Source of the DNA: Theionarchaea archaeon
GTDB lineage: Archaea; Methanobacteriota_B; Thermococci; Methanofastidiosales; SZ-28-30
Length of the DNA: 64,000 bases
Assembly (NCBI GenBank): GCA_018992685.1
Contig: JACVGT010000003.1
Span: 156,585-220,584, forward strand
Reading direction: 5' to 3'
The notes beneath the pieces were generated by a model. The model ran no database searches. It was not told the origin of the DNA and saw only the letters and a list, made by a program, of their open reading frames with translations. Each line of letters opens with the position of its first letter. Within the stretch, counting starts at the first letter, position 1. Shown here piece by piece: positions 1 through 64,000 of the stretch. Position numbers and translations under genes: made by a program.

Positions 1-446
1 CTAGGAAGTATATAACACTTATCGTGTACATATATGCATATATAGCTTCGATAGCGCAAGGACTGATTCTTGACGGAAGAGGAATGACGTTCTCCAAAAC
101 CCATTATACTCTCAGATCAGGATGCTCGTCCTAGACAAGGAGAGGAGTAACGTATGTCATGGCAACGACATACTCTGAACCTCGACCATGCCAGACACCA
201 ACGTGTATGAGCTGACAGGATCCTTTTCTGGGCAGGAATCGAGACCGGGTCATGGGCCGGGACTTCAACCAAAAGGGTGGTGAGTTGATGATTTTCTTTT
301 TAATTCTCCCAAAACATCATTCTGCGGATTTTCAGGACCATGTGGCACAGGCAAGGCAACTACCACCACACTGACCCCAGAATTGATGCATCCTTCAACA
401 TTTCCAAATAGAAAAGCATATAAACTTCTGTGATACAAAAAAAGAG

Positions 447-2351
447 ATGATGCTCAAAAAGAGAGTCTGGATTGCCTTTCTTGTAGTGGTTCTCATTCTA
501 TCTTTGATTCCTGTCTATGGAGACCCTGCTGAACCAAGAAACGACATTAGCACAGCAGATACCAGAGTCTTCGATCTCATAAATAAGCTTGACTGGGGCT
601 ACGGCAAGAATGGAGAACATCGCCAGAGTCTGCTGATGGCTGGCCATCTCCTCTGGATGGCATATCAAGATGAAAACTGGGATGACAAGGACCCTCAGAA
701 ACCCAAGGGACCTCTGGAAAAGGCCTTCATTCTGGGCGCAATAGATGATGCCTTGGAAGCGTTGAACCGATTCTCAAAAGACAGTCAGGGAAAGCCGCGG
801 CGTCTCGATGCTGATGATGGTGTAAACACCGCGTTCCACCAGTGGGTGGCTGAAATCATTGAAAGGCTGGAAAGCGCCAAGAAAGAACTGGAAAAAAACT
901 TCTATGGGACTCCTCAGCACCTGAAGGATGCTCTCAAGGGACTTGTGGACATCTGGTCAGGGAAATCAGAAGCTTCCAGCAGTGCAAAGAAGGCAGGCGA
1001 GGACGCGCAGGAAAACCTCTGTCAGTGGGATGCAAACCCACAGCCCTCACCTGGAACTACTCCCACTCCTCCGTGGACACCGCCCAAAAAAGACGGAAAG
1101 CCGGTGCCAACTAGGGTAGGTGGAGATGAGGTACCGGTACCAAAACGCAGGCTGCACCTGGATCTTCAGAAACTTCTCATTGAGATCTTCAAGAAGAACG
1201 AGAGGAATATCAGGAACCTCCCCAAGTGGCTCGAACGAAATCCGACTAACATGAAAGACCATGCTGGCACTGTAGCAGATGAAGCCCTCAAGCTGCTGAA
1301 GATTCTCAGGGCAATTGCCCGATTATTGGATGTCCCCTTGAAACCCATCGCATTGTACAAGAATGTTTACGTGTACACAGACCCTCAAGGAGGATGGGGT
1401 CGGTTTCCAGGAGGGACGCCCGTGTCAACAGGATCGGCTGGCGCAGATATTGAGACAGTCATTGTGGATTCAAGAGGACCGGATTTATCTGTGTACTTTG
1501 CAATGAACGGGACTGTAGAGGAAAAAGACGGAAAGGAAATCAGTTTGCTCATTGATCGAGATTCTGATTCCAGTACTGGCTCTAGTGAAGCCATCTATGG
1601 CGGACTGGGGATAGACACATCCGTGGGATTGTACTGTTCAGCCTCCTCTCCTGCTCAGTGGAACCTGCAAGTGTGGGAGATAACAAACGGGGAATGGGTC
1701 ATGATTGAGGAACTGGATTCCTCTCTGTGGGACATATCAGACAATGTGGTGGAGTTCACTGTACCTGATTTTGAGGAAATGCTGGGAATCGAGACGCACT
1801 TTTTCAGCTGGATAGCAATGGCCTATGAGGACGGTAATGTAGATATGGGCCCGGATGAACCAGTTATATCCTTTTCTCAGGTGTTGCCTGAAGCTTTCAG
1901 CGTGCTGGCTCAGGGAGCAGACTATGATCTCAATCAGGATTTCGCCAGGTACTTCTCTGAGTATACTACAGATACTGATGCTGTATTCAAGGTTCACCTG
2001 GGAGGTTCTGCCATACACGAAGGGTTGTGGAGGAAGTACGGTGCCTTCTTCATGAAGGACGAGGGAGGACATTATTCCAGAATAGTCTACGAAGAGGAGG
2101 AGTACCAAGGTGCATGGGGAGAGGTAGACTACTGCATTCTGGTCTTTGAGGTGACCCGAGAGGGCATAGCAGTGAACGTTGCAGGTATTACCCGTTATGG
2201 AACGAGGGGTGGACTGCAGTGGTTAATGGAACACTGGGACGTTGTGACGCCATCTGAGGAGGCCCCGTTGGTGTTGATCTTGGAGTGGGCTGACGAAAAC
2301 CACAATGGGTCAGTAGATTCTGAGGAAACAGTGGAGATCAAAGTGATCTAA
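447..2351 (+). CDS. Secreted/exported hypothetical protein (signal peptide, Pro-rich linker)
   Basis: 634-aa ORF; N-terminal MMLKKRVWIAFLVVVLILSLIPVYG resembles a signal peptide; Pro/Thr-rich linker PSPGTTPTPPWTPPKK. Confidence 0.8.
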   Translation: MMLKKRVWIAFLVVVLILSLIPVYGDPAEPRNDISTADTRVFDLINKLDWGYGKNGEHRQSLLMAGHLLWMAYQDENWDDKDPQKPKGPLEKAFILGAIDDALEALNRFSKDSQGKPRRLDADDGVNTAFHQWVAEIIERLESAKKELEKNFYGTPQHLKDALKGLVDIWSGKSEASSSAKKAGEDAQENLCQWDANPQPSPGTTPTPPWTPPKKDGKPVPTRVGGDEVPVPKRRLHLDLQKLLIEIFKKNERNIRNLPKWLERNPTNMKDHAGTVADEALKLLKILRAIARLLDVPLKPIALYKNVYVYTDPQGGWGRFPGGTPVSTGSAGADIETVIVDSRGPDLSVYFAMNGTVEEKDGKEISLLIDRDSDSSTGSSEAIYGGLGIDTSVGLYCSASSPAQWNLQVWEITNGEWVMIEELDSSLWDISDNVVEFTVPDFEEMLGIETHFFSWIAMAYEDGNVDMGPDEPVISFSQVLPEAFSVLAQGADYDLNQDFARYFSEYTTDTDAVFKVHLGGSAIHEGLWRKYGAFFMKDEGGHYSRIVYEEEEYQGAWGEVDYCILVFEVTREGIAVNVAGITRYGTRGGLQWLMEHWDVVTPSEEAPLVLILEWADENHNGSVDSEETVEIKVI

Positions 2352-2492
2352 CCTGGCGATGTACAGTGGAATGGGAGGAGACCTGCACCACCAAAGGTGA
2401 ACAGAAAGTATGGAGTGTTCTGTTTCATCCCCCCCTTGTGGAAATCCTTAAAACATACAGGCCACCAGGAGTTATCAAGAGATGAAGATCCA

Positions 2493-3470
2493 ATGCAATC
2501 TGTCATTGAAACTCAATCCCTGACCAAAATCTTCAACCAGAAGACCATAGCAGTTAATGATCTCTATTTAACAGTTCCTGAGAACTCAATCTACGGATTT
2601 CTAGGGCCAAATGGGGCCGGAAAGACCACCACGATCAAGCTGATGCTGGGATTGATTCGTCCATCTGCGGGATCCGTCCGCATGTTTGGTGCCCCAGTGA
2701 GAATGGATTCTTCAGATGTGAGACGGAGAATTGGCTATTTGCCCACACAGCCCGGGTTCCCTGATGCCATGACTCCCATAACCTATCTGGACTTCATTGG
2801 CAAAGTGTTCGGCATTCCCAGACAGGTTCGGATACCACGGATCACGGAATTGATTCGGAGCGTTGATCTGCTGCCTCTGTCTTCTTCAGAAATCAAGAGG
2901 TTCTCCACCGGTGAGATTACTCGAATCGCAATGGCTGCATGCTTGATAAACGATCCAGAACTCCTCATACTGGATGAACCAACGCTGGGACTGGATCCTA
3001 TAGGGCGGGCATCCACGGTCAAACTCATCACAGAGCTGGGAAACAGGGAAGGAAAGACCGTCTTTGTTTCTTCTCACATTCTGGCTGACATCGAACGGTT
3101 CTGTACCCATGTTGGCATCATAAACAGTGGCAAGCTCATATTCAACGGGACTGTTACTGAAGTGAAGAAACTCATCAGAACCAATACGGTGGAATTACAG
3201 GTTGAAGGCAAAACAGAGTCATTTCTTTCAGAATTGGAAGCGATTCCTCATATTACGAATGTACAATCACTCAGGCACGCCATAAGGATTAGCATTGATC
3301 CTCAGTACCACTCTGAGACACTGTTGGACATTTTCAAGATCTTGATTGAGAGGAACCTCGAGTTGGTCTCCCTCAATTTGGGATCCGAAACTCTTGAAGA
3401 AGCATTTCTGGATTTGCTGGAGGAGGAGAAGTCACATGGATTTTTACGAGCAATCTCAAGAAGGGCGTAG
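2493..3470 (+). CDS. ABC transporter ATP-binding protein
   Basis: Walker A GPNGAGKTT, LLILDEPTLGLDP Walker B, FSTGE signature; start set at internal ATG 2493 (MQSVIETQSLTKIF). Confidence 0.93.
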   Translation: MQSVIETQSLTKIFNQKTIAVNDLYLTVPENSIYGFLGPNGAGKTTTIKLMLGLIRPSAGSVRMFGAPVRMDSSDVRRRIGYLPTQPGFPDAMTPITYLDFIGKVFGIPRQVRIPRITELIRSVDLLPLSSSEIKRFSTGEITRIAMAACLINDPELLILDEPTLGLDPIGRASTVKLITELGNREGKTVFVSSHILADIERFCTHVGIINSGKLIFNGTVTEVKKLIRTNTVELQVEGKTESFLSELEAIPHITNVQSLRHAIRISIDPQYHSETLLDIFKILIERNLELVSLNLGSETLEEAFLDLLEEEKSHGFLRAISRRA

Positions 3471-4194
3471 TATTCGACATCATCTGGAGCGAAATGTCTT
3501 TCTGGTCTTATTCAATCATGAGATACGATCAGGATTCAGGAATCCTCTACAGAGGGGATGGATTGCTGCGATCCTCTTTCTTGGATCACTTCTTACTCTT
3601 GGTAGCAAGAACCTGGAGGCCATCAGTGCGCTACTGGTTCTGTTCATCTTTTTCGGGAGTATTGTCACACTTGTACTTTCCTCATTTTCTATATCAGGGG
3701 AGATAAATAGAATTGCAGACTCTCTGTTAAGCAAATCAGTGAAGCGCTGGGAATATGTACTCTCCAAGACGGTATCACAGGCTGTGATTGTAGCAGTGGT
3801 ATACCTGCTGGGAGTCTTGCTGCAGGTAGGAATCCTGTGGAGACTTAATTTCCTCCCAGAACTCTTGGATTATGGGAACCTATTCTTCTTCATTATGCTT
3901 GTGGGACTTGTTCTGATATTCTTTTCTTCTGCTGGCGTGATGTTTTCTTCCTTGTTTTCGAGAACAGTGCTCTCACTTCTTTCAGGGTTCATTGTGTGGT
4001 TTCTCCTCGTATTTCTCTTCCTGGCCACGGGGTGGAACTTCATGTACTCACCAGTGGAGATTTTTGAGCATTTTCTGCCCATCCTGGAGGGTTCGTGGGA
4101 TGTTGAATTCTGGAAGATAATCCTCTTCTATGCGGGTTCTTCGTGTGTGTTCTCCCTTGTTTCGTTATTGTGGTTCTACCAGAGGGATCTGTGA
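3436..4194 (+). CDS. ABC transporter permease (ABC-2-like membrane protein)
   Basis: Overlaps the ATPase gene; about 6 hydrophobic segments; likely start ATG 3436 (MDFYEQSQEG). Confidence 0.8.
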   Translation: MDFYEQSQEGRSIRHHLERNVFLVLFNHEIRSGFRNPLQRGWIAAILFLGSLLTLGSKNLEAISALLVLFIFFGSIVTLVLSSFSISGEINRIADSLLSKSVKRWEYVLSKTVSQAVIVAVVYLLGVLLQVGILWRLNFLPELLDYGNLFFFIMLVGLVLIFFSSAGVMFSSLFSRTVLSLLSGFIVWFLLVFLFLATGWNFMYSPVEIFEHFLPILEGSWDVEFWKIILFYAGSSCVFSLVSLLWFYQRDL

Positions 4195-4478
4195 AACCGT
4201 GGATTCTGAACATTGTGGGTGATACACTGAGCATGAAGGATGCAGCTCCCCAGAAATTGACAGAGTGTGGTGATACACACAAGGAATGGTGAAGAGCAGC
4301 GATTGGCGGGCAGCCCCTCCCTCATCGGGTAGGAAGACGAGTGGGTCCCAGCCTGATCTTGAAAGAATTCCTCGGCTCTGCTCTGAAAGAAAAGTATGTT
4401 ACGATTCAGAAGCAGCGAGCCTACTAGAAGAGAAAGCAGAAGATAAGTAGTTGTTCTCTGTTCATTTCAGGCTCAAAT

Positions 4479-5294
4479 TCATCCATGAGCCAGTTCTTTT
4501 GTGCCAACAAAGATTCCATATCCAAAATAGTCAAACACGTTCAATGGTATTTTCGTTGCCTCTATTGTCATCTCTTTGATTACTTTTCTGTAGACAGGGT
4601 CTGTGAAGAACAGCGAGACGAGTCTCCCCCATGGTTTGATTACGTCTTTGAGACTTACCATCTTGAGTTCATTGCTGAACTGGGAGAGATATGCAGTCTT
4701 GCGGGGACTCGCTACAACGACATGTAGTCCGGCTCCTTCTAACAGTGTTTCCCAACCGTCAGGTGACTCTGGCTCAACTCCCATTATTCTGGAGAAGGAC
4801 TTCACAAGACTATCAGGGGGTGGAGTTATCCAGGTAGTCTCATTGATCCCAACAAATCCTCCTGTTTTGACCACACGTCCATACTCACTCATTGCTCTTT
4901 CCTTGTCAGGGACAAATGCGGTGACAGACTCACTCACAACAGCATCGAACTGATTATCTTCAAAAGGGAGATTCATAGCATCTGCCACCTGGACCTCAAC
5001 CGCCTCTTCAACACCTTCCTCTTGTGCTCTTTCCCTCGAACGAATTACCATCTCTTCTCGAATATCCACTGCTGCAACGGTACAACCATAGGTCTTTGCC
5101 ATGAAACATGCTGCACTTCCTACGCCGCATCCAACGTCCAGCACATACGAATCTCTTCCAACATGGCATGATTCAGCCAGATCCTGCGTGGCTTCCAATC
5201 CACCCATGTGGTTTGTAATTCCCAGTAAGGATTGCAGCTCAAAATATGATTTCTTCAGATCTACCTGCTGGCTAAAACCCTTCGTTTTCATCAC
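4479..5294 (-). CDS. Class I SAM-dependent methyltransferase
   Basis: Motif I VLDVGCGVGSAACFMA; NQFDAVVSESVTAFVPD. Confidence 0.9.
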   Translation of the reverse strand: MMKTKGFSQQVDLKKSYFELQSLLGITNHMGGLEATQDLAESCHVGRDSYVLDVGCGVGSAACFMAKTYGCTVAAVDIREEMVIRSRERAQEEGVEEAVEVQVADAMNLPFEDNQFDAVVSESVTAFVPDKERAMSEYGRVVKTGGFVGINETTWITPPPDSLVKSFSRIMGVEPESPDGWETLLEGAGLHVVVASPRKTAYLSQFSNELKMVSLKDVIKPWGRLVSLFFTDPVYRKVIKEMTIEATKIPLNVFDYFGYGIFVGTKELAHG

Positions 5295-5704
5295 CTTCTG
5301 TATGAGGTTTTAGCATTTAAATCTTTGTTTGAAGAACACATGAATATGTATTCACATATTTCTGACCTGACCTGACCTGACTGTCTCCCGTTCTCTATGA
5401 CTCTGGAACGTGCAGGAACGATGATGTTCACTTCCACGACGTGAAATGTAGCTCCATTCAAAGTCTCTTGGAACCGCATGTCAGGTTTGCACTATTTCGT
5501 GCAAACCCAGCGTATTTATCTCTGTACATCATGCTTCTTGTGGAAAGTGAAATGCCTTTCGGCGCAGGGAACAAGGTCTTTCACCGCTTTTCCTCCTTTT
5601 CCTTTTTTTTGGGCTGTCTTCAATCTAGCCGGCATCTGCCTCTCCAGGTGAACCTTCTTATCAGACATCAAAACAGTTATATATACACGTGTAAAGGGTG
5701 ATAT

Positions 5705-6181
5705 ATGTTAAAGAAGAAAGGAGTCAAGATTACGGAGAGACAATACGAATTGGTGAAGATGTTTGAGAAACAGGGTTCAGTCCACAAAGTATGCACAGTT
5801 ACCACCAGCCAGGCAGATCTCTCCAAGAAACTGGGCATTACCAGGCAGGCATTACATACACATCTCAAGAGTCTGAAAGATGAAGGCCTCATCAGAACAG
5901 GGAGAGGATTCATCGATCTCACAGAAAAAGCTCTGGAATTTCTGGAAACCAGAACAGGTGAAGCCTACATCGTCATCAGAACAGACCCTCAGAGAAGAAG
6001 AGAAGTTCTCAACAATGTGTCCCAACTGGAATTTCACAAATTATGCAGGACCACGGGGGATGCAGATATCATTATTACAGTAGAAAGAAAGAATTTGGAC
6101 AACGCTATAGAAGAAATTCAGAAAATGGAAGGAATAAGAGAAGCTACCACCCATATCCTTTTGGAATGCAGATGGGAGTAA
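5705..6181 (+). CDS. HTH transcriptional regulator with Lrp/AsnC-like effector domain
   Basis: N-terminal HTH (DLSKKLGITRQALHTHLKSLKDEGLI); C-terminal ligand-binding-like domain (AYIVIRTDPQRRREV...TGDADIIITVE). Confidence 0.8.
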   Translation: MLKKKGVKITERQYELVKMFEKQGSVHKVCTVTTSQADLSKKLGITRQALHTHLKSLKDEGLIRTGRGFIDLTEKALEFLETRTGEAYIVIRTDPQRRREVLNNVSQLEFHKLCRTTGDADIIITVERKNLDNAIEEIQKMEGIREATTHILLECRWE

Positions 6182-6211
6182 CTCACGGTGCCTTCAGACC
6201 TCTGCGTGTCG

Positions 6212-6805
6212 TCAGGATTTCTTGAGCAATTCCCGTATTCTCTTTCCCATACTCTCACAGGTTTGAACGGCCAGAGGATCTTTCTTCACAAACCGCCATC
6301 CATCATCTTTCTGCAGGCTACCAGCTACAAAGAACCCTTCTGAGACGGGATCTTCACAGGTGCCAAATACCAGCATCCCGTGCCCGAGAGCAAAGTTTAC
6401 GAGACTGGAAGCCACCATTTCCTGACCACCATTTCTCAGTCCCGCGTGGGTAATAACTGCACAGTATTTGTTCTTGAGTCTTGTACTCTGCATTTTCATT
6501 GTTCTGGACCGGTCAATGAAGGTCTTCATCACGGCGGGAACTTGTCCAAAGTAGGAGGGTGCACCCAATATGATGCAGTCCGCCTCAAGCAACGCATGTT
6601 CAATTCTGGTCATGTCATCCTCTTTGGGGCATCTGCGTTCTCTCACACAGAGATCGCAACCATCACAGTTCTGTATCGTGTACTCTGATAGATAGATAAT
6701 GTCAGTTTCAATGGAGGGGTCTTCCACTGCTGAGAGGACCTCCTCTACCAAGAAGGATGTATTCCCTTTCTTTCTGGGACTTCCCACGACACCAACTACT
6801 TTCAT
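6212..6805 (-). CDS. Flavodoxin-fold NAD(P)H-dependent oxidoreductase / iron-sulfur flavoprotein-like
   Basis: VVGSPRKKGNTSFLVEEVL; CDGCDLCVRERRCPKEDDM; GAPSYFGQVPAVMKTFIDRS. Confidence 0.9.
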   Translation of the reverse strand: MKVVGVVGSPRKKGNTSFLVEEVLSAVEDPSIETDIIYLSEYTIQNCDGCDLCVRERRCPKEDDMTRIEHALLEADCIILGAPSYFGQVPAVMKTFIDRSRTMKMQSTRLKNKYCAVITHAGLRNGGQEMVASSLVNFALGHGMLVFGTCEDPVSEGFFVAGSLQKDDGWRFVKKDPLAVQTCESMGKRIRELLKKS

Positions 6806-6995
6806 GCAGTATGTGTTCTTCTAATTCTTTTAAATGTGTCGTGTTGCACCTGCAACACTGATGAAAAGAGTCATCGGAGCCCGCCGGGCAGAACAACAAA
6901 ACACTCTTGGAACCAGGGTCGGCACATATCTCTCGGGCTCCTATCTCATCTTATCTTTAGAAACATTTATATGAGGAGACTGCATAGGAGGCCCA

Positions 6996-7244
6996 ATGAA
7001 AATGTGCTGGGAACTCAATGAGGGCTGCGTGTGCAAATGGATGCACCCCTCGGAAGCACCTTGTCCAGCGTTCAGGGATCGAAAAGGATGCTGGGAAATC
7101 GATTGGATTGGTATTATTTCCAACCTGCCCCCCGATAAAAGAGAATACTGGAAGAAATTTATGAAGAAGTGTGCAGGCTGTCCCGTCTATCAAGAACACA
7201 AGGAAGAGAAGGACCAGACATTAGAGAAGGTTGAGTCATTATAG
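6996..7244 (+). CDS. Small Cys-rich protein, two-CW domain-like
   Basis: MKMCWELNEGCVCKW...GCWEIDW...CAGCPVY: paired CWE motifs. Confidence 0.7.
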   Translation: MKMCWELNEGCVCKWMHPSEAPCPAFRDRKGCWEIDWIGIISNLPPDKREYWKKFMKKCAGCPVYQEHKEEKDQTLEKVESL

Positions 7245-7431
7245 CAGGCGATGCTGCGGCGAGCGGGGAGAGAATTTTGGAATCGTCTAAAATAGAGGTA
7301 GCGAATTCTTCATGAAAATCGAGGATTGAGTTTTTCATGACTTCCTGGTTTTCTGATCTGCCCACATGTATTAGAGGGACATTCTCATCTGCGACTCTTT
7401 CACGTTAATTCTCCGGCAGATCTCCTCAGAA

Positions 7432-9024
7432 CTACAACATCCCCTTCATGGCCAATTCCTGCCGCAGGTATTTGAACGGCAAACTTCCTGCCCGGAGCAG
7501 AACGTCATGAAATGCTTGTTCCGAATAGGCCTTTCCCAGGTGGTTCTTAACGTCTTCTCGCAGTTCCAAAAGCATGTGCTTACCCAGAAGGTAGCTCAGG
7601 GGATAACCTGGGGTCTGCGTGTATCGCTTGACTTCTGCTTTCGCTGTGCTCAGTGACATTCCTGTCTCTCTCCGTAAGAAGGTCAGGGCCTGATCAAAGG
7701 TCATTGTCCTGCAGTGAAGACTCACATCTATGACAATCCTCACAGCCCGAAAGATAATGTCAACCGTCTGGACGAATTGGATTCTTGGGTCCCCAAGCCC
7801 ATGATATCGCATGATTTCTTCGCAGTAGTGGGCCCATCCTTCAATAAATTCAGGTGCAGTGCTGAGCTGTCGTACAAGAGAAGAATTCCGACTGGCCCAG
7901 ACGGCCTGCAAATGGTGTCCAGGATAGGCCTCATGGACAGACGTATTCACGATGGAGGACTTATCATGTTCGGTGAGAAGGTGATCATCCACAGGAGTGA
8001 CGAAGTAGATTCCCATTTGATCATCTTCGAAGGGTGCGGGGGGGAAATAAGCCGCTGTGGGGACTATGTGTCGCAAAAAGACGGGAGTTTCTTCCACAAC
8101 AAGGCGTTCTCCCCGGGGTAAGGAGGCTATCTGTTCACTGGTTACCAGGTCACGTACTTTCTCGATGGCTTCACCATACTGTCTGAATGCATCCTGGAAG
8201 GTGGAAGGATGGTCATCTCGTATCTGAGTCCTCACCTGCTCAACTGACAGCTGGGGGTCGATCCTGGAAGCCAGTATCTTGAGGTGCTCTTTTTCTTTCA
8301 AGAGGTACTCCTCCCCGAGATGAAGGATTTCATCTGCAGCCATTCCCAGCTCTCTGACCTCGAGCAACCTTTCAAAGAGAGGCCTTCCGAGAGTGGGTTC
8401 TCCTTCACAGAGTAGTTCAGACAGCCATTCCACATAGGAAGATAGAGCCTCAGCTGTCCTCGCAGAAGCTTCATCCAGATCGTCGGTCTCCACACCCTTT
8501 TGTTTCGCAGTGGAAGAGATGACCTGAAAGAAGAGAGGAAGAACAGTACACGATTCAACAGCCATGTCCCGCCATAATGCAGCAGGTGCAGAAATTCGAC
8601 TCTTGATCTCCCTAATGAATAAGGGACACTGCTGTAACCGGGCAGTGATAGACTCCAGCCGAGTTTCAAAAGGCGCGAATTCCCGGGAAAACAAGGGCAC
8701 GATAGCATAACCGATGATTGATGCACAATCAGGATCCCTTTCCCACATGCGAATTTCCTGCTCCTGGAAGAGATATTCTCTGGTAATTGAAATCATCAGG
8801 TCATAGTCAATCTGTTTCTCCCGTGACAGGTCTTTTCTGTCTATCACCTGCATTCTCTCGAGGTGTTCCGAGACTCCTTCAATGAAGACGGAATGAGATT
8901 CTCTGGTTCCAGAAGGCATTTTCTTATCATACTGATGCAGTCCAAATCCAGTGGCAAGGTCAGGCCTGAATTCCATAAGAGAGTAGAAGGCGTCACGTAC
9001 GGCGCTATCGAATTCATCATCCAT
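7432..9024 (-). CDS. DUF885-family metallopeptidase-like protein
   Basis: 530 aa; HEAYPGHHLQA and EGWAHYCEEIM motifs typical of DUF885. Confidence 0.88.
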   Translation of the reverse strand: MDDEFDSAVRDAFYSLMEFRPDLATGFGLHQYDKKMPSGTRESHSVFIEGVSEHLERMQVIDRKDLSREKQIDYDLMISITREYLFQEQEIRMWERDPDCASIIGYAIVPLFSREFAPFETRLESITARLQQCPLFIREIKSRISAPAALWRDMAVESCTVLPLFFQVISSTAKQKGVETDDLDEASARTAEALSSYVEWLSELLCEGEPTLGRPLFERLLEVRELGMAADEILHLGEEYLLKEKEHLKILASRIDPQLSVEQVRTQIRDDHPSTFQDAFRQYGEAIEKVRDLVTSEQIASLPRGERLVVEETPVFLRHIVPTAAYFPPAPFEDDQMGIYFVTPVDDHLLTEHDKSSIVNTSVHEAYPGHHLQAVWASRNSSLVRQLSTAPEFIEGWAHYCEEIMRYHGLGDPRIQFVQTVDIIFRAVRIVIDVSLHCRTMTFDQALTFLRRETGMSLSTAKAEVKRYTQTPGYPLSYLLGKHMLLELREDVKNHLGKAYSEQAFHDVLLRAGSLPFKYLRQELAMKGML

Positions 9025-9172
9025 AGCTTCCCTGTATTTGACACTATAAAAGTATTTACTTTGGGTTGTTCAGCATTAATTACTGCACAGATCTTGGCAT
9101 CGTAATGCTTATAAGGAACAGAGGCGTAGAATGTCAGCAACGCGTTCTTTGTCTCGTAAAGGAGGAATTGTG

Positions 9173-9529
9173 ATGAAACATACCATATGTCACATTGAAT
9201 GGTCTTCAACAGATCTTGAGAGAACAAAAAAGTTTCTTTCTGGGCTTTTCGAATGGGAATTCGAATATTGGGGAGAGAACTACTTGCTATTCAGCCCACC
9301 TGAGGGTGTGGGGGGAGGAATAGCACAAGTGGAGAACGTCAATCCGGGTGATTCTCCTCTGATTCATGTTGAAGTGGATGAGATCGAGCCATACCTAGAA
9401 AAAGCGAAGCAGCTGGGTGGGTGTGTGGCAGCCCCAAAGACAGAAATTCCTACGGTAGGGTGGTATGCAGTCCTCACCGACCCTGATGGGAATCTGGTAG
9501 GTCTCTTCCAAGGGATAAAGGAAGAATAA
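9173..9529 (+). CDS. VOC-family (glyoxalase-like) protein
   Basis: IEWSSTDLERTKKFLSGLFEWEFEYW; TDPDGNLVGLFQ; RBS ggagg upstream of ATG 9173. Confidence 0.85.
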   Translation: MKHTICHIEWSSTDLERTKKFLSGLFEWEFEYWGENYLLFSPPEGVGGGIAQVENVNPGDSPLIHVEVDEIEPYLEKAKQLGGCVAAPKTEIPTVGWYAVLTDPDGNLVGLFQGIKEE

Positions 9530-9717
9530 TTCCCTTTTTCTATTTTTACGTCCACAAAATGAGGAAGCAGATTGTTATCTGTGGTGTTTCTCTCTCTGTT
9601 GCAGCATTGTGAATGGTTCTGAAGACTGGTGCTAACTATGGAATGGCGTTCTGACGTGAATGGGACTCCAGGTGTGTCATGAACAATGTTTAAAAAGGGT
9701 GGACCGCACTCTTTCCC

Positions 9718-9936
9718 ATGTGCCTTGCAATTCCTGGCAAAGTCGTAGAGATTTCTGGGTCAGAGGGTACGGTAGATTTTGGCGGTGTCAAACAGAAGGT
9801 ACGAATAGATTTGATACTGGATTTGAAGCCGGGTGACTATGTCATAGTTCATACGGGGTTTGCAATCGAGAAGCTGGACGAAAAGGACGCTCTGGAAACT
9901 CTGGAATTGTGGAAAGAACTTGCAGAATACATGTGA
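9718..9936 (+). CDS. hypC: Hydrogenase assembly chaperone HypC/HupF
   Basis: MCLAIPGKVVEI N-terminus; VHTGFAIEKLDEKDA. Confidence 0.96.
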   Translation: MCLAIPGKVVEISGSEGTVDFGGVKQKVRIDLILDLKPGDYVIVHTGFAIEKLDEKDALETLELWKELAEYM

Positions 9937-9940
9937 TTTT

Positions 9941-10999
9941 ATGGTAGGAATAGGGTCAATGCTTGACGACATACGTGGCATAGCTTCTTCCCTGCCACAC
10001 ACCAAGATCATGCACGTATGTGGGACCCATGAACAGAGTATCGTCCAGTACGGGCTGCGTTCTTTGCTTCCTGATACGGTGGAGATCATTGCAGGACCCG
10101 GATGCCCGGTGTGTATTACACCCAAATATGACATAGACACTGCAGTGTTTTTGACCAAGAAAGGGATGGTGGTCACCACGTTTGGGGACATGTACAAGGT
10201 TCCGTCCACAGAGTCACTGTCCGATGCGAAGTCCAGGGGGGCAGATATTCGAATTGTGTACAGCATCAGCAATGCAGTGGAGATGGCAAGAAGAAATCCA
10301 GGAAAAGAGATCGTCCATTTTGGGATTGGGTTTGAGACGACAGCACCCACGACAGCACTTGTGGTGAGAGATGCACCGGAGAATTTCTCTGTGCTGTGCT
10401 GCCACCGATTGATACCTCCTGCACTCTTGTTCCTTCTGGGACTGGGTGCTATTGACATTCAGGGGTTCATCAATCCAGGCCATGTTTCTGCAATCATTGG
10501 ATCGAAACCCTACAGGGTGATATCTGAAAAATATAGGATTCCTCAGGTGGTGGCAGGGTTTGAGGCTGAGGATCTTGTGAGGGGTATCCTGATGCTATTG
10601 AACCAGTTACGAGAGGGAAAGGCAGAAGTTGAAAACGAATACACCAGGGTTGTAAAAGAAGAGGGGAACGTGGTAGCCCAGAAGGTCATGGAGGAGGTTT
10701 TCGAGGTAGTGGATGCTGATTGGAGAGCATTGCCCAGGATTCCGGGTTCTGGATATGAGTTATCGGAGAAGTATGAGGAGCAGAACGCGCGACGGAAGTT
10801 CGAGGATTTGCTGGAGGATTTTGTCTTTGAGGATAGCGAGCCCAAGGGATGTCGGTGTGGTGAGGTTCTGCGGGGTCTGGTCTATCCTGAGGAATGTCCT
10901 CTGTTCAGGAAGGTGTGCACTCCTGTGAACCCTGTGGGGCCATGCATGGTATCCAGGGAAGGTTCCTGCAGCATCAAATATCGGTATGGTCGGGAATAG
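9941..10999 (+). CDS. hypD: Hydrogenase formation protein HypD
   Basis: KIMHVCGTHEQSIVQYGLRSLLP; GPGCPVCITP; FGIGFETTAPTTAL; C-terminal GCRCGEVLRG. Confidence 0.96.
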   Translation: MVGIGSMLDDIRGIASSLPHTKIMHVCGTHEQSIVQYGLRSLLPDTVEIIAGPGCPVCITPKYDIDTAVFLTKKGMVVTTFGDMYKVPSTESLSDAKSRGADIRIVYSISNAVEMARRNPGKEIVHFGIGFETTAPTTALVVRDAPENFSVLCCHRLIPPALLFLLGLGAIDIQGFINPGHVSAIIGSKPYRVISEKYRIPQVVAGFEAEDLVRGILMLLNQLREGKAEVENEYTRVVKEEGNVVAQKVMEEVFEVVDADWRALPRIPGSGYELSEKYEEQNARRKFEDLLEDFVFEDSEPKGCRCGEVLRGLVYPEECPLFRKVCTPVNPVGPCMVSREGSCSIKYRYGRE

Positions 11000-11031
11000 G
11001 AGAATCAGTTATTGATTTGACTGTACTGGGA

Positions 11032-11406
11032 TTACTGGTCTGGTTTTTCAATTCGTATGGACTTGATGTTTAGTTCTCTTCCTTCAGTGATCTCTAGGTC
11101 TCTGCTTCCACATTCACATTCAATGACTGGGAAGATGTAATGATCGTCGGGTGTCCTGTCCCATCGGAATTCTCTCCCACATTTCTTACACGTGAGTTTT
11201 GAGGGCTTGGAAGTTATATTGATAAGAGCTCCTTCTGCCAGAGTGTTTTCGATAACGAGTTCCAGGCAGAACTGGAACTGTTCAGGATTCAGAAAGAGGA
11301 GTTCACCGATTTCTATGTTGATTTCATGGATCTTGGTGGCCTGTTCTTCCTGTGCTTTCTTCAGGATGATATCAACCACTGAGGTGGCCATGGATAGTTC
11401 ATGCAT
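11032..11406 (-). CDS. hypA: Hydrogenase nickel incorporation protein HypA
   Basis: MHELSMATSVVDIIL; zinc site CKKCGREF...CECGS. Confidence 0.94.
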   Translation of the reverse strand: MHELSMATSVVDIILKKAQEEQATKIHEINIEIGELLFLNPEQFQFCLELVIENTLAEGALINITSKPSKLTCKKCGREFRWDRTPDDHYIFPVIECECGSRDLEITEGRELNIKSIRIEKPDQ

Positions 11407-11795
11407 TGATGGTACTGTTTGAAGATGGTTAAAAGCGTTTCTGTCTGGAGGGGTGGTAAGAAGAATGTGTTACAGAGTCTACTTAACTTTCCCATCCATC
11501 AGATCATACTCAAAATCGGCACTCCTGAATTAGGCGCTTTTTCACAAAGAAAAGCTCGTTAAGAGCACCTCTTCACGTAGCAGCTAATTTTCTTGTTCTT
11601 CCTTTTGTCACTCAGCTGAGGAATTATGCTTTTGAGTGAAATTGTCACCTTCTTAGCGAGATTTTGTTACATTCCCTATTGATTCAAATTGATGCTTTGA
11701 GCTATCTCGGCCAAGGCCAGAGTCCTTTTTCTCTACTCATACTTCAAATGGGGCATTGAATGCCAGATCACATAAGACGAAAATTATGACCCAAA

Positions 11796-11808
11796 AGTTT
11801 ATAAATAA
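11796..11808 (+). promoter_or_regulatory. Putative TATA box upstream of the 1127-aa membrane protein
   Basis: AAAGTTTATAAAT; leaves about 100 nt of leader. Confidence 0.4.
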
Positions 11809-11928
11809 TGATTCATCTAATCATGCAGGCAAACTTCGGGCCGAGGAGGGATCTAGATCATATTCAGAAAGAAGGTTAGAGAACAGAAGACAGTTCTCCA
11901 GAATGAGGATGAACCTTTTGGAAAGTTC

Positions 11929-14900
11929 ATGAAAGGCTATTTTTCTCTTCGAAACAGCAATATCTTCGTTTTTATGTTGTTGAGTGTAATACCAGCTGCT
12001 CTTTGTCAGTTATTGTACACTAAGCTCAATGTCATACATGTTAAGGGAATCATCTACACGTTTTTCTTCAGATTTAATTATGCATCTTTGGGAATTCCTG
12101 TTGAACAGGATTATCTAGTTCAAGCGTTTGTAGTCCTGTTTTTCCTGAATCTGGGATTAATTGCTATAAAGATAATTGGATGGGGTCTATCAGGTGAGGA
12201 GAAAGATGTTATTGTATCTGATTCTGAAAAGTATTTCTTTCTGGCAATGGTCGCACTGTATGTCCTTATTCTCGTTTTGGCGGGCCCTCCTTTCTTGACT
12301 TGGATCTTCATCCCACTCTTGGTACTCCTTTATATGTTGACTAGAACGTCCAGCAAAGTGGTAATCTTATTCACACTTCTGCTTCTTAATCTTATTCTTT
12401 TCGCCTTCTATTATAGGCATTTTGACTTCAACGTTGTGATTGGAGGCAGACAAGATGGAATTCTGACTTTCATGGCGAAGATAGGTTTTTCCTGGCTCTA
12501 TATTCTGCCCTACAATTTCTTCATATTCTTTCCTCTGGTAATCGCCACCTATTTCTTGGATTTTCGCTATCCTGAGAAGTATATTTCTTCGTTTTTTGAT
12601 GTTGTCTTTCACGAGAACATGGTCGCTGTTTTTGTGGGACTTCTTCTGAATGTGACTCTTTCAGTTATCCCCCTCTTTATTGTGATGATTCAACCAGACA
12701 CTTTCATTGATCCGTCAAGAGGGATAGTAGAAAGGATGATTTTCACCGTTCACAATACTTTTGCTCAGGAGGAAAGTAAGGGCTTAGGGATCTTTGAAAC
12801 AATTGCACTATTACATTTCTGGATAGGTTCATTCACTCTGTGGTTTACACCTTTCTTCGTGAGTTTTGCCCAGCTTGAGACCAAATTCGAAGCGAGTTTT
12901 GATAGAAATCTAAGGGAAACTATTCAGAAAATGAAGGATCACATCGTCATCATTGGATTTGGCAATTTAGGGAGGAAAGTCTGTTCTGACTTGATTGAAA
13001 GAGACGTAGTCTCACGTAAGAACGATACTTTCGAGATATTTACTCCTGATTTGGAAGTAAGAAAGATATGTAGATCACTTCTTGTTGTAGACTCAAAAGA
13101 CCAGCTCTTCGATCGTGTCCACACCGATCCAATACTTCAGAATGTTGGCGTTGCTAGAAGAAGGATAGGAGTTGCAGGGGAAAGAGAAGATATCTTGATT
13201 CCGGCGATTATTGGAGATATAAATAGCGAAACGACTAGAGAAAGTGCTCAATTGAAAAGGTCAAAACTCTTCATATCAGCTCCTTCTGACTATACTGCGA
13301 CATTCATTCTTTCTAAGTTCGCGAACCGCAACAACTTGAGTAGCATAATATCTGTTGAGGATAGCGCTCAAAAGGACTATTTTTCTCCAAAAGTGACTGC
13401 TCATGATACTTTTCTCATTTATCCGGCTTTTCAGGAAGGTGTTTCACTGGGTAGAATTGTCTCTCTTTGCTATTTCAGGATCTTGGAAGAGAAAAAAGAG
13501 TCTGAATCCGGAAGTCTCAACATTGTGATCTGTGGAGATGGGAAACAGATTCACTATATTATGGAGACATTCTGGATGGAAACCGAAAGAACAGGTCTGG
13601 CCAATCAATGGATTTCTAAGACCGCAGAGGATCCAAAATCACCTAAGAGAGAAATATATGATCTCCCAGTGACTATCCTGACAGAAAGTGTCGAACTTGA
13701 AAAGAGGAGCAGGAAGAAGAAAGATCAGGAGGACGAGGCACAGAGAAAGATTGTAGAAATCATTAGACGATCATCCCTTGTTGGAGGGAATGACGCCCAC
13801 ATAAGGGTAGATGTTATCCTTGATTTTCCTGATAGATTAAAGAGGATAGAGGAGATTATTGCTTCAAAAGAGCCGGAAATTATAGTGGTTACTTCAAATA
13901 AGATTCAAGATGTTTCCAGAATATTCCACGAATGGGTAGTAGCCATAGAGAGATATAACTCGTCAAAGGACAGAAGCTATAAGCCAGCCATAATTGTGGG
14001 AGTTCTTGGAAATGAATATGAGGAAGTTCAGGACATTCTACTATACTACGCAAAGATGGAGCCTGAATCAGGTCTAAAATTTCCTATTCAGTTCTTGGAC
14101 GCAGCCGTTAGAGTTTATGATGATTCTACTGAAAAGATCGGGGGTTTGGCACAATCTTTTGCCAGAAAAGGAAACCTCAAGCATGACGACAGAGTTGTCG
14201 GAAAGGTCATGGAACCTTTTGCTCTTTATTGTTGTGTGGAGGATCTTCCCGGGAGTTTGGGAGATGTCCTTGCAAATCTTTCAGGCGTTGAGTTTTCTGA
14301 TGCAATTCTCAATAAAGCAGAAAGTACTCTGTCCATGCATCTTTGTAGGTTTCAGGGTTGTTCTGGTGTTCACAATTATTCATTTTTTGCGAATGCTGAA
14401 TTGCATGATGCGGGTAAAAAGCAGAAAAAAGGAAAAATATTTTGTAGTTTATTTCAGAGCGAGAGTGGAGACCCGGAGAGAAGGAGAAAGACGAAAGAAT
14501 CCATAACAAAGTTGTTGAAGGTTGAGTGCGTGACTGGAGTGTTAGGCACTATGTCTGGATTACTTCGACTCCGGAAAATCTGTTATTGCTGTGATCGCAG
14601 AATAAATTGTTCTATCGCTTCTTACTTACGCAAGATTGAGAATCTGGTGAAGAACAGAGACTATTACATCAATTTAGAGAAGACCAGAAAACTACCTGAG
14701 GGAACTGTGAAGAAAGAACTTGAAAGGTTCTTTGTGAATCCAGATTTCCACTGTTCCGAGATAAACAAAGAGAAGTATCTGGAATTGCCAAGAGCCACGA
14801 TATTGGTCTGTTGTAGACATTCAAAAGTCACAGGCTCACTTTCAACTGCGATCAACAATCTGCTCCTAAAGAAAGTAGAAAGGACAATCCAAGATGGGAA

Positions 14901-15312
14901 TGATGTTGCAGACATTACCTACTTAAGATCCTATGAATGCTATAATCCTTCTCTGACTCACATAGAATTTTACGGAAACTGGATTAGTGTGAAGAACGAA
15001 GAAAGGGACACCATCCTCAAGAGCGATGGAGTTATCGATTCTGTCTTCCTCAATGTTGTCACAAGAAAGGAGGAGTGGTCTCACTATGCAAGAACACTTT
15101 GCCAATCATTGAACAAAATCTACAACAACGAGTCATACGAACTTTGGACAGATAGTGCAGATTCTCCAAATATATTTGCTGTAATCCGCAAAGCATTCAT
15201 AGAAGGAAGATGTTCCGATGATCAAAGCCCAGGGAAAGCACGTCTTAAGTGTAAAAAGCAGAAATGTATAGTCCATGACAAAATGAGACTGCTAGAGGAC
15301 AGATTGGAATGA
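11929..15312 (+). CDS. Large membrane protein with Rossmann/RCK (TrkA-N-like) cytoplasmic region
   Basis: Multiple N-terminal TM segments, then HIVIIGFGNLGRKVCSDLIERDV nucleotide-binding motif and a second NIVICGDGKQIHYIMETF Rossmann-like motif. Confidence 0.75.
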   Translation: MKGYFSLRNSNIFVFMLLSVIPAALCQLLYTKLNVIHVKGIIYTFFFRFNYASLGIPVEQDYLVQAFVVLFFLNLGLIAIKIIGWGLSGEEKDVIVSDSEKYFFLAMVALYVLILVLAGPPFLTWIFIPLLVLLYMLTRTSSKVVILFTLLLLNLILFAFYYRHFDFNVVIGGRQDGILTFMAKIGFSWLYILPYNFFIFFPLVIATYFLDFRYPEKYISSFFDVVFHENMVAVFVGLLLNVTLSVIPLFIVMIQPDTFIDPSRGIVERMIFTVHNTFAQEESKGLGIFETIALLHFWIGSFTLWFTPFFVSFAQLETKFEASFDRNLRETIQKMKDHIVIIGFGNLGRKVCSDLIERDVVSRKNDTFEIFTPDLEVRKICRSLLVVDSKDQLFDRVHTDPILQNVGVARRRIGVAGEREDILIPAIIGDINSETTRESAQLKRSKLFISAPSDYTATFILSKFANRNNLSSIISVEDSAQKDYFSPKVTAHDTFLIYPAFQEGVSLGRIVSLCYFRILEEKKESESGSLNIVICGDGKQIHYIMETFWMETERTGLANQWISKTAEDPKSPKREIYDLPVTILTESVELEKRSRKKKDQEDEAQRKIVEIIRRSSLVGGNDAHIRVDVILDFPDRLKRIEEIIASKEPEIIVVTSNKIQDVSRIFHEWVVAIERYNSSKDRSYKPAIIVGVLGNEYEEVQDILLYYAKMEPESGLKFPIQFLDAAVRVYDDSTEKIGGLAQSFARKGNLKHDDRVVGKVMEPFALYCCVEDLPGSLGDVLANLSGVEFSDAILNKAESTLSMHLCRFQGCSGVHNYSFFANAELHDAGKKQKKGKIFCSLFQSESGDPERRRKTKESITKLLKVECVTGVLGTMSGLLRLRKICYCCDRRINCSIASYLRKIENLVKNRDYYINLEKTRKLPEGTVKKELERFFVNPDFHCSEINKEKYLELPRATILVCCRHSKVTGSLSTAINNLLLKKVERTIQDGNDVADITYLRSYECYNPSLTHIEFYGNWISVKNEERDTILKSDGVIDSVFLNVVTRKEEWSHYARTLCQSLNKIYNNESYELWTDSADSPNIFAVIRKAFIEGRCSDDQSPGKARLKCKKQKCIVHDKMRLLEDRLE

Positions 15313-15331
15313 ATGTCCCAAGAAGTCTTGG

Positions 15332-15646
15332 CTATAGACAGTTTTGCTCAATGAACTCCTGCAACTCTCTTTTTGACTTGACGGCAACCTCTCGAATAAA
15401 AGGTTCCCCATTCTTGAAGATTATGAAAGTGGGGAGTCCTGAAATATCATACTTCTGAGCAGTATATTTGTTCCTATCTACATTTAATTTGCAGATCTTT
15501 ACTTTTCCTTTGTATTCTTGTTCCAGTTCCTTCAACATATCCTCAATTGCCTTGCAGGGTAGACACCATGAAGCCCAGAAATCCACCAGTACAGGTGTAT
15601 CACATTCCAAGACCTCCTTCTCAAACATCCTGTCAGTAATCTCCAT
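15332..15646 (-). CDS. Thioredoxin
   Basis: PVLVDFWASWCLPCKAIEDML active site; GLPTFIIFKNGE. Confidence 0.95.
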   Translation of the reverse strand: MEITDRMFEKEVLECDTPVLVDFWASWCLPCKAIEDMLKELEQEYKGKVKICKLNVDRNKYTAQKYDISGLPTFIIFKNGEPFIREVAVKSKRELQEFIEQNCL

Positions 15647-15654
15647 CTATCCAC

Positions 15655-17163
15655 CTACCTGTCCAGTACAGGTCTATACCCCGTATCTTCCCTCGTCCCA
15701 GGCTCATACACTTCAAGAATGTCAGATTCCTTCTTGAACCCATCCCACCTCGTTCTTGGCATCACCAGGTGTACCTTCTCCTCAATCCTTTTCTTAATCT
15801 CCGGGCGTATCAAGAGCTCCACCATCCTCGAAATCTCCTTTTCCAGTGGTACCTCCGGTTCAAACCCAAACGTGTGAGGAAGTTTCTTCGACACTACCTC
15901 CAATGGGTGTTTATCTGCCTCCACTCTCGGATTCTCCACCTTCTGTATCCTCACATCCAGCCCCGCTTTCCTCCCTGCCTCAGCCACCGTCTCTGCCAGT
16001 ACACTCAATTTACATAACCCTGAAACCTGGTTCACCACATCATACTGTCCTGGCTCAGGGGGCGATACAATCAGCCGCACCATGCACTCCATAGCATCCT
16101 CCAGAGCAATGAACCCTCGAATCTGTTCCCCTGTTCCATAGATCGTCAACGGCATCCCCACGACGACCTGGGCCACAAACCGATTCACCACAGTCCCGAA
16201 CCATTCATCCACATCCAATCTCGTGCGCAGCCTCGAATCCTCTGCTACTTCATCCGTGTGGACCCCATAGATCACTCCCTGCATCACATCATACGACCTC
16301 AGCCACCAGTACTTACAAGCTTCATACACATTAAACGTATCCTGCACTTTACTCACATGATAAAATGATAGTGGGTCCCGGGGTGTCAACTCACCCCCCA
16401 GGCTCCATTCCCTGTTGTCCCATTTCATGACTGCATCTGCAGGAAAAATCCCCTCAAATAATGGTCTGCCCGTCAGAGGGCTCCCGTACTCGCCCATGGT
16501 ACCCAGCTTTATTAAACACGTTTCCGGGACGACCTCTTTGATCAGAAACAACAGCCCAAGAGTCCCCAGAACATTGTTCTCCTGCACACGTACTGCATGG
16601 TTGCAGTCCACCATACTGTATGGTGCAGACGGTATTTCCGCATAGTGGACAATTGCTTCTGGCTTGACCTCTTCAATGAACTCTTTCATTTTTGCCCTAT
16701 CCAGAATGTCAGCCCTTCTAAAATTAATATTGACACCCAGGACTTCTCTGGCCACATGCAATCTCTCTGTCATTCGTTCAATTGGAACAATAGTATGTGC
16801 ACCCTTTTCCATGACACAATCCCTGCGCAGAAAATTGTCCACCCCGCTGACCTTGAACCCCAGTCTCCCCAGCTTTAGCGCCAGGGTCCATCCCAGATAC
16901 CCATCAATGCCCAGGATCATGACTCGCATATTCTTCAACATCAGCCCGTATTGGAAAGGAACCCATTCCGGGCACTCCTCAAAGGTAATGGAGGGTTCAA
17001 AATGGCCCAGTTCTGGTCTCCGGCCACACTCAATGACAATCATTCCTTCTTCAACACTTTTGATATTTTCCATGGACTGTCCACATGCCCTGAAATCTAC
17101 ATTTCCTTTGAAGATGGCTGCAGGACAGTTCCAGCAGGTTTTTTCAGCATTATGAGCTTTCAT
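15655..17163 (-). CDS. NAD-dependent epimerase/dehydratase, SQD1-like, with Cys-rich N-terminal extension
   Basis: Rossmann MILGIDGYLGWTLALKLGRLGFKVSGVDNFLRR; IVHYAEIPSAPYSM, KLGTMGEYG; N-terminal CWNCPAAIF...ACGQ...ECGRR...ECPEW. Confidence 0.85.
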   Translation of the reverse strand: MKAHNAEKTCWNCPAAIFKGNVDFRACGQSMENIKSVEEGMIVIECGRRPELGHFEPSITFEECPEWVPFQYGLMLKNMRVMILGIDGYLGWTLALKLGRLGFKVSGVDNFLRRDCVMEKGAHTIVPIERMTERLHVAREVLGVNINFRRADILDRAKMKEFIEEVKPEAIVHYAEIPSAPYSMVDCNHAVRVQENNVLGTLGLLFLIKEVVPETCLIKLGTMGEYGSPLTGRPLFEGIFPADAVMKWDNREWSLGGELTPRDPLSFYHVSKVQDTFNVYEACKYWWLRSYDVMQGVIYGVHTDEVAEDSRLRTRLDVDEWFGTVVNRFVAQVVVGMPLTIYGTGEQIRGFIALEDAMECMVRLIVSPPEPGQYDVVNQVSGLCKLSVLAETVAEAGRKAGLDVRIQKVENPRVEADKHPLEVVSKKLPHTFGFEPEVPLEKEISRMVELLIRPEIKKRIEEKVHLVMPRTRWDGFKKESDILEVYEPGTREDTGYRPVLDR

Positions 17164-18427
17164 TGTACCACCCTAAACATTCAGTGAGTATGGGGACTAC
17201 GTTCTCTACGGTGGGACTCTCAACAGGAGTGCAGTCCCCCCGAACGAAAACAAAAGCATCCTCCTGAGTGTGTTTTCCAGGCAGGATATCTCTGTCAAGT
17301 GGCGCCCCGGATAGAATGCCCCCCTTTAGATTGACACCTCGGGCAGGCATGAGCACCAGATCAGGCCCTGCCTCCGTGTAGGGGCCATGATATATTTGGG
17401 GATTCTCATGGATGCAGGATATGGCTTTCTGCCCATTGATTTCCAGGGATTTTAATGTATAACACAATTCTGAAATCACTGCCTCTTCTTCTCCAGGTTC
17501 CACATACCCACGTGGGTACTTTCCCTTCTTGTTGATGTAAATCCTTCCGGGGTCCAAGGCAAAGGCCCTACTACCTTCCTGAATATTGTTGTACCCCTTT
17601 CTGGGGTCTTTTTCACTGCGCAGGAATCCTGCTTCTTCCAGGATACAGTTGACATTCAGGTTATACTGTGTCTGCTCCATCCCGTGATCGGACAAGATGA
17701 TAAGTGCATCATCAGGATTTAATTTCTCCCCGAATTCCCTGAGAGCTTCATCAATGCGAGAGAAAAACTGAAGAAACTGCCCGCGATATTTGTGTGATTC
17801 ATCCTCATAGGCATCCCATAAAAAGTGGCCAAGCCTATCGCTCCCTGTAAATACTACCATGAACACATCCCACTTGATCCTTTCCCACAGATAGTGTGAG
17901 AAGGCTACTCGTGATTCTAATGCCTCAAATAATTCTTTGAAGAGAATCATTGGGAATTTCCGCGCCTTCTTAGTATCTATGTCGACCGTATAGTTGAATT
18001 CATTCAAAACCTCCAGAAGATTGCTGGGATAAACGGCACGTTCCAGATCCGGGGAAATGAATCCAGAAACGAGGACCCCGTTGAGAGAAGACGCAGGGTA
18101 TGTGGAAGGGACGTTGATGATGCAAAATTCTCCCTGCTTCTGCCAGAAAGGGCTAGCCTTCAGCCTTTTAGAGTTGGGAAAAGAGAGGGTATATGTGGAG
18201 GGAAAGAGCTCTGTGAATCCGTACACACTGTGTTCTCCTGGGTTTTTGCCGGTAATGATGGAGCTCCACGAGACGGATGATACTTCAGGAATTGAAGATG
18301 TCATCTGAGTGAATGCGCCTGTTTCCCGAAGCTCGCCGAAGTAGGGCATGACACCTTGCTGTGATAGTTCGTCCATGAGTCTGAAAGGAACACCATCGAT
18401 TCCTATGATGACAGCTCTCTTGTTCAT
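17150..18427 (-). CDS. Alkaline phosphatase / type I phosphodiesterase family protein
   Basis: IIGIDGVPFRLMDEL; SVSWSSIITGKNPGEH nucleophile motif; ILSDHGMEQ. Confidence 0.92.
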   Translation of the reverse strand: MNKRAVIIGIDGVPFRLMDELSQQGVMPYFGELRETGAFTQMTSSIPEVSSVSWSSIITGKNPGEHSVYGFTELFPSTYTLSFPNSKRLKASPFWQKQGEFCIINVPSTYPASSLNGVLVSGFISPDLERAVYPSNLLEVLNEFNYTVDIDTKKARKFPMILFKELFEALESRVAFSHYLWERIKWDVFMVVFTGSDRLGHFLWDAYEDESHKYRGQFLQFFSRIDEALREFGEKLNPDDALIILSDHGMEQTQYNLNVNCILEEAGFLRSEKDPRKGYNNIQEGSRAFALDPGRIYINKKGKYPRGYVEPGEEEAVISELCYTLKSLEINGQKAISCIHENPQIYHGPYTEAGPDLVLMPARGVNLKGGILSGAPLDRDILPGKHTQEDAFVFVRGDCTPVESPTVENVVPILTECLGWYNESS

Positions 18428-18474
18428 TCACTTTTCTTATGCGTACACCTTTAAAAGGTTTACTACAAAATGGA

Positions 18475-18650
18475 GTAACTCCTGAGTGAGGGAGTTATTG
18501 TCTTTCGTAGTATCAAGTGGAAGAGGGCCACAGGTTACGGAGGCCTCCACACTCAGGAGGAATGGGGTCACAGTCCGACGATGCGAGCCTCCCCGGGTTG
18601 ACACGCTCGATACTTTTGAACCCCCTTCATGATCCTTGTCTTCCCACTCT
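18475..18650. ncRNA. Candidate structured RNA (unassigned)
   Basis: GC-rich segment in an intergenic region; 10-bp inverted repeat CTCCTGAGTG/CACTCAGGAG, GGAGGCCTCC palindrome, GTATC/GATAC and CGAGC/GCTCG pairings. Confidence 0.3.
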
Positions 18651-18821
18651 TTTTATCGTTGATGGGTTGTCTGGGATAACCATGATTGAGACATCTCAGA
18701 CGTGATCTCTTTCTTTTGTGACTGCTGCAGAGAACATACTCTTGGAGGTACGTAGTCGTATTTTTCCGCCGCTCTTGGGCAAGCCTTAATACAGGCACGG
18801 AATGGTAGCACCGGGGGAATT

Positions 18822-19505
18822 ATCATTCCAATTAAAGACCTACCCAAGTCAGAACGACCCCGTGAGCGGCTGGCTCAACTGGGAGGTGACAGCCTTTCTC
18901 TCCAGGAACTTCTGGCCGTTGTGCTGGGAACAGGTACCAGAAATGGACAGAATGCAGTAGAGGTAGCTTCGCAGCTTTTGAAGGTATTTGATGGTAACTT
19001 AGGCTCTCTTTTTTCTGCCTCTGTTGAAGAACTTTCTGTAGTAGAAGGGATAGGGTTTGCCAAAGCCTGCAAAATAAAGGCAGTGTTTGAATTGGGAAAA
19101 CGGATTATCTCCTATTGCAGGGAAGAACGCCCACACATTCAGTCCTCAATAGATGTTGTGAGTCTAGTGCTCCCCCACATGACATATCTAACGAGAGAAG
19201 AATTCAGGGTTATCCTCCTGGATTCCAAGAACAGGGTGATTGCTCATGAAATCGTGTCCGTGGGTTCACTGGACATGACGGTGGTCCATCCCAGAGAGGT
19301 CTTTCGTCCAGCAGTTTCTCATGCAGCAGCTTCCATCATTCTGGTACACAACCACCCTTCAGGTGATCCGACGCCTTCTCAACACGATATCCTGCTCACT
19401 CAGGATCTGTGCACCTGTGGGAAAATCCTGGACATAGAAGTCGTGGACCACATCATTGTTGGACGCCCCGACTATGTCAGTTTGAAGTACCGGGATCTCA
19501 TGTAG
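18822..19505 (+). CDS. radC: RadC family (JAB/MPN domain) protein; 5' extent uncertain
   Basis: Conserved N-terminus IPIKDLPKSERPRERLAQLGGDSLSLQELLAVVLGTGTRN lies upstream of the GTG used by the ORF call; HNHPSGDPTPSQHD catalytic motif. Confidence 0.85.
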   Translation: MIPIKDLPKSERPRERLAQLGGDSLSLQELLAVVLGTGTRNGQNAVEVASQLLKVFDGNLGSLFSASVEELSVVEGIGFAKACKIKAVFELGKRIISYCREERPHIQSSIDVVSLVLPHMTYLTREEFRVILLDSKNRVIAHEIVSVGSLDMTVVHPREVFRPAVSHAAASIILVHNHPSGDPTPSQHDILLTQDLCTCGKILDIEVVDHIIVGRPDYVSLKYRDLM

Positions 19506-19695
19506 GGTCAACTCAACCACGAATGGATAACTAGTTCAGCCCTTTGTACACGCTGTGGAGACATAGATGGTCAAGAGTTACTTCTTCCAGAAAGGGAGTG
19601 CTGTCCTTCCCGGACTGTTTATGCTGTCTTCAAGAGATATGACACTGCAACGCATCGGAATCCAAGGAAAGCTTTTTTAATGGGGAGATTAGGGT

Positions 19696-20373
19696 GTGAC
19701 GATGACCCACGATCTGGAAGAGATGTTCAAGCATTTACATACAGGAGAGAGTATACAGACTGAGTTCTATCCATATGCTGGAATACGACATTCAATTCGC
19801 AAGAGAAAGGGAAAAATCCTAATCAGAATCAGTGATACTTTCTCGGAGGCTCCACAGGATGTCCTACTGGCTCTGGGGAGGATTCTACTGGCAAAATTGA
19901 ATAAGAGTCACGTTTCGAAGAAGGATCGGACTGTGTACAATCAATATGTGGCAAGTGAGGAGCTGCAGGACAGGGCGACTGCCATCCTTTCAAACCGTAA
20001 AAGAGCAGTACGCATTATGAAAGGGAACCATAGAAGTCTGGCAGACAGCTTTCAGCGGGTTAATGCAGCATACTTTGGCGGATCTATGGAGAAGCCTACC
20101 TTAACCTGGGGGATAAAGAGAGCCCACCGCACTCTGGGGAGGTATGACCTGCAGAGAGACATCGTGTTTCTCTCCCCCGTTCTTGATTCATATGAGGTGC
20201 CTGAAGAATTCCTGGATTTCATTATGTATCATGAACTATTGCACAAGAAACACGGCCTTCGGGAAAAAGGAGGGAGGATCTGGGCTCATACGCGACAGTT
20301 CAGAAACGATGAAAAGAGATTTTATAACTATGAGCAAATGAAGAAGATAATGAGTCAGATAGCGAAAACGTAG
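19696..20373 (+). CDS. SprT-like / zinc metalloprotease-like protein
   Basis: HELLHKKHG zinc-binding motif in a C-terminal domain (FIMYHELLHKKHGLREKGGRIWAHTRQFRNDEKRF). Confidence 0.75.
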   Translation: MTMTHDLEEMFKHLHTGESIQTEFYPYAGIRHSIRKRKGKILIRISDTFSEAPQDVLLALGRILLAKLNKSHVSKKDRTVYNQYVASEELQDRATAILSNRKRAVRIMKGNHRSLADSFQRVNAAYFGGSMEKPTLTWGIKRAHRTLGRYDLQRDIVFLSPVLDSYEVPEEFLDFIMYHELLHKKHGLREKGGRIWAHTRQFRNDEKRFYNYEQMKKIMSQIAKT

Positions 20374-20384
20374 CCCTGAGAGCT

Positions 20385-20725
20385 GGAAAACGGGGCTGAG
20401 GGTAGAGGAAGGAACGACGCGCTCGATGATGGGGGCTTCCTCCTGTACTTACAGTACAGCCTTTCTCCCCCCCGCTACCCCTCAAGCATCCGACGTTCCT
20501 ACTACCGCTGCTTCCTTCCGGACCTGACGGGATTCACAAGATAAGGAAGATTGATCCACCTTCCTCCGAAAGGGACCTCTTCTTCCGCAGATCAAGAGGG
20601 ACGAGAGTTCATAGTCGGGACAGCACGCAGTTGCAGAATTCCGCCGTCGCTCATCGAGCTTCGGCCCCTGCTTAAAGACCATTCAGGTTACAGGAACGGC
20701 CTACCTTCCCGGCCTAGTCATATCT
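20385..20725 (-). ncRNA. Archaeal signal recognition particle (7S) RNA, approximate ends
   Basis: Minus strand contains GTCAGGTCCGGAAGGAAGCAGC (helix 8 core) and 5' GTTCCTGTAACC; distal GCTCGATGA/TCATCGAGC and GGGGC/GCCCC pairings. Confidence 0.9.
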
Positions 20726-20889
20726 TCTATCCTCTTTGACTTATAAAGGTTATCGAACCGGCAGTGATTTGCAGCTGACAGATGGCCATCATCTACGATT
20801 CCTGTTTCTTGAGGCTGAAAGTGGACTTTAGCCATTTGGCTGCAGAATTGCTTCAAGTATGCTTATAAACCAGGAGGAAACTGTATGTC

Positions 20890-22173
20890 ATGGACTACAA
20901 GGTAATCCACGATTCTTTACACGGGTCCATTAAACTGGAAGGTATATTCCTCGAATTGATGGATGCACCTGAGCTGCAGAGGCTTCATCATATCCGCCAA
21001 CTGGGAATGGCATATCTCGTATTCCCTGGCGCAAACCATACCCGCTTCTCGCATTCCTTGGGCACATATTTCATAGCTTCACAGATTGCAGAAGAGCTGC
21101 AGTTGTCTGAGAATGATCAGAGAATAGTCGCTGTGGCAGCCCTCCTTCACGACATCGGTCACGGCCCCTTTTCGCATACACTGGAATACGCATTTCATTC
21201 TCTTCACAGAATCAACCACACAGATCAGACATCCAGGATCATAACAGGCGAGATAGATATTATCCCTCAGCGCCCTCACGTGGAAAGGCACACTATCGCC
21301 CAAATCCTGGAGGACTATGACACCCACCCGAAGGAAGTGAGTGAACTCATTCAGGGTATGAAGGTTCCATATGAATGGACGCTGACTCCCTGGCTGGAAG
21401 ATAATCCTCAAAAGGTCAGTCCTTTGACCCAGATTATTCATGGAGAAATAGATGCAGATCAGCTGGACTACCTGCTGCGGGACTCCTACTACACTGGTGT
21501 AGCCTACGGAGTAGTTGATCTCCCCTATCTCTTGCACACGCTTGAGTTGCATAATACTACCCTGTCCATCAACCCGAAGGGCGTGGAAGCTGCAGAAGCC
21601 CTGCTTGTAGCCAGGTCTCTGATGTTCAGTTCGGTGTACTATCATCATGCAGTACGCATTGCAGAAACTATGCTCACCAGAGCAGCAGAAGATACCCTTG
21701 GAGAGCACCCAGAAATAATGGCCATGTCGGACGGGGAATTCTTTGCATATTTGGAAAAAGGAACACCATACCAACGGGATTTGGCTGCCCGGTTAAGGTA
21801 CAGGAATCTTTTCAAGAGAGTGTACATGGTCTCTGCAGAAGAATCTGAATATCCATTACAGGATGTCATAGCAGAATTGTCAGATTCAGAATCTCGAAAA
21901 GAGAAAGAACACACTCTCTGCAGGAAGGCAGGCATCCCCCAGGGATTTGCCTTGATTGACATTCCAGAAAGAGATATCTCTCTTTCTGAGCCTCGCATGG
22001 CACGGCCCAGTATTCTGGTGTATGATGGAGAATTCAGACGGCTGTCAGAATACACCCCTACAGCAGCAGCGCTTCAGAAAAGGAAAGTCCCCTCCTGGAG
22101 CCTCATGGTATCCTCGCCCCCTGAGTATGTGAAAAAGGTGAGAAGGGTCTGTGACAAAGTCATTTTCAGTTGA
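20890..22173 (+). CDS. HD-domain phosphohydrolase (dNTPase/SAMHD1-like)
   Basis: HTRFSHSLGT; LLHDIGHGPFSHTLE; GEIDADQLDYLLRDSYYTG. Confidence 0.93.
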   Translation: MDYKVIHDSLHGSIKLEGIFLELMDAPELQRLHHIRQLGMAYLVFPGANHTRFSHSLGTYFIASQIAEELQLSENDQRIVAVAALLHDIGHGPFSHTLEYAFHSLHRINHTDQTSRIITGEIDIIPQRPHVERHTIAQILEDYDTHPKEVSELIQGMKVPYEWTLTPWLEDNPQKVSPLTQIIHGEIDADQLDYLLRDSYYTGVAYGVVDLPYLLHTLELHNTTLSINPKGVEAAEALLVARSLMFSSVYYHHAVRIAETMLTRAAEDTLGEHPEIMAMSDGEFFAYLEKGTPYQRDLAARLRYRNLFKRVYMVSAEESEYPLQDVIAELSDSESRKEKEHTLCRKAGIPQGFALIDIPERDISLSEPRMARPSILVYDGEFRRLSEYTPTAAALQKRKVPSWSLMVSSPPEYVKKVRRVCDKVIFS

Positions 22174-22215
22174 ATGAACCCTTTGTGGGTCCATTCTCCG
22201 CTGTGAACAGCGAGA

Positions 22216-22247
22216 GAGGAAAAAAAAGGAAAAAAAAGGAAAAAAAC
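22216..22247 (-). terminator. T-rich (minus strand) putative terminator
   Basis: GAGGAAAAAAAAGGAAAAAAAAGG-type tract on plus gives repeated oligo-T on minus. Confidence 0.35.
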
Positions 22248-22309
22248 GCAGCACAGCCAAGTACTGCAAACAACAAAATTGCTTTTGATTCTCCTTATTT
22301 AAACTTTTT

Positions 22310-22600
22310 GCTGGCCAACCTCTTCTTCTGCGGCGGTTGAGTGTTGCCTGCAGTGAAGAGACACCCTAGGGACGTTTTGTCGGGTGAAAGCCAGATAGAT
22401 GTTCTGACGTATAGATACGCGTACCTGAGAATCAGCGAGGAGTCATTTGGAGGACGCCCTCTGTGACAAGACACAGCCGATAGTATGAGATTGAGAACGA
22501 CACCCGTCCGCCGGATATCCACACTCTCCAAATGGCCCCTCTTGACAGAAGGCCACCAGTAGATCGACATGTAGAACATTTCTGCACACTATTTGCAAGA
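22310..22600. ncRNA. Candidate structured RNA (strand unresolved)
   Basis: GC-rich block between AT-rich flanks; inverted repeat CATTTGGAG/CTCCAAATG, hairpins CGTATAGATACG and CTGTGACAAGACACAG; TATA-like elements on both sides. Confidence 0.35.
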
Positions 22601-22930
22601 TTCACAATGTAATTATCATGAGCAAGTATCCTCTTTGAGAAGTTAAACCTCTTTTTTATATGAAGTTCAATGAAACAGCGTTTTGACTATTTCATTCATC
22701 CTATATTACCTCTACCGATTCACCAATTGGTGAGAGGGAATATAAAAGTTTGCTCCATGTGGGGAGCGGTAAGACCTTTAGAGAGATTTCTGACCACACG
22801 GTCAGGAAGATAAAGAGAATAGTGTACCCTTTTCTGGAACTACCTGGAAGACATAGTTTATGAGCCATCGAAAATAGCTATAGAATATCCAGAAGAACCT
22901 CCCGAAAAAGGAAGTTCACATTATGGATGG

Positions 22931-23356
22931 ATGATATTCCCCTACGTTAGGTACAATTTGAGGACTGGTTACACACCCATCGTGAAGAAGTTACATATAG
23001 CTTTTGATTCTTTCTGCAAGGGAATTGACTATCTATTAAATATATCTACAGTATTATTACCTTATTACCCGTTAGGATTCAAGTTATACTCACAGCAGTT
23101 TCTCGTTTTCTGGTCGGACTACGAAGATTTACTATGCAAGTCTTTTAGTTTTCTACCGTGCCACACGTCAATTACCAAGGCAGATGATGCCATATTTGTA
23201 TATGTAAGTGTTGAGAAAGGGCTGCTTGAAAAAAGGTTACTTCAATTCTGTTTTAAGATGAGTGATATGGGATATATTGACCGCTTTTGGAGTTCAATCC
23301 CCATATATCACCGGATACCTGATGAGCATGGACTAACCAGGACTTCCACCACCTGA
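22931..23356 (+). CDS. Hypothetical protein, possibly a degraded ORF
   Basis: 141-aa ORF with low similarity to anything recognised; surrounding sequence is AT-rich and looks decayed. Confidence 0.3.
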   Translation: MIFPYVRYNLRTGYTPIVKKLHIAFDSFCKGIDYLLNISTVLLPYYPLGFKLYSQQFLVFWSDYEDLLCKSFSFLPCHTSITKADDAIFVYVSVEKGLLEKRLLQFCFKMSDMGYIDRFWSSIPIYHRIPDEHGLTRTSTT

Positions 23357-23393
23357 ACCTCCATCTCCACATATACTACTATCTTGAATCCCC

Positions 23394-23454
23394 TTCAATA
23401 GTTCAAGTGGGATTATGTTCAATAGTTCAAGTGGGATTATGTTCAATGGTTCAA
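23394..23454. repeat. 24-bp tandem repeat, 2 perfect copies plus a diverged partial third
   Basis: TTCAATAGTTCAAGTGGGATTATG x2, then TTCAATGGTTCAA. Confidence 0.9.
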
Positions 23455-23751
23455 AGGGCCAATCCTTTAGAAAGTTCATACATCTTCACCTCACTGCTAC
23501 TTTACAGAACTGATTAAAAATATTTGGGTAATAATTGCGTAAAAAACTGGAAGTTAAATGTGCATATTTATTCCACTGTAATTGACTAAAGCAATCTATG
23601 AGACATCCTGGTTCAAAGCTATTGTTGTATGGATAGCGTACATCATAGTGATTGTGATTGTTTTGGTGATCCTGGCAGTCCTTGGAATTGTAGCAGGGCT
23701 GGTTTTTCTGTAAGTGCCCATATCCTTTCTCTTTTCATCTACTTCCTCTCA

Positions 23752-24444
23752 TTACACTGGCTGTTCTTCCAGTACGAAATTCATGAGTTTCATCTCAGCT
23801 TTACGCAAGTGCTCCCACGCTGTGCTGGTGCTGATCCCCATGTCAACAGCTATGGTCTTGATATCAGTTTTCCGGGGAAATGAATAGTATCCGTGTTCAA
23901 AAGCAGCATGGATTATCTTCCGCTGCATTTCTGTGAGGTGAACGTCACCTGAAAGCGGCCAGGACCACTTCAGGAAGGACATTTTTCTGGCGTGATCATT
24001 GCGCACAATTTTCTTTATCTTGTATTCCAGGTTCGCCTTGGTGAGGAGATCGAAGTACTCCTGCAGTGATACGTCTTTGTACACAATCCCCGAGATCACT
24101 TCCTTTTCCTCCTGGACTATGATTGGATAATCAAGGATAAATCCCATTTTGTTGGTCTCTCTGATGACGGAATTTGCCTCAGGTCCAATGATGTACCTCA
24201 ACTTGGTAATGTTTTCTGCACTGACGACATCAATGATGGTGACGTCGTCTGGAACATGAGAAATGCACTGCTGGACCTCATGATTGTGTTCAGCCTTTGA
24301 GAATTTCACTGATAATTCAATGTACACACTCCCATCTTTGAATACGTCTGCTCGATCTATGAGACATGTCTTGACATGATCCAACCTGGAGACTCTGTTG
24401 CACAATCCTCCTGTGTGGTATATGTTTAGACGAGCATAATACAT
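23752..24444 (-). CDS. Transcriptional regulator with Bat-type (HTH_10-like) C-terminal HTH
   Basis: C-terminal LTEMQRKIIHAAFEHGYYSFPRKTDIKTIAVDMGISTSTAWEHLRKAEMKLM. Confidence 0.85.
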   Translation of the reverse strand: MYYARLNIYHTGGLCNRVSRLDHVKTCLIDRADVFKDGSVYIELSVKFSKAEHNHEVQQCISHVPDDVTIIDVVSAENITKLRYIIGPEANSVIRETNKMGFILDYPIIVQEEKEVISGIVYKDVSLQEYFDLLTKANLEYKIKKIVRNDHARKMSFLKWSWPLSGDVHLTEMQRKIIHAAFEHGYYSFPRKTDIKTIAVDMGISTSTAWEHLRKAEMKLMNFVLEEQPV

Positions 24445-24803
24445 TACGTCTACTTTTTCTTCCTTGTTTTTAAGGGTTTCCCGGATTCAATGTTAATTTG
24501 AGAAACCGGAGCTATTTTTAGTTGGTAGAAATAAAGGAGATTCTTTATTTCGAAAGAATCCCAAAAAATAAAAGAAGTATCTTTTACCTTATATTACAAG
24601 AACTCTGTTCATTGCTGGGTAAAACTACTATCAAGAACCGTGAGACTTTTCCTTTCAGGAGTATCATTATTTTCATGAAGTATTCTGGTGCATAGTCCAG
24701 CCTCTTTCGTCACGTCTTCGTGTGATTTTGCCTGCAAATCCACTAAGAATGAGTCAGATGGATTATTCAGGCAGCTTTCGTTCTGAAATGGACAGTCAAG
24801 GAA

Positions 24804-26069
24804 CTACCAGGCCATGTTATAGTGGGTTTTCATCAGTTCCACGAATTTGTCCCACTCTCCTCCCACAGGATCAGGTAGAGAAAAGTGAGTCTCAATAACA
24901 TCCGGGTCTTTCAATCCTCCACCTGTGATTACGCTTACTACAGTGTCTTGGGCATCTATATGTCCCGAGTCATGCAGAGTTTTGGCCGCAGCAATCGCAG
25001 CAGCAGAAGTTGTGCTGGCATAAATACCCTCGTGAGTCGCCAGGGAGAAGACGGCTTCCAGAATGTCACCATCTTCTACCGTAAGGGCCACACCCCCTGA
25101 GTCTTTTACAGCTCTGTAAGCCTGGTAACCCACCTGTGGCACCAGAATGTGCTTGGCAATGGTGGGGGCAGTTTCAACTCTCTGGATGCATTCTGCACCG
25201 CTGGTGAGGGTCTTGGTAAGAGATCCCCCAGCAGATGACTCAACAGCCACCATCTGGGGAAGTGCGTCAATGAACCCTGTGGTATAGAGATCCTGGAACC
25301 CTCTCCACACGGCAAACAGCCCAAATCCCATTCCAGTGGGAACGATCACATAGTCTGGAACATTCCATGAAAGCTGTTCGCAGATTTCAAATGCCACAGT
25401 TTTTCTCCCTTCTTCACTGTAAGGATCTCCTGTGGGTGATCTGGTGTAGCTGCTGACGGGATGTGCATGCAATGTGTCCACGCATGTTTTCATGAGGACA
25501 TACCTGTCTTCGTATTTCTTCAGGTAGACCACCTTTCCACCATACGAGAGGGTCTGCAAGATGGCCTGCATGGATTCGTCCTGGTTTTCAAAACTGATTA
25601 CCTGGAGACCGGAGACAGCCCCGTACGCTGCCGCTGCAGCAGCAGTATTTCCCCCTCCCGCGATGAGATGGCGGGATCCGAACTTCCTTGCCACGGTAGC
25701 TCCCACAGCAGCCGATCTGTCCTTGAACGTGTGGGTGGGATTCCTTGATTCATCTTTAGCACACAAATGATGGAGTCCAAGGGCTGGGCCCAGTTTCCTG
25801 CAGGGCAGAAGGGGGGTTCCTCCCTCTCCCAGAGTAAGACTCGATTCAGGGTCAACAGGAAGGAATTCCTGCCACTTCCATACTCCCTGCACGCACCTTT
25901 TCTTCAACACTTTCCTAGATACAGTCTCTTTTATCTTCTCGTAATCATAGTCGACAACGACGTTTGATTGAAACCGATCCGTCTTGCAGCGTGGGCACCC
26001 CTCGAACATCCGCTCCAGTGGGTACTGAGCTCCACAATGCAAGCATTTCAGCATACGCTCATACATCAT
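24804..26069 (-). CDS. PLP-dependent threonine synthase-like protein (with zinc ribbon)
   Basis: LKCLHCGAQYPLERMFEGCPRCKT; LGEGGTPLLPCRKLG; NPTHTFKDRSAAVG; start at 26069 follows a good RBS. Confidence 0.88.
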   Translation of the reverse strand: MMYERMLKCLHCGAQYPLERMFEGCPRCKTDRFQSNVVVDYDYEKIKETVSRKVLKKRCVQGVWKWQEFLPVDPESSLTLGEGGTPLLPCRKLGPALGLHHLCAKDESRNPTHTFKDRSAAVGATVARKFGSRHLIAGGGNTAAAAAAYGAVSGLQVISFENQDESMQAILQTLSYGGKVVYLKKYEDRYVLMKTCVDTLHAHPVSSYTRSPTGDPYSEEGRKTVAFEICEQLSWNVPDYVIVPTGMGFGLFAVWRGFQDLYTTGFIDALPQMVAVESSAGGSLTKTLTSGAECIQRVETAPTIAKHILVPQVGYQAYRAVKDSGGVALTVEDGDILEAVFSLATHEGIYASTTSAAAIAAAKTLHDSGHIDAQDTVVSVITGGGLKDPDVIETHFSLPDPVGGEWDKFVELMKTHYNMAW

Positions 26070-27168
26070 TCTTCCTCCTTGAAACCATGTCCACGATCTC
26101 CTCAGGAGCCATTCCGCTGAGTCCCAAGCGCTCACATGTCACTCCCCTTTCCCAGTAGTCAGTACCGTCAACCACTGACCAAGCCCCAACCAACATTCTG
26201 GCACCAGGAGCTGGAATCTTGAGCATATCACACAGGGAGACGAGTGGAACAAGGCCATAGATTAATTCTTCCCGGACATAGCTCAAAGGATCTGGTAACA
26301 CGTACTCACGGACGGCCTCCCAGTTCTTGATTGTCTGATAGGTCGTCTCTCCCTTCACTGCGTAATAGTCCTGAATCATTGTGGCTGCACTCTTGAGATC
26401 CAGCCCCAGAGTATGGCACAGGGCCAGCCGTTCTGAATCCGCAGCGTCCACAGCCCTTGCAACTCTGGGGGATATTCCCTCCGAATAGAACCAGAAGGTT
26501 TCAGAGTCCTCTTCTACACGGTTCATGTTGAAAAGAGCAATTGGCACGTGGATCACGGGGTTATAATTTTCAAGGCTGGTTTCCAGAACACTTCGCCCCG
26601 GAACGAGTTGCGGCACATAGGCATGGAGCTTCTCATACACAGAATTCAGTCTATCTGGAGGGTAGGTTGCCATTCTCACAGTACTCTTTTCTCCGGAAAT
26701 ACGGACGTGACCTGGTTCCACCACTCTGCAGGCCAGTGGCAACAGGGTCGTTTCTGCTATTGTGACGTCAGTTCGATCAGATTCTCTTAAGAGATGCTGG
26801 AGTCTCAGGGCGGCCCAGTATCCAGTGAACACGACAATGACTGCATGCTCCTGAAGATAGGGGAGACTCTGTTCTACCAATGACTCGTGCCCTCCAGCTC
26901 GTGCAGTGACCAGTACATAGGGAACATTGGAAACGACAGTTTCAAGATCACACGACGCTGCCTGTATTGCAGCCTCTCCTTCCAGGATTCCTGATACCTT
27001 CAGTCTGCGAGAGCCGGCAAGGGAGGCAATCCTTTCTGGGGTTCTGTTGTAGAGAAAAAGATCGTGGCCTTTGAGGGCTAGATAGCCAGCAATCCCCTGC
27101 CCGGCACTGCCAGCTCCCAGGACTGCAAATTTCACATAGATTCCTCCTGCAGCCAACATGAGTGGCAA
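26059..27168 (-). CDS. NAD/NADP octopine/nopaline dehydrogenase-family protein
   Basis: FAVLGAGSAGQGIAGYLALKGHDLFLYNRTPERI; C-terminal helical domain; may start at GTG 27135. Confidence 0.82.
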   Translation of the reverse strand: MPLMLAAGGIYVKFAVLGAGSAGQGIAGYLALKGHDLFLYNRTPERIASLAGSRRLKVSGILEGEAAIQAASCDLETVVSNVPYVLVTARAGGHESLVEQSLPYLQEHAVIVVFTGYWAALRLQHLLRESDRTDVTIAETTLLPLACRVVEPGHVRISGEKSTVRMATYPPDRLNSVYEKLHAYVPQLVPGRSVLETSLENYNPVIHVPIALFNMNRVEEDSETFWFYSEGISPRVARAVDAADSERLALCHTLGLDLKSAATMIQDYYAVKGETTYQTIKNWEAVREYVLPDPLSYVREELIYGLVPLVSLCDMLKIPAPGARMLVGAWSVVDGTDYWERGVTCERLGLSGMAPEEIVDMVSRRKNDV

Positions 27169-27314
27169 TCTTCACTCAGTTGGGATTACCCCTTGTGGCG
27201 GAATCTTAAATTATTATTGCCTGAATACTTCGGCAAAGTTCTTATAAACAATTGTTCACAAATAATGAGCTAGGATTGGCAGGATTCGCATTCTGTTAAT
27301 CGAGAGGTGATTCT

Positions 27315-28442
27315 ATGTCAGATTGTTCAGTTATTGGGATGAATAAAGACGATCTGGACACACCGTGTCTCCTGGTAGATTTGGATGTTGTTGAAAAGAA
27401 CATTAAGACAATGGCTGACTACTATAGAAAGAAGGAAGGTGCAGCCCTGCGTCCCCATCAAAAAGGACACAGACTTCCTATAATAGGAAAGAAACAGGTT
27501 GAAGCGGGAGCCAAAGGAGTTTCTATGACCTCTCTGGGTCTTGCAGAGTATTATGCACAGTGTGGATTCTCAGATATCCTGGTGACCAATGAGGTGGCAG
27601 GGTATAACAAGATGAGACGGGTAGCAACTCTCTCCAAACAGGCAGATGTCACTGTGGGCGTAGATAGTATCGAAAATGCGATGAAGCTGGGAGATGTGGC
27701 ACGCGAGATGGACACAGTGATACAGGTAGGTGTAGAACTCTACATGGGAACGGGCACGTGTGGAGTAGACATGAAAGATGCAGGGTCTCTGATAAAGAAG
27801 ATCACCACGGTAGGTGGAGTCATGTTCAGGGGTGTCTGGTGGCACCAGGGTTCTCTGGCTGATATTATTAACTGGGAGGAAAGAAAACAGGCCCATTTCA
27901 AGACTCTGGATAGGGTGGCCATGCTGAAGTCAGAGCTTGAGAAAGAGGATATTTCTCTTGAGATTATCAGTGGAGGATTTACGTGTACCTGGGACATCAC
28001 CCCTGAGTACGGTGGACTGGAGAATGTTGAGGTTCAGGCCGGAAGCTATGTATTCAGTGACTGGTGTTCCCACGAAAGCGAAGGGCTCGATGTATTTGAC
28101 TATGCATTGACTGTCCTGACCAGATGCATCAGTCGGCCCCAGCCAGATGAGATATGCTTCGATGCAGGCATGAATGCGTGTTCTGATGAACACACTGACA
28201 GCTATTTGAATGTCGTGGGGTTCAAGATCAAAGGCATGGAAGGGATAAAGAGGGTAAAACAGCGTGAAGAATTGTCCATGGTGAAGGTTGAAAAGCCTCC
28301 ATCAGATATTCGTATAGGAGATACCGTGGAGTTGATACCTCCTCATTCTGATACCACGGCCAAGCTTCATGACAGGTATTACGGAGTACGCAAAGGGAGA
28401 GTAGAAGCTGTTTTTCCTAACTACGGAAGGGGACTTCTCTAG
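27315..28442 (+). CDS. DSD1/D-threonine aldolase-like PLP enzyme (alanine racemase N-terminal fold)
   Basis: DLDTPCLLVDLDVVEKNIKTMADYY...LRPHQKGHR; C-terminal PPHSDTTAKLHDRYYGVRKGRVEAVFP metal-binding region. Confidence 0.85.
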   Translation: MSDCSVIGMNKDDLDTPCLLVDLDVVEKNIKTMADYYRKKEGAALRPHQKGHRLPIIGKKQVEAGAKGVSMTSLGLAEYYAQCGFSDILVTNEVAGYNKMRRVATLSKQADVTVGVDSIENAMKLGDVAREMDTVIQVGVELYMGTGTCGVDMKDAGSLIKKITTVGGVMFRGVWWHQGSLADIINWEERKQAHFKTLDRVAMLKSELEKEDISLEIISGGFTCTWDITPEYGGLENVEVQAGSYVFSDWCSHESEGLDVFDYALTVLTRCISRPQPDEICFDAGMNACSDEHTDSYLNVVGFKIKGMEGIKRVKQREELSMVKVEKPPSDIRIGDTVELIPPHSDTTAKLHDRYYGVRKGRVEAVFPNYGRGLL

Positions 28443-28462
28443 GGTAATGTGAGGAGTGTGTC

Positions 28463-30145
28463 ATGAAGATCACGACTGTAGAAAAAGCGTATGACATTGT
28501 GGTAGTGGGGGGAGGAGGTGCAGGCGCTCAGGCGGCCCTTTCTGCTTCTGCTACTGCCAGTGACCTGAAGATAGCACTTGTTGACAAGGGCATCCTAGGG
28601 AGATCGGGGTGCACGATTTTAGGCAGTTTTTCCTGCAATGCAGCTCTCGGTTCCGGGGGATCTGGAGATAGCCCTCGGGCACATTTTCTGGACACGATCA
28701 AGGAAGGACGATACATCAATGACCAATCGCTGGTGAGAGTGTATACTGAAAAGGCACCAGAACGTGTTGTGGCCCTGCACAGAGAAGGTCCCGTTTTTGA
28801 AGAGGAGGATGGGGAACTGAAGCAGGATATGGTACCTGGACACTCGTTTCCCCGGGCAGTCTTCAACAATCTGCATACAGGGAAGAGTATGATTGTGGCT
28901 CTGATGAAACAGGTGAAGAGAGCCCCTATAGATGTATATGATGAATGCATGATCTTTGACGTGGTGTGTGAGGGCAATGAAATCCGAGGAGTAGTTGCAT
29001 ACGACCTCGCAGGCAGGATCATAGTCTTTTCATGCAAGGCAGTGATCATTGCAGCTGGAGGATGTGGGCAGCTCTACCCTCACAGTACTACCAGCAGGGG
29101 AGCAACAGGAGATGGACTCGTCTTGGCCTACAAAGCGGGAGCAGAGCTTCAGGACCTGGAATTCATCCAGTTTTTTCCCACAGCTCAATGTTATCCTCGG
29201 CTGTTGAAATTAAACCCCACCATACCTTCTATGCTGCGCTACAAGGGGGGGTGTAGATTGTACAATGCAGAAGGCCATGAATTCATGAAGGAAAAGAATC
29301 CCCAGTGGCGGTTTAGCGTAACCCGAGACGAGCTGTCCAAAGCTATCTATACGGAAATCAAGGAGGGAAGAGGAACTCCTCATGGCGGGGTGTACATGGA
29401 TGTCCTCCATCTGACAGAACAGGAAATCACTGATATATTCTCATTTGCCAACCTTTTTGATGACCTGTTGAAGACAGGCATAGACTTGCGAAAGGATCGA
29501 ATTGAGACGACTGTTGCAGCTCATTTTTCCATGGGCGGCATTCGGGTTGATGAGACCTTCGCTACATGTGTTGGCGGGCTGTTTGCTGCAGGGGAAGCTG
29601 CTGCAGGGATACACGGGGCAAACAGGCTGCCGGGAAATGCGTTGTCAGAGATTCTGGTGACAGGGCACGAAGCAGGAAGGAGAGCTGCAGAATACGCACG
29701 CAAGACGGAATTCCACGAGATCGAGGGAACAGAGAGTGTCAGGAAGATTGAGGGCACCATGGAGAGAACAGGTGACAGTACCCCCATAGCCATGAAGAAG
29801 GAGATACAGAGGACACTGTGGGAACACGCAGGAGTAGTCAGGAACGAGAAAGGACTCATGAATGGCATAGCAACACTTGAGAGAATAAGAGAAGATATGT
29901 CAAGAGTTGAGATATCCACTGAGACGTTGGTGTGGAATAAAGAACTGGTAGACTTCCTTGAAATGGAGTTCATGGTGGAAATGGGTCTGCTGTTGACCAG
30001 AGCAGCACTATTCAGGACAGAATCGAGGGGATCCCACTTCAGAGAGGATTACCCTGAGAGTGATTCATCCTGGATAGTAAATGTCGTGCTGCGCAACGGA
30101 ACCTGTAGAAGGGAACCCGTGATGATGGAGGAATCAGATGACTGA
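28463..30145 (+). CDS. FAD-binding fumarate reductase/succinate dehydrogenase/L-aspartate oxidase-like flavoprotein
   Basis: YDIVVVGGGGAGAQAALSA; AAHFSMGGIRVDE; GLFAAGEAAAGIHGANRLPGNALSE. Confidence 0.92.
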   Translation: MKITTVEKAYDIVVVGGGGAGAQAALSASATASDLKIALVDKGILGRSGCTILGSFSCNAALGSGGSGDSPRAHFLDTIKEGRYINDQSLVRVYTEKAPERVVALHREGPVFEEEDGELKQDMVPGHSFPRAVFNNLHTGKSMIVALMKQVKRAPIDVYDECMIFDVVCEGNEIRGVVAYDLAGRIIVFSCKAVIIAAGGCGQLYPHSTTSRGATGDGLVLAYKAGAELQDLEFIQFFPTAQCYPRLLKLNPTIPSMLRYKGGCRLYNAEGHEFMKEKNPQWRFSVTRDELSKAIYTEIKEGRGTPHGGVYMDVLHLTEQEITDIFSFANLFDDLLKTGIDLRKDRIETTVAAHFSMGGIRVDETFATCVGGLFAAGEAAAGIHGANRLPGNALSEILVTGHEAGRRAAEYARKTEFHEIEGTESVRKIEGTMERTGDSTPIAMKKEIQRTLWEHAGVVRNEKGLMNGIATLERIREDMSRVEISTETLVWNKELVDFLEMEFMVEMGLLLTRAALFRTESRGSHFREDYPESDSSWIVNVVLRNGTCRREPVMMEESDD

Positions 30146-30452
30146 AACTGCAATAGTCACCATTTTTAGATTTAATCCAGAAAGAGACGATTGTCCCAGA
30201 ATGGAGGAATTCGAAATACCATTTGACCCGAAAAAGACTGTTCTGGAGGTTCTGCAATACATTTACGAAGAAAAGGATGGATCACTGGCCTTCAGAGAGT
30301 CCTGCAGGTCTGGGTTCTGCAGCACGTGCGGGGTCACTGTTGATGGGAACCGCTGCCTGGCGTGCACAACCTACATGAAAAGAAAAATGACGATAGAACC
30401 TCTTGCACATCACAGAGTACTGAGAGACCTTGTAGTCGAGATGAAGAAGTGA
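30138..30452 (+). CDS. Stand-alone 2Fe-2S ferredoxin-domain protein (SdhB/FrdB N-terminal domain only)
   Basis: ESCRSGFCSTCGVTVDGNRCLACTTY; no C-terminal 4Fe-4S/3Fe-4S domain; overlaps flavoprotein stop. Confidence 0.87.
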   Translation: MTETAIVTIFRFNPERDDCPRMEEFEIPFDPKKTVLEVLQYIYEEKDGSLAFRESCRSGFCSTCGVTVDGNRCLACTTYMKRKMTIEPLAHHRVLRDLVVEMKK

Positions 30453-30554
30453 ACAATTCTCTCTCTGTAATTTTTCCTGAAGACGCACTCTCTCGGGGGT
30501 TGTTCTCTTTGTTTGAGGAAATCTTTTTAAGGAAGGCCAGCAAAATGACATGAG

Positions 30555-30905
30555 GTGCAAAAAATGGCAGATTGGACAGCCCTAGGAACCGGGCTTATCA
30601 TAAACGTGATCCTAGGGACAATTGTACTGCACTTGGCGGCACGATTTGGGAAGGTTGACGACGCGACCATAGTGAAAGCATTTATGGCTGCATTGATCGT
30701 TGCAATATTGGGGCTGGTTCTTGGCTACGTCTACTATCTGGGCGGAATCATTGCGTTCATCCTGGCAATAGTAGTCATCAAATATGTGTACGCCACCAGC
30801 TGGGGAAAGGCAGTCATTACGTGGATACTGTACATCATCCTGATGATCGTCCTCCTCATCATTGTTGGATTGATCCTTGGGGTGTCTTACCTTGCACTTG
30901 GGTGA
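30555..30905 (+). CDS. Small multi-spanning membrane protein
   Basis: 116 aa with 3-4 hydrophobic segments. Confidence 0.7.
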   Translation: MQKMADWTALGTGLIINVILGTIVLHLAARFGKVDDATIVKAFMAALIVAILGLVLGYVYYLGGIIAFILAIVVIKYVYATSWGKAVITWILYIILMIVLLIIVGLILGVSYLALG

Positions 30906-30907
30906 CC

Positions 30908-30957
30908 TGTTTCTTTCTTTTCCTTTTTTCTTTTCGGTTTTTTCTTTCGTCTCTTTG
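30908..30957 (+). terminator. Pyrimidine/T-rich putative terminator
   Basis: CTGTTTCTTTCTTTTCCTTTTTTCTTTTCGGTTTTTTC directly after the stop codon. Confidence 0.5.
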
Positions 30958-31143
30958 AGTGGTACGCTGCAGAGGGTCGTTCACCTGAAAAGCACCCGAA
31001 TTCGGTACCATCGACATTTTTGTCCCACGGCATGACAAAAGAAAGATATTTACATGCCATACTGAGTCTCTATGATCACTTAAAAGAATTCAGACTGAAG
31101 TGTGTGGGAAAACTCTTAAGAACCGTTCTTTCAATATCAATGT

Positions 31144-31509
31144 ATGAAACCAGTCTACACAGAGAAAGCACCAAAACCAGTGGGTCCGTACTCACAGGCC
31201 GTGAAGAGCAACGGATTCCTGTTCGTTTCGGGGCAATTAGGAGTGGACGTCAAAGGAATCACGACGGATACCATAGAAGGTCAGACAGAGCAATGTATCC
31301 TCAACATACGAAACATTCTTGAACAGGAGGGATTGTCACTGGAGAAAGTAGTCAAGGCTACTGTCTACCTTGCGGATATGAATGATTTTCAGAAGATGAA
31401 CTCTGTTTATGAGAAATATTTTACAGGAAAGCCTGCGCGAGCTGCTGTAGGAGTCTCTTTGCTGAAGAACTTCAAGGTTGAGATCGAGGTTGTAGCAACC
31501 TATCAATAA
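31144..31509 (+). CDS. RidA-family (reactive intermediate/imine deaminase) protein
   Basis: APKPVGPYSQAVKSNGFLFVSGQLGVD; KPARAAVGVSLLKNFKVEIEVVA. Confidence 0.95.
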   Translation: MKPVYTEKAPKPVGPYSQAVKSNGFLFVSGQLGVDVKGITTDTIEGQTEQCILNIRNILEQEGLSLEKVVKATVYLADMNDFQKMNSVYEKYFTGKPARAAVGVSLLKNFKVEIEVVATYQ

Positions 31510-31653
31510 TGGACCGGAGCACCTGCAGGAATATTCCTCACGTCCTCCTCCTTTTCATTTTTTGCGAACTGATCCTCCAGGGTTGATGACAAAGAGTTCT
31601 CTGGATACAATATGCTGGAGCGCTCTTGAGAAAACCCGTATATTTCCGGAACA

Positions 31654-32862
31654 ATGCTTTTCAAGATCATCCCTAGTTGGACTACTGGTGGTATTGTGAA
31701 AGCTGCAGACCGAACTGAATCTGTTACGTATGCTATAGGAGATGTGGTAGTTCCTGCACGTGAGCTCCAGAGAAAGGGGGCTGACATCATGTGGCTGAAT
31801 TTGGGGGATCCTGACAAATTCGATTTTGACACACCACTTCATATCAAAGAGGCTGCTGTCAAAGCCATGAGTACATACAATGGATATGCAGACTCGGAAG
31901 GCCTTCCTGCATTGCGAGAGGCAGTTGCGTCCAGAGAAAAGAGGAAAAATGGTATTTCAGTTTCTAAAGAGGACGTTTTTATTACAAATGGGACTTCTGA
32001 AGCAATTCAGATGATCTATGGGGCGTTGCTCAATCCTGGAGATGAAATTCTGGTGCCAGGTCCGACATACCCCCCCTATACATCGCTGGCCCGGTTTTTT
32101 GATGCAGTTCCCGTCCCCTATGTGACCGTGGAGAAGGAGAACTGGTCCCCTGATATTGATGACATACGAAAGAGGCTGTCAGATAAGACACGGGCCATCC
32201 TGCTGATCAACCCCAATAATCCCACAGGTGCTCTCTACAGCAGAAAGTGTGTGGAAGCAATTGCTGGACTGGCAGCTGAGCATGGTGCTGTGGTGATTTC
32301 TGATGAGATATACGATACCATGACATTCGAGGAACAGCACTACAGCCCTTCCCGGGTTGAGGATGTGCCTGTTATTGTAATTGATGGAATGTCAAAGGCG
32401 TATCTCTCCACTGGATGGCGAGTGGGATGGACCGTATTCAATGATCACAACGGAATCCTGGCAGAGATCAAGGATGCCTGTGTGAAGCAACTGCGGCTGA
32501 GGATTAGTGCAAATTCAGTGATGCAGGAGGCCGCAGTTGCTGCCCTGAATGGCTCCCAGGATCACATAAAGAACGTTGCCGAGAAGCTCAAGGAACGGAG
32601 AGACTTCATGTACAAGAGGTTGAATGAGATCGAGGGCATAACAACCCAGAAGCCCATGGGGGCCTTTTATATCTTTCCGAAAGTGGACTGTGAGGATGAC
32701 AAGAGGTTTGTCCTCGATATCCTTGAGAATACACACGTTTTGTTTGTACACGGGTCGGGATTCGGCCCATATGGAAAGGGACATTTCCGATCAATTTTCC
32801 TCCCACCCATAGAAACCCTGGAAAAGGCCATGAATGCGGTGGAAACTTTCATGACACGATGA
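31654..32862 (+). CDS. Class I/II PLP-dependent aminotransferase
   Basis: LINPNNPTGALYS; DGMSKAYLSTGWRVGW. Confidence 0.94.
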   Translation: MLFKIIPSWTTGGIVKAADRTESVTYAIGDVVVPARELQRKGADIMWLNLGDPDKFDFDTPLHIKEAAVKAMSTYNGYADSEGLPALREAVASREKRKNGISVSKEDVFITNGTSEAIQMIYGALLNPGDEILVPGPTYPPYTSLARFFDAVPVPYVTVEKENWSPDIDDIRKRLSDKTRAILLINPNNPTGALYSRKCVEAIAGLAAEHGAVVISDEIYDTMTFEEQHYSPSRVEDVPVIVIDGMSKAYLSTGWRVGWTVFNDHNGILAEIKDACVKQLRLRISANSVMQEAAVAALNGSQDHIKNVAEKLKERRDFMYKRLNEIEGITTQKPMGAFYIFPKVDCEDDKRFVLDILENTHVLFVHGSGFGPYGKGHFRSIFLPPIETLEKAMNAVETFMTR

Positions 32863-33026
32863 TCGCAAGAGGAAGCCGCCTCTTCCCACATGTGAACACT
32901 GGGGGCAATGGTTTCAATTGAAATCGTCCATGGCCAGAAAAGAGTCGAAATCTCTATCAGATATGTGACAGGTCAAAAAGCCCTCGCTCTTAATTTCCTT
33001 TTCCAGGATATGCAGAACGCAGCAGG

Positions 33027-34085
33027 CTACATCCTCTTGTTCAGTATGTCACTGATTTCCCGTGTGGCTTTCAATCCACTCCCTGTCAACACGGCTGCCC
33101 GTGATTTTGAGGGGTCTACCTTTCTCAGAGCGGCCATCACAGACGCAGACGTGGGTTCAATGAACAATCCCAGGCTGACAGCTTTCTTCAGGCCTTCAGC
33201 TATTTCCTTTTCTGAAACAACCACAAGTTCCCCATTCTGCCGGACGATTTTCAGTATCTCCTGCAGTCGCGGCGGGTGTTCCACGAGCAATCCCTCGGCC
33301 ACAGACTTTTCACATGTCCTCTCTTTCTCATACAGTGCATTGTACACAGGTGAACACACTTCAGGCTGTACTCCCACCAGGTTGGGGATCCGCTCAATCA
33401 CATCAGACTCATACAGGTGCTTGAATCCCAAATAGGCTCCGTAATACAGCGAGCCTGACCCCACAGGTACAACCACGACATCAGGCACGTCCCAGTCGAG
33501 CTGCTCGCCAATCTCGTATGCAATTGTCTTCATTCCCTGTAGAAACCAGGGATTCCACTGGTGAGATGCATAGTACACAGTCTCAGCCCGTTTCAGTGCC
33601 TCCTTCCTGGTATCCTCGCGGGTTCCTTCAACCTTCCTCATGTCTGCCCCGAATGCTTCTATTTGAAAGACTTTCCCCTGCGAAGCATAGGCCGGGACGT
33701 AAATCTCAGCCGTGATTCCAGCTCTGGCAGCATATGCAGCAATGGAGGCACCCGCATTTCCTGAAGAATCCTCCACAATTCGAGGTATGTTGTGGCGGTG
33801 CAGGACAGACATCATCACTGTTGAACCTCTATCCTTGAAGGACCCGGTGGGAAAGAAGAAATCAAGTTTGTAATAACAGTTATCAATGAAAACGAAAGGA
33901 GTATGTCCTTCGTCAAAGGATACACGTTTTTCCGTGCCCAAGTAGGGCTGATAACGCCACAGTGATGATCCCTTCAGCTCTCTAACATCAAACTGCTGTT
34001 CTTCTAGTACCTCTACAGGGCCTCCACAGACACACTTCCAAGCAGTCTCTTCCACTTCGTGACCGCATCGAGAACACACAATCAT
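33027..34085 (-). CDS. Threonine synthase-like PLP enzyme (second copy)
   Basis: [54 protein letters not shown]. Confidence 0.9.
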
Positions 34086-34987
34086 ACATCCACGTCCAGG
34101 CCCAGCTTGTCCTGAAAGTCTTTATACCTGTTCCGCACGGTCACCTCCGTCACTTTGGCAATCTCTGACACTTCCCTCTGTGTCTTCCTCTCGTCATGTT
34201 CAATACTTGAAATATACAAAGCAGCAGCCGCAGCACCCATGGGTCCCTTTCCAGACGTGAGACCCAAATCCATTGCCTGCTTCAGAATTTCTACAGCCCT
34301 TCTCTGGACCTGTGCAGAAACTCCCAGTTCAGAAGCAAACCGAGGAATGTAATCCAGTGGGTTGGTAGGTGGGAGCCTGATACCTAGCTCTCTCATAATG
34401 TATCGGTAACTACGTCCAATTTCCTTCTTTTCCACCCGTGCATACTCAGCAATTTCATCCAGGGTTCTGGGCACCTTGCACTTCCTGCACGATGCATACA
34501 GACATCCTGCTGTTACTCCTTCAATGCTTCTCCCTCTTACTAATCCCTCTTCAATTGCGCGCCTATACAGAATAGCTGCCGCCTCCCTGATATTCTTGGG
34601 AAGCTGCATGTGGGAGGATAGCCGGTTTAGTTCAGTCAAAGCGAAAGCCAAATTACGAGACATGGCATCAGAGACCCTAATCCTCCGCTGCCACTTACGC
34701 ATCCTGTAAATCTGAGCTCTTTTTCCAGGGTTTAAATCTCTTCCATGGATGTCTCTATCTCTCCAGTCGATATCAGTAGACAACCCCTTATCATGGATCA
34801 TGTAAGTCATTGGGGCTCCGGTACGTTCTCTTTTGTCTCTCTGTTCAGAATCAAAAGCACGCCATTCAGGACCTGAATCCAGCAAGGTTTCCTTCACAAC
34901 CAGCCCACATTCAGAACAGATTACCTCAGCCCTATCATAATCGTGGTAGAGGTTAATACTACCACATTCGGGACATTGGTCATTCAT
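34082..34987 (-). CDS. tfb: Transcription initiation factor TFB
   Basis: [27 protein letters not shown] zinc ribbon; two cyclin-like repeats. Confidence 0.96.
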
Positions 34988-35177
34988 GGTTTCTCCCTCT
35001 CTCTCGGAAAAAAGGTAACACCTTGATCAGACCTTCTAGTATTGCCTGTTTAAATAACTTTCGCTCTATGGTGCAGTGATGCAACTGATTCTGGTAAACA
35101 GAGCTGAAAAAGAAAAGGACACCTTCCATTATTTATTACTCTCAGTGATAAAATACATTTTAAAGGTGGGGTAAGAA

Positions 35178-36506
35178 ATGGATAGCATGACACTGGTACA
35201 CCTTGGTATTGACAGCACTGATTCATTGACCAAAGGGATGTGCACCAGCTACCTGGGTACAGTACTTGCTAAGAGAGTTCTCCGCGCTGGCGCTGTTTTG
35301 GCTGATTATCCCAATTTAATACGCCTGAACCCAAACATCCCGTATAAGACCAGGGGGAATGGGGCTGTAGTCCTGCGGTTGGAGGTTCCAGATTCCCAGG
35401 TTCGAGACATGGTGGAATATGCTCAGGAGACGGTAGAGGAACTTGCAGTGTTTTCTGATCCACAGACCAATCCGGGCATTGCTGTTCTGAAAGGAAGGGT
35501 TCCAGATGTCTTACATCACTTTTATGAAAGAGCGTTGCACCGGCTCCTCACAGTAAGGGAGGCCTACAGCACAGCAGAGAAGGCAGGAGCTTTTCTCAAA
35601 GGGTATAAGAATAGGAGAGGCGTTGTGGGGGCACTGGCGGGCGTTGGTGAGCCATTGCTGCACGATCACACGTTCGAACTACTGGTGTACAGGAAAGAGG
35701 AGAACTGGGGAAAAGATAGGCACATAAATGAAGAATCAGTTATTAGAATGGATAAGACAGTTGACGATGTTTTTTTTAACTATGATAACGAGGAGAAAAC
35801 GGTATGTATAGCCCCACACACGGTATGCCCTGTGCTTGCGGGTATCAGGGGGGAATCGGCAGAAAGCGTGTTGCGGGGACTTTCCATGATAGACCTGGGA
35901 GAAGAGTTCACGGATTCTGTGATCTTCAGGACGAATCAGCACACTAATGTACACTTCGAAAGGGTCAGGACAGTGGCAGAGATTAGGGATTATAGTTCTG
36001 TCATTGTTGAAGGTACGGTATCTGGATATCCCATGATTATCCGCGGAGGGCATGTTTTCTTCGAGCTCGAGAACAATGGGGTGATCCGCTGCGCTGCCTT
36101 TGAACCCACCAAGAGCTTCCGGGAGGTCGTTCGTCGCTTGCAGGCAGGAGACACAATCCGGGCATATGGAGGCTGCAATCGTGGGGGAAAGAACAGGGTA
36201 AAGACCATCAATCTTGAACGGCTGGACATCATAGCAGTTAGGAATCATGTGTATTCCAATCCTATTTGTTCCTCATGTGGGAAATCAATGAGTTCTGAAG
36301 GAAAGGGGAAAGGGTTTCAGTGCAAACGATGCAAAGTCAGAAAGGTAGAAAAAGAACTCGTCAGGATTGAAAGAGAGATTTCACCAGGTTCTTATGAACC
36401 ACCACCATCAGCGTGGAGGCATCTGTACAAGATGCTGGGGAGAAAAAGGACAAACAAAGGAAAACCTGATGTGATAGAATCCTGGATACAAGTGCGGAAG
36501 GGTTAG
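35178..36506 (+). CDS. tiaS: tRNA(Ile2) 2-agmatinylcytidine synthetase TiaS
   Basis: HLGIDSTDSLTKGMCTSYLGTVLAKRV; OB-fold and C-terminal zinc ribbon CSSCGKSM...CKRCK. Confidence 0.92.
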   Translation: MDSMTLVHLGIDSTDSLTKGMCTSYLGTVLAKRVLRAGAVLADYPNLIRLNPNIPYKTRGNGAVVLRLEVPDSQVRDMVEYAQETVEELAVFSDPQTNPGIAVLKGRVPDVLHHFYERALHRLLTVREAYSTAEKAGAFLKGYKNRRGVVGALAGVGEPLLHDHTFELLVYRKEENWGKDRHINEESVIRMDKTVDDVFFNYDNEEKTVCIAPHTVCPVLAGIRGESAESVLRGLSMIDLGEEFTDSVIFRTNQHTNVHFERVRTVAEIRDYSSVIVEGTVSGYPMIIRGGHVFFELENNGVIRCAAFEPTKSFREVVRRLQAGDTIRAYGGCNRGGKNRVKTINLERLDIIAVRNHVYSNPICSSCGKSMSSEGKGKGFQCKRCKVRKVEKELVRIEREISPGSYEPPPSAWRHLYKMLGRKRTNKGKPDVIESWIQVRKG

Positions 36507-36518
36507 TGACTCATGGAC

Positions 36519-38816
36519 TTATTGGAGTGCGGTCTCATATATCGTGAAGGCATTGGACAACTCATGCAGGATATCGCCAATCCACGTTCTTGCAGCTTTG
36601 AATGTGTTTTCCCGGTCACTTCCTGCTATGATAATGATCGTTTGTCCCTCAGAGAATACATTGTATTTAACAAAGACTTTTTGAGCTCCTTCTTCTTCCA
36701 AAGACGCTTTCTCTTCCTCTGTCAGGAGCAGGCTTACCACGTCGGTGACCACCCGTGCTTGATGTCCTCCCAGGATGACTAGGTGTTTTCGGGATTTCAG
36801 TGCTTCAAGGCACACGTGACATGAGCTCTTCTCCACAGGAAATCCCTGCCTGTGTAACATGCTAACCACGAACTCCCCCGCTTCTTCGTCAAAGGCATTG
36901 TTAACCACGGTGACAGGTTCAGTGACATCGTACACCAGGAACCCGTGATCTTCAACAGTAACCTCTCCCGGATTGTCAACAGTCTCTGGAGACGACAGGA
37001 ATGGATAGAACGTACCACTGGCCACTGGCCATCCCGTGTGCAGGCGGATCTCCTGGAGGTCTGGGGTACTGTCTGAAATTCCAGACAAGTTTAAAACTCT
37101 CAATATGAGCGTATTTTCCTTTACAAAGGGCAGGATAATTATTCTCTCTGCATCGACCTCAAAAATAGCGGGTATGTCCAGTGCTTCTAGAACGGCTGAG
37201 AAATCAGACGTGGCCTCTTCTCCATTTCCTCTCTCTTCTGGAATCCACCAGTCGTAAAAGGGCCGGACGTCACGATAGTACTCCATTCCCACGGGCGGAA
37301 CCATTACAGCGTATTCAGGTAGTGGATTGACGGTTCGTTCTTCCCCCCATTCATCATATTGACCCGCCTCTCCCGTTGCCACAACCTGACCTCCCTGTTC
37401 CACAAATGCTTTCACCTTCTCAATATCTGTATCTCCCATGCAGGCTGTATTGGGTAGTATCACTGTATGGAACGCATCCAGATCATCGAGCGAGAAGAGA
37501 ACCTTGTAGGGAACATTGAATTCCAGAAGCATCATGGATATTCCCATGAACTCAGTGTAAAAGTCTCCTTCATACTCATGCTGGTAGAAATCAATGGTGC
37601 CCTTAGAGTAGTACACTCCCACATTCGCCCACATCTCTGGACCGTGGTAATACTCAGCATACTGATCAATCCAGGCGAAGATCTTCTTCTGCTGGGTCAG
37701 ATCAGCTGTCCCAGACATGTATGGTGCTTTTGTGTCGTAGAAATTGCACCCTGCAGTCAGGACAGAGGCAGAAAGCATTCTTTGACCTTCACCATCAGAG
37801 GAATACGCCAGAATCCATGACGGGTGGTCTGTGTCCAGTCCTCTGTAAAAAAGATAGGTGGCCAAGTCCCTCAGATAGTTGTAATAATCATGTGTTTTCT
37901 CACTATATGACGCTGCAGGATATTCATGCGCCAGACAGTCTGTAACCCTTCTCAGGAGGACAGGGCTCCACGCCTCCCTCACACTTCCCACGTCAATGCC
38001 GTGCCAGTGTTCTACAATGAGTTCGCACACAGGATTGACTGCCTTTATGGCATCGTTCAATTCTTTGATGAAGCTGGTGATAACATTCTGTCTCCATAGA
38101 ATCCAGGTTTTCCAGGTCTTATCATCCCAGTCAACAGTATCAGGAAGCCTTGATCCTGTATCTTCTCTGAATTTCCGTCTGCAGTCTTCACAGTGGCAGG
38201 CCCAGTTGTCTTCCCAGTCTCCGAAATCACAGAGGAATTTGGGAATGTCAACCCAGATGCCGTCAATGCCAGTACCAGCCAGCCTCCTGAAATTGGATTT
38301 GACTATCTGGCTGTATTCAGGGTCATTGGGACACAGCCATACATCCTCATCAACCTCACCCACCCAGAAGGCTACATCCCCGTAGAAGACTGCTTTCCTT
38401 CCGTCCATGCCTACCTGCAGCCACTCGGGGTGGTCTGTGTAGATACTGTGGGTTCCCTCGTCGGCTGCACCATCTTTGTTGCGATCAACGTCAGGAGTGA
38501 CGATTTCCAGGGGCCCCTGGTAGATGATTAATGCCATATCAGGGTAGTTTTCATGAAGGTATGCGGAGGCCTTCTCGAGAAACTGAAGGTCAGATGACCA
38601 GTCCCCCTCCAGCAGGGGATCTGAAACCCAGGTTAAAATGACTGACTGACCCCCCTCATGAAGTTCATCAATAGTCTCTGTCATTTCCTGGTCTGTCATA
38701 TCTGGCCAGAGGACGCCTCCTGCAATACGTGCTGAATCAATCCAGGATTGCTGGGTTGCTGCTGGTATCAATGATACAAGTAAGAAGATGATGATCAGGC
38801 ACGATGCTCGTCTCAT
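36519..38816 (-). CDS. Secreted putative glycoside-hydrolase-like (TIM-barrel) protein
   Basis: Signal peptide MRRASCLIIIFLLVSLIPAATQ; GIDGIWVDIPKFLCDFGDW, WRQNVITSFIKELNDAIKAVNP; GATase-like middle domain (VKAFVEQGGQVVATGE). Confidence 0.65.
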   Translation of the reverse strand: MRRASCLIIIFLLVSLIPAATQQSWIDSARIAGGVLWPDMTDQEMTETIDELHEGGQSVILTWVSDPLLEGDWSSDLQFLEKASAYLHENYPDMALIIYQGPLEIVTPDVDRNKDGAADEGTHSIYTDHPEWLQVGMDGRKAVFYGDVAFWVGEVDEDVWLCPNDPEYSQIVKSNFRRLAGTGIDGIWVDIPKFLCDFGDWEDNWACHCEDCRRKFREDTGSRLPDTVDWDDKTWKTWILWRQNVITSFIKELNDAIKAVNPVCELIVEHWHGIDVGSVREAWSPVLLRRVTDCLAHEYPAASYSEKTHDYYNYLRDLATYLFYRGLDTDHPSWILAYSSDGEGQRMLSASVLTAGCNFYDTKAPYMSGTADLTQQKKIFAWIDQYAEYYHGPEMWANVGVYYSKGTIDFYQHEYEGDFYTEFMGISMMLLEFNVPYKVLFSLDDLDAFHTVILPNTACMGDTDIEKVKAFVEQGGQVVATGEAGQYDEWGEERTVNPLPEYAVMVPPVGMEYYRDVRPFYDWWIPEERGNGEEATSDFSAVLEALDIPAIFEVDAERIIILPFVKENTLILRVLNLSGISDSTPDLQEIRLHTGWPVASGTFYPFLSSPETVDNPGEVTVEDHGFLVYDVTEPVTVVNNAFDEEAGEFVVSMLHRQGFPVEKSSCHVCLEALKSRKHLVILGGHQARVVTDVVSLLLTEEEKASLEEEGAQKVFVKYNVFSEGQTIIIIAGSDRENTFKAARTWIGDILHELSNAFTIYETALQ

Positions 38817-39135
38817 GATCTATGTGACCTGTCCATTGATATAAGTCTATGGTGACGTTGTCAGAAGATGAAATCCGGCACTATCTCATCGCAAAGTAGA
38901 GTTCAAAAGGGAAGTCACAAAAGTATCTGAGTACGTAGAATGAAGGCTTCGGGAAAGAGATTACCAAAATCAATTCCTTAGATTGGCAAAATACCCATGC
39001 AGTGCGTTTTAACACCTTTTTGATGTTATCTGCTAGCTCATTCAATTCGTTCTTTGAAAATTCTTCTACATTTCCACTGGCACACTAGTATGCACAATCC
39101 TGCAGCAGCTGGAATTGATATTAAAAACACAAAGC

Positions 39136-39146
39136 TTTTATAAATT
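39136..39146 (+). promoter_or_regulatory. TATA box about 25 nt upstream of ATG 39165 (leaderless)
   Basis: TTTTATAAATT. Confidence 0.6.
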
Positions 39147-39164
39147 AGTTACAATATGAGAGTG

Positions 39165-39413
39165 ATGGATGATAAATTAGGCGAAGAGATTATCAGAAAG
39201 CTTGAGATGCTAATCAGGATAACAGCAATCAGTGCAGTCAGGGACGAAAGCCTTGAAGACAAGATAAGGATACTATCAACTGCTGGGCTCAAGAATACAG
39301 AAATCGCTGATATATTAGGGAAGAGTCAGTCGAACATAGGAGTAAGGCTTTCGATGATCAGAAAGAAAAAGGCAAAAATCGTCGAAAATGAGTGTGAAGA
39401 ATCTCAACAATGA
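39165..39413 (+). CDS. Small HTH protein (multi-HTH island, gene A)
   Basis: LEDKIRILSTAGLKNTEIADILGKSQSNIGVRLSMIRKKK; start chosen by TATA spacing. Confidence 0.75.
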   Translation: MDDKLGEEIIRKLEMLIRITAISAVRDESLEDKIRILSTAGLKNTEIADILGKSQSNIGVRLSMIRKKKAKIVENECEESQQ

Positions 39414-39488
39414 AAATCCAAAATCAGATTGCCGAAAATCAAGATACCAAAGGAAATGTTCTAAATGGGCCCGATATATGGGTTGACA

Positions 39489-40316
39489 TCATGATATACT
39501 CAATTTGCTGTATGCAAAGAGTATTCTCGCTGTGTCAGTCCCATCAATTACGCAATAATAGAGTTTCATATTCTTGCTTCCGCTAAGATTGGAAACGCAT
39601 GTCTCTAGTAGTTTTATGACATCCGTATCTATCTCTCCAACATGCTGAACTACAAACAATTCTGCTGGTTCTGTCATAAGTCTCAATACCTGATTTCCTC
39701 TCTTTCCACATTTGTCTATTGTGAGTTTTCTTACAGAGGGACCTTTAAGAAGAAAAGCTGTGCTTATTCTTTTCCCTCTTAAAATGATGCGAGAAGAATA
39801 GAGATCACTTCTTTCACCTCCCCAATCCTCAGGGATGAATTTCTCCCCAATAATGGAGGCCAATGATTCTTTTAATTTTCTTTCACTCATTTTCACAGGG
39901 ACAAAATCTTTGACAGCCTTAGGATTAACATTCCTGACTTTCCTAAAGGAATCAATGTCATCAACATATACTCTTTCACAAGAGGTTGAAATATCCGAAG
40001 ATTTCGATATTTTCGCCTTTCTCTTGATTTCTTTCAGAACAGGTTCGAATTCATAATTCAGTCTGGTCAGGAGATCTACCAATAGTCTTCTCTTGGTTGT
40101 TGTGGTGTTGATTCTGAAAAAATCGGTCTTGATCTTGTTCATTTCCCTGATGAAGGTCTCTTCATCCGGAATGCGTGAATTCTCCTCTACCCAAGACAAA
40201 TAGACTTGAGAAGCTCTGATCGGAAAATCATCACTTGGTTCCAAACCTTCTGCTCTTATAAAATCCATGACAAGAGAAAGTATCCTTTTCTTCTTGCTCT
40301 TAGAAATAACTGGCAT
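39489..40316 (-). CDS. Hypothetical protein, putative effector/nuclease-like C-terminal domain (gene B)
   Basis: 275 aa; C-terminal DLYSSRIILRGKRISTAFLLKG...KCGKRGNQVLRLMTEPAELFVVQHVGEID...YYCVIDGTDTARILFAYSK. Confidence 0.75.
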   Translation of the reverse strand: MPVISKSKKKRILSLVMDFIRAEGLEPSDDFPIRASQVYLSWVEENSRIPDEETFIREMNKIKTDFFRINTTTTKRRLLVDLLTRLNYEFEPVLKEIKRKAKISKSSDISTSCERVYVDDIDSFRKVRNVNPKAVKDFVPVKMSERKLKESLASIIGEKFIPEDWGGERSDLYSSRIILRGKRISTAFLLKGPSVRKLTIDKCGKRGNQVLRLMTEPAELFVVQHVGEIDTDVIKLLETCVSNLSGSKNMKLYYCVIDGTDTARILFAYSKLSIS

Positions 40317-40325
40317 CCAATCCCC

Positions 40326-40709
40326 TTACATATCGTTTATTCCGAATTCTTGCTTCAGGATTCGGCTGATCCCAAGAATTCTATCCACCTTTCTTTTCCT
40401 GTAAATGCGATGGCCTTCACTCGTTAATTTCCATAATTCAATTAGCCCTTCATTCTTCAGGCTGGTCAATTCCCGGGATACGTTGGATTCTTTCATTTGA
40501 AGAAGCTCCGTGATATCATCAACCGTTCTTTTTTCATTTACAGCTAAAAAGACCTCAGCTTTCCTTTTTGATTTTCCAAAAAAGCTCATGATCTCAGCCA
40601 GTATGTTGTCTTTATTTGCTTTTGTAAGCAGTTCCATCGAGCAATCTATAGCTTCCAGATGCCATTTTATTTCTCTAATGTCTCTCGTGGCTTCATCGCT
40701 CTCAACCAT
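40326..40709 (-). CDS. Small wHTH protein (gene C)
   Basis: Coiled-coil-like N-terminus then KAEVFLAVNEKRTVDDITELLQMKESNVSRELTSLKNEGLIELW. Confidence 0.75.
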   Translation of the reverse strand: MVESDEATRDIREIKWHLEAIDCSMELLTKANKDNILAEIMSFFGKSKRKAEVFLAVNEKRTVDDITELLQMKESNVSRELTSLKNEGLIELWKLTSEGHRIYRKRKVDRILGISRILKQEFGINDM

Positions 40710-40713
40710 TTCA

Positions 40714-41028
40714 TCACTTCCCAATCGGAAATATCTTTTTATAGAATTTGCCACCAGGTTTGTCAACTTCATAGATAATGCCCAGTTCTTCCCATTCCGC
40801 TAGGATTGGTGACAAAGTTCCACTAGTGACACCTATGATGTCTGCTATTTCATTTACGCTATGAGCCCCATCACATGCATTGTACCCCCTGATGTAATTT
40901 TGCTTCAAATTATTCCGCTTTCCATGCACAACAATTTCTCTCACTTCATCTTCGTCGAAGGCAATTCTTCTTAGAAGGGAAATTATGATCTCATTTTGTT
41001 CGATGATCTTTTCTAGTTCCTGTTTCAT
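40714..41028 (-). CDS. Small wHTH protein (gene D)
   Basis: LEKIIEQNEIIISLLRRIA...YNACDGAHSVNEIADIIGVTSGTLSPILAEWEELGIIYEV. Confidence 0.78.
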   Translation of the reverse strand: MKQELEKIIEQNEIIISLLRRIAFDEDEVREIVVHGKRNNLKQNYIRGYNACDGAHSVNEIADIIGVTSGTLSPILAEWEELGIIYEVDKPGGKFYKKIFPIGK

Positions 41029-41063
41029 GCTAACACCTTCAGGTTTCTGACGTTGAACGTGGT

Positions 41064-41177
41064 TCATAGATGCCTCTTATTCTTCCTCATCTCTAGATCC
41101 CTGGTTGCTCGTCTCAGCAAGAACTCTTCCTCATGCTCTAGCAATCTCTTGAAGACATCTTCATTCTTCTTGCTCAT
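41064..41177 (-). CDS. 37-aa charged mini-ORF between HTH genes
   Basis: MSKKNEDVFKRLLEHEEEFLLRRATRDLEMRKNKRHL; start overlaps the upstream HTH stop codon out of frame. Confidence 0.4.
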   Translation of the reverse strand: MSKKNEDVFKRLLEHEEEFLLRRATRDLEMRKNKRHL

Positions 41178-41550
41178 TCACATCAACTTCCTCTACGATT
41201 TCTTCATTCTTCTTTTCAGCCGATTCGGTCTCCGGGGGCTGTATGCCTACTTCTTCCAATGAAAAGACCTTACGATATCTCTTCTTGTAATCTGGATGAA
41301 TTTCCATTATACCCATAGCACACCATTTTTTCCAATGATTTCTCACAGTTTTTGACGCAACACCTGCAATCTTTGCAATTTCAGGGCTGCTTCTACCATC
41401 ACTTAATTCATATATGAGTTTTTTGGAAATATCATCTAGCTCTGATTCCAGAATCACTTTGACGTTCTGCATGCCCTGAAATTTCGTCCACTTTAGGATT
41501 TCTTCTAACACTTCCAGGAGCTTCCTGCTGGATTCCACCTCCTCCTTCAC
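41161..41550 (-). CDS. Small wHTH protein (gene E)
   Basis: ISKKLIYELSDGRSSPEIAKIAGVASKTVRNHWKKWCAMGIMEI. Confidence 0.8.
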   Translation of the reverse strand: MKEEVESSRKLLEVLEEILKWTKFQGMQNVKVILESELDDISKKLIYELSDGRSSPEIAKIAGVASKTVRNHWKKWCAMGIMEIHPDYKKRYRKVFSLEEVGIQPPETESAEKKNEEIVEEVDVNEQEE

Positions 41551-41849
41551 TAAATCACCCTTTGTGGAAAGCGCTTTCCATCTTCTAATCTGAAAGTAAC
41601 AAGGCCTTCATCTTCCAAGTCCTTGATGGTCAGGCGAACATATTCGCCTGAAACTCTAGCCTTCTTTGCAATCTCACTCATTTCGTTGCGTCCATCACAA
41701 AGCTCATATATCTTCTGCTTCTTTGGAGTTGAGAGAATTGTATACCTCTTTTCCATCATATCCTTGCTGGCAATGACCTTTAGTAGAGCAATGACTTGAT
41801 CCAGTTTTCCTTCGAGTGATCTTAGATCACTTGATGTTTCTGATGTCAT
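41550..41849 (-). CDS. Small wHTH protein (gene F)
   Basis: KIYELCDGRNEMSEIAKKARVSGEYVRLTIKDLEDEGLVTF; start ATG 41849 by TATA spacing. Confidence 0.8.
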   Translation of the reverse strand: MTSETSSDLRSLEGKLDQVIALLKVIASKDMMEKRYTILSTPKKQKIYELCDGRNEMSEIAKKARVSGEYVRLTIKDLEDEGLVTFRLEDGKRFPQRVI

Positions 41850-41869
41850 AGTATTCTGTAGACAATAAC

Positions 41870-41877
41870 ATTTAAAT
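41870..41877. promoter_or_regulatory. Palindromic TATA-like element between divergent HTH genes
   Basis: ATTTAAAT centred about 24 nt from both divergent start codons (41849 minus, 41897 plus). Confidence 0.6.
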
Positions 41878-41896
41878 AGTTTACTGTTAAGTTTAC

Positions 41897-42235
41897 TTGG
41901 GTGATCACATAGGAAAGAAAGAAGACATAGAAGTACTCTGGCAGATAAACAAAAACCTAGAGGAAATCTCAATCAAGATAGATCAGCTAATCTCCTTGTA
42001 CAGGTTTGTCCAAGAACATGAACTCGAATGCTTCAGAGAAAAAGTACTTGGGAAATCAAAGATCAGGAGAGAGATCTACGGCATGTGCGATGGAACAAAA
42101 ACAGTCCAAGAAATAGCACGAAGGGCAAACAGATCAATTCAACATGTCAGTATGATTCTCAAGACACTGGAAAGAGGTAGACTGATTGAATCAAGAGAAG
42201 TGGGAAAGAAAAAGTACTATATCCGGATAGCATAA
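41897..42235 (+). CDS. Small wHTH protein (gene G)
   Basis: IYGMCDGTKTVQEIARRANRSIQHVSMILKTLERGRLIESR; TTG start. Confidence 0.8.
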   Translation: MGDHIGKKEDIEVLWQINKNLEEISIKIDQLISLYRFVQEHELECFREKVLGKSKIRREIYGMCDGTKTVQEIARRANRSIQHVSMILKTLERGRLIESREVGKKKYYIRIA

Positions 42236-42335
42236 TGACCTTGAGGTGGCAGGATAGATACAAATGTCATTGGGACAACAGATTGGATCGCAGCGATTAC
42301 GATGGATGAAAGAATTCTCAGGAAAAGGAAACATG

Positions 42336-42545
42336 TCAAGAAAGAAGTTCCACCTCAAGCTCTAACAAAGAGGGTATCTCTATTTGCTCTCCTCTCTCAA
42401 GCAATTCAAGAAAGTGTACTTCAACAGCCTTTTTTATATTATTAATCAGTTCATCCAGAGTCCCCCCCTGTGTGAAAATATTCTCTCCGATCCCACGGGC
42501 GCACCGACACTCACTATCATTATATACTTCCATTTTCACGAGCAT
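42336..42545 (-). CDS. HicB-like antitoxin-fold protein (orphan)
   Basis: MLVKMEVYNDSECRCARGIGENIFTQGGTLDELINNIKKAVEVHFLELLERGE: HicB N-terminal partial RNase H-like pattern; no HicA-like ORF adjacent. Confidence 0.65.
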   Translation of the reverse strand: MLVKMEVYNDSECRCARGIGENIFTQGGTLDELINNIKKAVEVHFLELLERGEQIEIPSLLELEVELLS

Positions 42546-42745
42546 TGCTGTCTTGAGTAATTTGGATTATTGAACTTTGTGGACTTATTGGCTGTCTTCG
42601 AACCTCCCCATGACGTTCCTATTCGAACAAGGAATCCCTGACGGCATAAGCATCACAGCTCATTCTCGCTCATCACAAGGCAAGAAGATACCAAACTAGG
42701 AGTGATAATACAAACCTTTTTTAGGTTCCATCCTTCACCACCCTC

Positions 42746-43531
42746 ATGAAAAAATTGGTCTTGGCCCTTTTCATGCTTGGGACGCTGGCCGCATCTCAAG
42801 GAAGAATAGCATGGTACGGGGAACGAGAATTTGACGAAAATGTGGCATCCCTGGAGCGGCAGGGATACACTGTGAAGTACGTTGACAGTATTGATGAGAA
42901 AACGCTCTCCCGATACGACGTTCTTGTAGTCTGCCTTGCTGAACCATCCCAGAAGGAAAAAGAAGCAATCCTGGACTTTGTGGAAGCAGGAGGTGGTCTC
43001 CTGATCCTCTATAACGCCATGACACACAGCAGCATTGAAGAGGTACTCTCCGGGTATCAGCTGGAAAAAACAGCTGAAGGAGACAGCAACATTGTCTTCC
43101 CATTTCTGCCAGAAGATAAAATAGATGAGCTGAGGAAGAGAATCTCCATTTCTCAGAAAGGAAAAGGAAGAACGCTCGCGGTGGGATACGATCCTGTGGC
43201 GTTCCAGGCAGTGAGTCTGCTATTTGACGTGGACAAGCTACTCGAATTCGGGATGGACTGGCTCTGTCAGGATTGGCATGCAGAACAGACACAGAGTGAG
43301 ATAGCCAAGAACCGATTTTCACTTGCCGTGGTGCTGGGAATTGTGGCAGTTGCTCTGATAGCGGGATATGTCTTGTACAGAAAGAGGAAGCTGAAAGCAC
43401 CAGAGAAACCTGAGTCGAAGGAATCAGAAAAAGCAGAAAAAATACGAGAGTTGAAGGCGAGATTTGTATACGGGGAGGTTTCAAGGGACGAATATCAGAG
43501 AGAACTGGAAAGACTGGAACATTCTGATTGA
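42746..43531 (+). CDS. Secreted/membrane protein with GATase-like domain and C-terminal SHOCT-like motif
   Basis: Signal-like N-terminus; ILDFVEAGGGLLILYNAM; TM near C-terminus; KIRELKARFVYGEVSRDEYQRELERLE. Confidence 0.75.
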   Translation: MKKLVLALFMLGTLAASQGRIAWYGEREFDENVASLERQGYTVKYVDSIDEKTLSRYDVLVVCLAEPSQKEKEAILDFVEAGGGLLILYNAMTHSSIEEVLSGYQLEKTAEGDSNIVFPFLPEDKIDELRKRISISQKGKGRTLAVGYDPVAFQAVSLLFDVDKLLEFGMDWLCQDWHAEQTQSEIAKNRFSLAVVLGIVAVALIAGYVLYRKRKLKAPEKPESKESEKAEKIRELKARFVYGEVSRDEYQRELERLEHSD

Positions 43532-43570
43532 CGGGGAACCCTCTCGGATGAAAAAGAATAAAGAAAGGAA

Positions 43571-44803
43571 TTACATCTGAGGAGCGTCTCTTCCCTCATA
43601 CGTGAATCTGAATCCAGTATCCTTGTCTGGTGGATTTTCCTTCAATATCACACTTGAAGCCACCACTCGCTGTATCTGGTTCGTTCCCTCATAGATCTGC
43701 AGCAGCTTTGCGTCTCGCATCAGTTTCCCAGCAGGATACTCTTCCAGGTACCCATACCCGCCCATGATCTGCACACAGTCTACTGCATTCTGCATGGCAG
43801 CATCAGAAGCGAAATACTTGGCGAAAGCAGATTCTTTACTGTTCCTCATCCCGTTATCGGCCAGCCAGGCTGCATACCGTGTCAGCCACCGAGCAGCCTC
43901 TGTCCTGCAGTCCATGTCAGACAATGTGAAAGAAATCCCCTGGTTCGCTCCAATGGGCTTACCAAATTGATGGCGAATATTGCTGAATTTTGCAGCCTCG
44001 TGCACGCATCTCTGGGCAACTCCAGTGGCAATGGCTGCAATTCCTGCTCTGGTCTTGTCCAATGTCATCATGGCAATCTTGAACCCATCTCCCACCTTGC
44101 CAATGAGACAATCCTCCGGTATATGCACATCTGTGAACATGACTTCTGACTGCACCGAGTTTTTCTGGCCCATCTTCCTTTCTATGTGGCCAATTTCCAC
44201 ACCCTTTGAGTCTGCAGGTACCATGAAACAGGCCAGCCCCTTGTACCCTTTTGAGGGATCAGTAGTGACAAACACACTATGCAAAGAAGCGAGCGGAGCA
44301 TTGGTAATAAAACATTTCGCTCCATTAATCACCCATCCATCTCCCTCTTTTGTGGCTGTAGTCTTGATGGATGCTGCGTCAGAGCCAGATTCCCTTTCTG
44401 TCAAACAAAATGCTCCAAATTGTACCTTTTTCCCCGTGATCAAGGGTGTAATATATTTCTTGAGCTGTTCCATAGTGGCACCAATCAGAATGGGAGCAAA
44501 AGCCAGGTTGTTGCACATGATGGAGGTGGCCAACCCTGCACATCCATACCCAGTTGCCTCTGATACCAGTGTCTCTTCAACCAGTGAGCGTCCTGGACCA
44601 CTTGCTTCTTTCGGTACATGCAAATTCATTAATCCCCATTCGTATGCTTTCTGGACTACGTCCATGGGACACTCATCTTTTCTCTCGAGATCAGCAGCCA
44701 CTGGTGTAATATATTCATGAGTGAACTCTTTTGCCTTGTTGAAGAGTTCTTCTTCTCCTGATGACAGCTTAAAGTCTACCATGATCGTTCCTCCTGAGGT
44801 CAC
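43571..44803 (-). CDS. Acyl-CoA dehydrogenase
   Basis: AFCLTERESGSDAASIKTTA; QIMGGYGYLEEYPAGKLMRDAKLLQIYEGTNQIQR. Confidence 0.95.
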   Translation of the reverse strand: MTSGGTIMVDFKLSSGEEELFNKAKEFTHEYITPVAADLERKDECPMDVVQKAYEWGLMNLHVPKEASGPGRSLVEETLVSEATGYGCAGLATSIMCNNLAFAPILIGATMEQLKKYITPLITGKKVQFGAFCLTERESGSDAASIKTTATKEGDGWVINGAKCFITNAPLASLHSVFVTTDPSKGYKGLACFMVPADSKGVEIGHIERKMGQKNSVQSEVMFTDVHIPEDCLIGKVGDGFKIAMMTLDKTRAGIAAIATGVAQRCVHEAAKFSNIRHQFGKPIGANQGISFTLSDMDCRTEAARWLTRYAAWLADNGMRNSKESAFAKYFASDAAMQNAVDCVQIMGGYGYLEEYPAGKLMRDAKLLQIYEGTNQIQRVVASSVILKENPPDKDTGFRFTYEGRDAPQM

Positions 44804-44906
44804 CTTGTTCAGGCCTATTTAAATGTTTACATGTGCCTATGGTGCTCAATTTAACCCATCGAGGATAGCCAAAAACCCGGGAAACTGAGGGAAATGCAGA
44901 ATACCA

Positions 44907-47900
44907 TCAGCCTTCTTTCAGTATTTCAAGGAGAAGGTCCACAAGCTCTTCGTAGTTATTGTCTCTCTGATTGCTCCAGTAGTTGGAGGCAATGTAATTC
45001 CCTGCGTAGTAGTACTCCTCAAGTTGCTTGCAGCACAGTTCTATGCGAGACAGTAACTCCTGTACTCTGGCCCACTTTTCAGGATACTTCTTATCCAGAC
45101 CTTTGTCCAGGACCAGATTCAGCAGCTGTTTTATCAGATCCTCCAGGTTCTCACAGCATGGAGCTTCCCTGCGCCATTCCACATCCACTCCTGAGTCCCT
45201 GATCTTTTCGATAAGTTCCTTGTACCTGGCGTAGCAATCCATCATTCCTCCGTACGCTAGAGGCTGCAGTGATACCTGTGTCCGATGGATCGTTCCCGTG
45301 GGCAGGGTAACCAGAGCAGAATCATCATCAGATACAGGAAATCCATTGGGAGGTGTTCCCGTGGCAGTCACTACATTTAGGGCAGGAGATTCCTCCCCGT
45401 TCACATATGCCTCGAATGTGATGGTTATCGTTTCCCCCGTATCAAGAGGACCCACATTGGCCCAGATGAGAGTCATTGTGCTGTCTGGATCCACAACTGT
45501 TTGATCTGGGGAGATGTTGGCTGCATCCTGATAGGTCAGTCCTAGAGACAAGACGTCCACGACCTTCACAGGGTCGAGAGGAACTTCTCCGGTATTCGTT
45601 ATGGTCAACGTGAACGTCACGTTCTGGCCTGGATTCAAAGAAGAGGGAGCTACTGACTTAACCACGTGGATGGCTGGGGCGGCCACGCCAACGGGTGATG
45701 TGTCTTCATCAGACACATCCCCGATGACAGACGTGCCAATGACAATGGCCCTGTTGACGAAGGTTCCTACTCTTCCCGGATCCACCTCCGCTTCGAAGCT
45801 CACCGTAATGATGTCACTCGGATTCATGGCCCCTATGTTCAACCAGGTCAATGTCTGTGTTCTATCAGAGTTATCCACGGTAAAATCAGGCTCATACGGC
45901 AGTCCAGCCACAATGGCTGTTCCTGGTCTGTAGGTCAATCCATCAGGGAGAATGTCTGTCAGCTGCACAGGATCGAGTATCATGTCCCCCGTGTTTTCAA
46001 TGGTCAATTCAAAGTAGACAATTCCTCCGGGGGACGGTACATTAATCTGGGTATTCAGGGTTATCTTCATGAGATCTGTACCGGGCGCGCGCACTGTCCA
46101 CTCATCATCTACTGGTGGATAGTGTCTTTCATATGGGCTGATGCCAAGGAGGGTGGAATAATCTGTAATAGTAGTCACATTAGTGAATACACCCCCCTGA
46201 GGCGGGATGACTGCATCATATTCTAGAATGACGGTGCTACCCACAGGGATTATGGTGTAGCTCCAGGTTACGGTGTTTCCCACAACAGAGGTTGCCGTGG
46301 CTTGAGGTGTGGACGCAATCGATCCTGTATCCAGGATAAGACCCGTCGGCACCACATCTTCGATACTCACGTCGTATGCAGGTGACGTACCTTGATTCTG
46401 AATGGTAATCGTGTAGTGGATGGTATCTCCGGGGAGTCCTTCGGTGATGGACCCCTGCTTATTGATGATGAGGTCGGGCTCAATGATCTCGACATCTGCA
46501 TCATCTGACAGATCGAAAGGTACACCTTCTTCTGTTCCAGTGGATCGCGCCCAGTTTGTCAACGTGACACCATCCTGGTTGGTCACAACGTCCTGGACCC
46601 TTGCTGTTACCGTGATATCCACCGTGTTGGGCCCGGTGAAATTGCCCAGAGTCCAGGTAATTGACTGCCCCACCACCACAGGTACAGGAGATAATCCCAA
46701 GGTGTCATTGTAGGTCGAACTCACGTACTCCAGTCCTGCAGGCAGGGTGTCTATGACCAGGACATTCTCGTAAGAAGAAGCACCCCAGTAGGAAATTGAC
46801 ACATCAAATGTTATTTCTTCCCCAATGGTGGCAGTCTGCACGTCAGGAGTCTTAAATATCCCCTCTACAGTCTGGACCCATGCAGTGTCTGTAGCCGTAC
46901 TGTACACACAGCCTGTAGAACAGTACCCGTTGACAACCACTGTATCAGTGCCCAATGTGCCTGTGATGTCAGCAGAAAGGGTAGCAGTCCACGTACCTCC
47001 AATAGGGATGGGCGCTGACACATTCCAGGTCACCGTGTTCCCCACCACTGCGGGGATTTCCCCCCCGGATCCATTTCCTGCTGCAATGTTGATGAAGTTC
47101 AGGCTGAGAGAATCGACCACATCTACAGATTCTGCCTGGTAGTTGCCTGTGTTGGTAACGGTTATGGTCCACGTGGTACTTCCTCCAGGGGGTCTGGTCA
47201 CTATCTCGGGAGTCTTGCTCACAGTGAGCACAGGAGTCAGGGGCGTGACATTTCTCGTGTTGGTGCGGGTGTAATGCTGGTCACATGCATTGTCAAAATC
47301 AACATACACAGTATTGACATCGGGGGTGACAGTTCCGCAGCTGGTACCATCATCAATAATCCTGAATTGGAGGACCACTGTCTGCCCCTCTGTCATGGGC
47401 CCGATGACCCATATTGGACGAGTCAAGTCTGCAGGGGGTTCAGGACTGGGGCTGGGACCTGAAACCATGGAATCGTAGTAGAATCCCGCAGGTAAATCTG
47501 ACGTAATTACAACATTGTATGCAGTTGGACCATTGTTTCGCACTGTTACGGTGATTTCACCATTGCACGTGGTGATAGTGCCCAGGGTTTGAGAAATGGT
47601 AAATGAAGAGGTGGTTCTCAGGTATCCCGTGTCGCACGACTGTGGCTCTCTGCAGGGGTCAACAGCCGGGGTTGTGGGGTTGTCATTGCACCCGTAGTGG
47701 ACACACGCAGTATTGGTGGTTGGGCTCGCCGTACATTCACCTGCATCTACCGTAGCATAGACAGAGTAGGTCACTGTCTGGCCTACCAGCAAATCTCCAT
47801 GTACCCAGGGATCAGCCTGCGTACCTGATCCTCCTCCGGGAGGAGCAGGGGTCACAGAAGAGAACGTCATGTTACTGGGGAATACATCCCAGAATTCCAC

Positions 47901-50900
47901 ATTGTACGCGGTGGAGGCTCCTGTGTTGGATATGCGAATACGCCACTCAATGAGGTCTCCTGGTTCTGCATTGACGGTATTGGTGTAGGAGGCCTGGCCT
48001 GCTGTGACATTTCTCCCGTCCTTGACAATGGAAATTGTGGGTTCTCTCACAGGCAGGGTGGACCGTGATTCAGGGCTGATTTTCAGTTCCCGGCACACAC
48101 TCTCATAGTACGCTTCTGAAACGACCGTTCTGTTCCCATTTGGAAAATCACATCCTGCAATAACATCAAAGGAAATTGAACGGGTGACGCCAGGATCAAT
48201 GGAAGAGAGAAATGCTGCTTCAGTACTGGTCCACACCAGGGGATTGGCCAGTGGGTCCTGGGGCTCTCCTGGTACGCCTGTCCCCGCTACATAGTCTAGT
48301 CCCAGAGGCAGTGTGACTCTCACCTCGACATTGTAGATTGTTGTGAGTCCCGCATTCTTCACCTGGACAGTGATGGTGTCCTGTTCACACAGGTTAATGT
48401 AAGCGGGCAGGATGTTTGTGGTGACAGCATATGCAGGAGGAATTGCCACAGTAGAGTGATCAGTGACTGCGGGCTGGCAGTCCACACCCAGGCAACCCCA
48501 GCTTGCTGCAACATCATTGTCCAGATTTGTGCATCCAACGAGGTCTGCTGTTAGCGTAATGACTCTGGTTTCCCCGGCAGGAATCTCGTTGAAGCTCCAG
48601 TTCACCCCGTTAATGGGGGTACCCAGGTGATCCTGATTGACGGTAATGGTGACCGGCACAGGGTTACCCAGCAGGTCGGTGGCTGATGAAGAATTATACT
48701 GTAGATCAGACCCCAGAATGTCATCAACCCACACACTGTACGCAGTACCGCTCCCCGAATTGGTGACATAGATGGTCCAGGTGACTTGATTCTGAGTGGC
48801 GTAGATCAGCTCGGGTGTCTTTTTTATGAACAACGAAGCCTCCAGAAGATACGGGCATCCTGCAACCGTGTGCGAACATTCTCTGTCTGGCTGGGCATCA
48901 TCCCAGCACTTCCCGTCCCAGTAGACACTGGCCGAGTTATCAGCAGGCGTGCCGCACCGCTTCTGGAACGTTACCAGAATCTGGGCAGCTACCTGGGTGA
49001 CAAAACTGTCTCCATAGTCGAATTCCAGTCGGTCTGCATAGGTCGTCAGCGTGGGGACGGGACCTGTGTAACCAGTGACAGTTACTGCATAATTCTGGAT
49101 GGGAACAACTACCAGGACATCATATGCACCCACTGCTGATGTTCTGGTGACATCTATGCTCACATTGCAGGATTCGCAGCTACTGATGAAATCAGGTATC
49201 GTGTTAATGCTAATATTCATCTGTGCTTGATTTATGGTAACATACACTGTTTCCTGCAATTCCTGGTCGGGCTGACACGACCCCCCCTGCTTCCCCGTGT
49301 CCAAGACAGACCAGTCGTAGAACGAGTAGGTGGGTTCACAACAACCAGGAGAAGAAGCATCGGTGGTCTGGAGCGTGTACTGGATGGTCAACGTGGAATT
49401 TCTTACCGCAGGGAAGGGTACACAGCTCGAGTAATCACCTGTGCTGAAATCTAGAACGAGCTGGCCTCCCACAATATTTGGTGCAATAACAATTGAGCAG
49501 GTGTTAACCCCGTCATCCACCGTCACTGATAGAGAGCCGGCAACATACGTCTGGAAATTGGCCATGTCCTCGTAGAATACGAGATCTGTCCAGCTGACGT
49601 CATCCCACCAGACATCATCATAAAACTGATAGGTGTTGGTATAATATATGTCAGTACACTTCTCGAACCCCGTGGTGGAAGAGACTGCCTTCTCAGAATC
49701 ATAGTATTCCTCACACTCCAAAGCTGTGGTCTGGGAGGACGATGCAGTTAGAGTACAGCCACAACAATCAGTCATAGAAGCCGTCACTGTGTTGGTGGCA
49801 TATGTGTAGCAATACAATTCACATTGGGAGTAATTTGGAGATTGAAGAGTGATGGTGGTATTCAGTCCTGCGGTGGCGGCGACCACCCACGTAATGGTGC
49901 TTCCCACTACAGTGCCTCCTCCTGCATCCACAATGGTGAATCCACCGGGTATGGTATCCACCACGGTGATATTGCCAGCATTCCCTCCTCCGCAGGAAAG
50001 CGGACCTGAATAGGCAGCCGCAATGGTATACGTAATGGATTCTCCCAGATATATCTCCGGAGGAGCTCCAGTCTTACTGAGTGTGAGACTGGGTACACTG
50101 GTCACAGAAAGGTTCCCATACTGCACGGGAGGATAGAACACTTCTCCACAGTCGTCGTAGTACTCGGGTTGGAACAATATCCTCTGTGAGGGAAGTCCCG
50201 AACACCAGTCTGAATGAGTCAGTGTGAACATCAGATTCACTGTGGACCCCGCAGGAATGTCCCCTATGAAGAATCGGTCAAACACGCTGTCATAGGAAGC
50301 TCCTGCAGGTCCAAGAACTGTGACAAAAAGGGGACCGAAATCCACATAAAGATAAAAACTGTGAGCTGCTCCTGTGCCAGAATTGGTGATAGGTATGGTA
50401 AACTGTGTTCCGGCAGAGCAGTAGTCTAACTGGAAATCAGGGAGCACATACGAAATTTCAGGTTCTTCTACGATAAGCTGTACAGAGGCTTGGGTGGTTT
50501 CTGTCTGGCAGGGGGTACCATTGCAACTCCATACTGCCTGGGCATCGTTTTCCAGCCCGCTGCAGGCAATGACCTCAGCATATACGTCAATCAGTACTTG
50601 GTCTCCTGGTTTCATGAGCTGCAGGGCAGGTATGTAGGAATAATCCCATGTAACAGTGGGGAGCCCAGAGGTGTCTCCTGAAGTGGATTGAACAGCGTCA
50701 AACAGGAGCCCAGCACCCAACGTGTCCTGTACGCGTACGTTCTGAATGGGGCCAAACCCAGTACTGGTTACAGTCAGAGTCCAGTGTACGGTATCATTGA
50801 GATGGGCAGGTATGACAGAGGGAGTCTTGGTGATGGTGACAGCACCAGGCTGAACCGTCAGGTAGATGGAACCCTGAGATGAGCCTGCATCATGGGTAAC

Positions 50901-51269
50901 ATCCACCAGAATCTGACCAGAGACAGCTGCGCACGTGACGTAGAGAGAGATGACAGCGTTCCAGGAATCCAGCGGTGGCAAATCCCCTGCGCCCCAGGTG
51001 ATGGTCTGTCCCACCACTGTACCGCCTCCACCGTCAACAATAGTGAAGTCAGCAGGAATCGTAGCCAGGACTGTCACATTGGTAGCAGACTCTGAAGAAG
51101 ATGTATTCTCAATGGTAATAGTATAATCATACTGTTGACACATGTTGACTGATGCAGTCCCCACAATGTCAACAGCCAGCACAGGCTGTGAACCGATGTA
51201 ATAAACGTTGAAAAAGAGCGATAACCCAATAAGTACAATACTTCCCAGTCTCTTCATACTTTTAGCCAT
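44907..51269 (-). CDS. Giant secreted DUF11-repeat surface protein
   Basis: About 2120 aa from start 51269 (MAKSMKRLGSIVLIGLSLFF signal); many repeats of the type ITNTGxxxAxxVxVxDxLPxGL; GGAGGAAC RBS upstream. Confidence 0.88.
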   Translation of the reverse strand: MAKSMKRLGSIVLIGLSLFFNVYYIGSQPVLAVDIVGTASVNMCQQYDYTITIENTSSSESATNVTVLATIPADFTIVDGGGGTVVGQTITWGAGDLPPLDSWNAVISLYVTCAAVSGQILVDVTHDAGSSQGSIYLTVQPGAVTITKTPSVIPAHLNDTVHWTLTVTSTGFGPIQNVRVQDTLGAGLLFDAVQSTSGDTSGLPTVTWDYSYIPALQLMKPGDQVLIDVYAEVIACSGLENDAQAVWSCNGTPCQTETTQASVQLIVEEPEISYVLPDFQLDYCSAGTQFTIPITNSGTGAAHSFYLYVDFGPLFVTVLGPAGASYDSVFDRFFIGDIPAGSTVNLMFTLTHSDWCSGLPSQRILFQPEYYDDCGEVFYPPVQYGNLSVTSVPSLTLSKTGAPPEIYLGESITYTIAAAYSGPLSCGGGNAGNITVVDTIPGGFTIVDAGGGTVVGSTITWVVAATAGLNTTITLQSPNYSQCELYCYTYATNTVTASMTDCCGCTLTASSSQTTALECEEYYDSEKAVSSTTGFEKCTDIYYTNTYQFYDDVWWDDVSWTDLVFYEDMANFQTYVAGSLSVTVDDGVNTCSIVIAPNIVGGQLVLDFSTGDYSSCVPFPAVRNSTLTIQYTLQTTDASSPGCCEPTYSFYDWSVLDTGKQGGSCQPDQELQETVYVTINQAQMNISINTIPDFISSCESCNVSIDVTRTSAVGAYDVLVVVPIQNYAVTVTGYTGPVPTLTTYADRLEFDYGDSFVTQVAAQILVTFQKRCGTPADNSASVYWDGKCWDDAQPDRECSHTVAGCPYLLEASLFIKKTPELIYATQNQVTWTIYVTNSGSGTAYSVWVDDILGSDLQYNSSSATDLLGNPVPVTITVNQDHLGTPINGVNWSFNEIPAGETRVITLTADLVGCTNLDNDVAASWGCLGVDCQPAVTDHSTVAIPPAYAVTTNILPAYINLCEQDTITVQVKNAGLTTIYNVEVRVTLPLGLDYVAGTGVPGEPQDPLANPLVWTSTEAAFLSSIDPGVTRSISFDVIAGCDFPNGNRTVVSEAYYESVCRELKISPESRSTLPVREPTISIVKDGRNVTAGQASYTNTVNAEPGDLIEWRIRISNTGASTAYNVEFWDVFPSNMTFSSVTPAPPGGGSGTQADPWVHGDLLVGQTVTYSVYATVDAGECTASPTTNTACVHYGCNDNPTTPAVDPCREPQSCDTGYLRTTSSFTISQTLGTITTCNGEITVTVRNNGPTAYNVVITSDLPAGFYYDSMVSGPSPSPEPPADLTRPIWVIGPMTEGQTVVLQFRIIDDGTSCGTVTPDVNTVYVDFDNACDQHYTRTNTRNVTPLTPVLTVSKTPEIVTRPPGGSTTWTITVTNTGNYQAESVDVVDSLSLNFINIAAGNGSGGEIPAVVGNTVTWNVSAPIPIGGTWTATLSADITGTLGTDTVVVNGYCSTGCVYSTATDTAWVQTVEGIFKTPDVQTATIGEEITFDVSISYWGASSYENVLVIDTLPAGLEYVSSTYNDTLGLSPVPVVVGQSITWTLGNFTGPNTVDITVTARVQDVVTNQDGVTLTNWARSTGTEEGVPFDLSDDADVEIIEPDLIINKQGSITEGLPGDTIHYTITIQNQGTSPAYDVSIEDVVPTGLILDTGSIASTPQATATSVVGNTVTWSYTIIPVGSTVILEYDAVIPPQGGVFTNVTTITDYSTLLGISPYERHYPPVDDEWTVRAPGTDLMKITLNTQINVPSPGGIVYFELTIENTGDMILDPVQLTDILPDGLTYRPGTAIVAGLPYEPDFTVDNSDRTQTLTWLNIGAMNPSDIITVSFEAEVDPGRVGTFVNRAIVIGTSVIGDVSDEDTSPVGVAAPAIHVVKSVAPSSLNPGQNVTFTLTITNTGEVPLDPVKVVDVLSLGLTYQDAANISPDQTVVDPDSTMTLIWANVGPLDTGETITITFEAYVNGEESPALNVVTATGTPPNGFPVSDDDSALVTLPTGTIHRTQVSLQPLAYGGMMDCYARYKELIEKIRDSGVDVEWRREAPCCENLEDLIKQLLNLVLDKGLDKKYPEKWARVQELLSRIELCCKQLEEYYYAGNYIASNYWSNQRDNNYEELVDLLLEILKEG

Positions 51270-51774
51270 TTCAGTTCCTCCTTTTTGCTTCACCCTCCTC
51301 TCAGTCCGGAGTATAAAAAGATATGCATAACACATGGTTTTGACATGATTCATGACATTGTAGTGAGCCATTTGCGGTAAAAAGCGTTTTCCTACTATTA
51401 TAATCGTAGCCCTTACAATGGGATTATAGTCCCCTATTTCAAGGCATAATCTACGTATCAGACAACCGAGCAGAGCTTTCATTGCCACGCAAGAGGATTT
51501 AGGCTGAAAAAAACAACGCTCTCATGGATGCAGTTGATTTTTTAACTTAGTATGATCAGGATACTGCGAGACATGAAGAGAATTTCTTGACGTTTCATTT
51601 TTCTGAGAACTGCAGCTTTTCCAGCATTCAACCGACAGGATTCATTTGTTGGGACAATTGCAGTTACGTTTGATCAAATTGCTGTACTTTTGGAAGACGT
51701 TCAAAATGATGAGAAAAACTGGCTCCTTACGGACTCGAGGACTCTCACACCTGTGAAACTCGCAGCCGAGCGAT

Positions 51775-52263
51775 ATGTTTAAGTACTCAGAAGTAGAGAG
51801 CATATTTGTAATTCCCGAGGTGAAGAGTGTGACTACCTACAAATCGGTGTCTGGCAAGAAAGGCACATCTCCTGTAATAGCTGTTGTTCTCATGGTTGCC
51901 GTCGCTGTTGCTATTTCAGTCACTGTTTATGCTTGGAGTTCGGGATTCATATCAAAAAAGAGCACGCAGGAAGCTGTCAGTGCAGAATCCTTGATTCTGG
52001 AATCTATACAGTTGAGTGGAACCAACCTTGTTCTTCATATCAGGAGTCATGACCCTTCTGCCGTTTATCTTGATGCAGTCTATGTTGAGGGGGAATTGAG
52101 GGCAAGCAAGATGGGATATAGGCTGGGGGGTGATTCTGTTACGCCTGTGGACTTGACGTCTCTAGTCAACTCAAAGGGTGGTGACGGCAATTTCCAGGAC
52201 GGAGACCGGGTGATGCTGGTGACAACGCGTGGAACCCAGATTCAATTTGTGGTGAAAGATTAG
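51775..52263 (+). CDS. Archaeal type IV pilin-like protein
   Basis: KKGTSPVIAVVLMVAVAVAISVTVYAWSSGFI N-terminal class III signal-like segment. Confidence 0.85.
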   Translation: MFKYSEVESIFVIPEVKSVTTYKSVSGKKGTSPVIAVVLMVAVAVAISVTVYAWSSGFISKKSTQEAVSAESLILESIQLSGTNLVLHIRSHDPSAVYLDAVYVEGELRASKMGYRLGGDSVTPVDLTSLVNSKGGDGNFQDGDRVMLVTTRGTQIQFVVKD

Positions 52264-52326
52264 ATCCTATCCCGGTAAGTTCAAGGGAGTGTAGCCTGCA
52301 GATATTTGAGAGTACAGGGTGCCGGT

Positions 52327-52776
52327 TCACAGAAACGTGTCCAGAGTAGTCTGGTAGGGTGATTCAGGCACGGTAGAAGTGAGGCCTTCTTTTTTCATTC
52401 TTTTCACTGCATTGATCCTCAGTCTCTCGTCAGGGAACAAATACTGCGATCTCCGTATCACCTTCATGCTCTCCAGGGAAAACAGCCCCACACAGGGAGT
52501 TCTCAGCAGACTTCGAGAGAACCTGCGGGCTGCAATGTAAAAGTACTCGCACACTTCCCCGTATACGGACAGATACTCGGCTGCCAGCTTGGAACCTACG
52601 CGTGCTTTCCAGTCCTTGACCTCTATACCCACAATGTACCAGCGCCTGCCGTTCTGGTATACAGCAACGATGTCCCCGTAGTAGCATACGTCTGATCGGT
52701 CCCTGTATGGCTTCATGTGGAATTCTTTTTCCACGTGTATGGGAGTTCCATGTTCTCGAATATGTTCCACAATCAT
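52327..52776 (-). CDS. PD-(D/E)XK-like nuclease with C-terminal PIP-box-like motif
   Basis: DVCYYGDIVAVY...WYIVGIEVKDWKARVGSKLAAEYL; C-terminal YQTTLDTFL. Confidence 0.75.
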   Translation of the reverse strand: MIVEHIREHGTPIHVEKEFHMKPYRDRSDVCYYGDIVAVYQNGRRWYIVGIEVKDWKARVGSKLAAEYLSVYGEVCEYFYIAARRFSRSLLRTPCVGLFSLESMKVIRRSQYLFPDERLRINAVKRMKKEGLTSTVPESPYQTTLDTFL

Positions 52777-54926
52777 AGATATTCCCTTAAGGTAAGTTGA
52801 TTTATATTGTTACAGTACTCTTTGAGTTTTCTTTCACTGGTGAAGGGAGACAGCATGTGATGACCAGCTCTCAGCAGTAGTTCTGCATATTTCTCCCTGT
52901 CATACTCAGTATCTTCCATCAATTCAGGAATGGATACTCTGTTTGTGGCTTTCCTGGCTTTCCAGTCTCGTATGATGTAGCGCACTGTCTGACCAGGATG
53001 ACGTTCCACCCCTTCCTTTTTCAACTTTTCGAGTGCAGCCACAGATAAATTGGCTACCCTATACTCTTCCAGGTGACGGCTGATATCAATGGAGATCACC
53101 AGGTCTTCCAGAGCTACATCTCCCTGTAACACAGCACCAACATACGTATTAACTACGCCCAACGCATCAGGGAGGTACCTGAAAAAGTGGGGTACACTCT
53201 CTGCCTGGGCCAGGGTTACCAACATCTCTTCCTGCATGTGCTTGACAAGAGGAGGCTGGTCACTCCTCCGCAGTTCTATCCCTCTTGCTTTTAGTTCTCC
53301 ATCAATAACCCCATAGTAACTGGTCAATGATCCAATACCTACCTGGGAAGGTAGAAATACAATCCAGGAGTACATCCCCTCAAGTTCCAGAGGGATGCCA
53401 ATTTTATCTGAAACTATATTACAGAGCTCTTCAAAATCCTTACGGGGCGCCTCTTTTTTCACCCATAATGAATCCACAATACCATGTAAGACTTCGAATC
53501 CCAGTTCTTCAGCTATGTGCATGGAAGTGAGCAGTATCTCACGAGCGTAGGCTGTGACTGATTCATGACATTCTATGCGACCAAATCGGGCATTCCTATA
53601 CCCTAAATAACCAAAACAGGTTACCAGTACCCATTTTAATAGAGTTCTCCTTCCTTTTACATGGGGATCCCCTTTGTACAGCGCTTTTTTTACAATCAAT
53701 GGTTTTACTACATCCGGTATGAACCCCCGTCTCTTTTCGCAGATGGTATACTCCAGGACGGGTACTCTCCTTCCCGAATCAGGACAGCAGGTACATAACA
53801 CTGTCTCGGGAGAGATATTGAACTCATTGATAATATTGGGATACAGAGAACTGAAGTCCACTTCTCCCACATACGGGTGGATACCCACCTGTGGCTCCAG
53901 AATGTGACCCCCCCGATCTGCTTTTACCAGCTGCAAGGCAGTCTTGAACTGTTCAGGAGTCTGCTTTCTCCAGGGGATTAACACCTTTCGTCTGTATGCT
54001 TCATGTAACTGCATGGAAGAGATAGCCGTTCCGGGAGATAATCGTGACAGTCGCTGTACAGGTATACGGGACATTCGAGAGAGTTCTATCAATCCATCCA
54101 GTCCTCCTTCTCTGTAGTGGAAGGAACTCTTGGTATCAATGTGTATTCTCCCTTTCAGTAAATACTGGGGCGGCTTGTACACGATCCGCCCGTATGAGAA
54201 ATAGGACGTTCCCTCCTTGCCGAACCAACCAGGCTCCCTCCCCAGTTCCAGCGGAATCTGATGGGCCTGACCTCGTTGTAGAAGATAGGGAATTGCGAAC
54301 TCGTCTCCTCCATGTGAATACACAATGTCAGGATCCAGAATGCGCACTGTTTTCACAAAATCGGTGAGGATACTCTCCTCTGTCCCGTCTAGTTCAAAGG
54401 AACAATCAGTATCCCGTAACACAATCCCCGCTAAGGGGTCTGTGAAAGAGTGAATACCTTTCGTCTGTATTACCACGTCAAAGAAAAGTTCTTTTAGAGG
54501 AGGAGTATCATATTCAACTGCAAAAGGAGAATCTTCTTCTATTTTCATCATAGGAAAAGAATCTCTTTCAAAAAAGTAGCGTTGAGGAAAACTGATATCT
54601 ACATTGAACAGTTCATAGAGTTCATATCCTCCTAGTCGATCAATCTCTGCTGCCAGTTCCTGTAGAGTATATTGATTGAGAACTATCTTTAATACAGGAG
54701 CTTTCTTGGTGAAGGAGACGGACTGCACCTCATGGTGGGTGTGGGAAACGGAAGGTAGATCTTCCACGTATAGACGCAATGCATCTTCTTTCTCTTTTTC
54801 TGCAGCACGAACATAAAACCAGGGTGAAAACCTCTCTTTCTTTAGAAATGATCTCCCATTATAATACCAGATCTTCATACAGGCTTCCCTATAATCGGGG
54901 TAACAGTCAATCAGAAACATGTTCAA
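52773..54926 (-). CDS. Family B DNA polymerase, divergent (exonuclease motifs degraded)
   Basis: Motif A VDFSSLYPNI intact; motif C HGIVDSLWV; exo motifs FFDVVIQT and HGGDEFAIPYL lack canonical acidic residues; C-terminal NQLTLREYL. Confidence 0.9.
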   Translation of the reverse strand: MNMFLIDCYPDYREACMKIWYYNGRSFLKKERFSPWFYVRAAEKEKEDALRLYVEDLPSVSHTHHEVQSVSFTKKAPVLKIVLNQYTLQELAAEIDRLGGYELYELFNVDISFPQRYFFERDSFPMMKIEEDSPFAVEYDTPPLKELFFDVVIQTKGIHSFTDPLAGIVLRDTDCSFELDGTEESILTDFVKTVRILDPDIVYSHGGDEFAIPYLLQRGQAHQIPLELGREPGWFGKEGTSYFSYGRIVYKPPQYLLKGRIHIDTKSSFHYREGGLDGLIELSRMSRIPVQRLSRLSPGTAISSMQLHEAYRRKVLIPWRKQTPEQFKTALQLVKADRGGHILEPQVGIHPYVGEVDFSSLYPNIINEFNISPETVLCTCCPDSGRRVPVLEYTICEKRRGFIPDVVKPLIVKKALYKGDPHVKGRRTLLKWVLVTCFGYLGYRNARFGRIECHESVTAYAREILLTSMHIAEELGFEVLHGIVDSLWVKKEAPRKDFEELCNIVSDKIGIPLELEGMYSWIVFLPSQVGIGSLTSYYGVIDGELKARGIELRRSDQPPLVKHMQEEMLVTLAQAESVPHFFRYLPDALGVVNTYVGAVLQGDVALEDLVISIDISRHLEEYRVANLSVAALEKLKKEGVERHPGQTVRYIIRDWKARKATNRVSIPELMEDTEYDREKYAELLLRAGHHMLSPFTSERKLKEYCNNINQLTLREYL

Positions 54927-55161
54927 CCTTCTTTTTTAGTGCAGTAATTTCCTTCTCATGTTCCAACAAAATAGCCAGACTCATGGCATCAAATACATCT
55001 AATGGGGCCATGTAACTGGAAGCAGAAGCATGTTCTCTCACTTTTTTCATCAGTTCATCAAATGCTTCTCGATCCTTCTTTCGCAGTGCTTTTTTGAATG
55101 CATTCCATTTTTGTATTTCAGATTCTGTAAGCATGCGGTAGGTGGGAGCTGTCCTACCCAT
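54907..55161 (-). CDS. Small charged/coiled-coil protein of the PolB operon
   Basis: 84 aa MGRTAPTYRMLTESEIQKWNAFKKALRKK...; RBS GGAGGAAT; overlaps both neighbours. Confidence 0.7.
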   Translation of the reverse strand: MGRTAPTYRMLTESEIQKWNAFKKALRKKDREAFDELMKKVREHASASSYMAPLDVFDAMSLAILLEHEKEITALKKKVEHVSD

Positions 55162-55732
55162 GGGTATTCCTCCAGGAGTCCAGTGTTTTCTGGTATGGGG
55201 GGATAAGAGGTATCTGGAATGTCTGCTGGTCAACAGATAGTATCATTCCATTCTTTTTCATTTTGAAAGAAACATGAGAGTCAAAGATTTTCAAATTGTT
55301 TTTATGATCTGTTACCACAACGGGTATATCATATGTCTTTACTATCTCTTTTAATCTGAATAAGAGTTTTTTATATAAGACAGTTGCTATCTCCTCTTCT
55401 ACATCATCGGAGTGGAAAAGGTCACTGAAGGATGAGACCACCACCACAGAAGGAGCATTCTCCTGCATGAAAGCAGGGAGTGCTCTCGTAATCAACATCT
55501 TCAACTGGAATATGGTAAAAGCCCTGGAAACATACACCCGTTCCATAGCGTTCATGTCTAACCGTTCACAGAAGGAGGAAAGAATAAAGGGGTCAAACCG
55601 GTTTCCACCATCAATAATAAGGGAGGGTGCCCGTTTCACCAGGAGGTAGGCTGTGAATTCTTTGAGTAGATGAGGATCACCTTCCACGAGGTATAACTGG
55701 GAATGCAGGGAAATTTCGTCGAAATAATGCAT
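55154..55732 (-). CDS. RecA/RadA-like ATPase-fold protein lacking a canonical Walker A
   Basis: APSLIIDGGNRFDPFIL; APSVVVVSSFSDLF Walker-B-like strand; IPVVVTDHKNN; P-loop position reads LYLVEGDPHLLKEF. Confidence 0.6.
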   Translation of the reverse strand: MHYFDEISLHSQLYLVEGDPHLLKEFTAYLLVKRAPSLIIDGGNRFDPFILSSFCERLDMNAMERVYVSRAFTIFQLKMLITRALPAFMQENAPSVVVVSSFSDLFHSDDVEEEIATVLYKKLLFRLKEIVKTYDIPVVVTDHKNNLKIFDSHVSFKMKKNGMILSVDQQTFQIPLIPPYQKTLDSWRNTHG

Positions 55733-55753
55733 AATCCAAAAGAGAAATTATGG

Positions 55754-55766
55754 CATTTATAAGTTT
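55754..55766 (-). promoter_or_regulatory. TATA box of the PolB operon (leaderless-type spacing)
   Basis: Minus AAACTTATAAATG about 25 nt upstream of ATG 55732. Confidence 0.55.
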
Positions 55767-56050
55767 AGATAGAGCATTGGAAAAATATTCACAGTTATTT
55801 TACGCAATAACAAACATATTCTACTGTAAATGTGACATCCGTACGTGAGAGAATATCCTGACCCAAACACCAAACATCTTATGTTCCTGTGACCGGCGTT
55901 CTTTCCCCCTGCACATTCTACCTCTCAGAGGAGGAGCGTTCCCCTCACCTATCCGTCAATTATCAGATACGCGATATCGGGAACTCTATAGATACCGAAA
56001 CTTTTTTATATACCCTCTTTGAATAGAGTATATCCCAGGGAGGTATCGAG

Positions 56051-56440
56051 TTGCCTGACATAAGCTTCTTGAGGAAAAATGTTCGAGGAATCAAAGGTGT
56101 TTTCCTCACCAAGGAGGGAGAGATCCTCGATGTAGATGTGGAGCTTGGCGAAGATGTGAAATATCTCTCCAAGAGCATTTCTTATCTACTCGAGGTTATA
56201 TGTGACAAAAAAGGAGACGTCAGAAAACTATCCATCGTGGGAAATGACCGGTTCTTCATTTTCTTTCACGACTCATATGTGTTGGGCGTCATAACTTCAG
56301 AAGATGTCAACGTGCCACTGCTCAATGTGGTAGCAGGCCGGATGCTGGAACATGTGGAAGTTCCCAAAGAGCAGATGGAAAAACTGGTAAAAGAAGCCAA
56401 AGATGAAGTTCTGGAACGCCTAGACGCTTTCATTGGATAA
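56051..56440 (+). CDS. Small roadblock/LC7-like protein (tentative), TTG start
   Basis: KGVFLTKEGEILDVDVELGEDVKYLSKSISYLLEV...RFFIFFHDSYVLGVITSEDVNVPLLNVVA; GGGAGG upstream. Confidence 0.6.
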   Translation: MPDISFLRKNVRGIKGVFLTKEGEILDVDVELGEDVKYLSKSISYLLEVICDKKGDVRKLSIVGNDRFFIFFHDSYVLGVITSEDVNVPLLNVVAGRMLEHVEVPKEQMEKLVKEAKDEVLERLDAFIG

Positions 56441-56989
56441 TCAGAGTGTGCATCTCATGGATGACTGAGCAGGTAGAGGGTTTGATGTTCAGCACTTTTT
56501 CACTGGTTGATTGAGATCGACTTTTTCATTCCATGAGGGTGATTCTTAAGTGAGTGCACAGTTGTCAAAAAGAGGGGAAAGGTTGGAGCTGTATACTTAC
56601 TTGTAAATCCACCTATTTAACTGTTTCATTGATACCATTTACCCCGTACTGACATCGAGTGGATGGTTGTCCTGTAGGACCCCAAAAATGGATAGAACGC
56701 TTTCAATCGATTCTAATGTACATGAATGTTGTTTGATGTGGAGACTGACGCAGCATCAACCTGTATCCGAATTTCTGTTTATCCTAGATCCCTATTTCAA
56801 GTTCAGGCACGGGGCGTTGTGCAGGCGTTTGCCCTCAGCTCACTCGAGGCTACGCGTGAATTATACACCGCATGTCGAACAGGTACCCTCCGGGATCTAT
56901 TCCTCTTATCTCACGGCCCTCTTTATCCTGATGGCACCATGAGAAGGTACTGACTTTGACGAAAAAGATTTACTTGCCATAACCGAAAA

Positions 56990-56999
56990 CTATAAAAGG
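56990..56999 (+). promoter_or_regulatory. TATA box upstream of the ribonucleotide reductase leader
   Basis: CTATAAAAGG; implies a leader of about 130 nt. Confidence 0.5.
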
Positions 57000-57051
57000 A
57001 AGGGAGAAAAAGTAGGATTCCGTGCATAGTGAGTATTTCCTTAATTTGCTG

Positions 57052-57075
57052 TAGAGGAAATAATTGTCTCCTCTA
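57052..57075 (+). promoter_or_regulatory. Leader hairpin
   Basis: TAGAGGA-AATAATTGTC-TCCTCTA inverted repeat. Confidence 0.5.
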
Positions 57076-57123
57076 GGTGAAGTTGTGCTGTATGAAGAGC
57101 AGAGACCATAAGGAGGAAAGATT

Positions 57124-57168
57124 ATGTTTGTGACACCGATGGAGGGGTTGCATGATCACTGCCTGTGA
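57124..57168 (+). CDS. Putative 14-aa leader peptide (uORF) overlapping the RNR start
   Basis: AAGGAGGAAAG SD then [17 protein letters not shown]; overlaps ATG 57152 in another frame. Confidence 0.35.
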
Positions 57169-59401
57169 AGCAGATAATGCAATTCCCGACCGTTCCCTAG
57201 AAGACCAGATCGAGCTCTCTTCCAATGCCCTGACCGTCCTGGAAAAACGTTACCTAAAAAAGGATGAACACGGCAATGTCGTAGAAACTCCTGAAGAATT
57301 ATTCAGGAGAGTGGCTCACAACGTTGCGTCTGCAGATTTACTCTATGATCCTGAAGCAGATAGTACTGCTCTGGAAGAAAAGTTCTACAATGTGATGACG
57401 AGCCTGGAATTCTTGCCCAACTCTCCTACACTTATGAATGCGGGACGCGAATTACAGCAGCTTTCTGCGTGCTTTGTGTTACCCATTGCAGATTCCATGG
57501 AGTCTATCTTTCAAGCCATAAAATATACTGCACTCATCCACAAGAGTGGTGGGGGCACTGGATTCTCCTTTTCTCGGTTGAGGCCAGCACACGATGTGGT
57601 TCACTCCACTGGTGGGATAGCATCAGGACCCGTGTCATTCATGAAGGTATTTGATGCAGCAACTGAAGCAGTGAAACAGGGAGGAACCCGCAGAGGAGCA
57701 AATATGGCTATTCTGTATGTGGACCATCCTGACATTCTCGAGTTTATCACGTGCAAAGAGAACGATACTACTCTAAACAATTTCAACATTTCTGTTGGAA
57801 TCACGGAGCGATTCATGGAGGCAGTAAAATCAGAAGGAGAGTTTGAACTGGTGAATCCGCGGAATGGAGAAGTGACCCGAAAAGTTGCAGCTCGACAGGT
57901 TTTCGACCTCATCGTTAAGATGGCATGGAAGAATGGAGAACCAGGAATCATCTTTCTGGACAGGATCAACAGAGATAACCCGACACCGGAGATCGGGGAG
58001 ATTGAATCCACCAATCCCTGTGGAGAACAGCCACTGCTTCCCTATGAATCGTGTAATCTGGGGTCCATCAATCTATCCAAGATGGTGAGGGCGGGAAAAA
58101 TCGACTATAACCATCTGAAGAGCGTCGTATGGCTAGCAGTCCATTTTCTGGATAATGTTATTGACAAGAACAACTTCCCGTTCCCTGAAATGGAAGAAAC
58201 GACCAAAGGAAACAGGAAGATCGGACTGGGAGTGATGGGATTTGCCGACATGCTCATCGCTCTGGGTATTCCTTATAACTCTCACAGAGCACTGAAGATC
58301 GCAGAAAACGTCATGAGGTTCATATCCGAGGAGTCCACGAAAGCTTCCACAGAACTGGCAAGGAACCGAGGAGCATTCCCCAATTTTTCCCGTTCTGTGT
58401 TTGCTGAGCCGATCCGTAATGCCTCCCGGACGACTATTGCACCCACCGGGTCTCTGAGTATTATTGCCAATTGTTCCTCGGGGATTGAACCATTGTTTGC
58501 TGTCTCATTTGTCCGCAAGAACATTTTAAATGACGTGGTAATGGTTGAGGTCAATCCCTTATTTGAAGAAATAGCTAGAGAAAGGGGGTTCTATAGTGTG
58601 GAGTTGATTGAGGACATAGCCAGAACAGGAAGTCTCCGCGAAACAGACGTTCCGCCTGATGTGCAGGAACTGTTTGTCACTGCTCACGATATCTCACCTG
58701 AATGGCATGTGAGAATGCAGGCTGCGTTCCAGAACCACACTGACAATGCTGTTTCCAAGACTGTTAACTTCCCACATTCTGCAACTGAAGAGGATGTGGC
58801 CCGAGTCTTTGAACTTGCCTATGAGTTGGGATGCAAGGGGGTCACTGTATACAGGGATGGTTCGCGGGAAACCCAGGTCTTGAACAGGGGTGCCGGGAAG
58901 GAAAAAGAAGGGGAAAAAGAGGTGCAGAAAGCTCCCAGGCCCCGCCCTGAATTGACAGTGGGGGGGACAGTGAAGATTACTACGGGATGCGGAAGCCTGT
59001 ACGTGACCATTAACGAGGATGAACACGGGTTGTGTGAAGTGTTTGCCCGCATGGGAAAGTCAGGCGGCTGTATTTCGTCACACTCTGAAGCCATTGGGCG
59101 CCTCATTTCACTTGCCCTGCGAGCTGGTGTAGGGACAGAGTCTGTTATGAGGCAGTTGAAAGGAATCAGATGTCCCAAACCGGCCTTCCACAACGGGGAG
59201 AAAGTGCTCTCCTGCGCGGATGCCATTCAGATTGCAATCCAGCGGTACATCCACAATGGGGCGAGTTCTGTACAGCTCAGCCTTGACCAGCTCAGCGAGG
59301 GGCTGTGGGGAAGGTGCCCTGAGTGCCCTGAATGCGGTGCTATGCTGGAAATGCAGGAAGGATGCTTGAAGTGCAGGTCTTGCGGATATTCAGAGTGTTG
59401 A
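57152..59401 (+). CDS. nrdJ: Adenosylcobalamin-dependent ribonucleoside-diphosphate reductase
   Basis: [62 protein letters not shown]-terminal zinc ribbon [12 protein letters not shown]...CRSCGYSEC; no intein seen. Confidence 0.95.
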
Positions 59402-59592
59402 CCTTCTATCCTTTCCTTTTTTTTGAATACTGATATGACGTTACAAATGAAGAAGTATGAAGAACGAGAATACCTGAAGGCGTCTCCATCCCTATCCCAT
59501 CTGGGAGTCACTATTCTTCACCAGATTATCCTGAAGAATATAGCAGCTCCCCTTTGATAACCTTTTTAACTCTTTTTATCAAGGGGTCTTTG

Positions 59593-61038
59593 ATGAGCTT
59601 AGAGTCTTTTGTGAGAACACTGAAAAGCTACGGATACAGCAGCCAGTATGTCGCACAGGTTATGAACACCCTGCTACGCTCATACACGGAACACACATCT
59701 TCCCGAAGGATTGTGCCAACCAAGGAAACGGGCCTTCTGGTGGCCTTCCGCATTCTTTCTGACAAGGGAACTTACCTAGTCTTTACATCCCAGGGGCTGG
59801 CCACTGCAGAACAGCTCATAGCTGAAAGAGTTCGCAGCATTTCTCGGGACGTGATGACTCCAGAATTCTTTTTCGTCTTGACTTTCATGTACCCTCATCT
59901 AGAGGACCTGGAAATCCAGTTTCTACGTTCTCTCACGCCACTGGGCGAAGCATATGACAGGGTGATGACTATGTTGCAGCGATCGGGACTGGCCTACCTG
60001 GAAGGAGACACTGTCAAAGCCCCTAGAACTCTCTGCACGTTCTTTGTATTCCCTTTCAAGGAGGAACCATTCCAGCAGGCTATCAGGCAGATCAGAGCAT
60101 ACATCAGAGTCTCCGCTCTCAATCGAAGGATTATGAAGGTAACCTTTTCGGATATGAAGGACTGCAAAGAAGAGGTTATGACAGCGATTCAGGATATGAG
60201 GTCTCAAGGCATCATCAAAGAATTCGTCAGGGATAAAGGATACACTTTCCGGGTGCTGGATGCTGCTGCTTACAAACAATACGTCCAGGGTCTTCTCCAG
60301 GAAGCACTGACTGCGTTTCGATTTGTTCCCCCATCTCCTGAATTCCATCCCCCGGTGCACTGCGGGTGGGACTCAGTGGGATTGCTGGATGAATATCCCG
60401 TCCCCCAGGACATGCCCATGAATATTCTTTTGTTTGGAGATCCCGGTCCTTTGAAGCAACTGTGGGCACAGCATTTCCTCTATGGAGAACTTCTCAATAA
60501 CAAGGGGGCCATCTATCTGAGTGTGAATTCGCCTCCTGATGAGGTAAGAAGGAATTTTCTGCGATTCAACAAGGATATCTCACCGTTTGAGCAGAAGGGA
60601 ACCCTCATCTTTATCGATTGCTATCCCCGCCGGCAGAAATCGTCTCAGCTGTATTCTGCTCCCATTGACACCAGTTCTCTCACTGATTTTGCCATGGTCC
60701 TCTCAGATGCCCACCAGGGCATGAATACTCAGCAGGGCATATGCGTCATTGATTCCCTCTCCAATGTGATGCTGTACTCTGATCCTGAGCAGGTCATCAA
60801 GTTTGCAGTCAGCCAGGCATCTCGATTCAAAGAGTGGGGGTGGACAGGCCTTTTCATCGTTGAAAAAGGAGTAAATGATCAAAAAATTGAAAATTCATTG
60901 AAGTTTTTACTGGATGGCGTTTTTGAGATTGAAGATGATGAGTTCCGCATCCTGTGGATCCGGGGAATGGTAGACAGCCCGACGAGGTATGCCCTGGATA
61001 TCTCTTCACGAGGACTTGTCCTACTGCCCAAGAGGTGA
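59593..61038 (+). CDS. KaiC/RAD55-like ATPase-fold protein with N-terminal helical/wHTH region; degenerate P-loop
   Basis: GWDSVGLLDEYPVPQDMPMNILLFGDPGPLKQLWAQHFLYGELLNNKGAIYLSVN; GICVIDSLSNVMLYSD Walker-B-like. Confidence 0.65.
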   Translation: MSLESFVRTLKSYGYSSQYVAQVMNTLLRSYTEHTSSRRIVPTKETGLLVAFRILSDKGTYLVFTSQGLATAEQLIAERVRSISRDVMTPEFFFVLTFMYPHLEDLEIQFLRSLTPLGEAYDRVMTMLQRSGLAYLEGDTVKAPRTLCTFFVFPFKEEPFQQAIRQIRAYIRVSALNRRIMKVTFSDMKDCKEEVMTAIQDMRSQGIIKEFVRDKGYTFRVLDAAAYKQYVQGLLQEALTAFRFVPPSPEFHPPVHCGWDSVGLLDEYPVPQDMPMNILLFGDPGPLKQLWAQHFLYGELLNNKGAIYLSVNSPPDEVRRNFLRFNKDISPFEQKGTLIFIDCYPRRQKSSQLYSAPIDTSSLTDFAMVLSDAHQGMNTQQGICVIDSLSNVMLYSDPEQVIKFAVSQASRFKEWGWTGLFIVEKGVNDQKIENSLKFLLDGVFEIEDDEFRILWIRGMVDSPTRYALDISSRGLVLLPKR

Positions 61039-61044
61039 TTGTCA

Positions 61045-62004
61045 ATGGAAAGAGAGAATGTTCTGCCCAGTGAAGCCGCAAAGGCTCACACGGGGGAACA
61101 CATACTATTTCGCGCACTATCTACTGTATTTGAAGGAATAAGGGTGAAAAAAGTTGAACTGGGGAAGAGAAATTACTTCCTAGTTAATTACGGCCGGGAG
61201 CTTGAGGAAGAACGTCTTCTGCAGGCCGAATTACTGGCCAACAGAATTATTGCACAGGACATGTCAGTTATTACGGTGGTGAAACCCCGAAAAGATGTGA
61301 TGAGGGACTATCCGCACCTGAGAGTGAGGTGGGACAGGATATCTGACGAGAATGTCACGGTGGTGGAAGTGGAAGGCTTTGACTGGGCAGCCTGCGTGGG
61401 CGAGCACGTGCTCCACACAGGTTCCATTGAATGTATCATAATCACCCGGGTCAATTCTGTGGGTAATCATGAATACGAGATAGAGTTTGAAGTGGCTCAA
61501 CAGGCAATACTGGAGGCAGTGAAGCGAGGAGCACTGGCCCGGAATGTGGCCAGCCAGCTGAGAACGTCACTGGATCAGGTTCTTCCCACCGTGGCTAACT
61601 TGAAGGAGAAAACCCACCTACTCACTGAGTCTGTACGTCTCCTGACCTCACAGGTTTTTTCACATTTAGAGCCTGAATATATAGGGGAAATTCCAGTCTA
61701 CTGTGCCCAGGTCCCAGGAGGAGATAGAAAGGCAATCCAGAGAGAAGTAGCTCGTCTCACACGGGAGACTTCCTGTCTCGTTGTGATGGTGGAGCAGCTG
61801 GAGGACACCTTTCTCATAGCAGGGTGTAGCCCCAGCCTGAACCTTGACTGTACACAGCTCGTCCACGACCTCCTCCCCGAGGGAAAAGGGGGAGGGAAGC
61901 CTGAGCAGGCCATGGTGAGTTCTCCTCAGAAGGTGGATCTGTCCCAGATCACAGGGAAAATCAGGCAATTCCTAAGGCAATCAGGGCAAACAAGAGGCAA
62001 TTAG
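61045..62004 (+). CDS. Alanyl-tRNA editing (AlaX/AlaRS editing-domain-like) protein
   Basis: KAHTGEHILFRAL (HxxxH) and AACVGEHVLHTGSIECIIITRV (CxxxH) zinc ligands; DHHA1-like C-terminal region. Confidence 0.78.
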   Translation: MERENVLPSEAAKAHTGEHILFRALSTVFEGIRVKKVELGKRNYFLVNYGRELEEERLLQAELLANRIIAQDMSVITVVKPRKDVMRDYPHLRVRWDRISDENVTVVEVEGFDWAACVGEHVLHTGSIECIIITRVNSVGNHEYEIEFEVAQQAILEAVKRGALARNVASQLRTSLDQVLPTVANLKEKTHLLTESVRLLTSQVFSHLEPEYIGEIPVYCAQVPGGDRKAIQREVARLTRETSCLVVMVEQLEDTFLIAGCSPSLNLDCTQLVHDLLPEGKGGGKPEQAMVSSPQKVDLSQITGKIRQFLRQSGQTRGN

Positions 62005-63226
62005 TCCCCAAAAAGTCCATGAACCCGGATATCATGGGGATAACCACACTGTCAGGATCAAGTCCAAATCGAGTGGAAGCAACAGCAGCATAGTAGGAGA
62101 GGAAACAGACCACCACAGCTATGAGCAGTCCAGCATACAGACATGCCTGCACCACGAGGTATAGTGGGGGGAAATCCAATCCCAAGATCGCACTGGCACC
62201 AAATGCCAGAACGCCGATAGCAGGGAACAGCGTTATCCCCAGGAGTGCAATGACGGAGAAATCCTCCACTGCATCTGAAGGTGGCTTCCATGTGGATTCA
62301 ATCATACCCAGGTGAAGGGCAGTAGACAGCCGAGAGCTCAGGATCCCCCCCAAAGCTCCGCCTCCCTCCAGAAAGGGAGGAACTAGGGTGAGCAATCCAC
62401 TCATGATGAGAAACTGGTCAATTCTGCTGTTGATGACAATGCCCGATCCTGTACTCAAACAAGCAGATATCACCAGAATCCCCAGACTGTCTTTGACAAT
62501 TCGTGTGGGGAGAGGGGACTTTCTTCTCGCCATGAGTATTCCACTTATCACACACACGATCACAATGACGGCAAACACAACATATTTTACTTCGAGAAAC
62601 CGGATCGCTATGAACAGGCATGGCAGGGTTATCAAGTCACCCACAGACGTGATAAGAGGGGCAGTGACATTGTCCGGATCCCAGCCTCTCAGGAAACTCT
62701 GCACTGCGACCAGCAGAGTGAACAGCAGTATCAAGAGGCTGGAAATCAATCCCCCAAGTACTGATACCACTACCAGGTCAACAAACGAAATGGAAGCAAA
62801 CCCAAACACGTGAGCAGTGGCTCGGGACAGGGCTCCCAAGAAGAATGAAACTATGATTGTGAGGAACAGGGAGGCAGAAATATTCCCTGTAATAACAGGG
62901 GATCTACTGAGCCTGGAAATTTCCCCCATATGTAGAGAGGTGCTCAACCTCGACCCCAGTGAGGCAAAAATGTTCCCTCGCATACCAATGGCAGCGGGGA
63001 CCATGATCATCAGCCCGGGGAATAATTCCAGCACGTCAGAGAACGTTCCCAGAATGATACCTCCCACAAGAGATCCCAGAGAAGCAAGCACGAGAGAAAT
63101 GATACCTTGCCTGAAAACCGTGGCTCGAACAGAAATAAACTCAAGTTTGTCAGCTAGGGAGACCGCTATACGTCTTTTTTCCTTTATGGAAGTCCTTAAC
63201 CGTCGGATAATCGTTGTCCCATGCAA
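61961..63226 (-). CDS. MgtE/SLC41-like divalent cation transporter, duplicated domain
   Basis: Two copies of P....G.GALG....SRLST.LH.G (VPAAIGMRGNIFASLGSRLSTSLHMG; VPPFLEGGGALGGILSSRLSTALHLG). Confidence 0.85.
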   Translation of the reverse strand: MHGTTIIRRLRTSIKEKRRIAVSLADKLEFISVRATVFRQGIISLVLASLGSLVGGIILGTFSDVLELFPGLMIMVPAAIGMRGNIFASLGSRLSTSLHMGEISRLSRSPVITGNISASLFLTIIVSFFLGALSRATAHVFGFASISFVDLVVVSVLGGLISSLLILLFTLLVAVQSFLRGWDPDNVTAPLITSVGDLITLPCLFIAIRFLEVKYVVFAVIVIVCVISGILMARRKSPLPTRIVKDSLGILVISACLSTGSGIVINSRIDQFLIMSGLLTLVPPFLEGGGALGGILSSRLSTALHLGMIESTWKPPSDAVEDFSVIALLGITLFPAIGVLAFGASAILGLDFPPLYLVVQACLYAGLLIAVVVCFLSYYAAVASTRFGLDPDSVVIPMISGFMDFLGTNCLLFALIALGIA

Positions 63227-63410
63227 TCGCCTCAGTGTCTTGATTGTGGTGAACTCGTGTCTTATAAGCTTTTCTAATCACAGGTTCTCTGAAGGGAACC
63301 AACACCACTGTCTACCCTTCTACCCACTCTCCGGGAAAGGAACACAGCTTCCATAACCCCGCTCAACCGAACGCGATAATTGTCGTTCTTGCCATGGATC
63401 ATCTTTGGAA

Positions 63411-63776
63411 TCAAGATTGGTCTTGAGATGTCTTCTCCATGGCATCATACAGCTGCTGCACTGAAAAGGGCTTTGCCAGAAATGCCTTGCAGCCAGCTTT
63501 CAAGCAGTCCTCTTCTAGCTTGTCTTTATTGAATGCACTGATAGCCAGAATCCTCGCCTTCTCATCCTTTTCAATAATCCTTCTTGATGCTTCAGCTCCG
63601 CTAATATCAGGAAGCAGAATGTCCATGAGAACAAGATCTGGTTTCGTCTTGTCGTATAATTCCACAGCCTGCTCTCCAGTGGACGCTCTAGCCACGACTT
63701 CGTCTCCTCTCATCTTGAGGACCTCTTCCATGACATCCAGCATTTCTTTCCTATCGTCTACTATGAGTACTTTCAT
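63411..63776 (-). CDS. Stand-alone response regulator receiver (CheY-like)
   Basis: KVLIVDDRKEMLDVMEEVL; PDLVLMDILLPDISG; FLAKPFSVQQL. Confidence 0.95.
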   Translation of the reverse strand: MKVLIVDDRKEMLDVMEEVLKMRGDEVVARASTGEQAVELYDKTKPDLVLMDILLPDISGAEASRRIIEKDEKARILAISAFNKDKLEEDCLKAGCKAFLAKPFSVQQLYDAMEKTSQDQS

Positions 63777-63823
63777 TGACTCACCCGGAATTGTTTCGAT
63801 GAGTTCTTACCCCATTATGTTGA

Positions 63824-63838
63824 CGAGATTATATAAAG
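63824..63838 (-). promoter_or_regulatory. TATA box upstream of the response regulator
   Basis: Minus CCTTTATATAATCTC. Confidence 0.5.
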
Positions 63839-63858
63839 GTAGTCCCCTCTACTTCTCT

Positions 63859-64000
63859 GTAATATCACCAGACATGGGTGACACTTTTGACACCACACAT
63901 AGGTAACACTTCTTATAAGTCTCATGGCAACCGCTCCTCATATCTCGCGTGAGGCGTTGCACCGTTGATGCCCATGTGAGACCTTTCGTGATTGTAGTAG
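63859..64000 (-). mobile_element. Right end of an IS481-like insertion sequence (truncated by window edge)
   Basis: TGTAATATCACCAGACATGGGTGACA terminal sequence; direct repeat ATGGGTGACACTT / ATAGGTAACACTT; transposase C-terminus adjacent. Confidence 0.75.
63922..64000 (-). CDS. IS481-like (rve/DDE) transposase C-terminus, partial
   Basis: Minus strand reads YYNHERSHMGINGATPHARYEERLP* , matching the integrase-core C-terminal signature YxNxxRPHxxLxxxTPxxR. Confidence 0.85.
   Translation of the reverse strand, partial: YYNHERSHMGINGATPHARYEERLP

Follow-up and report, generated by a model that had tools for sequence, protein, structure and literature searches.

The lambda CI/Cro system is a divergent repressor switch. 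Divergent transcription from symmetric promoters is reportedly widespread among prokaryotes, according to Warman et al. (2021), with promoter symmetry as the cause of divergent initiation, as it would be at the locus described below. The promoters treated in two papers that cite this work are built from sigma70 -10 elements (PMC12825309, PMC10268837), whereas TBP and TFB would be responsible here, and the two directions of basal bidirectional promoters tested in E. coli showed no competition for polymerase, except where one was strongly activated (PMC12825309). For archaea, BRE-TATA-BRE promoters have been mapped genome-wide in Pyrococcus furiosus, with start sites about 50 bp (49-50) apart, as in an example with a TTTAAA core, the start sites of which are 49 bp apart and from which both transcripts were obtained in vitro in nearly equal amounts; by-product transcripts from such bidirectional promoters are common in that organism (PMC6640164).

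The locus compared here with these systems lies in a stretch of 64,000 nucleotides from a Theionarchaea archaeon (the window, by which the whole stretch analysed is meant), where two wHTH genes diverge from the palindromic TATA core ATTTAAAT (Table 1). It resembles the P. furiosus promoters (PMC6640164) in the near-symmetric TTTAAA core, and in the presence of a BRE on both strands, its predicted start sites, 51 bp apart, would be spaced much as theirs are, and it differs from them in that the second transcript there is mostly non-coding antisense, whereas here intact regulator ORFs lie on both sides. In that, the locus would show clearly, for an uncultured archaeon, how a bidirectional TATA can face two real coding genes, the mRNAs of which are predicted to differ in their mode of initiation, one being leaderless and the other having a short leader with a Shine-Dalgarno sequence (SD). 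With lambda CI/Cro it shares two divergent genes for DNA-binding proteins and overlapping control regions, and it differs in its single shared TATA and in its operon side, which consists of four wHTH genes and a gene for a 275-aa protein. Taken as a whole, the locus is probably, though far from certainly, a bidirectional BRE-TATA-BRE promoter of the ordinary archaeal kind, located in a small wHTH island that varies between strains.

Table 1. Features of the divergent wHTH locus (positions within the window)
Feature	Position	Strand	Basis
Shared palindromic TATA core ATTTAAAT	41870-41877	.	sequence; scored in both directions
BRE+TATA of minus gene, GTAAACTATTTAAAT	41870-41884	-	9.92 bits; motif start -35 from ATG 41849
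BRE+TATA of plus gene, ATAACATTTAAATAG	41865-41879	+	9.91 bits; -32 from TTG 41897, -44 from ATA 41909
Minus wHTH gene, 99 aa, first of minus-strand cluster	41550-41849	-	ORF; paralogue of plus gene
Predicted minus TSS, first base of ATG (leaderless)	41849	-	motif register -35; -1 = T, +1 = A
Plus wHTH gene, likeliest start ATA 41909 (108 aa); first-pass start TTG 41897 (112 aa)	41909-42235	+	joint SD/promoter test; model
Predicted plus TSS zone, 41900 best	41899-41901	+	motif start 41865 + 35
Shine-Dalgarno-like GGTGATC	41900-41906	+	GGTGAT peak at -9 of ATG starts
Direct repeat copy 1, AGTTTACT	41878-41885	+	exact repeat; overlaps minus-direction BRE
Direct repeat copy 2, AGTTTACT	41890-41897	+	exact repeat; just upstream of predicted plus TSS
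Second wHTH gene of minus cluster	41161-41550	-	ORF, HTH matches; without promoter motif upstream
Third wHTH gene of minus cluster	40714-41028	-	ORF, HTH matches; without promoter motif upstream
Fourth wHTH gene (ATG 40709, or 40772)	40326-40709	-	ORF, HTH matches; weak upstream motif, 4.5 bits
275-aa protein, last cluster gene	39489-40316	-	C-terminal half: family widespread in bacteria, invariant DWGGE..D and K
Island, about 3.6 kb	38856-42431	.	genus mate has 49 bp instead (alignment with G001 contig C105)

The promoter was judged against the rest of its own genome, from which 855 kb (28%) of 3.03 Mb were sampled as stretches for promoter statistics, the gene starts being those of a simple hexamer-model caller made for this analysis. 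A 15-column promoter motif trained on 494 upstream regions reads RAAANCTTTWTAAA, and its start peaks sharply at -35 (also -34 and -36) from the start codon; of the 181 ATG genes where it scores at least 8 bits, 106 carry it between -36 and -34. This peak is the signature of leaderless transcription, the dominant class in the genome. Among TTG-called genes such a motif is present in 4 of 27, and none of the four has it at -36 to -34. There is also a second class: GGTGAT ahead of ATG starts is concentrated at -9 (28 of 43), and in the 31 genes with GGTG exactly 9 nt ahead of the start codon the motif is found at -44 (8 genes) or at -48 (6 genes), which implies that the 5' ends of these mRNAs coincide with the Shine-Dalgarno sequence or shortly precede it.

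The first-pass annotation of this DNA had proposed that a single symmetric TATA, centred about 24.5 nt from the minus ATG and about 23.5 nt from an in-frame TTG of the plus gene, could be read in both directions. The letters and distances were reproduced, and in silico a near-symmetric box readable both ways is supported, as the 15-column BRE+TATA motif matches both strands with virtually the same score, the BRE-like elements flanking ATTTAAAT being GTAAAC for the minus and ATAAC for the plus direction. A score of 9.9 bits in both directions corresponds to the 98.9th percentile of random 60-mers and to the 68th percentile among real upstream regions, i.e. it is a middling score for either direction. 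The 8-bp palindrome itself is of a kind that recurs, an AT-only palindrome of this length being present inside the TATA zone of 16 of the 494 upstream regions; ATTTAAAT accounts for 3 of the 17 such sites, and TTTAAA is the most frequent self-complementary core in this zone. No dyad larger than 8 bp could be seen by eye around ATTTAAAT, and inverted repeats there are no longer than in shuffled sequences. As a palindrome, ATTTAAAT is thus nothing special, but as a promoter it is above chance, and the prediction of a bidirectional BRE-TATA-BRE promoter is well supported in silico.

The two directions are less alike in register than in score, the motif lying at -35 on the minus side vs -32 on the plus side despite near-equal distances from the TATA core. 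Both genes had been taken to be leaderless, which in this genome would place the motif 34-36 nt from each start; this part of the first-pass annotation stands for the minus gene, the transcript of which is read as leaderless because its motif occupies the dominant register, and it is not supported for TTG 41897. A motif at -32 implies instead an expected start site at about 41900, beyond the first base of that TTG, and the start sites predicted from the motif register, 41849 (minus) and 41900 (plus), are 51 bp apart on opposite strands. Downstream of the predicted plus start site, an in-frame ATA at 41909 follows the first base of GGTGATC by 9 nt, the modal spacing of the genome, and relative to it the motif stands at -44, where SD-led genes most often have it. 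The preferred reading, inferred from the register, is that the plus transcript would be short-leadered and SD-led with a non-canonical AUA start, or else that its start codon was lost or misread in the assembly. The two transcripts would thus probably be asymmetric, the minus one leaderless and the plus one short-leadered with an unusual start codon. A leaderless start of the plus gene at GTG 41901 was also considered and rejected, as a stop is reached after three codons.

When in-frame codons near gene starts were tested jointly for an SD at -9 and a promoter at -43 to -50, ATG was found 21 times, GTG 6 times, TTG twice and ATC, ATA and TAC once each, the ATA being that of the plus wHTH gene and the TAC sitting next to a real ATG. 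The ATC belongs to a gene outside the window (G000:C1:308646-309935, minus strand) with an SD at -9, a promoter of 14.5 bits in register and the spaced codon 21 nt 5' of the called start, and is a possible non-canonical start of its own. It has to be noted that GGTGA stands at -9 of only 3 ATA codons and that GGTG at -9 precedes ATA at a rate of 6.9 vs a background of 4.7 per 1000, hardly above it; in the sampled genome, ATA has no established use as a start codon. The single base 41911 of the MAG may reflect a polymorphism or an error. For annotation, the promoter register suggests 41909 rather than 41897 as the start of the plus gene, and an AUA start, if confirmed, would be a rare non-canonical start in archaea.

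The unusual codon is also what speaks for the strongest of the alternatives, in which only the minus promoter is of consequence, the plus side being left with a paralogue that is decaying or hardly translated and with RNA that is by-product noise, as has been proposed for many bidirectional TATA boxes. The SD-spaced codon is indeed ATA and not ATG, GTG or TTG, and by-product transcripts are common at bidirectional promoters in P. furiosus (PMC6640164). However, the plus ORF runs uninterrupted through 112 codons, its hexamer use is coding-like (15.8 vs 13.6 for the minus gene), its protein is modelled with confidence, and the gene has both an SD and a promoter in proper register, so that we regard this alternative as unlikely, although it keeps an appreciable chance. 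The model of the plus protein has a long N-terminal helix of 49 residues ahead of the wHTH (pLDDT 90.8) and ArsR-like fold matches in the PDB. That the flanking ORFs encode related wHTH proteins, as had been stated at first pass, was borne out by a whole-genome search (30% identity, E 6.5e-8; 27% identity in a separate alignment), and the minus neighbour is the only other significant match of the plus protein in the whole 3.03-Mb genome. Both flanking proteins share with ArsR/MarR-type regulators HTH_20/ArsR-subfamily and MarR-like matches below cut-off, and they differ in that neither reaches a curated threshold and in the 49-residue N-terminal helix of the model. PADLOC matches to CARF/Csa3 were rejected as to identity, the match being to the shared wHTH part alone and no CARF domain being present.

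A second alternative would keep TTG 41897 as the start of the plus gene, with a TSS a few bases upstream (e.g. A41895) and with GGTGATC as a coincidence within the coding sequence. Ahead of the N-terminal helix there is no standard start but this TTG, and two TTG starts with both SD and promoter do occur in the sampled genome; nevertheless, no SD precedes 41897, the motif register puts the TSS at 41899-41901, and chance would seldom put an exact 7-base SD at the modal position, which makes this reading rather improbable.

Returning to the favoured account of an ordinary two-way promoter, its layout is found again in the same genome. Within the sampled 28%, 510 TATA sites have a motif scoring 9 bits or higher, and 21 of these read both ways; of 120 divergent pairs three have a gap of 47-51 nt, and in each of them a single TATA carries the motif in both orientations. 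The 50-nt pair (DUF371/GNAT) is weaker, at 6.6 and 9.4 bits, and is kept in the genus mate. The 51-nt pair (G000:C5:126405-126455, i.e. L085:6405-6455, outside the window) separates an asparagine-synthase-like gene from a TPD-domain gene, both with leaderless ATG starts, by a promoter stronger than the wHTH site (12.5/14.8 bits); the genus mate retains both motifs, its version of the region being 90% identical. As these two pairs, of metabolic or uncharacterised genes, each share one TATA and have persisted in the genus mate, the geometry is general to compact divergent genes in the genus. The two-way archaeal TATA promoter is of a kind already published, and it recurs between unrelated genes of this genome.

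In the mechanism that we propose for the wHTH locus, TBP would bind the near-palindromic TATA, and TFB would set the direction by engaging the BRE-like element of either side. The minus complex would start at 41849 and give a leaderless mRNA for the four wHTH genes and the 275-aa protein, whereas the plus complex would start at about 41900 and give an mRNA with GGTGATC as its 5' end, translated from about 41909, apparently from AUA and so perhaps weakly; both directions would be expressed at modest levels. Co-transcription on the minus side is suggested by the promoter scan, the minus promoter being the only good one for the four wHTH genes and the 275-aa protein, since no strong motif lies upstream of the inner genes. 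Regulation may involve the exact direct repeat AGTTTACT-N4-AGTTTACT, which spans 41878-41897 and so touches elements of both promoters. Its statistical weight is low (dinucleotide-shuffle p = 0.025, with an equally long one in 4.3% of real upstream regions), and a third, degenerate copy at 41850, AGTATTCTGT, was set aside as evidence. If one wHTH protein, as a dimer, were to bind this repeat, both directions might be repressed together, which would amount to shared autoregulation and not to a toggle.

In the first-pass interpretation, one symmetric TBP site would give two mutually exclusive leaderless mRNAs for the wHTH paralogues, a minimal bistable switch, which with two opposed repressors would be like CI/Cro. 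The divergent genes do encode related DNA-binding proteins, the promoter scores are equal, and the overlapping promoters leave no room for two simultaneous preinitiation complexes. Yet the plus side misfits a leaderless TTG, the same layout lies between non-regulatory gene pairs, and no competition is seen at basal bidirectional promoters in E. coli (PMC12825309). Furthermore, a search for separate operators of two opposed regulators found none, the sole repeat being the weak one across both promoters, and the locus has no close relative among the genomes searched: close relatives of either flanking wHTH gene were absent from 60 related genomes, the plus protein had no match in the genome contig collection, and conserved pairing and spacing of the genes, which would support a repressor switch, was not found, the only genus mate being without the island. 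The bistable switch is thus very improbable. Comparably improbable is a compact archaeal toggle in which the two related wHTH regulators of the variable island compete for one symmetric TATA and are translated unequally (leaderless AUG vs SD-led AUA), so that the island's genes would be held in alternative, heritable states. A switch is possible as speculation, the layout being the one argument for it, and the idea would matter only if shown by experiment.

The alignment with the genus mate marks 38856-42431 as a strain-variable island. It holds the minus cluster, the plus gene and another HTH gene, and the G+C content of 40-42 kb is low (0.396). That small HTH gene (39156-39413, plus strand) has its promoter motif at -27 from ATG 39156 and at -36 from an in-frame ATG at 39165, and it probably starts leaderless at 39165 rather than at 39156. 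A HicB-like antitoxin ORF (42336-42545, minus strand) straddles the island edge.

The C-terminal half of the 275-aa protein (DWGGE..D ... AFLLKGP ... VVQH) is present across many bacterial phyla, and its N-terminal 100 or so residues differ from those of these bacterial proteins. No Pfam, NCBIfam or PADLOC model matched the family, the viral contig collection gave no match, and the search of the PDB gave no significant one (best E 0.07). From its invariant E145, D171 and K191, and from the secondary structure of the model, a PD-(D/E)XK nuclease core may be suspected.

Elsewhere, the window encodes a TiaS-like protein (NF040849, E 4e-125, below the curated cut-off), which together with the BRE/TATA type of its promoters marks the DNA as archaeal. 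At 44907-51488 on the minus strand, with an acyl-CoA dehydrogenase gene adjoining, lies an ORF of 2193 aa with many repeated 'conserved repeat domain' units, which we take to be DUF11-like; its product is likely a surface protein.
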